NCBI GenBank assembly: GCA_021234155.1
Contig: JAJEKV010000063.1
Span: 776,947-840,946 of the forward strand
DNA: 64,000 nucleotides
Direction of reading: 5' to 3'
From: Isoetes taiwanensis
Lineage: Eukaryota; Streptophyta; Lycopodiopsida; Isoetales; Isoetaceae
A program made the translations under genes and the position numbers. Shown piece by piece: positions 1 to 64,000 of the stretch. Each line of letters starts with the position of its first letter. Position 1 is the stretch's first letter. The notes under the pieces were generated by a model, which worked only from the letters and a program-made list of their open reading frames with translations, made no database searches and was not told where the DNA came from.

Positions 1-540
1 TAGTTCAATGCCCGGTATTCTAGTGCTTGCTACTTCATTCACTATCACATAATCTACTATGCTTTTTCCATGTATGTTTTGGCTTGTGAAGCCCCGAGTT
101 TCTCCCATCTCTCGCATTCTATTACAAATTACCGTAATGTGGTCGTACATACTTTGACTAGCATTTCCCCCATCGCATTAAGCTCCCCATCTACTTGTGT
201 CTTATCCACTCTTCATGTCTTGTCGATTGTATCATTTGCATGTTTACTTCATATCTAAAGATTTGGGCCCTGCTCTTGTTTTGTCCTTGCCTTAAAAGTT
301 CCCTATTGATATCAATGGGCCTCTTCCCTCCATTTCATGATCACCTCCCCTTAGCCCCAAGTAGCTCCCTTATCACTATTAGGTGGGTAGTAGAATCAAC
401 ATTCTATACCTTGACCAATACCATTGATAAAACTTCCACTTCTAAACCATATCCTTTTCTTATCATGGATAATTATACTTTTTAGCTCCTACCTTGGTAA
501 GTATAACCATAAGCCACTTCTCCTTCAACTCACGTAGTTC
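1..540 (-). mobile_element. LINE endonuclease-domain fragment, copy 1
   Basis: Degraded equivalent of 21,532-22,070. Read on the minus strand it belongs to the endonuclease part of a non-LTR retrotransposon ORF2. Frames are broken by many small indels. The rest of this LINE lies left of the window. Confidence 0.5.
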
Positions 541-1380
541 TATATCCGATTATCCTTCTATGTTGAATGGGCAATATATATGCCAAATGGCAAACTAATT
601 CTCGTAATTATTAAGTATACCTTCCTAGGTCGCTAAATTCCAAAGATTCATATGGATCCAAATTACGATACATCACACTCGTTATTCCAAACCTTCAACA
701 CTTTGACCGCGATTACTTATGTATTAATGTGATATTTAATGTTCCGCTTTAGTCATCAACCCCCGAGGAACTTTTGCTTAGTTCAAGTGTGCTGTCATTA
801 TCTTTCACTATAGTTGCCGCGATATCGACTTCTTATTTCATCATATCTATATGTAAAACATTTATGCTTGTCAATATACCTTCCTGTGGAGTAGGCGATG
901 AGTGCCAATGATGATCTACATAGAGCTACTCTGATTACTACCATGTCACTTAATCGGTTATTTTCCTTAGGCCATGTTTAGTCCAAAAATAGCTTGAACC
1001 ACTAAGGTATATTGTTTTGCATAATCTACCTTGTTTCCTCAAGTAGCCAGAACTCCTCAACCACTTAAATTAATCTCGTGACTTTCATTTTCATAATGGT
1101 ACAAGCCAATCAATTCAATCCCAAAACAAAATCCTACGCCTCTCGTTGTATTTAAAAGGGTTGTTATGCAACCTATGCCACCTTCAAAATATCCGTGATA
1201 TCGGATATATGCCCTCGACCATTGGCCTCGGGCCTTTTCCATATTAAGCCTCACCATGACGTATCGCCGATTCTCGCATGACATAAATTCTCTCAGACTT
1301 ATGAATTGCACATTACAAGTCATTTCAAAATTAATCACTTTGAAAATAACAACTTCTGCGACTTATACTCTCCGTTACCT
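540..1380. other. No gene seen; retroelement-like DNA
   Basis: AT-rich unit sequence between the LINE endonuclease and the gypsy-type 3' end. No reading frame resembles a known protein. The equivalent in copy 2 is 22,070-22,890. It may be decayed pol sequence of the element that ends at the polypurine tract downstream. Confidence 0.3.
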
Positions 1381-2230
1381 CTTTAAGGAGGGAGACTTGC
1401 TTCCAAAGATGTGATGTGTTGCCCAAGAGCAAGAGTAGTCTTGATGTTTAGGACAACATCCCATTTAACGGGGAGAATGTGGCGCTCTAAGTATTTATAT
1501 GCTATACATACAAATACATGACATATCACCATGGAGTGCGTAATGGTACATTGGCTTATTCAAAGAGCAAAGAGTAGTCTTGATGCCGAGAACAACATCC
1601 TTTTAACGTGGAGAATGTGACATTCCAAGTATTTATATGCTATACATACAAATACATGACACATCACCATGGGTATATAATAGTACAATGGCCATTATTG
1701 AATAAGCCAAAAGTTATCTATGTTAATTTGCCATTAAATTAAATAAGCTAAATATTCAAGATAAGTTAATTAATAACTAATTATATTAACTAATTAGTAA
1801 TTAATTAACTAAGCAATGCCACTTGGGCCAAATCGATTATTGGCTAAGAGAACTTGCCAACCAGACACTAATCCAAATGGGAGCTTCCATCCCAATTTGC
1901 CCCAAATCGATTTTATAATTGGAGGAGGAGGATTGACCTATTCAACCGGTAGAGGATGGAGAACCCGAGATAAAAGATCCGGTTAGCTTGAGATTGTAGA
2001 TAGAGATTGAGCTTGATTGTTTAGATGGATGATTAATCTCTTATTGATGTTCTATTTGAAGTTATGAATGAATTTATAAATTATGTTAGTTCTTTCCTCA
2101 CGACCTCTTGTGCTTGTGGGATTACAAGGGTAGAGACCTTAAAGGCTACGAGAAGTAGAGATGCTCCTAGCTAGAAACCATTAAATCCCAATAAATGCAA
2201 ACACTCAGCACAAGAGCCCACCGGCTATGG
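1380..2230 (+). mobile_element. Ty3/gypsy 3' end and LTR-like tract, copy 1
   Basis: Degraded equivalent of 22,890-23,740: a doubled segment with a polypurine-like tract, then an AT-rich LTR-like stretch. Confidence 0.4.
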
Positions 2231-4000
2231 ATGTTATGTTATGGTTGAGCACCGAAAACCGGACACAATGGAGATATGGGAGTGGAGCCTTCTTGGATTG
2301 TTCCCTTAGTGTGCTTGGACTTATAGTCGGTCCGCCGCTGGGTCTTGTTAGTATAGGTCCGACACCCCCGAATCTCACAAGCAATGTTCTATCGGGGACT
2401 GACCTAGGGGCTCGGTGTTAGCCTTTTGGGGGAGTTTAAATTATATAGATGGGTGTCACCAGATTGGCTTCACCATCCTCAGCCACCCATGGAACCATTG
2501 TGCTCCCCGGGACTTGTCCCATCTCATGCCCCTCATCCCGGACCCGAGATGCAACCTGGAGGTAGTCTCATAGGGTGATTCCATGGGATTACATCTCCTA
2601 AGACTACAAGCATGCCATAACATGTTTTGACCCTATCCCAAAGTGTGCAATGTAAAGTTGGTTGGAGTGGACTACCCTAGCCATTGTTCTATGCTAGCCA
2701 ATGCCATTGTCATGACTCGTCTGCTGATATCCGAGAGACCCTAACCGTCAATTGACCGCCTTTGAGCCCGTAGAACCCTCATTTATGATGCATTTCATAT
2801 GCTATATGGGTTATTATCGATGTTGCCTTTGATGGATGGGCCACCCTTCGAGGTGGTATATTATTTATGTATATGGTTGCTAGGTGCTAACATATGTATA
2901 TGCTTTCGGCTATATAGGATTTCCATAGAAGGGCGTGGGACCGGAATGACACCTCAGTGTTCACACCCGCATTAATTGCCCCATCACAAGTAGCCTCCGA
3001 GTCAAATGGGGGCCTTTCCATGGTGATTGAGTTGCCATGGGAGGGGAATTTTCGTATTTATATGATGGGGGCATCGATAGGTTGGGAAGCCACAAAAATC
3101 ACGGCGATAGTCAATTCATTAGTTTTATGAAATAGCAAGATCACGTTGGACTTTTCTCACTTTCGGAAACATGACATGTTGGTGTTGCCGAAAGGGCAAT
3201 CGATCGCTTGGGTTATCTGTGGCATTTCCCTCATTCATGCTCTTTACTTATTGGTGTCCTCTACTCCTAAGTTTCGGTTTTTCCTTTCAACTTCCTTTTT
3301 GATGCAAAGTCTTAAAACAAGAGACGATTTGATGTTTTCTAGTTTGTGCTTGCCCAAGTTTGAAGCCGCAATCTTGCGACATGTGAATAGTAAATTACTT
3401 GGAGAACCCACGACTATGCGCTTTGGAAAGCATTTTTTTTCTTCTGTGCACTAGATCCAATTCAAGTCAATGATGATTCAACATTGAGATGTTGTTCTTG
3501 GGAGAGCTTGCCCCCCAATGATGATCAACCCGATAATAAGCGCCAGAATTGAACTATCACCCCTTTGCATATTTTCTAAACTGAGATGTAGTTTATGACA
3601 TGTACTTCAAGTTTCATAAGTTTTATATGGCGTTGGATGACATAGCTATGACATAGTCAAGTTAAAATTCTGCGATTGAAGAATCTAATTATGGCTTGTG
3701 GCATCTTGTGTGTTGCATTAGAATCTAATTATGGTTCTCATTATATGTTGCATTGGAATTACAGACATATTTTATAAATGTGGTCACATCACATGCATTA
3801 TGCTTGAGCTACCACCAAACATTTAAACTTATCATCATGTGTTTTATGCTATTCCTTAGCCAACTTATAGATTAGAATAACTAAATCAAAGTTTTCATTC
3901 AACTATGTTTTGCCAAATTAGAATATAAGACCTTTTCGTGATCAACTAGAATACCCAAGCTTCTTTGAGTGATTAATATTTAAAGTTTACCTATGTTTCC
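2230..4000. other. Unassigned repeat-unit sequence
   Basis: No gene recognised. Short open frames here are not conserved in copy 2 (23,740-25,510), where the same DNA is open in other frames; this argues against coding. No terminal repeats were identified. Confidence 0.3.
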
Positions 4001-4004
4001 TAAT

Positions 4005-4440
4005 ATTAGGCCTCGAAGGGGGCAATTTCTTTTAGATAGATAGATAGATAGATAGTATTTTTTAATATATAACCAACACATAACTACCATTAACACAACT
4101 AATACAAAACCATTATATCTTAACTTTTTAAATTAAGATCCCCAAACTCCCTCCCCTTTGGTTTGGGTGTATATTCACTGGGGGTGACGAGGGGCAAATA
4201 AAGCCCCTAAAATGGTGGTAATACATGTACAAAATCAACACCCATTTAGTACATTGCCTCATACCTTATAATATTTTATAAACTTTGTTATACAAGATAC
4301 TTTAAACTTGTACAAGCATACCCCACAAAGAAGATTGCTATCTCACCGATCTTGGACCGAGGAATAACTTGCAAATATGCTTATTCGGCAGAACTCGATG
4401 CCCGAGTCACCCTCGTGAATATGCACCCAAACATCTCTGG
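4005..4440. mobile_element. TIR/MITE-family fragment with GATA run, copy 1
   Basis: Starts near a GGCC..CGAAGGGG hairpin-like end and holds a GATA microsatellite (4,033-4,055). It carries an inverted pair of the family motif: GGTGTATATTCACTGGGGG near 4,165 and a reverse-complement form near 4,405-4,430. Equivalent to 25,518-25,943. Confidence 0.4.
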
Positions 4441-6050
4441 GATCTTAGAATGGAGAATTGCCAAGAAATGATCCATTCTATTAGAAATCATGGTGGTTTC
4501 AAAGCCCTAGCAAAACATTTGGGCTATAATGTTCTTGAGATTGACCGTATAAGTATTTCCCAGAGGGTATAGCTTTCCTCACTTTTGTTGGATGTCTTCA
4601 ATTTTCTTATTCATAATGATGATAAGACCATCTTGAAACCAAGCGATAACACTTGTATGTTCGATGTAAATGTAGAATGTTCTTTCCATTACATTTACTA
4701 CCATGAACAGCTTAATAATTGCATTTAGTATTGTCCGTGTCAAAATGTTTGAAGATCCCCTTCAAAGTGTCCCCTAAGCTCTGGCTTCCCATGGACGTTA
4801 AAATTCCCGCCATCATGGATCATCGTCATCATATCGAATTCATGCAGCGTACATGAACAACGTTGTACATCTAAACAATGTGTGAATCAAGGAATATCTC
4901 ATTTCTACTTTGATTTTATTGCAACATGATGTCTCCAAGCTCAAGGTGCAAAAGAGCACGATGTCTTTTGATCTTGTTAAGCAAAGAGAGCATATATAGA
5001 CAATGCGTGTTTCAACATCGCGAATTTTGTTTATACCAATCATTACTCATTCCATGTGCACCTTTGAATCACTACCCAGTTAAAATAGACAATAACTAAA
5101 CCCATTCCACATCTATTCTTCTAAAGCTGGAAATCCGACATTATATTAGCATAATCTTTTAGTGCAACGTGGGCTTTGTCCCATTGTTTTAAAGGGCCGA
5201 CAAACCTATAACAAAAGAGGTATATCGAAATGACGAAACTTCTGATATGCCTCTAAAACTGCAGGTTCACAAGCGATTTATCATCACACTACGCAGTAAG
5301 TTGAATATGCAAAAGATTCACAAAAAATATCACACTAAATAGATAACAAGATAGGGAGTGATGTTGAATAGCATGAAGACTGAATGTTCGGAATAGCATG
5401 AAGACTGAATAGCATGAAGACTGTTGCCATGGCAATTAACATTTCTATATGCATCTTATCAATGTGTGTCTTCCTCATTTGCTCATGGTATACCCTACGA
5501 TCACAACAGCATCCTAAAGACTGCCACAACAAATGCAAAATCAAACCAAAGGAGAGCAACACATATGCAGCCCTGGCATACCCTACAAATGAATAATCCA
5601 AGTTCTAGAAGGCACTAATTTTCAATTAAGTTGCAAATGGTATGGTTATATCTAGAGATTAAAGATTAATCGAACTGAAATTAGGACATAAAAGATAATA
5701 CCTTCAACAACATAGGCAAGCAAGAGTGTGCTAATCTTCCTGTGTTGTTTGTGTGATGGAGTCACGAAACAGTACAAGTTTTGCATTGCCATAGGCGGCA
5801 ACTCGGTTGATAACAGATTCCCCGGCTGCATAAACTATTTTGTTTTCTATTTGTCTTTCTATTGACATTAAGTTTCAGGGCTGGTCTCGATAAAGATGTC
5901 GTTCTATTCGAGAGCATTAACAAACATATTTTTCTTAGAAGCACAGTCTGGCATGCATCAACATAAATGTTTCACATGATAACATAACAAACAGAGAAGC
6001 TTGACTCTAAATGGATAAGGCACTGAAGACATTGTTTTCCATGTCATGCC
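4440..6050. other. Unassigned repeat-unit sequence
   Basis: No gene recognised. A small tandem of the motif ATAGCATGAAGACTGAAT lies near 5,368-5,420. Equivalent to 25,945-27,560 in copy 2. Confidence 0.3.
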
Positions 6051-6059
6051 ATGTAGTCT

Positions 6060-7265
6060 CCAGCCACTGAACAAAAGCGCATCCATCCCCTAGTATAAGC
6101 CGGATTTAGTTGACCAAACCAAAAAACATTTACTTGGTTTAAGCATCCTGTATGGGCTAGGAGATCGACTATGCTGTTACAATGGGAAGTTGATCCAATC
6201 CCTTTGCATGAATTTCATGCTCATGAAGTACCAGTAACCTTCATCTACTTCTGCATGGCTACATAAGTTAAGCAGACTTGTAAAAGACAATTCATTAGGC
6301 ATCATGCACTCTTGCTGCTGCATCATATCGAATCATTCAAAGAGCAAGACAACTATTGCCATGTCGGATCGGGCAAAGCCAAAAGCATTGTGAGCTTCCC
6401 CTAGGCTGTTGCATACATATCGACAACAGTATTCCCTAGAACAGCATCTAACCCAAGTTTGCATTGAATAACCTGTTTGTGAATAAGTCTGCATTCTCTA
6501 TTGCCCTATGCCTGTATATGCTTGTAAAACACTAAAAAGGTGACATCTGGTCTAATGCACTCCAGCAGCATTTGCTTATACAATTAAAGAGTCCCAATGC
6601 CTTCCCACCATGCTGCACAAATCCTGCAATATATATTCCATATGTAACTAAATTTTGATTGAGCAACTTATCAAATAATTTCAAATGCCTGCATACAGAT
6701 CAACTATAGGGCTATCTATAACAGCATCAATATAATATCCACACCAACAACAGATTGATGAATGAGGGTCTTGTCTATTGCTCCTATGGGCCATAGCACA
6801 TGCTTTCAGCATGCTAGAAAAACTACTCATTTGGCTCTACACCTTGCTCTTGCATCGGTTCAAAACATTGGAGGCAAGATGAGAATCTCCATGCTGGATA
6901 TGTCCATCAGTCATAAGTGCACCCCAGGCTACAACATCCGCACCCCAGGCTACCACATCTGTTGCATGTTCTTATAATATTCTATAGCAAGAGGATTAGC
7001 TACTCTGGGCATAGCCCCAATTATTGTACTCTATGATACAACATTTTGTCTTGTAATCTATCAAAGATCCTTCGTTCTTCCAGTAGACATTCACACTTGG
7101 CATACATGTCAATTAAAATGCTTCCTAGCAAGACATCTAGTTTATTACTACTTCTCAAAATATAGCCATGGACGGTTCTTCCCTGTAATGGAGCTCTTAA
7201 GATGGTATAAGCTGCAGTCTCTCATTCAATTGATGTGCCAGTTAAACGCTTTGCCCAGGGTTTCC
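6060..7265 (-). pseudogene. PPR (PLS-type) pseudogene, copy 1
   Basis: Equivalent of 27,570-28,790; see that entry. The same disrupted pentatricopeptide motifs are present, so the decay preceded the duplication. Confidence 0.5.
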
Positions 7266-7961
7266 CATGTATAGACGCTTGGTTTTATAAACTTATTGAT
7301 CTGGTTTGCCTCAAAGGGAGTTTTAAAACTCAAATTCGCTTTTATTCACAGCTTGCAGCTCAAGATCATTCGTAGACATCAACTCCTCGAATTGAATAAT
7401 AACTACATTACAACAAACAAGAATTTAGTGCCCTTGTGCACCCTCTAAACCCCAAATATGTCTGATCCTATTGACTCCATTAGGTGCAGTAATTTGTCAG
7501 CCAGATATGACGGAAAACACATGTAACAAAGTTCACAAATGAGATGCGAAGCCATAAAAATGACAACTTTCATCATCGTGTCAAAAAGAAAAACTCAGAA
7601 GAAACATCTCCAGGATAAAGATACTTATCTGCACCTATCAATGTTCCAGAAAGAGTTCAAAAATGCTTCGCCTTGTTACTTCTTTGTAATCATGATCTAT
7701 GCCAGAAAGATGGAGATCGAAACTGCCAGAAACATGTAGTTGGTTTACTTATCCCAGTCCTGTTGGTCAACAGAACGAAATCAGTAAAGAACTCCCTAAT
7801 GCAACCCTAATGAGAATCAGCGGTGCCAAATTGGGTTGGGCCAAAATTGAAGCCATCGGGGAGGAAACGGAAAATGGACAAAGGATGTCCAATCTGGGAC
7901 TCGAGAAGCAAAATTATCCCATGATATTTAAGATGGGCCATACAGGGACGTAATGGGTGTT

Positions 7962-7969
7962 TATATAAG
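7962..7969 (+). promoter_or_regulatory. TATA box of the B3 gene, copy 1
   Basis: TATATAAG lies about 78 bases before the ATG of the broken B3 copy and is identical to the box at 29,477. Confidence 0.5.
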
Positions 7970-8046
7970 GCAGTGCCATATAAGGACCATATTCATGCAG
8001 CATAGAGGGTGCATTGGTTGTGCATGAACTTGCACAGTGGATTCTC

Positions 8047-9420
8047 ATGTCAGAACAGATCGAGATGAAAAAGGCAAGTCTGTAGTGGTGGAGCACAAGG
8101 AAGAAAACGGCAAGTCCCTAGCCATGGCTCCTCCCCACCCACAAAAAGTCGCATGGTATTCTGGAAAGTATTTGGCCGATTATTAATCGAGGGCCTCAAC
8201 CCTTATTCACCCCAAGGTCTAGAGAGGGACCCTGAGAAGCCCTGTGCAAGTTCTAGGAATGTAGTTAGCGAAACATTCCCAAAAAAGGTGCAAGTTCTAG
8301 CAAAACTTTCCTGTGCAAGTTCGGGAATGAAGTTAGCGAAAGCTTTGTGTTCAACGCCTCCTCACAATGAAGTGCACAATGACTCCAAGCATTATTGCAA
8401 CAATGATCCGAGCAAGGTTGTGGAACAGAGGCAAACAATGTGAGCACGGGCTTCTCAAAGTGAAAGCGCTGTGTAATGTATCTCAAAATGCTAGTGACTT
8501 AGTACAAATGATAATATTGATCATAATGAAGAGTCAAGGGCGACATTACAGTGAAAGTCCCGAAGTCTCGACTCGGCTCTTTGCGAATCAAGAGTCTAGT
8601 ATCATTAGCACTTTCGAGCTTGTAGCCAACACCCCTTTGTCTCCCCATGGCATGTTTTGAACCTACATGTTCCTCGGTCTCCACCATGGCATGCTTTGAA
8701 CTTACATGTTCCTCCAGCCAATTTTCAAATTTCTCAAGTGCTATACCAATGAACCTTCCAAACACGTTTTCCTTTACATATCCTCCCCCTATATATCACA
8801 CCTCATTGAGTATTGGCCCTCTAAAGGATTTTCTTCCTAATCATCCCGAAATGATTTCTCCATGTTCCCATCCCTCAAAAATCCCTCACTCCCTTCCACT
8901 ATCTTCTCCAAGAAATACCCTTCCCCTTGTGAATTCCCCTCTAGGGAACCCTCAAACAAGGAGCCTCCTTCCACTCATGTACCCTCCACCAAAACATGGC
9001 CCTCCATTCAAGCATTTGTTTACTAAGATTTTGACAGCTAGTGATGTTGGAAATCTCAATCGTCTTATTATTCCCAAGGAGAATGCCCAAACATATTTTC
9101 CAGAACTTTATGTTGATCCTGCTAAAGTAGAAAACTTTATGATGCTTTCATTTAAAGATCTCTATGATAAGAAAAAGATATGGGAGTTCAAGTACACATT
9201 TTGGAAAAGTAGTCAATCCTATGTGCTCACCGGAGGTTGGAAGAGATATGTGGATAGGTACAATCTAAATCACCTTGATCAAGTTTCTTTCTATGTGAAT
9301 TTATACACTAGAGAACTTTTTACATGGATTTTGGATGGCTTTGAACAACAATGCATGTCCCCAAAGAAGAAGATTAGACAATCCTATCGACAAACTCCAC
9401 CAAAGGAAGCCGATCCTTAA
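8047..9420 (+). pseudogene. B3-domain gene, copy 1 (frame broken)
   Basis: Colinear with the open B3 gene at 29,561-30,919. The 5' half is split by several indels, for example CGAGATGAAAAAGG in place of CGAAGGAAAAGG soon after the ATG. An open frame of 257 codons remains from 8,647 and includes the whole B3 core. Its C-terminus is changed: CCCCAAAGAAGAAG replaces CCCCAGCAAGAAG, and an extra T follows GAACTT. Nearly all differences sit at CAG, CTG or nearby CG positions. They may be base-calling errors, in which case this could be a second intact gene. Confidence 0.75.
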
Positions 9421-10440
9421 TCTTTAGTTGATCAAGTTTCTTTCTAAGTGGAGTTATACACTAAAAAGCGTTCATGGATTTTGGAAGGCTTTTGAACAAT
9501 TACTCATACCCTACCCCAAAAGATGATTCCCCGAAAAGAAGATGATTCCCCCTACAAGAGTATATACGACAATCCCAATCGACAAATACCCATCAAGGAA
9601 AGTTGATCTTTAATTTGTTTTTATCTTTAATCTTTAGTAGTTCTTTGATATGTATAATTACATTTGTAAATACAGCTTTACATAATAAATTTTGTTACAT
9701 AGTCTTCTCACATTTTAAATATGGTTTAAAAAAATTCGTGTTATACTTTCAATTTATGTTTTTTAATATATCAGCTTTATACTTTCAATTTATGTTTTTT
9801 AATATATCCGATTTTTATACGCCCTCGAGACAAACTTTTTTTCCTCTTCCCTTTCCTTAGGTGTGGGAGGTGTATTCTAGATGCCTTAAAAATACGACCT
9901 TTAGATATTTTAATCAATTAAATATAGCTCTTTTTTTCTTCTACAATTAAATATAGTGGTCCTTAATCTTTAGTTGATCAAGTTTCTTTCTAAGTGAAGT
10001 TATACACTAAAGCATTTCACATGGATTTTGGAAGGCTTTGAACAACTACTCATACCCCCAAAGAAGATGATTCCCCGACAAGAGTATACGACAATCCCAA
10101 TCGACAAATACCCATCAAGGAAAGTTGATCTTTAATTTGTTTTTATCTTTAATCTTTAGTAGTTCTTTGATATGTATAGTTACATTTGTAAATACTTTTA
10201 CATAATAAATTTTTGTTACATCTTCTCACATTTTAAATATGGTTTAAAAAAATACGGTTTTATACTTTCAATTTATGTTTTTTAATATATCGATTTTTAT
10301 CGCCTCGAGACAAACTTTTTTTCCTCTTCCCTTTCCTTGGGTGTGGAGGTGTATTCTAGATGCCTTAAAATACTTAATTTTAGATATTTTAATCAATTAA
10401 ATACGTGATTTTTTCTTCTACAATTAAATATAGTGGTTTT
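9279..10440 (+). repeat. Tandem copies of the B3 3' tail, copy 1
   Basis: The segment starting GATCAAGTTTCTTTCTA in the B3 coding end recurs at 9,429 and 9,976, each time with a stop in place of the Tyr codon. The ~500-bp period includes the following AT-rich tail. See 30,779-31,905. Confidence 0.75.
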
Positions 10441-12390
10441 GACAAGATTGTATGCTAAGATTCCATGATGTGTTAGTGCCTAGATTTTCATAACCTTAAA
10501 GACATTTCAGTAATCAAATGTAGCTCGCATAAACTATGTTCATTAAGTGCTCTACAATAAATAATCTAGACATATATTTAAAAGCAGTTCATTCCATGGC
10601 GATACCACCGGATTTTGTCTACATTGAATACCAAGTCCTTAAATTCAAAGCAATGGCATAAGAAAATTAGGGAGGTAAAATTTTGACCATTGATTTAAAA
10701 AGATAAAACTTGAACCCTTGATTTGAAGATAAAAAGTGGGGCTGATGGCATTATTGAATGAAAATTAATGTAGCACAAAATTAGGAAGGTAAATTTTGAA
10801 TTGTTGAAATAAAGATAAACTTTTGAACATGGGCTGATACCAAGGAGGAGGAAGAATTATCCTAGACCATTGGCCGCCTAACTGGGGATGTGCTATGTCT
10901 AGGGTCTCTCAAAGAATACCATATCATCGTAATGAGATAGCTTTTTATTACGGGGCTTTGTCTCCATGTTGTGCTTTGTTTAGGCTTATGCCTTTTTTTG
11001 TTCTCAGAGGGGGCTCAATGCCTCTTTTCTTTGTTTGGGTCCCATAACCCGATAGATGGTTCTCGTGACGATAAAACTTATCTTTATCTTTATCTATTTA
11101 AAGATAAAGAAGGTGCAATGGCAATATTGAATGACAATTAATGTCTCACATTCTATGAGACCTTTTTTTAATTCGAGTTTCAAATACTCCTAGCTTGAAG
11201 TGGAGGCATCCGGATCTAATTGCACATGTATAGTTTATTGATCGACGCCTTTTTGTTGTATCACGCTGTAAGGCATCCTAAGGTGTACAAAATACATACC
11301 GATTATCTCCAACAATTTGTTATAGTCTCGCTTTTGATTTACTTCTAGTCCAACTAGCCACTTGGTATTTGGAAAAGAGGTGTGTAAACCTAGATTCCCT
11401 CCATGGACTCTATTTCCTATTCAATAAAAAGTTGTAGTTATAAACTCACTAAATCTCCATTGCCTACTTCACCGATACACTTTTCTAATTCAAATGCACA
11501 TCTCAAGGTATACTCTTTTTTCATTATTGCTCAAAGGGAAAAGTTCATCCAAAGGGAAACTCTAGAAGATCATGTTGGGACCCAACTATCACGTATTGGA
11601 ATTTTAATTGACTAGAGAAGTATTGTAGTCAACAAAAAGATGTTAGATGGAGGCCATGCTCACCCAATTTTCTTACCTTATACTTTTCTTTTAATCGTGC
11701 CCCAACCCTCTAAATCCCAGTGAAATTGGAGGAATTCTAAAAAGCTTAAAGCTTTTGCATTTTTTATTTGATCTCTACATGCTTTAAATGGAGCATTCTC
11801 TCGCATTAATGTGTTTATGAGCTTATATTCCAACCAAAAGTCAAAGTTTATTGCACATGGAAAGGGTGACGTTTTTTTGTTTTTACGCTTTACTGTAAGT
11901 TTTATGATGGACAAAAGTAGTAATATAATGTGATCAGTTTATAACATGCAAAGACATACATTTCTACATCATAATAAGTAGATGGAACATCTTTCTTACG
12001 AGACTTTTTCTAAATAGTACTTTTCTAGGTATCACATTTGGTGCCCCCATAAGTGCCGTTGTGCTTACCAACTTCCGTGTTTGTTGTATGTTCCCACATG
12101 CATGCATGACAAGGCATAGATCTTTCTCGACCACAAGCACATAATCTACGATGTAGATCCACTCTTCATTCTCGTGCCAACAAATGTAGAGGGAGGATGG
12201 TGACCATTGTGCGAGACCATTGCATGAAAGAGACCCCATACCAAGTGCTTTGGAAGGAAACACCTTGAGCCGAAATGAGCCTCTAACATATGACCGCTTT
12301 AAAATCTATATCTATCTAGCGCCGATGGGATCCTAAAGCTTCTATCTCACGCTTCATTTGGGAATTCTATGTAAGCCCCATCTTGGCCAT
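10440..12390. other. Unassigned repeat-unit sequence
   Basis: No gene recognised. It includes a short palindromic run of TTATCTTTATC and its complement near 11,070-11,110. Equivalent to 31,905-33,860. Open frames differ between copies and are not conserved. Confidence 0.3.
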
Positions 12391-12394
12391 TGAT

Positions 12395-12660
12395 CCCAAG
12401 ATCCTATGACTCATGTCACTTTAGATCCTCGTTGTTGGTATGAGATCCTATGGCTCACGTTGCTCTAGACATTTGGCATTTGCCACGTGGACGATGTTGG
12501 CCCTAAATGAGGCCCAAGATTCTACTTCTCACATTGCATGCTCGGCCCCAAGGTGAGCCTTTTAAAGTTTTATGTTGTTTAAGGATTTGAACCCTTGTCA
12601 TTGCCTCCCAACCCCCATTCTTTTTTTTTTGGAAGAACCACTAGGCCAAGTATTAATTCA
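12395..12660 (-). mobile_element. tRNA-derived SINE, copy 1
   Basis: Minus-strand element equivalent to 33,868-34,129. The A-box-like match is the complement of AACCACTAGGCCAA at 12,637-12,650. The B-box-like match is the complement of GGATTTGAACCC near 12,583. Confidence 0.55.
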
Positions 12661-12691
12661 TTAAAATAATTGATGTTTTTAAGCATACTTA

Positions 12692-13572
12692 GGGTTTAAA
12701 TGGGTTCCGGTTTCCATGTGTGGCGCTTCAGCTTTTGCATCCGAGTCATTTTTTTCCTCAAGCATCAATTCTCAAGAGTTCTTAGAAGGGTGTTTTTCGG
12801 CCCAAAGGGGTCCGCTAGCGCTTAGGTTTGTTTCTCAAGCCTCGGCAAAAGTGATCCCCCATTTATTTTCCATTCGTATATTTTCCGGCAGAAGTTTTTC
12901 TTCATAGGTCAAGATTGATTTGCTTTCAAGATTTTACTTGCATAGTTTGCTATGAAATCGCTCCATTTTGTTCAGCCTAAATTGCAAACGAGTAGTTTTT
13001 GCAGTAAATTTTCTTCCGGGTCACCGCTAATCGTTTGAGATTGTAGTCAATTATTTTCAGTGGTTGTTTGTACCCATTGATCTCTCCAAGCCGCAAATAT
13101 GTTAAAGCTATAGAAGGTTTTATTGTGGCCATTTGTCAGTTACGGGCCTTCTCGTGTGTGGCGATCTACATATCCCGAGTCGCTTTTTCCCTCAAGCATC
13201 AATTCCGCAGTTCTTAGCGTGTTTTTTGGTCCAATGGGGTCGGGCTAGCAATTGGGTTGTTTCTTGCCTCAAGCCCGGTCCTCCCATTTATTTTCTATTC
13301 AAGTATATTTTTACAGAGTTTTTTCTTCATGGGTCGACATTGATTTGCTTTCAAGATTGTACCGCATAGTTTGTCGTGGGAAAAACGCTCCATTTTGTTC
13401 AAATTTTAAATTGCAAACGGACTAGTTTTTGCAGAAATTTTCTTGGGATCGGGCCAAATCGTTTGAGATTGTAGCCTGCAATTATTTTTGGTCGCTTGTT
13501 TGACTGGTCGCCTTCATTGATCTCTCCAAGCTGCAAATAGGTTAAAGCTATAGAAGGTTTTATTGTGGCCAT
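12692..13572. repeat. 445-bp tandem repeat, two units, copy 1
   Basis: Units begin near 12,692 and 13,136. The sequence is degraded compared with 34,172-35,070, especially where copy 2 has CTG or CAG. Confidence 0.75.
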
Positions 13573-14555
13573 TTGCTTGGCAGCCACATACCAAGTTGCA
13601 ATCAGGTTAAAGCTACAGAAGGATTTTATTGCATTCTTAGTATTTCTGTATGTTTCATTGTTAAAATTGTGATTATCACGTTGAAGAATATCCAAGTCTT
13701 TGGTTTTCATGACTACATTTTGTCTTATTCTTGCCCTCAAAGCATTCTGCCTTGAAAGAGTTTTGTAGATGATAATAAACTTAAAAGTAGCATATGTTGA
13801 CATAGATTTGCTGCTTTTACAAGTTGTTGCATCATCGAGCAGACTGTACAGTACTAAGCTGTTTGAGATGTATCTAAGTGTCTATTTCATAAACGAATAA
13901 AGTGTCAAAGATGAAGCCAAGCTTGTTGCAACATACTTGATATTAAAATATCCCATTCGATACTATCAGGGAGAATTTGAACTTATCAAAAATCAAAGAT
14001 ACCCAACTATCTATGGCCCATATGGAATTTATAACGGTTTGGAGCATTTGGTCTATTATTTCGAACATCCCCTTTCATCCTGTATGACTATACTCCTTCC
14101 GGCTTGTCAAATGATATTTGAAACACGTGACTTGGGAGTAAGCATGGAATGATGCCTTTGTTCTCATGGACTTGGTTACAGTTGGAACATAAACTATTAT
14201 GGCTTTTGCCAAATGGATTTTCAAATCGTCTTCCAAGAGATTTTAACATCCTCACAAACCCAATGACAAGGATGATGCTCATCTTGCTCTAGCTCTACCT
14301 TCACGGTTGGATCCATGTTCGATGAATATGGCACCACCATTATTATGAGCAACATGCTTATGAACAGGGTCCCACTATTGCATCAATCAACATTATCACA
14401 TGTTACATCACTACAATATTGAAGCCTTTAAACTTTATATCATGGTTTCTATTTCTTTTTGCTATTTTAAATTTCTAAATAAATAGATATCAATAAAATG
14501 TTTTTTTAATAGTGTCTATAATATCATTACAAATATTTTCTACTTCGCTCATCAA
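13572..14555. other. Unassigned repeat-unit sequence
   Basis: No gene recognised. Starts with a short third partial match to the 445-bp unit (GGTTAAAGCTACAGAAGG near 13,605). Equivalent to 35,070-36,058. Confidence 0.3.
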
Positions 14556-14894
14556 TTCTTAAGGCCTCCGAAGCCCAGGCCAATTTTTTTTAGGTTAACA
14601 CACAAACCATTACATCCAAAGACTCTAAAATTAAATCCCCCTTTGAAACCCCTTTGATTTGGGTGTATATTCACACGGGGTAGGGCAAATTTGAGAGCCC
14701 CTAAAATTATGTTTCGCGCATGTACAAAATCAACACCATGTAGTATATTACCTCAAATCTTATAGTATTTTGCAAATCTTGTTATACAAGATAGTAAATT
14801 TTGTACATGCATACCCCACAAAACGAGGAACTTTTATGTAACGGTGTAGATTAAAGATATGCCTATCCAATAGCTCGATGCCCTGATGCTCTCT

Positions 14895-15285
14895 AGATTA
14901 TAAAATATTCTAGATTGTTCTAGAATATTATAGTTCTAAAATATTATAGAAAGTTGTAAAATGTTTTAGAAGGTTATAAAGTGTTCTAGAATGTTCTAGA
15001 AGGTTCTAGATGCTTATGGATAAGCACCCCATTCTAAAATGGAAAGTTTTTTTCTTGAAAATTTGCATAGAACCAAAATAGAATGCTTTGGAATGTTCAT
15101 GGATAAGCACCTTAGTCTAAAAAAACAGATTTTTTGAAAAGTTCTAGAATGGTCTAAAAATGCTCTAGAAAATTATAGAATGTTCGAATTTTCTAGATGT
15201 TCAAGAATCGGCACCTCAGTCTAAAAATAGTTTTTTTGAAAATTGGCACAGATCCAAAAAGAATGTTCTGAATATTCTAGATGCT
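14895..15285. repeat. TTCTAGAA minisatellite, copy 1
   Basis: Irregular repeats of GAATGTTCTAGAA-like words. The best run is at 14,984-15,010. See 36,385-36,780. Confidence 0.7.
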
Positions 15286-15287
15286 TA

Positions 15288-15440
15288 TGGGAGATCCGAG
15301 ATCCTATGACTCACGCTACTTTTGATGTATCTTATGTGATCCGATGGTCTAGATTGATCTTAAACCTTTCTCCAAGTTTTATGGCTCACATTGTATGCTC
15401 GGGCCTTAAGGAGAGGCTTTAAAGAGTTTTTATATTCTAT
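15288..15440 (-). mobile_element. SINE body fragment, copy 1
   Basis: Matches the body of the SINE at 16,913-17,142 (the shared run ends in TGCTCGGGCCTTAA) but lacks the tRNA-like head. It is 5'-truncated and lies inside the TIR element. Confidence 0.5.
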
Positions 15441-15831
15441 CAACACCATATAGTATTTAAGCTTTGAAATCTTATAGTATTTTATAATCTTGTTATAATT
15501 GTATAGCAAATTTTGTACTTGCATACCCCACAAACGAGGAACTTTACGTACGGTATAGATTAAGGAATAAGGGTGAATATGCCTATCCAATGTACTCTAG
15601 TTGCTGAGTCACCCCCTGTGTGAATATGCACCCAAACCAAAAGGGGGTTTAAGGGGATTTTAATTTAAATGTGTTGGACCCAATGGTTGTGTTAATTAAT
15701 GTCAATGATAGTTATGTGTTGGTTGTAATGTCAATGGTTGTTATGTGTTGGTTGTTATGTGTTGGGGGATTTAATTTTTATATGTTGGATGTTAATGGTT
15801 TGTGTTGCAAAAAAAAAACTTCTGGCCTTAG

Positions 15832-16575
15832 AGACGCCACCCTCCCCGGATGTGACAAAAATTTTAGAATTCAAACCAGGAAAAAACTAGAATTCATTTG
15901 AGGCTTTCAAAGACTGTAGCTTTTGAATTTGATCACAATAAAACAAATAGAACATAAGTAAAAGTTACCATAAAGATAGAGCGATTGATCCCATTATTCG
16001 AAGTCATAAAGTTTGCAACACAAAAAAAAAACCCCCTGTTATTATGCTACATATTGTTACTTCCGCTTACAACTATTTCTCTTTCACAATGACACCATTG
16101 TTTATCAATCCATATGATTTTGAATGTTCCATCTCTAGCTCAAAGGTAATGCATGATTCAGCTTATGGTTCGATTAAAGTTCCAAACCTACAATATAAAT
16201 GCATTCTTGTGGCCATTGTTTGACTGATCTGCGTGACATGGAAAAGGGCGGGAATAATCCGCTTTGTTGTGCATAAGAATCCGTTTGTTGATTGAAGCTA
16301 AAGGTCGGCCGCTATGAACAATCCGTGACGAGGAATATCCAAGAGTTGGAAGCAAACAAAGGGCCTAAACTTGAATCTGCAGCAAATCTTAGGAAGGAAA
16401 CAAAAGGGGGTTTTGCAGCACTACATTGTAGAATCAGGAAACCAATACCTTGTAAAACAAAACATTATGCTAACTGAAGAAACATTAAAAAACAAATACC
16501 TTTGTAAGTGTGAGCAAAGAATCCATCTCGTGGTAGTAAAATCCACTCCGGCAATAAGAATCCAAGAGGGCAAGT
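15832..16575. other. Unassigned repeat-unit sequence
   Basis: No gene recognised between the TIR element and the CACATG minisatellite. Equivalent to 37,340-38,100. Confidence 0.3.
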
Positions 16576-16723
16576 ACACATGCATATGCACACATGCACA
16601 CACATGCATATGCACTTGCACTTGCACATGCACATGCACAATACACATGCACATGTATACACATACACATGCACATGAACATGCACACACATGCACATGC
16701 ACATGCACATGCATACACATGCG
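16575..16723. repeat. CACATG minisatellite, copy 1
   Basis: About 150 bases of alternating CACATG, TGCACA and CTTGCA words. All six frames stay open through it because the repeat contains no stop, producing Cys/His/Met/Val-rich low-complexity frames that are not genes. Copy 2 (38,100-38,241) is a few bases shorter. Confidence 0.85.
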
Positions 16724-16912
16724 CAGTGTTCATGCAGAGGAAGACAACAACCCTCGGATTGTTCCAACCAACGAAAATCAACGGCCCATAAAGGGTGCAC
16801 TCTAGAAATACTATTTAGTACACCTCAATGAATACAACAACGAAATCATAGAAAAACCATGTGAAAAAGCGTATAAAAATCTAAAAGTAACCCCCTGTTA
16901 TTGTGCTACATA

Positions 16913-17142
16913 TGGGAGATCTGAGATCCTATGGCTCATGTTACTTTTGATGTATCTTATGTGATCCGATGATCTAGATTGATCTTAAACCTTTCTCCAA
17001 GTTTCTATTGCTCATATTGCATGCTCGGGCCTTAAAGAGAGGCTTTTAAGAGTTTTTATATTATTTGGGACATTCGAACCCTAGTCATTGCCCTCCAAGC
17101 CCCCAATTCTAACCATTAGATCAAGCATTAATTCATTAAAAA
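16913..17142 (-). mobile_element. tRNA-derived SINE, full-length-like, copy 1
   Basis: On the minus strand it begins with an A-box-like match (complement of AACCATTAGATCAA, 17,111-17,124). A B-box-like match follows (complement of GGACATTCGAACCC, near 17,068). About 150 bases of body then share TGCTCGGGCCTTAA and GATCCGATG with the other copies. Pol III promoter boxes at the head of a short dispersed repeat are the hallmark of a SINE. Confidence 0.6.
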
Positions 17143-18466
17143 AAAGGATGTTTCAAACATACTTAAGGGTAAGAATTTAATCTAAGACAAAATTTTAGTA
17201 ATGTATGGTTTAGAAAGTTCCGTAATTCTATAGTTCTACAATGTTTTACAATGTTTTAGAATGCACTAGATAGTTCTGGAATAAATACTGCATTATGAGA
17301 CATTGCTTTATAGCAAGGAAAAACAATTTGGTAGATATTACGGTTTGTGTTACAAAGCCGTTTGGAGAAAAGACAGAAATATGGAACAACATTTTTTGGC
17401 GACAGCAAAAAGGATTTTGTAGTCTGATCAAATTGCATTCTTTTAAACGTCCCCACTTGGTCTTGCATGTAATGCTTGTCTTTATCAATGGTACACCAGA
17501 ATGTAAAAGCACAGAGAAATACACCAACTATTTATCCCACGTCGCTCCACCTTTTTATCATAATTACTTGCTGCAGAAGCAATCTAGCGTGTCTCTGAAA
17601 TAAACCAAATGATGCTTTAAGTTGAATGAGGAAGGAAGTATAAAAGACATACCTTTTGCTTCCAAAATTCCTGAATAGAAATAACAAACAAAGCCCCGTT
17701 CAAGACTACTTTAACTAAGGTCTTGAACTCTGCAATACCATACCTTGGCGGGTTGAACATGTCTAGTAGCCACTATGTTTTCGGTCCTGCCCTCTTCCTT
17801 AGACATGCTGTTGCCACTTCCGTCGTCCAGTTGTCTCCTCATTTTCCATGTTCTAGTATATGGCTGAGCTCCATCCCGAGATCCCGTGTCCATTGCACCA
17901 CATCCCTGAACCATCCCTGTCCTGACACAAGGTGTTGTCTGGCGAATGCATGTATTTCTATGGTTGACAACTTATCGGGGTTCTCTGCATTGTTGTTTTT
18001 CAACGAATATCTGATAGTTCGCTCCCATGCTCTTATCTCCATTGGTCTCTCCTCTCATTCTCGCATACCATGTCTTTGTTCTTGTGTATTTGTCCTTATC
18101 CCATGAATTCCTCGATTGTGCCATGGCCTGAATATTCCTTCATGCTTTTCCCCGTTTCCCTTCATTAAGTTGGGCTCCCCACGCCTCCGACCCGAGTATA
18201 GTTAATTAAAATGCCATTAGTGTACTAAAAGATAGGATTTGATACCCCAGTCGATGATCCTACTCCTATTACAGTAATCTTTTATCAAATAGAAGTTGCT
18301 GATTGCTGCTTGAAACCGCGAGTCTGCCCCTGAAAGTTGTCTTAAAAGTTAACAAAGTGCCAAAATAGATTGTTGATTTGAAACTTCGTAGGCGGTGAAC
18401 ATAGAATTTTTGGAATGTTTGAAGTACATAATAGAATGTTCAAGCCAGAATGTTCAAAAAGTCAGT

Positions 18467-19150
18467 CTAAAAATAGAAAATTTCTTTTAAGACTTGTAAA
18501 GAACCAAAATAAATGTTATAGACTATTTCATCCTCGAGGTTTGGTTCCGTGTATGTGAACGGCTTATGCCATGTCTTTGTCCCAAAGATCACTATTTTTG
18601 TCTTGGTAAGGTTCACTGTGAGCCCTGTCTTTTCACAGAATTCTTCCAGTATTGCCAACATCTTGTGCATCCCTCTATTCCTGGTGGCCAGCATGCCCAG
18701 GTCGTCAGCATATAGCATGACTGGTACCTTGGTGTTCCCCAGGGTTGGTGCATCTGTATGTCCTTGCTTCTCATTGATGAATTCCTGTAGAGCATCTATG
18801 TATATTCCAAATAGAGTAGGCGAGAGGGGACAACCTTGTTTCACCCCTATATCACAGTCGATAGCATTATCCCCTTGCGCCGTCTTTGCGTATACCCTCT
18901 GGTACAGGCATACAATGGATTCTACTAGTCCTTCCAGAGCTTTTAGCCCTATTAGTCTCTGTATCAGGTTTTCTCTAGGCATTGTATCAAATGCCTTTTT
19001 GAAATCTACAAAGCAGCAGATTATCTTCGTGTTCCGGGCCTTTGCTTATTCAACCAATATTCTGAACGTCACGAAGTGATCTGTGGTAGAATGATCTAGC
19101 TGAAATCCATCCTGACCTCGTGCCCTCAATTGTCCTATCTCAGTCCAGTT
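18467..19150 (-). pseudogene. LINE reverse transcriptase palm fragment
   Basis: The open minus-strand part encodes the core reverse transcriptase motifs: GVKQGCPLSPTLFGIYID, then VMLYADDLGML, where YADD is the metal-binding catalytic box of non-LTR reverse transcriptases. FDTMPRENL-like sequence precedes it in another frame and carries the upstream Asp motif. In an intact element this enzyme copies element RNA at the nicked target. Here it is cut off from its N-terminal part by the Mutator-like insertion at 19,160-19,878. The matching frame in copy 2 (near 40.1 kb) is broken. Confidence 0.8.
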
Positions 19151-19159
19151 TTTTAACTT

Positions 19160-19878
19160 TGGGGAAAACTACAAAATACCCTTATGTTTTGACGAATTTC
19201 ATGACATACCCCCTGAGTTTTTATAAATTTTTGTAATGCCCTTGGTCAACGTATTTGATTCTACAGAATTTTGTATATCATCAAATGCCCTTGTATTTTA
19301 CGTATTTCATATAAAGCCCTTCTGAATGGATGTGTTTTGGGGGCAAGGATTTGACATCGGCAGTTTTCGTTTTTGAATAGAAAATAGAGGAAAGATTGAG
19401 ATGTTCTAACCTGATGGAATCCCAGTGGAAAACCTTATTCGACCTCAGGTGCTTGAATCCGCTCTTCGCTGCCATACAGATATGAATATCTCTAAATACC
19501 TTCATCTTGCATCTTTTCAAGGGCATTCTTGAAAGCAAAAGCCGAATCTGCGAATCCACCTCCTCCAAAAGCCGTATAGTAAGACTATCTAATATTCTGA
19601 TCATGGCTCTCGGATTTGATGGTCATACTTGGAAAGAACCCTAATCAGATTATCAGGATAAAAACTGTATCATCTCTCATCTTAAGGGTATGTGGTGAAT
19701 TCTGTAGAATCTTAAGGGCATTTGAGTAATTAAGGTACATCTTAAGGGCATTTGAACAATTTTCAATAATACAAAATACTAAATACGTTGACCAAGGGCA
19801 TTACAAAAATTTATGAAAACTCAGGGGTATGTCGTGAAATTTGTCAAAACATAAGGGTATTTTGTAGTTTTTCCCTTC
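19160..19878. mobile_element. Non-autonomous Mutator-like element, copy 1
   Basis: Terminal inverted repeats of about 97 bp (19,160-19,256 and 19,781-19,878) share GGGAAAAACTACAAAATACC-type ends and TGACCAAGGGCATTAC. Both sides are flanked by the 9-bp direct repeat TTTTAACTT (19,151-19,159 and 19,879-19,887). Long TIRs with 9-bp target duplications are typical of Mutator-like elements. Removing the element rejoins the LINE reverse-transcriptase domain, which proves the insertion order. The interior has no transposase. A 107-codon open minus-strand frame at 19,281-19,604 is not recognised and could be captured host sequence. Internal CTTAAGGGCATTTGA repeats lie near the right end. Confidence 0.8.
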
Positions 19879-20019
19879 TTTTAACTTACTATCCAGTACC
19901 TTCCCAAACCATTTAGCAAATATGGAGTTTACCATAATCGTTCTGTAATTCCCCGGGTCATCGAGGCCGCCCCCTTTGTGTAGTGGTATTACTTGTGATG
20001 ACCATACGGGTATAATACA

Positions 20020-20800
20020 AAGATGGTCGCCACACATAGGCAAAAGTAATATATTGGAGATGGGTTTTGAACCAACTAGGTGTTGGTTGCAAGCCATCAA
20101 TTCTTTCCAAGTGCACTATTGCCATGATCATAGAGTTATGCCAAACATCTTCTCTATGTACGTCAAGGACCATTCGTGCACCTATGCTAAGTGGCATCCC
20201 TCATGCCCCCCAAGTGACACACGTTCACCTATATTAGGTGGCAACCATCCACTATTGAGTTCATGCAATATGGCACTATATATGGAGACATTCGAGGATG
20301 GCAGAACCATTCTGCGTCAATGCCAGTTACGGCCTTCTCGTGTATCTTGTTCGTCTTGTCTTGTTCTAGCTCTAGATCTTGTCGGTGATCTCGAGCCTTC
20401 TTATTCGTGTATTCTTGCTTTGCCCTTTCGGCCATTATACATATTATTCTTGTTAATACATTGATTCTAGTTTATATTTGTATTTTCTCATGCACTTCCT
20501 TGTATCTAGCCCATATATAGGCTCATGACAGTTTGAAGCAGAATCCTCATTCAATTCGAGCCAGTCCAAAGATTTTCTTCCATAATGGAGAATCAATTGG
20601 CAAGTATTATGCAAGAGGTAGAGAAGATTGCAACATCATTCTATCAGCGCTATCCCGAGTTGAAGAGGAATGTTGTGCAGCCTAATGCTGAGCAGAGACA
20701 AGTGCAGTTGGATGGTCAGCTAGCAGTTCACATCCAGTTCTCATGACATTACCATGTTGTATCTCCACCTCTTTGGTGCCCGTGTGTGTACTATCCAATT
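20020..20800 (+). mobile_element. Unidentified insertion inside the LINE, copy 1
   Basis: About 780 bases separate two colinear parts of LINE ORF2. They hold a TATA-like CCATATATAGG near 20,510 and an ATG at 20,585 opening a short frame that starts MENQLASIMQEVEKIATSFY. That arrangement resembles an LTR/leader followed by the start of a gag-like frame. No LTR ends or target duplication could be fixed, so the class is uncertain. Confidence 0.35.
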
Positions 20801-22889
20801 AAAGATATTTGTTACTAGATGTACAATCTCTGCTCCCACAAATTTCAACATCCTTGTTATTGGCCATCCTTTGTAAGGCCACCACCACTTCTTGAGACTT
20901 AAAGCATGGATCATGTTGCTCGTCGGGCATTGTTATTGGGGCAGCCCCTGTCTTATATAACCTATCTATGTATTGTTCCCAGTCGATCTCATCCCTCCCC
21001 GTCCCCTTGTCTTGCCCAGTCTTTTTCCTGACTTTCATCTGTGTCCAAAATTTCTTTGGCTGTCTCTTTATCATTCTGGCGAGGTCTTGGCATTGCAGCA
21101 GGTTCGTGTTCCGTTTTGCTTTTAACATCTTCAGATATTTAGTTCTCTCTCCCTGGTATTCTATCGTCCCCCTTGCTAGTCTTGTCCTTCTTTTCTGTTG
21201 CCTACATTCTTTGTCATACCAGAGTGATGGTGTGAAAGCTTGTATCCTGCTTGCCCTTTGCTCACTCTGAATTCTTCCCTCATTGTCTGCATCAAGATGT
21301 CGTTAAGTATGTTTCCTCTTTCTTCGGGTTGGTGTTCTCCCATTCTTGTTTGTTTATTTCATCTCTAACCCCTCGACGGAATGCCTCGGACTGTCCCTGT
21401 ATTGTATCATCATCATTGTTCTTCCTGACCTTCCCTCAGTCTCTGTTTGTTCTTTTTTTGGTTGTGACATTTTTACCTGTATTGGTTTGTGGTTTTCCCT
21501 CTTTCCTATCGTCCATTCCATTAGTTCAATGCCTGTTATTCTAGTGCTGCTACTTCATTCACTATCACATAATCTACTATGCTTTTTCCATGTATGTTTT
21601 GGCTTGTGAAGCCCCCCGAGTTCTCCCATCTCTGCATTCTATTACAAATTACCATGTCTGTGGCTGTACATACTTTGACTAGCATTTCCCCCCATCGCAT
21701 TAAGCTCCCCATCTACTTGTGTCTTATCCACTCTTCATGTCTTGTCGATTGTATCATTTGCATGTTTACTTCGTCATATACTGAGATTTGGGCCTGCTCT
21801 TGTTTTGTCCTTGCCTTAAAGTTCCCTATTGATATCAATGGGCCTCTGTCCCTCCATTTCATGATCACCTCCCCCAGTCCCAGTAGCTCCAGCTTATCAC
21901 TATTGGGCGGGTAGTAGAATCAACATTCTATACCTTGACCAATACCATTGATAGAAACTTCCACTTCTAAACTGATATCCTTTTCTTATCATGGATAATT
22001 ATACTTTAGCTCCTACCTTGGTAAGTATAACCATAAGCCACTTCTCCTTCAACTACAGAGTTCTATATCCAGTATCCTTCTATGTTGAATGGGCAATATA
22101 TATGCCAAATGGCAACTGAATTCTCGTAATTATTAAGTATACCTTCCTAGGTCGCTTAAATTCCAGTGATTCATATGGATCCAAATTACAGATACATCAC
22201 ACTCGTTATTCCAAACCTTCAACACTTTGACACGATTACTTATGTATTAATGTGATATTTAATGTTCCGCTTAGTCATCAACCCCCAGAGGAACTTTGCT
22301 TAGTTCAGTGTGCTATGCGTATCTCGTACTATAGTTGCCGCATATCGACTTCTGCCTCATCATATCTATATGTAAAACATTTATGCTTGTCAATATACCT
22401 TCCCAGGAGTAGGCGTATGAGTGCCAATGATGATCTACATAGAGCTACAGTACCTACCATGTCACTTAATCGGTTATTTTTCCTTAGGCCATGTTTAGTC
22501 CAAAATAGCTTGAACCACTAAGGTATATTGTTTTGCATAATCTACCTTGTTTCCTGCAGTTTCGTAACTCAACCACTTAAATTAATCTCGCACTTTCATT
22601 TCATACGAGTACAAGCCAATCAATTCAATCCAAAACAAAATCCTACGTCTCTCGTTGTATTTAAAAGGGTTGTTATGCAACCTATGCCACCTTCAAAATA
22701 TCCGTATATCAGATATATGCCCTGCGACCATTGGCCTCAGGCCTTTTCCATATTCGCCTCACCATGACGTATGCCGCATTCCGCATGACATAAATTCTCT
22801 CAGACTTATGAATTGCACATTACAAGTCATTTCAAAATTAATCACTTTGAAAATAACAACTTCTCTGCGACTTATACTCTCACGTTACC

Positions 22890-23740
22890 TCTTTAAGGAG
22901 GGGAGACTTGCTTCCAGCATGTGATGTGTTGCCCAAGAGCAAGAGTAGTCTTGATGCTGAGGACAACATCCTATTTAACGTGGGGAGAATGTGACGTTCT
23001 AAGTATTTATATGCTATACATACAAATACATGACATATCACCATGGGTACGTAATGGTACATTGGCTTATTCAAGAGCAAGAGTAGTCTTGATGCTGAGA
23101 ACAACATCCTTTTTAACGTGGAGAGAATGTGACATTCCAAGTATTTATATGCTATACATACAAATACATGACACATCACCATGGGTATATAATAGTACAA
23201 TGGCCATTATTGAATAAGCCAAAAGTTATCTATGTTAATTTGCCATTAAATTAAATAAGCTAAATATTCAAGATAGTTAATTAATAACTAATTATATTAA
23301 CTAATTAGTAATTAATTAACTAAGCAAATGCCACTTGGGCCAAATCGATTGGCCCAAGAGAACTTGCCAACCCAGACTAATCCAAATGGGAGCTTCCACC
23401 CCAATTTGCCCCAAATCGATTTGCGGGCAATTGGAGGAGGAGGAGCAGCCTATTCAACCAGCCGAGGATGGAGAACCTGAGAGATAAAAGATCTGGTTAG
23501 CTTGAGATTGTAGATAGAGATTGAGCTTGATTGTTTAGATGGATGATTAATCTCTTATTGATGTTCTATTTGAAGTTATGAATGAATTTATAAATTATGT
23601 TAGTTCTTCTGCTGCACCTCTTGTGCTTGTGGGATTACAAGGGGTAGAGACCTAAAGGCTACGTAGAAGTAGAGATGCTCCTAGCTAGAAACCATTAAAT
23701 CCCAATAAATGCAGCCTGTGCACAAGAGCCCACCTGGCTA
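22890..23740 (+). mobile_element. Ty3/gypsy 3' end and LTR-like tract, copy 2
   Basis: A frame reading SLDAEDNILFNVGRM then stop ends on a purine-rich tract (GTGGGGAGAATGTGAC near 22,980), the usual form of a plant Ty3/gypsy pol end and polypurine tract. The tract is duplicated about 130 bases on (near 23,115). It is followed by AT-rich LTR-like DNA with a TTAATTAATAACTAATTA run and the sequence GGGATTACAAGGGG. The 3' LTR end is not defined. Confidence 0.5.
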
Positions 23741-25510
23741 TGGATGTTATGTTATGGTTGAGCACCAGACAACGGACACAATGGAGATATGGGAGTGGAG
23801 CCTTGCCGTTGTTCCCTTAGTGTGCTAGACTTATAGTCGGTCACCGCGTGCGGGCTGAGTATAGGTCTGACACCCCCTGAGTCTCACAAGCAATGTTCTA
23901 TCGGGACGACCTAGGGGCTCGGTGTTAGCCTTTTGGGGGGTTTAAGTCAGGTATAGATGGGTGTCACCAGTGGCTTCACCATCCTCTAGCCACCCATGGA
24001 ACCATTGTGCTCCCTGAAGGGACTTGTCCCATTCATGCCTCATCGGACCGGGGAGATGCAACCTGGAGTAGTCTCATAGGGTGATTCCATGGGATTACAT
24101 CTCCGGAAGACTACAAGCATGCCATAACATGTTTCAGCCTATCTGCAAAGTGTGCACAGAAGGGGCGGTTGGAGTGGACTACCCTAGCCATTGTTCTATG
24201 CTAGCCAATGCCATTGTCATGACTCTGTCTGTTGATATCCAGAGACCCTAACCGTCAATTGACCCCTGTTTGAGCCCAGGGTAGAACCCTCATTTATGAT
24301 GCATTTCATATGCTATATGGGTATTATGCTGATGTTGCCTTTGATGGATGGGCCACCCTTCGAGGTGGTATATTATTTATGTATATGGTTGCTAGGTGCT
24401 AACATATGTGTACGCTTCGCTATATAGGATTTCCCATAGAAGGCGTGGGACGAATGACACCTCCGTGCCCGTCACCCAGACACTTGCCCATCACAAGTAG
24501 TCGGAGTCAAATGGGGGGCCTTTCCATGGTGATTGAGTTGCCATGGGAGGGGAATTTCTCGTATTTATATGATGGGGGCATCGTATAGGTCGGGAAGCGT
24601 CACAAAATGCAGAAAGCAGTAGTCAATTCATTAGTTTTGCGTGAAATAGCAAGATCACGTTGGACTTTTCTGCTACAGGAAACATGACATGTTGGTGCTG
24701 AGAAAGGGCACTGACTGTTTGCAACATCTGTGGCATTTCCCTCATTCATGCTCTTTTACTTATTGGTGTCCTCTACTCCTAAGTTTCGGTTTTTCCTTTC
24801 AACTTCCTTGATGCAAAGTCTTAAAACAAGAGACGCATTTGATGTTTCTAGTTTGTGCTTGCCCAAGTTTGAAGCCGGCAATCTTGCAGCATGTGAATAG
24901 TAAATTACTTGAGAACCTGCACTATGCAGTTTGGAAAGCATTTTTTCTTGCAGGCACTAGATCCAATTCAAGTCAATGACAGATTCGAACATTGAGATGT
25001 TGTTCTTCGGGGAGAGCTTGCCCCCCCAATGATGATCAACTTCAATAATAAGCTGTAATTCAGAACTATCACCCCTTGCATATTTTCTAAATCTGAGATG
25101 TAGTTTATGACATGTACTTCAAGTTTCATAAGTTTTATATGGCAGTGGATGACATAGCTATGACATAGCTGTTAAAATTTGCAGCATTGAAGAATCTAAT
25201 TATGGCTTGTGGCATCTTGTGTTGCATTAGAATCTAATTATGGTTCCCGCATTATATGTTGCATTGGAATTCTGTACATATTTTATAAATGTGGTCACAT
25301 CACATGCATTATGCTTGAGCTACCACCGAAACATTTAAACTTATCATCATGTGTTTTTATGCTATTCCTTAGCCAACTTATAGATTAGAATAACTAAATC
25401 AAAGTTTTCATTCAACTATGTTTTGCCAAATTAGAATATAAGACCTTTTCAGGATCAACTAGAATACCCAAGCTTCTTAGTGATTAATATTTAAAGTTTA
25501 CCTATGTTTC
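23740..25510. other. Unassigned repeat-unit sequence
   Basis: No gene recognised. Equivalent to 2,230-4,000. No conserved frame and no clear terminal repeats. Confidence 0.3.
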
Positions 25511-25517
25511 CTAATAT

Positions 25518-25943
25518 TAGGGCTCGAAGGGCCCAATTTCTTTTAGATAGATAGATAGATAGATAGTATTTTTTAATATATAACCAACACATAACTACCA
25601 TTAACAATAACTAATACAAACCATTATATCTAACGCTTTTAAATTAAGATCCCCCTGAAACTCCCTTTGGTTTGGGTGTATATTCACACAGGGGGTGACG
25701 TAGGGCAGCGAAAGCCCCTAAAATCGTGTAATACATGTACAAAATCAACACCATTTAGTACATTGCCTCATACCTTATAATATTTTATAAACTTTGTTAT
25801 ACAGTATACTTAAACTTGTACAAGCATACCCCACAAAGAAGATTGCTATCTACGATCTTGACCGAGGAATAACTTGCAAATATGCTTATTCGACAGCTCT
25901 CGATGCCTGGAGTCACCCCTCGTGTGAATATGCACCCAAACAT
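25518..25943. mobile_element. TIR/MITE-family fragment with GATA run, copy 2
   Basis: Left end carries GGGCTCGAAGGGCCC, a degenerate hairpin like the ends of 36,059-37,340, then a GATA microsatellite (25,544-25,566). Inverted motifs GGTGTATATTCACACAGGGG (near 25,675) and its reverse complement (near 25,920) match the same family. The right terminal hairpin is missing, so this is a truncated member. Confidence 0.45.
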
Positions 25944-25944
25944 C

Positions 25945-27560
25945 TCAGGATCTTAGAATGGAGAATTGCCAAGAAATGATCCATTCTATTAGAAATCATG
26001 GTGGTTTCAAAGCCCTAGCAAAACATTTGGGCTATAATGTTCTTGAGATTGACTGTATAAGTATTTCCCAGTAGTATAGCTTTCACTCTGCCTGTTGGAT
26101 GTCTTCAATTTTCTTATTCATACGATGATAAGACCATCTTGAAACCAACTGCATAACACTTGTATGTTCGTGTAAATGTAGAATGTTCTTTCCATTACAT
26201 TTACTACCATGAACAGGCTTAATAATTGCATTTAGTATTGTCCAGTGTCAAAATGTTTGAAGATCCCTGCATTCAAGTGTCCCCTAAGCTACGGCTTCCC
26301 ATGGACGTTAAAAATTCCATCATCATCGTCGTCGTCGTCATCACAAATTGTCGTCGTCATCGCAAATTGTGTGTACATGAACAACGTGTACATCTAAACA
26401 ATGTGTGAATCAAGGAATATCTCATTTCTACTTTGATTTTATTGCAACATGATGTCTCCAAGCTCAGGTGCAAAAGAGCACGATGTCTTTTGATCTTGTT
26501 AAGCAAAGAGAGCATATATAGACAATGCGTGTTTCAACATCGCGAATTTGTTTATACCAATCATTACTCATTCCATGTGCACCTTTGAATCACTACCTAG
26601 TTAAAATAGACAATAACTAAACCCATTCCACATCTATTCTTCTAAAGCTGGAAATCCTGACATTATATTAGCATAATCTTTTAGTGCAAGCAACGTGGGC
26701 TTTGTCCCATTGTTTTAAAGGGCCGACGAAACCTATAACAAAAGAGGTATATCGAGCTGACGAAACTTCTGATATGCCTCTAAAACTGCAGGTTCACAAG
26801 GATTTATCATCACACTACGCAGTAAGTTGAATATGCAAAAGATTCACAAAAATATCACACTAAATAGATAACAAGATAGGGAGTGATGTTCGAATAGCAT
26901 GAAGACTGAATGTTCGAATAGCATGAAGACTGAATAGCATGAAGACTGTTGCCATGGCAATTAACATTTCTATATGCATCTTATCAATGTGTGTCTTCCT
27001 CATTTGCTCATGGTATACCCTACGATCACAACAGCATCCTAAGACTGCCACAACAAATGCAAAATCAAACCAAAGGAGAGCAACACATATGCAGCCCTGG
27101 CATACCCTACAAATGAATAATCCAAGTTCTAGAAGGCACTAATTTTCAATTAAGTTGCAAATGGTATGGTTATATCTAGAGATTAAAGATTAATCGAACT
27201 GAAATTAGGACGCAAAAGATAATACCTTCAACAACATAGGCAAGCAAGAGTGTGCTAATCTTCCTGTGTTGTTTGTGTGATGGAGTCACGAAACAGTACA
27301 AGTTTTGCATTGCCATAGGCGGCAACTCGGTTGATAACAGATTCCCGGCTGCATAAACTATTTTTGTTTCTATTTGTCTTTCTATTGACATTAAGTTTCA
27401 GGGCTGGTCTCGATAAAGATCGTTCTATTCGAGAGCATTAACAAACATATTTTCTTAGAAGCACAGTCTGGCATGCATCAACATAAATGTTTCACATGAT
27501 AACATAACAAACAGAGAAGCTTGACTCTAAATGGATAAGGCACTGAAGACATTGTTTCCG
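25945..27560. other. Unassigned repeat-unit sequence
   Basis: No gene recognised. Includes a CATCGTCGTCGTCGTCATC run near 26,320-26,365 that is absent from the matching place in copy 1, and a small tandem of ATAGCATGAAGACTGAAT near 26,890-26,945. Confidence 0.3.
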
Positions 27561-27569
27561 TATGTCATG

Positions 27570-28790
27570 CCATGTAGTCTCCAGCCACTGAACAAGCGCA
27601 TCCATCCCCTAGTATAAGCCGGATTTAGTTGACCAAACCAAAACATTTACTTGGTTTAAGCATCCTGTATGGGCTAGGAGATCGACTATACGCGTACAAT
27701 GGGAAGTTGATCCAATCCCTTGCATGAATTTCATGCTCATGAAGTACCAGTAACCTTCATCTACTTCTGCATGGCTACATAAGTTAAGCAGACTTGTAAA
27801 AAGACAATTCATTAGGCATCATGCACTCTTGCTGCTGCATCATATCGAATCATTCAAGAGCAAGACAACTATTGCCATGTCGGATCGGCAAAGCGCAAAA
27901 AGCATTGTGAGCTTCCCCTAGGCTGTTGCATACATATCGACAACAGTATTCCCTAGAACAGCATCTAACTCAAGTTTGCATTGAATAACCTGTTTGTGAA
28001 TAAGTCTGCATTCTCTATTGCTCCTATGCCTGTATATGCTTGTAAAACACTAAAAAAGGTGACATCTGGTCTAATGCACTCCAGCAGCATTTGCTTATAC
28101 AATTAAAGAGTCCCAATGCCTTCACCATGCTGCACAAATCCTGCAATATATTCCATATGTAACTAAATTTTGATTGAGCAACTTATCAAATACTTCAAAT
28201 GCCTGCATACATATCAACTAGGGCGCTATCTATAACAGCATCAATATAATATCCACACCAACAACAGATTGATGAATGAGGGTCTTGTCTATTGCTCCTA
28301 TGGGCCATAGCACATGCTTTCAGCATGCTAGAAAAAACTACTCATTTGGCTCTACACCTTGCTCTTGCATCGGTTCAAAACATTGGAGGGCAAGATGAGA
28401 ATCTCCATGCTGGATATGTCCATCAGTCATAAGTGCACCCCAGGCTACAACATCCGCACCCCAGGCTACCACATCTGTTGCATGTTCTTATAATATTCTA
28501 TAGCAAGAGGGGATTAGCTACTCTGGGCATAGCCCCAATTATTGTACTCTATGATACAACATTTTGTCTTGTAATCTATCAAAGATCCTTCGTTCTTCCA
28601 GTAGACATTCACACTTGGCATACATGTCAATTAAAATGCTTCCTAGCAAGACATCTAGTTTATTACTACTTCTCAAAATATAGCCATGGACGGTTCTTCC
28701 CTGTAATGGAGCTCTTAAGATGGTATAAGCTGCAGTCTCTCATTCAATTGATGTGCCAGTTACGCTTGCCCAGGGTTTCCCATGTATAGA
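27570..28790 (-). pseudogene. PPR (PLS-type) pseudogene, copy 2
   Basis: Minus-strand translation recovers, across broken frames, the order expected of a PLS-class pentatricopeptide protein. NVVSWSTIIG-like sequence comes first, then DAVIDSALVDMYA, PDVTFFSVLQAYTGIGAIEN, LDAVLGNTVVDMYA, and finally FTSLLNLCSHAEVDEGYWYF (27,609-27,812 is open). PPR proteins of this kind bind organelle RNA and often guide editing. This locus has many stops and frameshifts and no start or DYW end that I can find. Copy 1 (6,060-7,265) shares the lesions, so the gene was dead before the duplication. Confidence 0.65.
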
Positions 28791-29476
28791 CGCTTGGTTT
28801 TATAAACTTATTGATCTGGTTTGCCTCAAAGGGGAGTTTTAAAACTCAAATTCGCTTTATTCACAGCTTGCAGCTCAAGATCATTCGTAGACATCAACTC
28901 CTCGAATTGAATAATAACTACATTACAACAAACAAGAATTTAGTGCCCTTGTGCACCCTCTAAACCCCAAATATGTCTAATCCTATTGACTCCATTAGGT
29001 GCAGTAATTTGTCAGCCAGATATGACGGAAAACACATGTAACAAAGTTCACAAATGAGATGCGAAGCCATAAAAATGACAACTTTCATCATCGTGTCAAA
29101 AAGAAAAACTCAGAAGAAACATCTCAAGGATAAAGATACTTATCTGCACCTATCAATGTTCCAGAAAGAGTTCAAAAATGCTTCGCCTTGTTACTTCTTT
29201 GTAATCATGATCTATGCCAGAAAGATGGAGATCGAAACTGCCAGAAACATGTAGTTGGTTTACTTATCCCAGTCCTGTTGGTCAACAGAACGAAATCAGT
29301 AAAGAACTCCCTAATGCAACCCTAATGAGAATCAGCGGTGCCAAATTGGGTTGGGCCAAAATTGAAGCCATCGGGGAGGAAACGGAAAATGGACAAAGGA
29401 TGTCCAATCTGGGACTCGAGAAGCAAAATTATCCCATGATATTTAAGATGGGCCATACAGGGACGTAATGGGTGTT

Positions 29477-29484
29477 TATATAAG
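29477..29484 (+). promoter_or_regulatory. TATA box of the B3 gene, copy 2
   Basis: TATATAAG lies 77 bases before the B3 ATG, a good spacing for a start site near 29,510 and a short leader. A second ATATAAG follows at about 29,493. Confidence 0.55.
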
Positions 29485-29560
29485 GCAGTGCCATATAAGG
29501 ACCATATTCATGCAGCATAGAGGGTGCATTGGTTGTGCATGAACTTGCCTGTGGATTCTC

Positions 29561-30919
29561 ATGTCAGAACAGATCGAAGGAAAAGGCAAGTCTGTAGTGG
29601 TGGAGCACAAGGAAGAAAACGGCAAGTCCCTAGCCATGGCTCCTCCTGACCCACAAAAGTCGCATGGTATTCGAGTATTTGGCCGATTATTAATCGAGGG
29701 CCTCAACCCTTATTCACCCCAAGGTCTAGAGAGGGACCTCGGAGAAGCCCCAGGTGCAAGTTCTAGGAATGTAGTTAGCGAAACATTCCCGGGTGCAAGT
29801 TCTAGCAAAACTTTCCCAGGTGCAAGTTCTGGGAATGAAGTTAGCAGAAAGCTTTGTGTTCAACGTCCTCACAATGAAGTGCACAATGACTCCAAGCATT
29901 ATTGCAACAATGATCCAGAGCAAGGTTGTGGAACAGAGGCAAACAATGTGAGCACGGCTTCTCAAAGTGAAAGCGCAGGTAATGTATCTCAAAATGCTAG
30001 TGACTTAGTACAGCGTGATAATATTGATCATAATGAAGAGCTGGCGACACAAGGTGAAAGTCCCGAGTCTCGACTCGGCTCTTGCGAATCTGAAGAGTCT
30101 AGTATCATTAGCACTCGAGCTTGTAGCCAACACCCTTTGTCTCCCCCATGGCATGTTTTGAACCTACATGTTCCTCAGTCTCCACCATGGCATGCTTTGA
30201 ACTTACATGTTCCTCCAGCCAATTTTCCAAATTTCTCAAGTGCTATACCAATGAACCTTCCAAACACGTTTTCCTTTACATATCCTCCCCCTATATATCA
30301 CACCTCATTGAGTATTGGCCCTCTAAAGGATTTTCTTCCTAATCATCCCGAAATGATTTCTCCATGTTCCCATCCCTCAAAAATCCCTCACTCCCTTCCA
30401 CTATCTTCTCCAAGAAATACCCTTCCCCTTGTGAATTCCCCTCTAGGGAACCCTCAAACAAGGAGCCTCCTTCCACTCATGTACCCTCCACCAAAACATG
30501 GCCCTCCATTCAAGCATTTGTTTACTAAGATTTTGACAGCTAGTGATGTTGGAAATCTCAATCGTCTTATTATTCCCAAGGAGAATGCCCAAACATATTT
30601 TCCAGAACTTTATGTTGATCCTGCTAAAGTAGAAAACTTTATGATGCTTTCATTTAAAGATCTCTATGATAAGAAAAAGATATGGGAGTTCAAGTACACA
30701 TTTTGGAAAAGTAGTCAATCCTATGTGCTCACCAGAGGTTGGAAGAGATATGTGGATAGGTACAATCTAAATCACCTTGATCAAGTTTCTTTCTATGTGA
30801 ATTTATACACTAGAGAACTTTACATGGATTTTTGGATGGCTTTGAACAACAATGCATGTCCCCAGCAAGAAGATTCGACAATCCCATCGACAAACTCCAC
30901 CAGTGAAGCTGATCCTTAA
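29561..30919 (+). CDS. B3-domain transcription factor (RAV/NGATHA-like B3), single exon
   Basis: A single open frame of 452 aa. The B3 DNA-binding domain occupies about residues 318-428. It runs from FTKILTASDVGNLNRLIIPK through WEFKYTFWKSSQSYVLTRGW to DQVSFYVNLYTRELYMDFW, closest in feel to RAV/NGATHA-type B3 domains (SDVGKLNRL and SSQSYVLTKGW in the family). There is no AP2 domain. The N-terminal half is low complexity, with three GASS repeats (about residues 85-115), a doubled PPWHxLNLHVP motif and a Pro-rich stretch before B3. IRVFGRLL near residue 38 loosely resembles the RLFGV repression motif, which is only a suggestion. B3 proteins bind short DNA sites in the nucleus. The lack of introns and a repeat-rich setting allow a retrocopy or TE-captured origin. 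The ATG follows a TATA box by 77 bases. Confidence 0.8.
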   Translation: MSEQIEGKGKSVVVEHKEENGKSLAMAPPDPQKSHGIRVFGRLLIEGLNPYSPQGLERDLGEAPGASSRNVVSETFPGASSSKTFPGASSGNEVSRKLCVQRPHNEVHNDSKHYCNNDPEQGCGTEANNVSTASQSESAGNVSQNASDLVQRDNIDHNEELATQGESPESRLGSCESEESSIISTRACSQHPLSPPWHVLNLHVPQSPPWHALNLHVPPANFPNFSSAIPMNLPNTFSFTYPPPIYHTSLSIGPLKDFLPNHPEMISPCSHPSKIPHSLPLSSPRNTLPLVNSPLGNPQTRSLLPLMYPPPKHGPPFKHLFTKILTASDVGNLNRLIIPKENAQTYFPELYVDPAKVENFMMLSFKDLYDKKKIWEFKYTFWKSSQSYVLTRGWKRYVDRYNLNHLDQVSFYVNLYTRELYMDFWMALNNNACPQQEDSTIPSTNSTSEADP

Positions 30920-31905
30920 TCTTTAGTTGATCAAGTTTCTTTCTAAGTGGAGTTATACACTAAAGCGTTTCACATGGATTTTGGAAGGCTTTGAACAATT
31001 ACTCATACCCTACCCCAGCAAGATGATTCCCCCCGACAGCAAGATGATTCCCCCCGACAAGAGTATACGACAATCCCACCGACAAATACCCATCAAGGAA
31101 AGTTGATCTTTAATTTGTTTTTATCTTTAATCTTTAGTAGTTCTTTGATATGTATAATTACATTTGTAAATACAGTTTACATAATAAATTTTTGTTACAT
31201 AGTCTTCTCACATTTTTAAATATGGTTTAAAAAATTCTGGTGTTATACTTTCAATTTATGTTTTTTAATATATCGATTTTTATACGTCTGAGACAAACTT
31301 TTTTTTCCTCTTCCCTTTCCTTAGGTGTGGAGGTGTATTCTAGATGCCTTAAAATACGACCTTTAGATATTTTAATCAATTAAATATAGCTCTTTTTTCT
31401 TCTACAATTAAATATAGTGGTCCTTAATCTTTAGTTGATCAAGTTTCTTTCTAAGTGAAGTTATACACTAAAGCATTTCACATGGATTTTGGAAGGCTTT
31501 GAACAACTACTCATACCCCAGCAAGATGATTCCCCCCGACAAGAGTATACGACAATCCCACCGACAAATACCCATCAAGGAAAGTTGATCTTTAATTTGT
31601 TTTTATCTTTAATCTTTAGTAGTTCTTTGATATGTATAGTTACATTTGTAAATACGGTTTACATAATAAATTTTTGTTACATCTTCTCACATTTTTAAAT
31701 ATGGTTTAAAAAATTCTGGTTTTATACTTTCAATTTATGTTTTTTAATATATCGATTTTTATACGTCTGAGACAAACTTTTTTTTCCTCTTCCCTTTCCT
31801 TGGGTGTGGAGGTGTATTCTAGATGCCTTAAAATACGACCTTTAGATATTTTAATCAATTAAATACAGCTCTTTTTTCTTCTACAATTAAATATAGTGGT
31901 TTTGA
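30779..31905 (+). repeat. Tandem copies of the B3 coding end in its 3' flank
   Basis: The last ~150 bases of the B3 coding region plus the AT-rich tail recur twice downstream, starting at 30,929 and 31,436 (period about 507). Each extra copy begins GATCAAGTTTCTTTCTAAG, in which the Tyr codon of the gene has become a stop. Each keeps ATGGATTTTGGAAGGCTTTG and CCGACAAATACC. They are non-coding relics that probably lie in the 3' UTR or just beyond it. Confidence 0.8.
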
Positions 31906-33860
31906 CAAGATTGTATGCTAAGATTCCATGATGTGTTAGTGCCTAGATTTTCATAACCTTAAAGACATTTCAAGTAATCAAATGTAGCTCGCATAAACTA
32001 TGTTCATTGCGTTCTACAATAAATAATCTAGACATATATTTAAAAGCAGTTCATTCCATGGCGTATTACCACCTGGATTTTGTCTACATTGAATACCAAG
32101 TCCTTAAATTCAAAGCAATGGCATAAGAAAATTAGGGAGGTAAAATTTTGACCATTGATTTAAAGATAAAACTTGAACCCTTGATTTGAAGATAAAAAGT
32201 GGGGCCGATGGCATTATTGAATGAAAATTAATGTAGCACAAAATTAGGAAGGTAAATTTTGAATTGTTGAAATAAAGATAAACTTTGAACATGGGCGGTA
32301 TACCGAGGAGGAGCAGCAATTATCCTAGACCATTGGCCGTCTAATCCGTGGACAGGCTATGTCTAGGGTCTCTCAGCAATACCATATCATCAGAACAGAT
32401 AGCTTTTTTGTTACGGGGCTTTGTCTCCATGTTGTGCTTTGTTTAGGCTTATGCCTTTTTGTTCTGTAGGGGGCTCACGCCCTCTTTTCTTTGTTTGGGT
32501 CCCATAACCCGATAGGGTTCTCGTGGACGATAAAAACTTATCTTTATCTTTATCTATTTAAAGATAAAGAAGGTGCAATGGCAATATTGAATGACAATTA
32601 ATGTCTCACATTCTATGAGACCTTTTTTTTAATTCGAGTTTCAAATACTCCTAGCTTGAAGTGGAGGCATCCGATCTAATTGCACATGTATAGTTTATTG
32701 ATCAGACGTCTTTTTGTTGTACTGCTGCCAGAAGGCATCTGAAGGTGTACAAAATACATACTGATTATCTCCAACAATTTGTTATAGTCTCTGCTTTTGA
32801 TTTACTTCTAGTCCAACTAGCCACTTGGTATTTGGAAAAGAGGTGTGTAAACCTAGATTCCCTCCATGGACTCTATTTCCTAGTCAATAAAAGTTGTAGT
32901 TATAAAACTGTAAATCTCCGCTGTCTGCTCACCTGATACACTTTTCTAATTCAAATGCACATCTGCGTGTATACTCTTTTTCATTATTGCTCAAAGGGGA
33001 AAAGTTCATCCAAAGGGAAACTCTAGAAGACTGTTGTTGGGACCCAACTATCACAGATTGGAATTTTAATTGACTAGAGAAGTATTGTAGTCAACAAAAA
33101 GATGTTAGATGGAGGCCATGCTCACCCAATTTTTCTTACCTTATACTTTTCTTTTTAATCGCCCAACCCTCTAAATCCCGTAAAAGTGGAGGAATTCTAA
33201 AAGCTTAAAGCTTTTGCATTTTTTTTATTTGATCTCTACATGCTTTAAATGGAGCATTCTCTCGTACAATGTGTTTATGAGCTTATATTCCAACCAAAAG
33301 TCGTAAGTTTATTGCACATGGAAAGGGTGACGTTTTTTTTTTTTACTCTTTATTGTAAGTTTTATGATGGACAAAAGTAGTAATATAATGTGACTTGTAG
33401 TTTATAACATGCAAAGACATACATTTCTACATCATAATAAGTAGATGGAACATCTTTCTTACGAGACTTTTCTAAATAGTACTTTTCTAGGTATCACATT
33501 TGGTGCCCCCATAAGTGCTGGTTGTGCTTACCAACTTCCAGGTTTGTTGTATGTTCCCACATGCAGATGCATGACAAGGCATAGATCTTTCTCGACCACA
33601 AGCACATAATCTACGATGCTAGATCCACTCTTCATTCTCGTGCCAACAAATGTAGAGGGAGGATGGTGACCATTGTCCATTGCATGACCATTGCATGAAA
33701 CACCTTGAGACCCCATAACCAGAATCTATATCTATCTAACATAAACACCTTGTGATTACACCGAGAGCCCTCGATGAATCCGAATCCTAAAGCTATCTAT
33801 TTGGGGATTCTATCTCACGTCGATTTGGGAATTCTATGTAAGCCCCATCTTGGCCATTGA
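31905..33860. other. Unassigned repeat-unit sequence
   Basis: No gene recognised. Equivalent to 10,440-12,390. Confidence 0.3.
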
Positions 33861-33867
33861 TCCCAAG

Positions 33868-34129
33868 ATCCTATGACTCATGTCGCTTTAGATCCTCGTT
33901 GTTGGTATGAGATCCTATGGCTCACGTTGCTCTAGACATTTGGCATTTGCCACGTGACGCGATGTTGGCCCTAAATGAGGCCCAAGATTCTACGGCTCAC
34001 ATTGCATGCTCGGCCCTTAAGGTGAGCCTTTTAAAGTTTTTATGTTGTTTAAGGGATTTGAACCCTTGTCATTGCCTCCCAACCCCCCATTCTTTTTTTT
34101 TTTTGGAAGAACCACTAGGCCAAGTATTA
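33868..34129 (-). mobile_element. tRNA-derived SINE, copy 2
   Basis: On the minus strand the head has an A-box-like match (complement of AACCACTAGGCCAA, 34,110-34,123) and a B-box-like match (complement of GGGATTTGAACCC, 34,053-34,065). The body contains two tandem AGATCCTATGxCTCA words and TGCATGCTCGGCCCTTAA, shared with the other SINE copies. Confidence 0.6.
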
Positions 34130-34171
34130 ATTCATTAAAATAATTGATGTTTTAAGCATACTTAGGGGGTT

Positions 34172-35070
34172 CTGTCTGGGTTCTGTTTTCCATGTGTGGC
34201 AGTCTACAGTTGCATCCGAGAGTCATTTTTTTCCTCAAGCATCAATTCTGCAGAGTTCTTAGCGGGTGTTTTTCGGTCCAAAGGGGTCCGCTAGCAGTTG
34301 GGTTGTTTCTCGCCTCAAGCCCGTCAGTCCTCCCATTTATTTTCCATTCAGGTATATTTTCTGCAGAGTTTTTTCTTCATAGGTCAGCATTGATTTGCTT
34401 TCAAGATTTTACTTGCATAGTTTGCTATGAAATCGCTCCATTTTGTTCAGCCCAAATTGCAAACGGAGTAGTTTTTTGCAGAAATTTTCTTCCGGGGTCA
34501 GCGCTAATCGTTTGAGATTGTAGCTGTAATTATTTTCAGTGGTTGTTTGCAGCTCCATTGATCTCTCCAAGCTGCAAATATGTTAAAGCTATAGAAGGTT
34601 TTATTGTGGCCATTTGCTGTCTGGGTTCTGTTTTCCGTGTGTGGCAGTCTACAGTTGCATCTGAGAGTCGCTTTTTTCCTCAAGCATCAATTCTGCAGAG
34701 TTCTTAGCGGGTGTTTTTTGGTCCAATGGGGTCGGCTAGCAGTTGGGTTGTTTCTTGCCTCAAGCCTGTCAGTCCTCCCATTTATTTTCTATTCAAGTAT
34801 ATTTTCTGTAGAGTTTTTTCTTCATGGGTCAGCATTGATTTGCTTTCAAGATTGTACCTGCATAGTTTGCTGTGAAAACGCTCCATTTTGTTCAGCCCAA
34901 ATTGCAAACGGACTAGTTTTTTGCAGAAATTTTCTTCGGGGATCAGCGCTAATCGTTTGAGATTGTAGCTGCAATTATTTTCAGTGGTCGTTTGCTTGAC
35001 TGTCAGCTTCATTGATCTCTCCAAGCTGCAAATAGGTTAAAGCTATAGAAGGTTTTATTGTGGCCATTTG
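34172..35070. repeat. 445-bp tandem repeat, two units, copy 2
   Basis: Units start at 34,172 and 34,617, each with CTGTCTGGGTTCTGTTTTCC, and end with TTTTATTGTGGCCATTTG. A short third partial unit follows at 35,098. The plus-strand frames at 34,192-34,515 and 34,604-34,960 repeat the same 100-odd residues, but the sequence is Phe/Leu-rich and unknown, and it is not open in copy 1. I do not call them genes. Confidence 0.85.
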
Positions 35071-36058
35071 CTTGGCAGCCACATACCAAGTTGCAATCAG
35101 GTTAAAGCTACAGAAGGATTTTATTGCATTCTTAGTATTTCTGTATGTTTCATTGTTAAAAATTCGTATCTGTTGAAGAATATCTGAAGTCTTTGGTTTT
35201 CATGACCACATTTTTGTCTCAATATTCTTGCCCCGTCAAGCATTCTCGCCTTGAAAGAGTTTTGTAGATGATAATAAACTTAAAAGTAGCATATGTTGAC
35301 ATAGATTTGTCGCTTTTACAAGTTGTTGCATCATCGAAAGCGGATCTGATGCTAAAAGTCGTTTTGAGATGTATCTAAGTGTCTATTTCATAAACGAATA
35401 AAGTGTCAAAGATGAAGCCAAGCTTGTTGCAACATACTTGATATTAAAATATCCCATTCGATACTATGCAGGAGAATTTGAACTTATCAAATAAATCAAA
35501 GATACCCAACTATCTATGGCCCATATGGAATTTATAACGGTTTGGAGCATTTGGTCTATTATTTCAACATCCCCTTTCATCCTCAGATGACTATACTCCT
35601 TCCTATTGTCAAATGATATTTGAAACACAGACTTGGGAGTAAGCATGGAATGATGCCTTTGTTCTCATGGACTTGGTTACAGTTGGAACATAAACTATTA
35701 TGGCTTTTTGCCAAATGGATTTTCAAATACGTCTTCCAAGAGATTTTAACATCCTCACAGCTCCAATGACAAGGATGATGCTCTATCTTGCTCTAGCTCT
35801 ACCTTCACGGTTGGATCCATGTTCGATGAATATGGCACCACCATTATTATGAGCAACATGCTTATGAGCGGTCCCACTATTGCATCAATCAACATTATCA
35901 CATGTTACATCACTACAATATTGAAGCCTTTAAACTTTATATCATGGTTTCTATTTCTTTTTGCTATTTTAAATTTCTAAATAAATAGATATCAATAAAA
36001 TGTTTTTAATAGTGTCTATAATATCATTACAAATATTTTCTACTTCGTTCATCAATTC
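35070..36058. other. Unassigned repeat-unit sequence
   Basis: No gene recognised. Equivalent to 13,572-14,555. Confidence 0.3.
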
Positions 36059-36384
36059 TTAAGGCCCCGACGGGGCCAATTTTTTTTTAGGTTAACACAC
36101 AAACCATTACATCCAGCACTCTAAAATTAAATCCCCCTTGAAACCCCCTTTGATTTGGGTGTATATTCACACGGGGGTAGGGCAGCGAGAGCCCCTAAAA
36201 TTATGTTTCGCATGTACAAAATCAACACCATGTAGTATATTACCTCAAATCTTATAGTATTTTGCAAATCTTGTTATACAGTATAGTAAATTTTGTACAT
36301 GCATACCCCACAAACGAGGAACTTTATGTACGGTGTAGATTAAAGATATGCCTATCCAATAGCTCTCGATGCCCGGATGCTCTC

Positions 36385-36780
36385 TAGATTATAAAATATT
36401 CTAGATTGTTCTAGAATATTATAGTTCTAAAATATTATAGAAAGTTGTAAAATGTTTTAGAAGGTTATAAAGTGTTCTAGAATGTTCTAGAAGGTTCTAG
36501 ATGCTTATGGATAAGCACCCCATTCTAAAAATGGAAAGTTTTTCTTGAAAATTTGCATAGAACCAAAATAGAATGCTTTGGAATGTTCATGGATAAGCAC
36601 CTTAGTCTAAAAACAGATTTTTTTTGAAAAGTTCTAGAATGGTCTAAAATGCTCTAGAAAATTATAGAATGTTCTGGAATTTTCTAGATGTTCAAGAATC
36701 GGCACCTCAGTCTAAAAATAGTTTTTTTTTTTGAAAATTGGCACAGATCCAAAAGAATGTTCTGGAATATTCTAGATGCT
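36385..36780. repeat. TTCTAGAA minisatellite (HSE-like words), copy 2
   Basis: Irregular array of GAATGTTCTAGAA variants. At 36,473-36,500 it forms an uninterrupted alternation GAAtgTTCtaGAAggTTC, the spacing of a perfect heat-shock element. Confidence 0.75.
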
Positions 36781-36781
36781 T

Positions 36782-36930
36782 ATGGGAGATCTGAGATCCT
36801 ATGACTCACGTTACTTTTGATGTATCTTATGTGATCCGATGGTCTAGATTGATCTTAAACCTTTCTCCAAGTTTTTATGGCTCACATTGTATGCTCGGGC
36901 CTTAAGGAGAGGCTTTAAAGAGTTTTTATA
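36782..36930 (-). mobile_element. SINE body fragment, copy 2
   Basis: Same 5'-truncated SINE as 15,288-15,440, sharing TGTATGCTCGGGCCTTAA with the longer copies. Confidence 0.5.
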
Positions 36931-37339
36931 TTCTATCAACACCATATAGTATTTCGCTTGAAATCTTATAGTATTTTGCGAATCTTGTTATACTGTATAG
37001 CAAATTTTGTACTTGCATACCCCACAAACGAGGAACTTTACGTACGGTATAGATTAAGGAATAAGGGGTGAATATGCCTATCCAACAGCTCTCGTTGCCC
37101 GGAGTCACCCCCCGTGTGAATATGCACCCAAACCAAAGGGGGTTTAAGGGGGATTTTAATTTAAATGTGTTGGACCCAATGGTTGTGTTAATTAATGTCA
37201 ATGATAGTTATGTGTTGGTTGTAATGTCAATGGTTGTTATGTGTTGGTTGTTATGTGTTGGGGGATTTAATTTTTATATGTTGGATGTTAATGGTTTGTG
37301 TTGCAAAAAAAAAAAAAACTTTGGCCCCTTCGGGGCCTT

Positions 37340-38100
37340 AGAGACGTCACCCCTCCCCCCCCCGGATGTGACAAAAATTTTAGAATTCAAACCAGAAAAA
37401 AACTAGAATTCATTTGAGGCTTTCAATCACCTGTAGCTTTTGAATTTCATCACAATAAAACAAATAGAATATAAGTAAAAGTTCCCATAAAGATAGAGCA
37501 GATTGATCCCATTATTCGAAAGTCATAAAGTTTGCAACACAAAAGAAAACCCCTGTTATTATGCTACATATTGTTACTTCCGCTACAACTATTTCTCTTT
37601 CACAATGACACCATTGTTTATCAATCCATATGATTTTGAATGTTCCATCTCTAGCTCAAAGGTAATGCATGATTCAAATTTTATGGTTCGATTAAAGTTC
37701 CAAACCTACAATATAAATGCATTCTTGTGGCCATTGTTTGACCGGATTCAAGGCGACATGGAAAAGGGCGTGGAATAATCCGCCTGTTGTGTGCATAAGA
37801 ATCCGTTTGTTGATTGAAGCTAAAGGCTGGCTGCTATGAACAATCCGGCAGCCAGGAATATCCAAGAGTTGGAAGCAAACAGAGGGCCTAAACTTGAATC
37901 TGCAGCAAATCTTAGGAAGGAAACAAAAGGGGGTTTTGCAGCACTACATTGTAGAATCAGGAAACCAATACCTTGTAAAACAAAACATTATGCTAACTGA
38001 AGAAACATTAAAAAAACAAATACCTTTGTAAGTGTGAGCAAAGAATCCATCTCGTGGTAGTAAAATCCACTCCGGCAATAAGAATCCAAGAGGGCAAGTA
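37340..38100. other. Unassigned repeat-unit sequence
   Basis: No gene recognised; equivalent to 15,832-16,575. Confidence 0.3.
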
Positions 38101-38241
38101 CACATGCATATGCACACATGCACACACATGCATATGCACTTGCACTTGCACATGCACATGCACAATACACATGCACATGTATACACATACACATGCACAT
38201 GAACATGCACACACATGCACATGCACATGCATACACATGCG
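38100..38241. repeat. CACATG minisatellite, copy 2
   Basis: Same array as 16,575-16,723, one CACATG step shorter. The open frames through it are low-complexity artefacts. Confidence 0.85.
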
Positions 38242-38430
38242 CAGTGTTCATGCAGAGGAAGACAACAACCCTCGGATTGTTCCAACCAACGAAAATCAAC
38301 GGCCCATAAAGGGTGCACTCTAGAAATACTATTTAGTACACCTCAATGAATACAACAACGAAATCATAGAAAAACCATGTGAAAAAGCGTATAAAAATCT
38401 AAAAGTAACCCCCTGTTATTGTGCTACATA

Positions 38431-38660
38431 TGGGAGATCTGAGATCCTATGGCTCATGTTACTTTTGATGTATCTTATGTGATCCGATGATCTAGATTGA
38501 TCTTAAACCTTTCTCCAAGTTTCTATTGCTCATATTGCATGCTCGGGCCTTAAAGAGAGGCTTTTAAGAGTTTTTATATTATTTGGGACATTCGAACCCT
38601 AGTCATTGCCCTCCAAGCCCCCAATTCTAACCATTAGATCAAGCATTAATTCATTAAAAA
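38431..38660 (-). mobile_element. tRNA-derived SINE, full-length-like, copy 2
   Basis: Near-identical to 16,913-17,142, with both Pol III boxes intact on the minus strand. Confidence 0.6.
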
Positions 38661-40660
38661 AAAGGATGTTTCAAACATACTTAAGGGTAAGAATTTAATC
38701 TAAGACAGAACAGATGGTTTAGAAAGTTCCAGAATGTTCTAGATAGTTCTACAATGTTTTACAATGTTTTAGAATGCACTAGATAGTTCTGGAATAAATA
38801 CTGCATTATGAGACATTGCTTTATAGCAAGGAAAAACAATTTGGTAGATATTACGACGCGTTACAAAGCCAGAGAAAAGACAGAAATATGGAACAACATT
38901 TTTTGGCAGCAAAAAGGATTTTGTAGTCTGATCAAATTGCATTCTTTTAAACGTCCCCACTTGGTCTTGCATGTAATGCTTGTCTTTATCAATGGTACAC
39001 CAGAATGTAAAAGCACAGAGAAATACACCAACTATTTATCCCACGTCGCTCCACCTTTTTATCATAATTACTTGCTGCAGAAGCAATCTAGCGTGTCTCT
39101 GAAATAAACCAAATGATGCTTTAAGTTGAATGAGGAAGGAAGTATAAAAGACATACCTTTTGCTTCCAAAATTCCTGAATAGAAATAACAAACAAAGCCC
39201 CGTTCAAGACTACTTTAACTAAGGTCTTGAACTCTGCAATACCATACCTTGGCGGGTTGAACATGTCTAGTAGCCACTATGTTTTCGGGCCCCGCCCTCT
39301 TCCTTAGACATCTTTGTTGCCACTTGGCCGGCCAGTTGTCTCCTCATTTTCCATGTTCTAGTATATGGTGAGCTCCATCCCGAGATCCCGCGTCCATTGC
39401 ACCACATCCCCTCAACCATCCCCTCCCCCGACACAAGGTGTTGTCTGGCGAATGCATGTATTTCTATGGTTGACAACTTATCGGGGTTCTCTGCATTGTT
39501 GTTTTTCAACGAATATCTGATAGTTCGCTCCCATGCTCTTATCTCCATTGGTCTCTCCTCTGTCTCGCATACCATGCTGGTTACTGGTGTATTTGTCCTT
39601 ATCCTGAATTCCTGATTGTGCCATGGCCTGAATATTCCTTCATGCTTTTCCCGCTTTCCCCCTTCACATTTATTGGGCTCCCACGCCTCAGGCAGAGTAT
39701 AGTTAAGTGCTTGCCATTAGTGTACTAAAAGATAGGATTTGATACCCCAAATGATGATCCTACTCCTATTACAAAGAATCTTTTATCAAATAGAAGTTGG
39801 CGATTCTCGCTTGAAATCGCGAAGTCCGGGCCTCGAAAGTTGTCTCAAAAGTTAACAAAGTGCCAAAATAGATTGTTGATTTGAAACTTCGTAGGCGGTG
39901 AACATAGAATTTTTGGAATGTTTGAAGTACATAATAGAATGTTCAAGCCCGAGAATGTTCAAAAAAAGTCGATCTAAAATAGAAAATTTCTTTTAAGACT
40001 TGTAAAGAACCAAAATAAATGTTATAGACTATTTCATCCTCGAGGTTTGGTTCCGGTGTATGTGAACGGCTTATGCCATGTCTTTGTCCCAAAGATCACT
40101 ATTTTTTGTCTTGGTAAGGTTCATTTGAGCCCCGTCTTTTCACAGAATTCTTCGAGTATTGCCAACATCTTGTGCATCCCTCTATTCCTGGTGGCCAGCA
40201 TGCCCAGGTCGTCAGCATATAGCATGACTGGTACCTTGGTGTTCCCCAGGGTTGGTGCATCTGTATGTCCTTGCTTCTCATTGATGAATTCTGTAGAGCA
40301 TCTATGTATATTCCAAATAGAGTAGGCGAGAGGGACAACCTTGTTTCACCCCTATATCACGGTCGATAGCATTTATCCCCTATACCGCTTTTGTATACCC
40401 TCTGGTACAGGCATACAATGGATTCTACTAGTCCTTCCAGAGCTTTTAGCCCTATTAGTCTCTGTATCAGGTTTTCTCTAGGCATTGTATCAAATGCCTT
40501 TTTGAAATCTACAAAGCAGCAGATTATCTTCGTGTTCCGGGCCTTTGCTTATTCAACCAATATTACGACGTCCACGAAGATCCGTGGTAGAATGATCTAG
40601 CTGAAATCCATCCCGACCTCGTGCCCTCAATTGTCCTATCTCAGTCCAGTTTTTTAACTT

Positions 40661-41371
40661 TGGGGAAAACTACAAAATACCCTTATGTTTTGACGAATTT
40701 CATGACATACCCCCTGAGTTTTTATAAATTTTTGTAATGCCGTTGGTCAACGTATTTGATTCTACAGAATTTTGTATATCATCAAATGCCCTTGTATTTT
40801 ACGTATTTCATATAAAGCCCTTCTGAATGGATGTGTTTTGGGGGCAAGGATTTGACATCGGCAGTTTTCGTTTTTGAATAGAAAATAGAGGAAAGATTGA
40901 GATGTTCTAACCTGATGGAATCCTTGGAAAACCTTATTCGACCTCAGGTGCTTGAATCCGCTCTTCGCTGCCATACAGATATGAATATCTCTAAATACCT
41001 TCATCTTGCATCTTTTCAAGGGCATTCTTGAAAGCAAAACTGAATGCGAATCCACCTCCTCCAAAAGCCGTATAGTAAGACTATCTAATATTCTGATCAT
41101 GGCTCTCGGATTTGATGGTCATACTTGGAAAGAACCCTAATCGTTATCGATATAAAACCGTATCATCTCTCATCTTAAGGGTATGTGGTGAATTTGTAGA
41201 ATCTTAAGGGCATTTGAGTAATTAAGGTACATCTTAAGGGCATTTGAACAATTTTCAATAATACAAAATACTAAATACGTTGACCAAGGGCATTACAAAA
41301 AATTTATGAAAACTCAGGGGTATGTCGTGAAATTTGTCAAAACATAAGGGTATTTTGTAGTTTTTCCCTTC
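40661..41371. mobile_element. Non-autonomous Mutator-like element, copy 2
   Basis: Same element as 19,160-19,878, with the same TTTTAACTT flanks (40,652-40,660 and 41,372-41,380). Confidence 0.8.
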
Positions 41372-41514
41372 TTTTAACTTACTATCCAGTACCTTCCCAA
41401 ACCATTTAGCAAATATGGAGTTTACCATAATCGTTCTGTAATTCCCCGGGTCATCGAGGCCGCCCCCTTTGTGTAGTGGTATTACTTGTGATGACCATAC
41501 GGGGTATAATACAA

Positions 41515-42300
41515 AGATGGTCGCCACACATAGGCAAAAGTAATATATTGGAGATGGGTTTTGAACCAACTAGGTGTTGGTTGCAAGCCATCAATTCTTT
41601 CCAAGTGCACTATTGCCATGATCATGGGAGTTATGCCAAACATCTTCTCTATGTACGTCAAGGACCATTCGTGCACCTATGCTAAGTGGCATCCCTCATG
41701 CCCCCAAGTGACACCGTTCACCTATATTAGGTGGCAACCATCCACTATTGAGTTCATGCAATATGGCACTATATATGGAGACATTCGAGGATGGCAGAAC
41801 CATTCTGCGTCAATGCCAGTTACGGCCTTCTCGTGTATCTTGTTCGTCTTGTCTTGTTCTAGCTCTAGATCTTGTCGGTGATCTCGAGCCTTCTTATTCG
41901 TGTATTCTTGCTTTGCCCTTTCGGCCATTATACATATTATTCTTGTTAATACATTGATTCTAGTTTATATTTGTATTTTCTCATGCACTTCCTTGTATCT
42001 AGCCCATATATAGGCTCATGACGGTTTGAAGCGTAATCCTCATTCAATTCGGAGCCCGGTCAAAGATTTTCTTCCATAATGGAGAATCAATTGGCAAGTA
42101 TTATGCAAGAGGTAGAGAAGATTGCAACATCATTCTATCAGCGCTATCCCGAGTTGAAGAGGAATGTTGTGCGACCTATCTTGGCGAGACAAGTCGCGGT
42201 TGGATGGTCAGCTAGCGCCTCATCCAGTTCTCATGACATTACCATGTTGTATCTCCACCTCTTTGGTGCCCGTGTGTACTATCCAATTAAAGATATTTGT
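41515..42300 (+). mobile_element. Unidentified insertion inside the LINE, copy 2
   Basis: Equivalent of 20,020-20,800. The frame beginning MENQLASIMQEVEKIATSFY opens at 42,079. No defined ends. Confidence 0.35.
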
Positions 42301-43000
42301 TACTAGATGTACAATCTCGCCTGCTCCCACAAATTTCAACATCCTTGTTATTGGCCATCCTTTGTAAGGCCACCACCACTTCTTGAGACTTAAAGCATGG
42401 ATCATGTTGCTCGCGTCGGGCATTGTTATTGGGGCAGCCCCTGCCTTATATAACCTATCTATGTATTGTTCCTAAATGATCTCATCCCTCCCTCATCCCT
42501 TGTCTTGCCCATCTTTTTCGACTTTCATCGTGGTCCAAAAATTCTTTGGTCAGTTTCTTTATCATTCACAGGTCTTGCATTGCAGCGGGTTCGTGGTTCG
42601 CTTTGCTTTTTAACATCTTCTGATATTTAGTTCTCTCTCTCCCGGTATTCTATCGGCCCCCTTATGTCTTGTCCTTCTTTTCTGCCTACATTCTTTGTCA
42701 TACCAGAGTGATGGTGTGAAAGCTTGTATCCCGCTTGCCCTTTGCTCCTCTGAATTCTTCCTCATTGTCCGCATCAAAGATGTCAGTAAGTATGTTTCCT
42801 CTTTCTTGGTTGGTGTTCTCCCCATTCTTGTTTGTTTATTTCATCTCTAACTCAATTTTAATGCTCCTGATCAGTTCCCTCAGATTGTATCATCATCATT
42901 GTTCTTCCCGACCTTCCCCGCCTCGCTTTGTTCTTTTTGGTTGGGTACATTTTTACCGTATTGGTTCAGGGTTTTCCTCTTCCTATCGCCCATTCCATTG

Positions 43001-43105
43001 GGCTCAATGCCCTGCTATTCTAGTGCCGCTAATGGTCTACCATCACATAATCTACTATGCTTTTCCATGTATGTTTTGGCTTGTGAAGCCCTCCGAAGTT
43101 CTAGC
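43001..43105. repeat. Truncated third tandem copy
   Basis: Matches the start of copies 1 and 2 (same order of AATCTACTATGC, CCATGTATGTTTTGGCTTG and GTGAAGCCC), then similarity stops near GTTCT at about 43,105. The break lies inside the LINE endonuclease-coding region, so it is an edge of the duplicated block and not an end of the LINE itself. Confidence 0.85.
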
Positions 43106-43182
43106 ATCTTATTTCTGTTTTGTGTTTGTAAGATGTTCATATGATCACTATCATAAGCTTACTGTTCCACTTTAAATTGCAG

Positions 43183-43301
43183 GACGAGGTGGTGGACGTG
43201 GTGGTAGCTTCCGTGGCGGTGGCGGTTTTCGTGGTAGGGGTGGTGGAAGGGGACCTCCTCGTGGTCGTGGTGGTTTTGGCAGGGGTAGAGGAAGGTACTA
43301 G
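43183..43301 (+). CDS. Terminal exon, Gly-Arg-rich C-terminus (GAR1-like)
   Basis: A pyrimidine-rich intron end (TTTAAATTGCAG, AG at 43,181-43,182) is followed by 38 codons and a TAG at 43,299. The codons read as repeated RGG, RGGSFRGGGGFRGRGGG and GFGRGRGRY. This is the tail form of H/ACA snoRNP protein GAR1, which helps pseudouridylation in the nucleolus. Other RGG-tailed RNA proteins (for example Sm or LSM proteins) are possible. Only the last exon is in the window. No upstream exon was found before the tandem array begins at 43,105, so the body of the gene is either beyond a very large intron to the left or lost. The following DNA to about 43,800 is probably 3' UTR and flank. Confidence 0.55.
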
Positions 43302-43840
43302 CAACAAGGGAGGAGATGCTGTCAATTGTTGATTAATTAAGCCTAAAGAAGGCTAAGAAGTTGGGGCATTGCAGAACAAAACACATTGCCTGGTAATTTG
43401 ATGTCTGATTGATGGCGCAAATTTTTTGTGACATAAACTTCACAGGGATAGTGCATGAGGTTCATGTTTTTATCTGCAAGTGGGGTTTGAGCACAATGTA
43501 ATTGATTCAGAATCTCCATGATTTTGGTACATTTTTGGTATGTATTATCTTCGTCCACATTTCAAGGTTAAGTCAGTATAATATTGTTGATAGAGACTAT
43601 ATGGAGAAATTCTGAGCATGGTACTCTATACAAAACTCAAGAGAATTAGTAGGTCTGGTGGTACATAACCTATTGCATTCAGAACTATAGCGTATTTTAG
43701 GATATTTTTTGTTTCAACATAGCCTCTTCTTGAATTTTGAATTTTTCTGGTTTGGCTTCACAACTTAAAAAATCATTTAATGAATTGGCCGAAGCCTTCT
43801 TGGCCAAGTTCAAGACCCTCCTTGTGTTCTTTGCCAAATG
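43302..43840 (+). other. Probable 3' UTR and flank of the Gly-Arg exon
   Basis: No coding sign. It follows the stop codon directly. No unambiguous poly(A) signal was identified. Confidence 0.35.
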
Positions 43841-44007
43841 TTGCAAAATTAAGGCAAGAAGTAAGATTGTTTTGTTAGGGGTAATGTTTGCTGGCTGGCC
43901 ATTACGTGGGGTAAGGCCTTGGCGTTGCAAAATTAAGGCGAAGTAAGATTGTTTTGTTAGGGTAATGTTCGCTGGCTGGCCATTATGTGGGGTAAGGCCT
44001 TGGCGAG
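43841..44007 (+). repeat. 84-bp direct repeat, two copies
   Basis: Copies start at 43,841 and 43,925 with TTGCAAAATTAAGGC. They share GTAAGATTGTTTTGTTAG, CTGGCTGGCCATTA and GGGGTAAGGCCTTGGCG. Confidence 0.9.
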
Positions 44008-44279
44008 CCTAATGTAGGGTGATAATCCCTGAGAATGTTAGTGGCCCACATTTTGCACGTACCAACTTTTTTTGTTCAATCCGACGAGCACTAGCAGCCT
44101 ACCACAGGAAAGTTATAGGATGTAATGAGGGTGATAATGTGGAGAATTGTGGCCTGCCCTAACATTTTGACATTGTTGTAGTAGGGTTCTAAGGAGGACA
44201 AGCAGATAAACAAATCCAGTACCTACATTAATTTATCAAACAAAAAAGGAGGGTGCAGGTATTCATCCTAGGTATTCAT

Positions 44280-45340
44280 TCTTGCACTGCGACTCGCATG
44301 AAACCAACAAAGCGCCCGATAGATAGGCTTCTCATTCATCTCGGCCATTTCTCTAATGGTGATGAAGGATACGCACACATCTGAACTACCCACGAAAAAT
44401 AAAGGAAAAATCCAATTATATCATTTGGACCCCAAAAACAAATACAATGCTAATAGATGAGTGGTCGATGTACTTTAGAAAGCTTATCACCGGATTAAAA
44501 ACCCAGCCTTTCGGGTTTTGAGAAAACCCTAGTGATAAGCCCGGCAAGGGGCTTAGACAAACGTAAGGCATAGAATCGCTCCCAAAACCCCGCATGGAGA
44601 AGTCAAAGCGGATGGCGCCCGCCCCTTTGTACCCATCACCAACACAACAAATCGAAACATACGAGGAGAATAGCATCACCCAAAGCGGGAAAAGCATCAC
44701 CTGCCCCTGGAAAAATGAAAATGTAACTTGTACAAAATATAATAAACAAAGAAAGGGGGGAGGGTGGGGTTCAAAGAGAATGAGGTAACGCTTTAGAGAA
44801 GAGGAAGCAATCGAGGAACGTCGATGAAGAATTCCGCAATAAGGAGCAAACGCCCAACCTAAGAACGGCCTAAAAGCATCGCGATGCATGCATGCGACGC
44901 ATGGTCAATGCATGCTCGCCTTGAGAAAGAATGCCGATTAAACGCCGAATCGACTCACGATCTTCCACCGCGACTCGCATGAAAACCAACAAAGCGCCCG
45001 AAATAAAAGGACTTCCTTAATAAACTAGGATCAAGGAAAGGTCACGGGGATGAAGGCTAAAGGCCGGAAAAGGACAAGCAGGAAAGCAACGCCAAATTAT
45101 TAAACCAGAGGCGAAGAAGCCCCTCCCCGCTCGGAAACAATTCAAAGAGAATAAGGTGCTGGCGAGAGAAGAGAAGCGCCCGGCGAACGTCGATGAAGAA
45201 TTCATAATAAGTAGAAAAACGCCCAACCCAAGAACGGTTTCAAAACGCGCTGTCGATGCATGCATGCGACGCATGCAATGCATGCATGCTCGTCTTGAGC
45301 AAGAATGCCGATTCGCTACGCGAATCGACGACATCCTAGC
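44280..45340 (-). repeat. GCATGC/palindrome repeat family, minus orientation
   Basis: Two diverged ~370-bp units (about 44,770-44,960 and 45,140-45,330) plus partial repeats of GCGACTCGCATGAAA at about 44,289 and 44,971. Shared words are AACGTCGATGAAGAATTC, CGCCCAACC, GATGCATGCATGCGACGCAT and AAGAATGCCGATT. The reverse complement matches 63,200-64,000. At 45,310-45,326 GATTCGCTACGCGAATC forms a hairpin. The open minus-strand frames here (44,416-44,889 and 45,017-45,334) look like repeat sequence and have no known domain. Confidence 0.7.
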
Positions 45341-45483
45341 TAAGACTGGACCATTCTAGCTAAACCATTCTAGTTGAGGTATTTGACTCTTTTTGTCGAG
45401 AGGGCCTATGGAGCACCTGCTGTTCTTGTCTAGAAGACTGATTCAAGCAATCGTTGTATCTACATGACTAGTAGTTGTATTTG
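45340..45483. other. Short unassigned spacer
   Basis: No feature recognised between the palindrome repeat and the 75-bp tandem. Confidence 0.3.
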
Positions 45484-45631
45484 CTCATCAAATATGCAAA
45501 CATAATCATATCATATGCGCTTTCTTGTCTTGGCACAACTTTGAATAAATAAATCAAACTCATCAAATATGCAAACATAATCATACCATATGCTATTTCT
45601 TGTCTTGGCACAACTTTGAATAAATAAAATG
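45484..45631 (+). repeat. 75-bp tandem repeat, two copies
   Basis: Copies start at 45,484 and 45,559 with CTCATCAAATATGCAAACAT and end with CAACTTTGAATAAATAAA. Confidence 0.9.
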
Positions 45632-46001
45632 GTTTTATTGACAAAATCTTAGGCCTATCGGAAATCTTTCGCAAGAATGTGTATTAGGCCACATGTTGCT
45701 ACGGTGATGTTTGTAGAAGCCTCCCCACTACTAATAGCTTTTCGAGTTGGCTAGTTTTGTGGTTTCTGATGGAGATGGTCGATCGCCGATCGATAGTTGG
45801 GGGATGCCTAGATCTTGTGATCTTTGTTCGAAATATTGAACTAGAAAATGCACACGGCAACTACCATCACATGTAGGGATAGATTCTGTACGTGTAAATA
45901 AAAAATTCTGGACGTATAAAGTCAAAAAATACATATCTTGTGGTAAAAAACATATTTCTCATATTTTTTCCTCGCCAGTGGGAAATTTTTTTCCCCGCGT
46001 A

Positions 46002-46155
46002 ATGCGAAACCAAAGTTTCGCATAAGCGAAGCGGCACCGATAATTAAAAGACCTTTTCACGTAAGCAAAACCTTGTATCCACTTATGCGAAGAAAAATAA
46101 TTTTTCGATAAGCAAAGAACGTTTTATGCAAACATGGGGTTTTGCATAAAACCGC
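46002..46155. repeat. Cluster of short hairpins
   Basis: ATGCGAAAC and GTTTCGCAT form a perfect 9-bp stem with a CAAA loop (46,002-46,023). Related words (CTTATGCGAAG, TTCGATAAGC) follow. TTTTATGCAAA and TTTGCATAAAA then pair across eight bases (about 46,124-46,155). Function unknown. Confidence 0.6.
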
Positions 46156-46159
46156 TTCT

Positions 46160-46890
46160 TTTAAACTTACAAGAAAATTTTTTTACATCCGATTTTTTTT
46201 TTTTTTTTGCTGTATTTTTGACGCATTATACTTCAAAATTGTGCCGTATCATTCGGATAATACGTATTGAGTACAAAATGTATGCAGTATTGAACCTATC
46301 CCTGATCACATAATAGACGTCTCGTGACACTGACTCACGGCTCCAGATTGGGGGAATTCCTCCCCAGAATTTTTAGTTAAAGTTGTTAAAATCCGGTTTG
46401 CAATGTAGATGCCGGTAAGTAGCAATAAAGCACGACATTTTGCTGGTTTAAGCAGCCTGCACTGACTGTTGAGTGTAGTTATTGGTCAATATCCTTAAAC
46501 TTACACTTTGGCAGTTTTGGCATTTGCTCTTATGATTGTGAAGTTTCCAGGTCCTATGTACCTTGTTATTGGCCCATGCTCTTATGTGAGGCAGGCAGAG
46601 TAATAAATTCCAGAGGACTACTTCTTAAGTGTCCAACCTTTTTTTCATGTTCAAGCCCGATGAATCTAGGATCATTGCAGTGTCCTATCTTCTATTTTTA
46701 TAGATGTTTTGTGTCTTATTTATGCATGTTCCTCAATTGCTTATGATTCTCTAGCTAGCGAGGTAGTGACAGTACCCCTAGCGGTGCTTTTAGATTGAAT
46801 AAAATGGCCTTTTGGGTTTGTTCACCAAGGCAGAGTCCTTGCCCAAGCCTTTTCCACCTCAGTCTAGAGCAGCTTTCTCACAACGAGCTC
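46160..46890. other. No gene seen
   Basis: Contains a long T run near 46,193-46,208, otherwise ordinary non-coding sequence. Confidence 0.3.
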
Positions 46891-46891
46891 T

Positions 46892-47197
46892 TCAGTGGTG
46901 CCGACATCGGATTTCCAGTAAACTTGGGTTCCAATTTGGTGATATTTTGCATGACCAGCAAACCAAAGTACCTATCGGGCTCCCAACCATCTTGACATAG
47001 TTCTCATTTGGTAAGTTTGCTGGCAAAAGAATCCCAAGACCTACTGCAACATGCTTGATGACCTTAAGGATTATAACTACCTTATCAAGGTACACTCCAA
47101 TTGTAAAAGAATGGCACCTGTTTGGCTTATCTTTACAGCTATAGCATGACATGTCAACCATAAGGTAACTCTCCACACATGGGAAGACACACAACAA
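46892..47197 (-). pseudogene. Possible plant transposase-associated fragment (DUF8039-like)
   Basis: A 101-codon minus-strand frame. The part with ESYLMVDM, a VYLDKVVIILKVIKHVAVGL core and the ending PIGTLVCWSCK resembles the small beta-rich module found in plant CACTA-related proteins. In that module, variable text is followed by a VxVxxV strand and a conserved GxxxxWP-type end (WS here). The match is by eye, short and weak. No partner transposase frame is visible nearby. Confidence 0.25.
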
Positions 47198-47199
47198 GC

Positions 47200-48850
47200 C
47201 TTTCTCAGAAGATTTAAGCCCGCAGTATCATGTCAAGGACTGCTACAACTGCTCAAGGTCCTCAAAATATCAGACATAGAAACTTCCTCGAGTTTGCCGC
47301 TACCAATGCAACTGTTAGAGCAGCTAATTGCATGCAAAATGTTGGCAGTTGTACCGTTGATACTAGTCCTCTGGGTCATGTATCGACTGCACTAGCACCT
47401 ATCTGCAAATAGGGGATGTGCCTCCATTGTCTCTTATAATTATAGGGGTTTTAAAAGAGGCAACCTATATCAACACTATTCTTTATTCCATATGCACAAG
47501 CAGGGTCATGGAAAATAACTTGTTGCTATATAACATCCTTGGTATCCTCAGCTACACATGCAAGTGGTCATGGAGGTCCTTGGCATCCTCAATTTTCTTG
47601 CACAAGGGACAATCGCTAGTGGATACAGATGCAGGACCAACATGGAAATCCCTTATTCATTGGTAGTTTGATATTTTCTGCCTATCACTCAAACTTTATC
47701 ACATGCATTCAAATATGGATAGATTGGACCTATATAATGACATTCAGTAGTACAAGCAATTGGGACAGCTTATGCTTGTTAGGAATTTCAATGCTCGTAG
47801 AGCCGTGGCAGAATTAACAAGATTCACCAGTGAGGAGGACTTGTTAGCACTTCAAATTGTAGGAGTTCTCTGGCTCGCACACTCATGGAGGTCGTCCAGT
47901 CACACGATTCAAAAGATAATTGCTTCAAATATGCGACATTTTTTAGTTCATTATCTGCAATGGCTTTCATCTTTTTACGTATGTGCAAGTAAGAATGCAA
48001 AGCAAGGAAGTGGACTTTGATCATCAATCTCTCTTCTTCACGTTAGATTGGTATGGATTACTGAAGTGGCAAATTTCGATGCTTCGGATCGACCAACAGA
48101 ATTTGGCGCCCAAGAGAAAATGCTGTGTGAAGGCCTTTGCCGTGCGATGATAATACAATGTGACGGGTCCAACACCGGACCAACACTTGCATCGGTTACA
48201 CCCAATATTGAGTATGTAAATAGAAAACACACCTATATCCATTCTCTGAGCTCTTTATCATTCCAATTGCACTGCTGGGATACTTGGACAAGCTGCTTGC
48301 ATAGAGACACAAAAAAAAAAAAAACAAATATGACAAAGAAATACTTAGGCTCAGCGCAAACAATAACCAGTAAGGGATTTTGGTTCACTGTCATAAACCT
48401 ACATGAAAACAAGAGAGAATACACAAGAAATGCGCAAGAAATATGCTAAACATTGAATATACTTGATAGAACAAAGTAGAATACAAGGGCTTGAGATAGA
48501 AGACTCAAGATTGGAATTAAACTAGAATGGTTTGACAAGAATGAGGCTCCTCTATATATATATCTAGACCAATGGTCATGATTGCGCTACTCCAACAAAT
48601 GAAGTCGTGCCAAGTGCCGAACATGCATGTGGATGCTGGTCCGATCCGGATCACACTCTATACTTAGCATTTATCTGTTAGTCCTCATAGAGGACTAACT
48701 TATAGACTATTTGGAGCCCGACCCAGACTCCAAACATTGTCGCCCTGTTGGGTCTTATTTTTTTTACTTCGGATCATCATCTCTTATCGCTATTTCGAAA
48801 CTGCTGCTTAACTTGAACACCAGCACTAAAGGAAAGCTAGTTGCGAGCCT
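47200..48850. other. No gene recognised
   Basis: Short unmatched frames only. A TATA-like TCTATATATATATCTAG lies at about 48,552 and might belong to the leader or LTR of the gypsy element that follows. Confidence 0.3.
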
Positions 48851-51800
48851 TTCTTGGAGATTTTGATATCGAAGGAGGTTGCCCATGCTCGTATACTCAA
48901 TCTCCACATCCTACACCTCATATTCTCTCTCGTCCGCAATCCCTACCACATGTTCGCACTGGTGCTTGACCGCCTTCTCCTCCACCTCATTTTGCTAATC
49001 AAACTCCTTATTATGGTCCTTTCTTGCAGTTACTTCAATCTCCGAAAAGCAACTACTTTCACATTCCACCTTTGCAATCTCTGCATCCTTCTCAACCAAC
49101 TTCTCCATACTATAGTATGGGCTTTTCTCAAGTTTCTATTAGCTCTACTTATATCAATGAATATTAGCCTTCTTAGTCTCTTCAAACTTCTGTTAATATC
49201 TATTACATGAGAGATCTTCAAATTAATAGATGGAAAACTAGGGATTGAAAATCCTGACATTCAAATCATCCAACTCAACACCTACTGCTATCTTTGTAGC
49301 CGCTGCTTTTTCTTATCCTACTTTCACCTTTTAAGAATTGTTGCCTACCTTTTCCATTCATGCACTGCTACCTACTCAAGTACCATTTTTGTCAGTTGCT
49401 ACTCAAGCTAGAGAAATCCCTCCTCCACTTCAGTTACTGTTACAAGTCTTAATCTTAAACTCTCTTTTTCAATCTTTGGCACGACTAAAGGCAAGCTCAT
49501 TTAAGATCAGAGTGCTGAAGCTCACGCCAAAAAGTTTGAGACGCCTATAGTTTTTAATGGGCACTCACAGTCGCAGATTAAGTTTTGTATTTTCTCCAAC
49601 ACGTTGCATGGTGCTCCACATCAGTGGCTTATGGCTAAAAAAAGCCATTGGGAATAAAGATGAGAAGAAATGAGGGCAATTCTCGCCCATTATGGTTCTT
49701 CAGTTGATGATCAACAACTTCTGAAGCAACTTAATGGCATGCAACAACAGATCATGGCATCTGCGTGTGACTTTGCTGATCGATAGCTTATCACTGTTAG
49801 CGAGGTCAATGAATATCCTACTAAGAGCCAGATTCCTGCATGGTTTCTTCAAGGTCTATCTCTTGTTATTTGTTTCATGACTACATACTTGAAACCCACA
49901 TCTTTAGGACAGGATATTGAACTGTTCAACCATTCAGTCAATGTATCTTCTCATGTGTCCCTCTCACGGATCTTTCTTTTATGCAGTCGATCCTTGTTTC
50001 TTAGAACTCTATGCAAACTTTAGCAGTCTCCACAACCTCAATGAAGCCCAATCTGGTGCCACATCTACAAATATCAAGGACATCTCGCCAATGAGTGCAA
50101 GTCATCAAACGGTCCTCCTCATTGTAAGCATTGCAACATGTGCAACTACAACACGGAAAAGAACATACACGCTCATCCCGTGCCTTTTTGTCCAAAAATA
50201 GGCTTTCAAGTACAAGCCACGCCTTCATTGTCGGCTCCAACTTCATATTACCAATCATAAAATCTGCAACAACAATATCCAGCATTCGCAAGCTCAACAA
50301 CAATGTCAATCTTCACGAGGTCCTTTTCATCCAGCCAAAGCTCAATGCTATAATTGTCATGAATGGGGTCACACCACTACCATGTACTCTCAACTTCTGC
50401 AAGTCCAAGTTCAACTTCTAGATATGAATCAAACAACCTTAGTATATCTCATGGCTTATCAGCTTTGGATTGCCAATAGCAAACAAGGCCTTATACCCAA
50501 TATACCTCGTCCTCCACGTGCTTCACAACCTCAGTGACTCCAGCAAGCTCCTGCTCAAGCTTATCCAAACCAACAGGCCCAGAAAGAGATCTTTCCTGCT
50601 CTTAATCTGCTAGTATAATAGTTCAGCTGGATAGGTCTTGTCTCACAGCAAGTGCACAATAGTAGACAACATCATCTCGCGGGCCCCAGGATATACAACA
50701 TACCTATGTGGTAGCTGCTATTCCACAGGATAAATAAACCAAATCTATTGACTCTAAAAAAGATTTGGAGACTTTTATGTCTCATGTCATGCCAAAACTT
50801 CGCCAAAGCCTACTCAACTTATGCATGCCGCACGAGGACGCATGTTTACTAATGTTCACGCCATTACTCGAGGTCAACAATGATCTGTAGAACTGACAAC
50901 ACCATGCCACCTTCACACAAGCAACCATATCCAAACATAGCTGCTGAGGTCGAACTTTTGCATGAGGTATCAGTATCACTATCTAAAGATCATGCGCCAG
51001 TGGACCCTGCAAGCTATCTGGCTCACATTCCACCAGAAAGTCAAGAAGAACTTGCAAAAATCAAGATTCCTCTCAGTTTAACCACTATTTTGAAGCTTTG
51101 TCCCGCTCTTCGTGCAACTTCCTTTGCCCACTGTGTTAGTTGGTGTTGTGAAATCAAACAATTGTTCAAGACTCCTTTATGACATCAAATTGGCCAATGG
51201 TCACACAACCACAAGGTATTACTCTAGAATTTATTAAGGATTGGTTGTGTCCAAGAAACTTGAGTCTATATTGGACTAGTTATGGTGCCCGGCGTTGTCG
51301 GGACAATGATAATGCTATTGCCACGCTGGTTGATCCATATTTAGTACTGTGCCATCAAGTTTAACCGGTCCATAGACCTAATGAGGATACTCTTCTTGGG
51401 TCTACTCCGACGAATGCTGCTCTCTTTTTTTGACAACCCATAGTTGTCCAGAATAAAGAAAGCCTTTGTTTTTCATGAGCGATAGTACTAAACCCCCCAG
51501 CTTTGCTTCAGCTAGCAGTGTATACCCTTACGGATGTTATTGTCGTCCCTCACATCTAAACTCCAGAAGTTGATATAATTAATTTTTGCACGAATTAGTC
51601 TATCAGACTAGCGGGCCACCTTTCCACTATCATCAATCCTTTTAAGAAGTCCAAATGCAACTTTGCTTGGAGCTATAAAGATTTATAAGACATCAAAAAA
51701 GAGTTAGGAAACTAGCCATTCCTACCAAGCCTAACTCATGTCCAATTTAGCAACGAGAATATAGGCTAAACCTCAACTATCGTGAATGTGTCAAGGCCAA

Positions 51801-53040
51801 ATTGACAAACTTCTTGCAGACGACCTCATTTATAAAGTTAAACATTCTGAGTGGGTGAGCCCCATCATCATTGCCCTCGAACAAAATGGCAGGATACGCG
51901 TCTGCTGGACTAATTCAAGCTTAATATAGCCATCGAATGTGACCATTTTCCCTTACCCTTTTTAAAATCAAGTTTTGAAGTGGTTGCAGGTCATGAAATA
52001 TATTCCTTTATGGATGGTTTTTTAAATTACAATTTGATCTCCATTTGACCGGAAGATCAATCTAAAATAACTTTTACCACGCGGGGGCACTTTTTCCTAT
52101 AAATGGCCCTCTTTGCTTTATCAAATTCTTCCTCAACTTATTAATGCATTATGCTTTATATCTTTCAATATTACATGAAAGAAAATGCCTTTCTTCAAGT
52201 TTTCTAAGATGACTTTTTTGTTTATAGTTCCATGGATCATTTCTCCAAACGAGAACTTGTCTTTCAAAATTATGATGGTTTTGACATTAGTTTAAACCTA
52301 GAGGAGTATACTTTCTATGTCACTTCTGACGTTCTTTTGGGACATGTAGTCAGCCATCATGGCATTCACCATGGATACTGTTAAAATCAATTGTGTGCTG
52401 AAAGCTTACGCGCCCACCAATATCAAGGAAATCAGATCACTTTTTGATAAAATCAATTATTATTCCACTATCGCCCCTGGTTTAGCTGCTAAAGCTGACC
52501 CCATTCATAAACTTATGGGTGACAAATCTACTTGGGTTTGGAATTAAAGGTGCTGCTCATGCAGGCCCCAATCCTCGTTCATCTACAATGGGATAAACCC
52601 ATTCATGTCTATGTTGATGTGTCAGGATTTGCCACTGGTGCTATTTTGTCTCAAGAACTTGCACCAATTAGGACAATCTATCTGTTTTGCCAGTTGGAAA
52701 TTGTCCTCCTGAGAAGAATTACTTTGCCATGGAATGTGAGACCTTGGATCTCATCTTCTATATTCAACGTTTCAAACATTATCTTTTGGGTAGCCAAACT
52801 AAATTTTATGTGGATCATCAAGCTCTTCTATATCTTATCAATAAGTCCATGCCCACAATATAAATTGCCTATTGGGTCCTTTAGTCCTTCTATTGTAAGA
52901 ATTTGCTCCCCTTGCATTCATTTATAAACCTGCAAGTCTATACTGTTCTGGATTATCTTTCACACACATTCATATAGATAATCCTTCTTCAGGGGTTTCT
53001 AATAGTTTTCCTGATGCAAAGAAAAGAACTAGATTTTAAT
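48850..53040 (+). mobile_element. Decayed Ty3/gypsy retrotransposon (gag-pol)
   Basis: Plus-strand fragments appear in the order expected of Ty3/gypsy. A gag-like region contains LHGAPHQWLMAKK (about 49,540-49,650) and a worn CCHC-like knuckle with YQGHLANECKSSNGPPHC (about 50,070-50,135). A protease-linker region lies near 51,150-51,360. Reverse transcriptase follows (51,750-52,350) with NYRECVKAKIDKLLADDLIY, then HSEWVSPIIIALEQNGRIRV, then HEIYSFMDG. The thumb/RNase H region (52,360-52,960) has KAYAPTNIKEIRSLFDKINY and HVYVDVSGFATGAILSQ. Stops and frameshifts are frequent. I see no integrase or LTR pair, so it is dead and probably 3'-truncated. Confidence 0.8.
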
Positions 53041-54060
53041 CCAGTATAGCTAGTTAAATGTCAATCTCCACATTTAAGCTATACGACAATAGTTTAATAT
53101 CTCAATGGTTGTATTATTCGAACTTCTATCTCGGCTAAGCATTGTAGCAATATGAATAATGACTAAACAATCAGAATTCGAACCCTGACTATGATCCATA
53201 CAATGAATTACAGAAGAATTACCCCCTGGGAATCTATTTTCCTGCAGCTTTTGATTTTTGGCCTGATCCCTTAAAGGATCAAGCTCTAATTAGTTCGGCC
53301 AAAACTTCTTACATTTCTATCAATCGATTTCAAACTTGCCTCTATATATTCGACAAGCTATCATCAACCTAGCCAAATTTAAATGATCCATATTCAATGG
53401 TTCATACTCATATTCAAAGTACTATCTCCTTTCAATATTCACCCTAGATCATATCTGCTTGCAGGTTTCCTTCACTACAACAAAATTTTCCCATACGAAT
53501 TTTCCATGTATGCACTCAAAAAAATATTCCTAAAAGTCTGCATCATGATCTACAATCTTTTCACTTTTTTCCAACCCACAAGAACCTTTGATGCTAAGGA
53601 GAATGTGTCTAACAATAGCTTAGCATTATGAAGATTTTTAGCCTCAGCAATTAGAAACAACAAGGTTCCAAAAAGAAGTTGCTTGATATTTGCCCATATT
53701 TATCAATCTTTAAGGCTGAAACAAAGATCCATGCTGAAATAAATTAAATATATTGATATTGGGACAATGGAAATGCCAGAAGGCAACATATGTATGCCAC
53801 CTAAACAGCACAAGGCATATGCCAGCTTCAATGCCAAAGGAAAGAAATGAATGTGCTAACTACGATCATCTAAGATGGCATGCCATGTCCTTTTCGGCCA
53901 AAACCAATATGTTTTATAAATAAGAATGGATCATGTTTGAAGTTCAACAGGAAATCCTCCAACTAAATCGAGATGTTTAAAAACCGTTGGATTCGGTCAT
54001 AGCAGTATTTTTTTTAAACTGGTTAGAGTCTTAAAAAAACTGTTCTAAAAAGTAGGCCAG
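53040..54060. other. No gene recognised
   Basis: May include unrecognisable remains of the gypsy element's 3' part. The short frame at 53,383-53,631 has no known motif. Confidence 0.3.
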
Positions 54061-54084
54061 ATCTTGTAATGCTCCATAGCAGAC

Positions 54085-55065
54085 CTTGTGTGTAAAAAGA
54101 GTTTCTGGTTATCAATAGTGGTGCAGTACTGATGACTAGTATCCGTACTAGAGGAGTACTGATAACTAGTTATCAGTATTATTCCACCCATATAAGCCCG
54201 ATAAAGTGGTTATCGGTCTTTGCCTCGACTGGTAAAAAAAAATATATGGCCTCGATATTATGTCCTCGGCTAGATATTTGGCATGTAAGGCCACCCCAGC
54301 CATCGGCCTTGTTGGATCAAACAAGCACTTTAGCACTGCAAGGGAACACATGTAGAAAGAGTTTCTTCACCAAACTCCATCCAAGGGCGAGAGGGTCGAT
54401 AACAAAAATGTGTGATCGGGTCATGCGTCCAAGGCGACACCGCCAAACATCCGGCATGCCAAATATTTGGCCTCGGACCCTCTGACAAGATCCAGCATTT
54501 TTTGGTTATCAACCTTGGACAGACCAATAACCTTACCTTGGACGGAGTTTGGTGAAGAAACTCCTTATGCATATGTTCCCTTTGAGTGTTAAAGTAATTG
54601 TTTGATCCAACAAGGCTTGATTACTTTAACCTGGAGTTATATAGACCACGTCATAATTCTTCAAACAGACCACATTTTATAATAGTCATTGAAGACAAAG
54701 ACTAAACCTCTTAAGCTTTTAACTAGTTAGCCAAGCCTTTAACTAATTAGCATTCAGGCAGGACTTAGCCTTACATGCCAAATATACAGCCCCTAATTCG
54801 TACATATTTTGTTATCAGCCTCGGCCAGATCGGTAAGCTTACCTTGGACGGAGTTTGGTGAAGAAACTCTTTGTGCTTGTGTTCCCTTGCAGTGTTAAAG
54901 TGCTTGTTTAATCCAATAAGGCTTGATTACTTAATGCTGGAGTTATATAGACCACGTCATAATTCTTCATAATTCTTCAGACAGACCACATTTATAATAG
55001 TTATGGAAGACAAAGACTAACACTCCTAAGCTTTTAACTAGTTAGCATTCGGGTAAGCATTTAAG
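54085..55065. repeat. Inverted and direct repeat cluster
   Basis: An ~80-bp word with AGTTTGGTGAAGAAACTC and GATCCAACAAGGC occurs three times: inverted at 54,305-54,385, direct at 54,536-54,616 and direct at 54,842-54,926. The two direct copies continue for over 100 bases (GAGTTATATAGACCACGTCA, CTTTTAACTAGTTAGC). A 22-bp perfect palindrome lies at 54,157-54,178 (core ACTGATAACTAGTTATCAGT). This resembles a foldback or nested non-autonomous DNA element. Confidence 0.75.
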
Positions 55066-55639
55066 ACAGAGCTTGTTACCACACTATGGTACTAGAAATT
55101 TTATGCTCGATCAATCAGAAGCTAACGATGTTATCAATCTTCAAAATTATCGTCACACATTCAATGGCCAAATTTTAGACTAATATTAGCCCTTTTGGGT
55201 CCCAAATTTTTATTGAATCCTTTGAAAACCGTTTACAGGATTTGGTGTTAAGCAAACTGATTCAACTATCACTTTGACTGCATGAGTTGCTTTCTTTTAG
55301 TCTTATAAAGCGCTTCCAAAGGCAGCAGAGCCAGCCTTTGCGAGAAATCACCCCTGCAGTTATGTAAACTGTACCCTCTTGGATTTCATATTTCATAAAC
55401 TTATATATACATTTGTATGACAAAACCTGGATGCTCGAATGACATAGATATAACATGTTGCTACTATGACCATACCACTATATGAAACTGTGTTAGATCA
55501 CAAGCTCTGTCTGTTTTTATTGTTGTGCAGCAAGGAACTTTGGTGAAGCAGAATAGCCCAGATAATATATTAACAGTGATTTTGTAAGCATTCTGCGTCA
55601 AAGATATTTTTGCATGAATGCTGAAAGGTCCTACAGTTC
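55066..55639 (-). other. Probable 3' UTR/flank of the RING-CH gene
   Basis: No coding sign. It lies directly after the stop codon on the minus strand. Confidence 0.35.
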
Positions 55640-58308
55640 TCATGCGCTGCGTCCATATATCACAAGTTCCATCTGTCCTTCCTCTTGTGTAATATGCAAA
55701 TCTGAAAGACCACGCCAGCTTCTGTACTCAAGGACCAAGCCATTTATGCACATTGCTACACCAAATCCCGAGAATGCAGCCAGGCAGATTGATAATACTG
55801 CCTCCAAGTGCACCTGTTGATAATAAAGAACTGTTATCCAGTTGGAAATGCACGTGATAGATCTGAAAGGTGGGAGGTGGCCATCATATCTTACTATGCC
55901 ATAATATACATGGGTAAAAAGAAGGACAAGTACAAACTGTAGAGCTGAATACGCCCAGATGTATCTTTTGTTCACTGCACCAAAAAGCAGTTTAGTATTA
56001 AGTCTGTACATGTATAGACAAAGCAGAATTGCAAGTTCCAGGATGCTAAGAGACGTATAGTGACTTATCTAATATTCCCAAATGCAGTGGGGAGATATAT
56101 CAAAGGACAATAAAATGTTTCCATAATCAAACAACAAGGATAGCAATATTACCAAGGGTAGATGATATAATTGAAGCAACAAGGCCTAACACGCATGCAA
56201 ATGGCAGAGCAATGGCCAGTGCACCTGAGCCCATATTTTTGACCTGACAAGAAAACCAAATATAGGGCTGCTCAGTTTTTTGCAAACATATGATTTTGCT
56301 AAAACATTTGGTTGATTATGGATGAGGACTGATAGGGTATATACACACCAGAAGCTGCTCCAGGAGACAAAAGTAAGAAAGCATGCTGATCATCATAAGC
56401 ACCGGCACATCCTGCCAGATCCTGATATAGATGGAGACATGCCCAATAAGGTAAGCTCACATATTAACAGTTGTAATTTGACTGTTACTGAAACAGGCCG
56501 TCAAACATGAAAGACCTTTGCCTGGTTGCAGCATTAACAGAAACTGCTCTCACCTAGTGACAGATGCACCTTGCAACCACTTGTTTAAACCAATATATCC
56601 ATGCATTCAGCTTCCAGATTGGTTTTGGAAATGCAGATGGCAGATATAAGGATATCTAGAGGGTGGTGGTGATGAGTGTATCAAGTCAAACAATGATGGA
56701 ACTTGGTTTAGTAACACAATAACAACCTTGAGTACATGGGGAGTTCAAGTACAGTGCATGCAAAATACAAATACTGGCTAATTACTCAAGTAACTAATGA
56801 AGAGTACAATACCCTTGTAGCCCAGATAGATGGAATGCATGTATTGGTGGCGGTGCTTCATTATTGCCACTAGGCACACGTGTGAGTGTGACAGGAAGAT
56901 TCTGAACGTTTTCTCCACAAACATCACATTTTGGGTTGCCCTTTATCCCAAACCATTTTAGAGCACACTCCTCATGTGCAAGTGCCAGCTCACCTTTACA
57001 TTTGCACTGCAACTTCCAGGTCTTTCCTTCTTTAAGGTCATCCATACAGATACGACAGACAGCTGCTTCCTCTGGTATCTCTTCTGTATTTTCATCACCT
57101 AAAATTCAGCAGTTCCCCAGAGGAACAGAAGATAGTATTACACAATGAAATACAATGTGGTTCATAGAAACACAATATGAGAAACAACTATATATGATAA
57201 TATCATCTTTTGTCAGCACTATGAAAGAACTATTTCCCAAATTTGCCATTGTAAAGGTACCTTTATTGTGTGAGGTTGATGAAATGCTCCCATCACTTGA
57301 TTTACTAGCTTCTGGGATGTCAATAGACTGATTTCCAACTGGTCGCACGAGCATGATCATTCCTTTCCCTGATCCTGCTCTAAGACTCTTTGATTTCTTC
57401 GAAGGCGCTGAGAAAGAACGTTCCATCCTTCCTTTCTTATGCAAGCTCTGTAATATGGAATTAATGGTGGTAACCAATAGAATTGCAAACATGAAAAACA
57501 CTGAAGGGCACACCTCAGGCTCTATAATACTTGCAATAGGCACACTTTGACCATCTAGAAATATAATCGGATGATCTGTCACTGGCGTTACAGGAAGTGA
57601 TGAGGTTCTTTGTGATGATAAAGAAGTAAACATCCTTGCAAAAGAGAATGGACTTGCAGCACTTTCAACTGCTTGGTGATTTTGAACTTTCAGAGGACTT
57701 AATGGTCCACTTTTGGCTCTAGACCTGAAACTAGGCCTTGATTGAAACTTGTTTTGTGACCTCTTTGTCTTGGCAGTTGGCGGAGTGGATGGCAACTTGA
57801 ATTTGTTGCCAAAATCTGCAGGATCTAATGCTGCTGGAGGTATCTGTAGCTGTAAATTTGGTCGTCTCTCTGTTCTTGAAGCAGGCAAGGTTTCAGCTAT
57901 TGTAAGTCTTCCTTCTATGTTGTTATCGTTTATCACCTGCAGAATGCAAAATAGAAATCCTAACCAGATTAACAACAGCTATATTTTCAATAGCTGAAGT
58001 ACGATGACTATCAGAATACGATAGAGAATGTAGAACACAAAACTGCTTCTATCTCTAATGAGATGTGGAAAGCTTGATTTCAGATGTGAGAATGTCTATA
58101 AGCAGGAAATTGCCTTGTCAAAAATGTTAAAGAGCAAAGTAGCATCTAATAGCATGATTGCACTAATTTGCTCATGTACAACCTCACGCTAATAAGATGA
58201 ATTTTTGAAATTAGATGGCAGCAAGCTGGAAAAGCAAAATACCTTAGGAGGATCATCAAAAGAGCTGGATGGTGATGCAGCATCGTCCCTGCTTACAGTA
58301 GGCGCCAT
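55640..58308 (-). CDS. RING-CH (RINGv) E3 ubiquitin ligase with four membrane spans, 8 exons
   Basis: Exons, minus strand: 58,308-58,243; 57,936-57,514; 57,447-57,261; 57,098-56,813; 56,421-56,349; 56,243-56,153; 55,974-55,895; 55,813-55,640. All borders are GT-AG, phases agree, and the sum is 1,380 nt (459 aa plus stop). An N-terminal Ser/Pro-rich region contains RTSSLPVTP, a mark of this plant family. The RING-CH finger is complete: C240, C243, C257, C259, H267, C270, C283, C286 (C4HC3). Four hydrophobic spans follow (about 326-345, 352-372, 381-400, 406-427). Such proteins are membrane-anchored E3 ligases that pass ubiquitin from an E2; the substrate is unknown. The start was chosen for GCTATGGCG context and because exon 1 joins exon 2 in phase. 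Intron 2 is only 66 nt and open in frame (see findings). Confidence 0.85.
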
Positions 58309-59288
58309 AGCAGTTTTTTTAATTCTACAGCTGTCTAAGTCCGACGGTTCTCATTTCAAGCCATTGTTGACATTCATGCCGAAAAGATATAAATCCGGAG
58401 CGCAATGATCTTTGCATAGTCTTACAGTCTCTCTCGATTGCATTAACCTATTATTTTCCAAGAACCCATTTCCATATCGATTTAGCTCCAATCAAGATTA
58501 GGCGCTCGCTTCCCTGATGGGCCAATGTAAGAATCAAATCCAGAAAAAATCATGAAAAATCATTCCAAGCATTTGCTTTTAGCCTAATATGAACCTGCGG
58601 CTTCTTGAAAGATCAAAGATGCCAATCAAAAGAATTCCACCGTATAAAGATTTATTCCCACTTTATGGAAAAGAATGCCCCGGTGCGCGGGCCCGGAACA
58701 ATGCAAGCAGAAATGAGATTGTAAAAAGTACTCACAGCTCCGGAATGCTATGAGAATCCGATTCCGGCAGAGTTCGAGCTCAAAACGAAAGAACTGACTG
58801 GAGCCATGAGCTGCAAAGACAAGATATGTCGGGTTTGGCAAAGGCATGCACAGGCTTCGAAAATTGGAACAACTTCTTCTGCTCGATCAACCGTCCATGC
58901 ACTGCAGTCTACGGTATCACTCATGCATTTCTTTTGCATTTCCATTCCTTCTATTTTCGTTCCTCAGTTCTTGTTGAAGGTTCGCATGAGGAATAGTACC
59001 TCTTATTGCACCTTTTAGCTTGGAAACATAGCCCAAGCAACTTCATGAAAATTTTGCCTGCTGCTTTATATAACTTGAGAATTCTATTCTATTCTCTAGT
59101 TTTCCTCCTGCTCCTCACCATTTCTATGGGAAATTTTCATACTTTTCTAAATCTTCTTTAACCGTAACCAACGTGACCTTAAAATTACTTGAGATTATGG
59201 CTTAGGTAGTTTTCAGGTAACTTTTAGGTGATTTATCATTCAAAATTTGTGGCGGCGCTCTGCGGGCGCCACCATCTCCCATTATACA
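58309..59288 (-). other. 5' flank of the RING-CH gene
   Basis: Expected to hold the leader and promoter of the minus-strand gene. No clear TATA box was fixed. Short open frames on both strands near 58,626-59,018 have no recognisable motif. Confidence 0.3.
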
Positions 59289-59393
59289 CCATGATACAGA
59301 AAATATACAGAAATTATCATGGTTCATGATACAGAAGTTCATTACCGAACATGATACAGAAGTTCATTATAGAACATGAACATGATAGTTCAC
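59289..59393. repeat. 25-bp short tandem repeat
   Basis: CATGATACAGAAGTTCATTA occurs at 59,325 and 59,350, with diverged copies on each side. Confidence 0.8.
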
Positions 59394-59753
59394 TGTTTCA
59401 AATAAGAAAACGACAGCTCCATTTCCAAAATGGATCTCTTCCAAAATGGATCAACCAATACATCAGACAGAGTTCAAAAGCAAATTTAAAATTGAAGCAA
59501 ATATAGAACCGACACTGTTTCAAATTTCAAAACAAAAGTTACATTTCTAAAATGGATTACTTCCATCATATAAAAACCAAAATTCCATGTGATATGAAAG
59601 TTATCAGATCAGATCAGTTCACATCCGCAACTAAAGTTCAGATTCTTTATATCAGAAATCAAGGCACCTTTGGTATAGCAGCGAACACGTTCTCCACTAT
59701 TACATATTGAAAAGAAAGTAACTAAATAGTTAAACTAAAACACAGAAACATAC

Positions 59754-61037
59754 CTCAGTTGCAACTTTTCCTTTCTTGTCACCAAGAGTCGCCAACCCAA
59801 CTTTCTCACCACTAGAACTTCCTCCAGCATTAAATGCTGTCATCATTGCACTCTTCTTAGTTTTTTGCTACTGAAGAACATCACTGTAAACCTTCAAAGA
59901 ACCATCATCGTTATAGGGACATTCTAGAATATTCATGCAGCATCAACCTGCATTTCTTTAGTTCTGTCATATCTAGAATACACAAAAACCAGTTAACAAG
60001 AGTACACAAAAGCAAACAGGTAGTCAAATAAAACAAACTCGCTTACTTTTTATATGAATTGACATTTCGATGACCAGTTATCAACATCCCAATTTCAGGT
60101 GGAGATCCAACCATTGATAACCTCGAAACCAGTGTCACAAACGACTCTTGTTTGTTATTTCTATATCACTCACCAAACTGCCCATACACTGCAACCAAGT
60201 GCGAATTTTGTTGACACCCATTGGTACCTTCTAGTACCATGCCTGCAATAAAACAAATATTGAAGACTGTTGTTAAAAAAAAAAAATAGAAATACAATAA
60301 AGTTAGAAAACTTACGTTATATCTTGGATTACAAATTGTTTGCAGGAAAAAAGCCCGTGGTTGATCATTATCCTTCTCTGGCAAATGCCTAACATATTGC
60401 TTGAATGTCTCGACAAAGTCTGTTTCATAACTCCAAATCGGCGGGCGGAGATGAGAATCATCAAACCTATTCATGCTGATGTGCCAATTCTTTGAAACCC
60501 GCTTCCTGTACATAACATCATCTCCATACTCATCGCTACACAGATTCACATCACAATTAAGAACTCCATGGAGCTCTGCGTGCCCTCGAATCCCAAACCT
60601 GGAAACCATGTAATAGGCTAGCCGTTTCTGACAACCTGAAATAAAACATAAGTTATTAGAAACCTATTCTTACGTACACAAAAGAAACAATTCAAACTAT
60701 AAAATTATTTATGAGTAAATTTAAAATTACCTGTATTATGTGTGTTTTGATGATCGCGTTCTGCTAATAATTCACATTCCAGTTTGAAACTTATTTCAGC
60801 TGTCTTCTTTTTTGTCGCTGCATCAACTCCAGCACGTCGCAACCGTTCTGCAGCACCAATAAAAACCTTGCAGGCTCTAGCAAATAATGGATGATGCAAG
60901 ATGTTAAATCGCGGCCGATCAATTCCAGTTTGTTCAATTATCATATCCTGCTTTTTCCTGATTATACGACCAATGGCTCTGAAAAGGTTATTCAAACTGC
61001 ACAAACAATAGAAAACAATTAGAATTAAAAAAAAAAC

Positions 61038-61068
<31 letters not shown>

Positions 61069-61251
61069 AGTACCTGCTAGTAGGAAATATCTTGCCATTA
61101 TTTCTTTTGACTTGAATCATAAACATCACAAGCATTTCGCCCAGCTCGGGGAATGGAATGTCTTCAATAGGAACGAAAGCATCCATCTTCCTGAACTCTC
61201 TCCAGGCATTAAATTTCTTTATAGCCCAATTGGTTACCTTTGAAGAACCAT
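59754..61251 (-). pseudogene. DUF3504/Crypton-type tyrosine recombinase, multi-exon, broken
   Basis: Exons, minus strand: 61,251-61,074; 60,996-60,731; 60,635-60,316; 60,242-60,047; 59,972-59,754, with GT-AG introns of 73-95 nt. The first three join in phase. Visible in order: VTNWAIKKFNAWREF and IPFPELGEMLVMFMIQVK (N-terminal helical part), FNILHHPLFARACKVF, FGIRGHAEL (first catalytic Arg), MYRKRVSKNW (Lys), WY..KVPMGVNKIR, then TGHRNVNSYKKYD (His and nucleophile Tyr). This is the layout of DUF3504 proteins, derived from Crypton-type tyrosine recombinases that cut and join DNA. It is broken: a TAG follows WY in exon 4, a frameshift removes the region of the second Arg (exon 4 length is off by one), and exon 5 has further stops. 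Possible 5' exons up to 61,560 could not be joined in phase. A worn domesticated gene is the alternative to a transposon relic. Confidence 0.6.
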
Positions 61252-62092
61252 CTGTTCAGGGAAAAAGACATATTCTCCATTTCTTTACCTCTAGAAACCA
61301 CCACATTAAACAGACAAATATTAGAAAACCTAACCAGGAAAAGAAGCCACAAAAGACCTGCTATTGCAACCTGCAGACAAGAAAAAAATGTTAGCATCAA
61401 ACTCGTCAAACATATTAGCAACAACCTTAAAAACTAGAACTTAAAACTAACCTTAAAATCTTGAGCAATCGCAGAACTTGATCTTTTATGAAAATAACTC
61501 TCCACTTGCTGCATGCATGCAACTGGAAATACCTTAAGAAATATCTCACACTGAACCAGCATGCTTACACCTTACATTTACTGTGTTAACCTTCTTAACA
61601 CTGATCTCCACTAACATCAACAAACAAATGTCGCGACGCACTCAAGATTATCAAACAACAACCGACAGCCACTAAATCTCGACTCACAGCCACTAAATCT
61701 CGACACAAAGCCACTAAATGCCGACTAACAGCACCCAAGAACTCGATTATCTCGAGCAAAAGACCTCAAACACAAGATATCTCGACCAAACACCTGTAAA
61801 CACAACAAAAAAAACCCTGTAAGAAAGAAATAAAAGAAAAATCAGAAAAACTTGACAAAAACTCAACAAACATGAACAAACAAGACGTCTTCTTGAAGCT
61901 CGCCTTCTAGCGCCTACGAAAACAATGCTCAATCCAAAAATGAAGCTCCCAATCGAGCTGGCGCCGCAAAAAACTAGCTCGGGGGAGCTCTGCCGGAATG
62001 GAACTCGTCAGCAAAAAAAGGCCAGTGCAATCATCTCGAATTATCATTTATACCCCTGCTGACATGGCAGGGTTGGCCACGTCAGAACAATA
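61252..62092 (-). other. Upstream part and flank of the recombinase gene
   Basis: May hold further 5' exons: a minus-strand frame with QQVESYFHKRSSSAIAQDFK near 61,460-61,515 ends at a GT, but no joining in phase to 61,251 was found. The rest shows no gene. ACAGCCACTAAATCTCGACT-type words repeat near 61,665-61,725. Confidence 0.3.
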
Positions 62093-62166
62093 CACGCCAC
62101 CTGGCGGTTTCCAGCTGGAAATCCGCATGCGGCGCCGCTGCTCATGGCTGCCCGCCAGGTGGCGTG
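62093..62166. repeat. GC-rich inverted repeat (15-bp perfect arms)
   Basis: CACGCCACCTGGCGG (62,093-62,107) and its exact reverse complement (62,152-62,166) enclose 44 bases that include GCATGCGGCGCCGC. It is far more GC-rich than its surroundings. Confidence 0.8.
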
Positions 62167-62169
62167 CAT

Positions 62170-63220
62170 TACCCCCTACTTAAAACTTTGCTTGTAAAGG
62201 TTTACTCAAACGTTTGAAGCAATGATCCCATATGTGTTTCTATGACAAGAGAACAACAATCAATATAGAGAGGATACACTATCTTCCAAATATACATTAT
62301 TAATCAATTCAAACAAGATCCAATATACATGATTTGTTCAAACAAATCACAACTAACAAAATAAAAATAGGCCGACCTTTTCCTTGACGTGCATTTTCGT
62401 GGTACCACATGGCACCATGCTATACTGCGGAATGGAAGCCGCCTCGACCCATTCTGCGTGACTGGCAATGCAAAATTTTTTTTTTTTTTGAGGGTTTTGT
62501 TTTGAGGTTAGGGTCCTTCGAGCTCCACACAACTGCCAATACTTCGAGCTCTTTGCCTGTATATCAGCTCAAACTCTAGAAGGTCGCAGGGTAGCGGATT
62601 GCAGGTAGCAGATTGCTCCGAGTTTCTTTGCCAGATTTGTTCAAAAGATGACGAGTTTTTGCAAGAACTGGTAGAACCTTGTCAGTCTGGTAAAAATGCT
62701 CCCCTAATCTGGTAAGAATCCTGTAAATTTGTTAGATCTATAAAAATGCCTCCTCTATTTTGACTTTCTAGGGAATGGAAGCTGGGACTCCAATCTCGAT
62801 TTGCAGGTGTAGTCCCGCGACGGAATTTCAGAAATGGATGACCAAACTCTATTCCTTATACATCAAGTTGTGATTCAATTTCTCATGATTAATTAAGAAA
62901 AATAGCATGCATGATTGTCAAAAAAGAAGAGGAGCAATAACAACAAATGTATGGCACACCAGTATGAATAGTTTGGGGCAAATTTATTACAATAGATCTA
63001 TATGCTTCATTTAACTTGTTGGCAAAAAGATAAGTGGCCCGATGGAAGCCACAAAGTTAGGATTGACACGAGCACTGCTATAATTGCCTTTGTGTTCCAT
63101 GCTAAGCCCATCTTTGCCTAGGAAGCTGGGAACCATGATCGACTTTCAATCACCTTCTACCGAGGATGACGACATTGATTCCATCAACTAATTGTCGTTG
63201 CTTTCACCATAGAAATTGTG
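62170..63220. other. No gene recognised
   Basis: AT-rich non-coding sequence with a T run near 62,478-62,490. Confidence 0.3.
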
Positions 63221-64000
63221 ACTAAGTAGCCTGCGGTCGAATCCTTCTCACTAGATGATGAGTTTTGTAACTTAGCAGTTCCAAATGCTTTGGCAGCTTG
63301 TTCTTTTGGAGCAGCTCATCACTTCCAATTCTGCATTGGAAACTGAAGCCGATCTCTTCACCTTGGAAAATGAATCCCATCGATCCGAGTCCTCGGATCG
63401 AAATTCTAGAGGGGGCGAGCATGCATGTCTTGCATGCATGCATGCAGTGCATGCCTTCTCTGGTTGGGAGATCGCTATATTAGGCGAGGTTCTTCATCAG
63501 CAGTACCTTATTCTCTATTCTTTGAAACCATGCAGAGGAGGGGCTTCTCCCTGCTTGGATTGATCAATTTAGCGTTTCTTTCATGTTGTGGCATGTCCTT
63601 TCTCGGCCTTGCCTCTTTTTTAGCCATAATCTTTTGACCTTCGTCCTCGATCCCATTTTGATAAGGAAGTTCTCTTCTGTTCGGGAGGTTTTTGTCATTT
63701 TCATGCGAGCCCCATTCTAGAATCCCATCGATCCGAGCCCTCAGATCGAAATTCTAGAGGGGGCGAGCATGCATGTCTTGCATGTATGCATGCAGTGCAT
63801 GCCTTCTCTGGTTGGGAGATCGCTATATTAGGCGAGGTTTTTCATCAACGTCTCATTGGCGCTTCCTCTTCTCTCTCAGCAGTATCTTATTCTCTATTCT
63901 TTGAAACCCACCCTCCTCCCTTAATTGTTTAATGTATTTGTCGCCTGGCACGCGTGATGAGCCCCTCTATTTGAAGAGGTTTTTGTTTTGTTATCGCATG
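63220..64000 (+). repeat. GCATGC/palindrome repeat family, plus orientation
   Basis: Two ~348-bp units. Each has a palindrome (63,380-63,401, perfect with 10-bp arms; 63,728-63,749, one mismatch), then AAATTCTAGAGGGGGCGAGC, a GCATGC-rich run and GGGAGATCGCTATATTAGG. A CTTATTCTCTATTCTTTGAA tail follows. Reverse complement of the 44,280-45,340 family. It continues past the window end. Open frames here are on repeat DNA. Confidence 0.75.

Follow-up and report, generated by a model that had tools for sequence, protein, structure and literature searches.

The locus in the window, that is, the whole 64,000-nt stretch of DNA analysed here, is a broken, dead copy of a Crypton-like tyrosine recombinase (YR) transposon that is abundant in the genome of Isoetes taiwanensis. 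Very probably, the copy derives from a DNA transposon mobilised by its own tyrosine recombinase. The element is situated on the minus strand, with the termini TAGGGGG... on the left and ...GGTTACG on the right, and the same ends are fixed by the empty site of the sister copy L015 (loci numbered from L001 upward are relatives in the searched genome of 1,658,258,908 bp and 1,110 contigs). A second copy of these elements was not found within the 64,000 nt. The interval given by an earlier, sequence-only reading of this DNA covers the coding part, whereas the element itself extends from 59163 to 62178. Its outline is as follows:

59163..62178, minus strand: entire 3,016-bp element, running from its left end at 62178 to its right end at 59163; homology with copies L015–L018 ends at or before both
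62179..62182, minus strand: target-derived left flank TAAG, which fits T-W-N-G
62075..62178, minus strand: left-terminal palindrome, the hairpin-forming segment P, with self-complementarity above 100 shuffles (first 128 nt tested)
62060..62081, minus strand: decayed left inverted repeat (CGTGGCCAAC...), within the palindrome, placed by eye at the left inverted repeat of L015
59163..59169, minus strand: right terminus GGTTACG; a TTACG terminus occurs in 23/30 copies examined

Within the element, a broken five-exon YR gene of the DUF3504 type occupies 61255–59754 of the minus strand:

61074..61255, minus strand: remainder of exon 1 (TDGSSKVTNWAIKKF...IFPTS), with ~223 bp upstream deleted
60997..61073, minus strand: intron 1, GT-AG, 77 nt; same position in L016 and L018–L026, with a GC donor in L018
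60731..60996, minus strand: exon 2 (SLNNLFRAIGRIIRKK...)
60636..60730, minus strand: intron 2, GT-AG, 95 nt; absent from L020, L022, L024 and L025
60316..60635, minus strand: exon 3, with the catalytic Arg (FGIRG) and the beta-hairpin Lys (VSKNW)
60243..60315, minus strand: intron 3, GT-AG, 73 nt; position common to relatives
60047..60242, minus strand: exon 4, with the KxxR box (frame broken here) and TGH
59973..60046, minus strand: intron 4, GT-AG, 74 nt; position common to other subfamilies
59754..59972, minus strand: exon 5, with the catalytic Tyr (YDRTKE), then stops

The motifs FGIRGHAEL, YRKRVSKNW and TGHRNVNSYKK/YDRTKE, singled out by the sequence-only reading, are located on the minus strand in the order that it gave, and its five exons with short introns correspond to four GT-AG introns of 77, 95, 73 and 74 nt. 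The positions of introns 1, 3 and 4 are conserved across several subfamilies. The lesions that it described are also present, as exon 4 loses its frame at the KxxR box and exon 5 contains stops; a deletion in exon 1 comes in addition, where ~223 bp are missing compared with L004, the same region being aligned to L015. Single exons of the window copy give no match to PF12012. After splicing, with X at the sites of damage, the translation matches PF12012 (DUF3504) better than any other Pfam family (E 7.7e-4, 20 bits; curated cut-off 29.7), and the claim of an intron-containing DUF3504-type YR in a plant is supported, though by a match below the cut-off. PF12012 is the best match in all five spliced proteins. 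The scores of the spliced relatives are 25.2 bits for L020, 16.7 for L024 and 18.1 for L025. All four main-family proteins therefore lie under the cut-off, at 16.7–25.2 bits, which counts against mobilisation by the elements' own YR. In the second lineage, the one protein tested (L002) passes the cut-off at 31.7 bits and also matches Phage_integrase at 7.9e-5, under the cut-off of that family.

Searched against PDB, the family profile matches no YR, a further point against such mobilisation, and its sole match up to E 10 is a phage tail protein at E 0.11; an NCBIfam search with L025 gives no match. For L020, 8 of the 13 ORFs with a length of 75 aa or more were scanned, along with one ORF from the window; these nine give no RT, DDE or RepHel match, and their sole match up to E 0.1 is ACTH_domain at 0.032, below its cut-off; two of the remaining five ORFs of L020 are YR exons. 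The C-terminal part of the protein in L025 and L020 contains a conserved GGxSFxGGTxNN stretch, without a convincing Pfam match.

The relatives are dispersed over many large contigs. Exon 3 as query yields at least 150 relatives (150 scored of 1,211 rough candidates), all with E <= 1.8e-28 and 49–100% identical, and exon 4 of L025 yields at least 150 matches (150 scored of 943 candidates), the candidate counts being rough and not true copy numbers. By our own count, 117/150 scored exon 3 matches have no internal stop, and 138/150 of the exon 4 matches are likewise without a stop. Paralogues in the same genome, to which the sequence-only reading had pointed as a check, are thus available in stop-free form. 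A second DUF3504 lineage, represented by L001 and L002 (G000:C31, C606), gives 62 matches from 81 candidates; in L002 the KxxR box reads NKTLR, and introns apparently occur there too. Pattern-based scans of viral and prokaryote contigs confirmed no relative. An rbcL-like frame in the searched genome matches Rubisco large chains, with those of tobacco and spinach among the best entries.

Across the 24 loci longer than 3 kb, the catalytic positions are largely retained: R at Arg-I in 21, K at the Lys in 22, R at Arg-II in 20, H at His-III in 18 and Y at the Tyr in 17, the remaining positions being mutated or outside coverage. This count leaves out L003–L006 and L009, which are duplicates of the window copy (W) and of L015–L018, as well as L027. 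Of the 21 loci with coverage at the His-II position, 18 have K and two have R; the last is the window copy, frameshifted and unreadable. Most relatives keep R-K-[K]xxR-H-Y, with Lys replacing His. The YR is under purifying selection in the resolvable pairs. The best-resolved pair, L020/L022, has a dN/dS of 0.077 at dS 0.86 over 450 codons, and L020 and L022 against L025 give 0.21 and 0.24 at dS near 2. Over 174–182 codons of exons 2–3, the values are 0.10 for L019/L020, 0 for L023/L024 and 0.20 for L025/L026. The near-identical pair L021/L022 (0.53 at dS 0.009) is uninformative, and pairs with L024 are saturated.

The elements are 3.0–3.9 kb in size, with no cargo seen, and share their ends. 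The right end is exactly TTACG in 9/13 copies with 8–9 kb of sequence, despite divergent left parts and proteins; in the four others, L018 and L021 are cut short, L017 is rearranged and L016 has diverged. Further right ends carry TTACG in 14/17 cases (17 of the 40 best listed, from 99 candidates), and the shared ends, for which the sequence-only reading had proposed a test, appear as a TTACG terminus in 23/30 right ends. They are common to subfamilies whose proteins are 51–56% identical to the reference row. In L017, at ~5908–6862 (oriented by gene), the right half of the element is duplicated inverted beside itself.

The left terminus is of four kinds: TAGGGGG(T)AA, GAAGGGGAAA, TAACGTGCCA (L023/L024) and TGCTAGRTAA (el2). 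In the eight elements examined, the left side contains a 27–29-bp inverted repeat of the right end, located inside the outer segment P of 34–137 bp. The inverted repeats exceed 300 shuffles in 7/8 elements, the exception being the window copy, and the self-complementarity of P lies above 100 shuffles in 7/8, the exception being L022. Single-strand DNA folding of P, computed for four elements, gives z values of -14.2 (L023), -12.4 (L020), -6.4 (el2) and -3.8 (window). The element el2, at 5924–6892 of L019 (oriented by gene), is 969 bp long and non-coding, with a perfect 27-bp inverted repeat and a 137-bp end palindrome, and its left part has 37 matches genome-wide. It is a non-autonomous family that shares the end architecture of the YR elements.

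Empty sites are found directly for 2/7 joined-flank queries (40/423 candidates scored). For L020, the joined flanks have junction-spanning matches at six other places (85–90%), and for L015 at one (96%); for the window copy, L022, L023 and L024, no empty site occurs among the 40 scored of 423 candidates. The aligned empty sites read ...CCCAATTTG^GTGAGC... and ...CATAAGG^AAAG...; the element separates the two halves, and both insertions involve no loss and no duplication beyond one ambiguous G.

The flanks of 29 left and 28 right ends, from four left-end types with el2 included, give the target motif T-W-N-G^N8-A-A, which, together with the empty sites of L020 and L015, supplies the target-site footprint for which the sequence-only reading had proposed a test. 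On the left, G at -1 occurs in 27/29 (p 3e-17), A/T at -3 in 29/29 (3e-7) and T at -4 in 21/29 (2e-5), the full T-W-N-G fitting 20/29 flanks; on the right, A at +9 occurs in 20/28 (p 6e-6) and A at +10 in 16/28 (p 2e-3). These p values are relative to the flanks' own composition and are uncorrected for the choice of positions, which were picked after inspecting the flanks. The left set drops L059 and L060 (of 11 fetched) and L072, L075 and L076 (of 13), whose left end is unrecognisable. Removed from the right set are L016, L017, L018, L021, L039 and L043, all lacking the TTACG terminus, along with seven el2 copies whose right end was not recognised and the four tandem cases (L019, L038, L042 and L067). 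In three of the four left-end types, the joined ends repeat the layout of the target, as TACG + TAGGGGGTAA, GAAGGGGAAA or TGCTAGATAA; the L023/L024 type (TAACGTGCCA) has no A at +9.

L019 is inserted in another repeat (three relatives fetched), whose shortened right half resumes only after el2, and el2 immediately adjoins the TTACG terminus of the L019 element. L048, L049 and L067 have comparable neighbours, making 4/26 right ends in all. The tandem junction GGTTACGTAGGGGG is found 7 times genome-wide versus 13 for the reversed control, so the case for tandem insertion is made by the single loci L019, L048, L049 and L067. The insertion target of L019, a short repeat bounded by the inverted sequences GGCTACGTTCCCATG...CATGGGAACGTAGCC, is also observed in L035–L037.

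In the mechanism that we infer, the YR would cut the element out in circular form (neither excision products nor activity were observed), and the joined ends of this circle, TACG followed by the left end, would recombine with a chromosomal T-W-N-G-N8-A-A. After insertion, the TWNG of the target would remain on the left and the TACG of the element on the right. A site common to target and donor, with the target version on the left and TACG on the right, is expected from such a conservative recombination between circle and chromosome, which the layout of the ends suggests. The 27–29-bp inverted repeats are the probable binding sites of the YR, and the left palindrome would lie between them in the circle. 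Points against mobilisation by the elements' own YR are the direct empty sites for just 2/7 queries, the missing A at +9 in the left ends of L023/L024 and the tandem-junction count below that of its control.

Tyrosine recombinases acting on palindromic or hairpin DNA are known from integron attC sites and protelomerases, and KxxR is present in the protelomerase TelK; the likeness of the Isoetes elements to these systems lies in the type of enzyme, its KxxR and the palindromic DNA. By this analogy, the left palindrome might itself be a working recombination site, at which a hairpin or cruciform would unite the inverted repeats and be cut by the KxxR YR, a reading to which we give only an outside chance. 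If true, it would represent a structure-dependent YR site, to our knowledge the first in eukaryotic transposons, and would help to explain the high copy number via single-stranded DNA recombination during replication.

Among the rival explanations, the elements might be Helitron2-like rolling-circle elements with a captured YR, with RepHel supplied in trans and acting on the hairpin and the asymmetric repeats. Helitrons insert without target duplication, and Helitron Rep domains are abundant in this genome (at least 150; 150 scored of 1,813 candidates). The end hairpin and the short asymmetric inverted repeats resemble the Helitron2 type in excerpts of PMC8969392 and count against mobilisation by the elements' own YR; duplication-free insertion is a further likeness to Helitrons. 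However, the Isoetes elements carry a YR gene and use another target site, and no RepHel is found in the scanned ORFs. Divergent subfamilies retain the YR gene under purifying selection, and the target TWNG^N8AA has its counterpart in the joined ends of most left-end types. Nine end sequences were looked for in four 10-kb RepHel loci, a small sample (4/150 matches, one related group), and all were absent there. We regard the rolling-circle explanation as improbable.

The sequence-only reading had also considered a domesticated gene, and a DUF3504 host gene like ZMYM2, QRICH1 or KIAA1958 would agree with the introns, the purifying selection between subfamilies and the DUF3504-type protein. Against this, exons 1, 4 and 5 of the window copy carry lesions, and the gene lies within a many-copy repeat with defined ends, whose sister copies have empty sites. 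Furthermore, the catalytic residues are kept in most relatives, whereas they are mostly lost in DUF3504 genes according to the part of PMC3212892 that deals with them. Because the locus is decayed and belongs to a mobile, high-copy family for which empty sites exist at other places, and is neither intact, low-copy nor immobile, domestication is very improbable and this claim is not supported.

Inverted or split repeats occur in DIRS-type elements, and a YR is common to them, so a DIRS/Ngaro-type retroelement that lost its RT in these copies may be considered. However, neither RT nor RNase H is present in the scanned L020 ORFs or in the spliced 639-aa product of L025, and the intron positions shared by the subfamilies speak against passage through RNA; this origin is scarcely credible. 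The probability of contaminant DNA in the assembly is negligible: DUF3504 YRs are best known from fungal, oomycete and animal groups, but the copies are spread over many large contigs, the window copy lies ~2 kb from a RINGv exon on an 8.56 Mb contig, and L015, L019 and L020 are embedded in sequences that recur at other places of the same genome.

As a DNA transposon with its own YR, the element is comparable to the Cryptons, and the Crypton label of the sequence-only reading holds in part. The elements code for a YR and, in the scanned ORFs, for no RT or DDE transposase. Like the Cryptons in excerpts of PMC3212892, they are compact DNA transposons whose recognisable gene is a DUF3504-type YR, with a short terminal repeat of the kind proposed there as the recombination core. 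Cryptons are described in the same excerpts as being without TIRs, whereas the Isoetes elements have 27–29-bp inverted repeats and a left palindrome. In place of the R-H-R-Y tetrad, the Isoetes elements carry Lys for His, and in place of identical 4–6 bp terminal direct repeats, the left TWNG varies while the right TACG is nearly fixed. They are also very numerous, whereas Cryptons are mostly low-copy. A lycophyte host does not appear in Table 1 of Kojima and Jurka 2011 (PMC3212892; CryptonA/F/I/S), and an excerpt of that paper mentions a DUF3504 gene in a green-alga mitochondrion. The inverted repeats, the degenerate terminal repeat and the KxxR depart from Cryptons, and the elements are therefore called Crypton-like rather than strict Cryptons.

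The captain family of the Starships is DUF3435. The fungal Starships of the Hephaestus family are likewise YR-driven, and their targets TTAC(N7)A and TTACA(N5)AAT, as given in excerpts of PMC12153272, resemble the TTACG^N8AA of Isoetes. In the same excerpts, high-confidence Starships have terminal inverted repeats in 18/20 and short direct repeats in 19/20 cases, and measure ~20–700 kb with cargo, in contrast to the 3.0–3.9 kb and the DUF3504-type YR of the Isoetes elements. This size, along with the exclusively DUF3504-type matches, does not fit a Starship. For Phaeovirus integrations, an excerpt of PMC13236599 proposes a requirement for only two bases of homology, an indication that very short homology may be enough.

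YR DNA transposons generally pass for rare elements of low copy number, with the best documentation coming from fungi, animals and stramenopiles. In the titles and opening parts of abstracts on Crypton or DUF3504 in Isoetes, Selaginella and land plants, no lycophyte element is named. The Crypton label is already in use for plants, which speaks against full novelty: in its survey excerpt, PMC4438587 counts Crypton among the superfamilies present in all groups studied, and one column of a table in the plant TE atlas PMC8729191 contains 535 entries labelled Crypton. With its high copy number, empty sites, legible attachment site, stop-free copies and non-autonomous members, the lycophyte family is a plant model in which the movement and multiplication of eukaryotic YR transposons can be tested. 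A specific mechanistic question, amenable to work in vitro, arises from the left palindrome and from the Lys that replaces His in the active site, and repeat libraries may miss such elements in other seed-free plants.

Two further features were observed around the element. The exon with a RINGv (RING-CH) domain, ~2 kb away, is located at 56794–57105 of the window on the minus strand (E 2.1e-13). In addition, two near-identical direct copies with GCATGCATGC runs, recognised by eye, are situated at 63366–63500 and 63720–63853.
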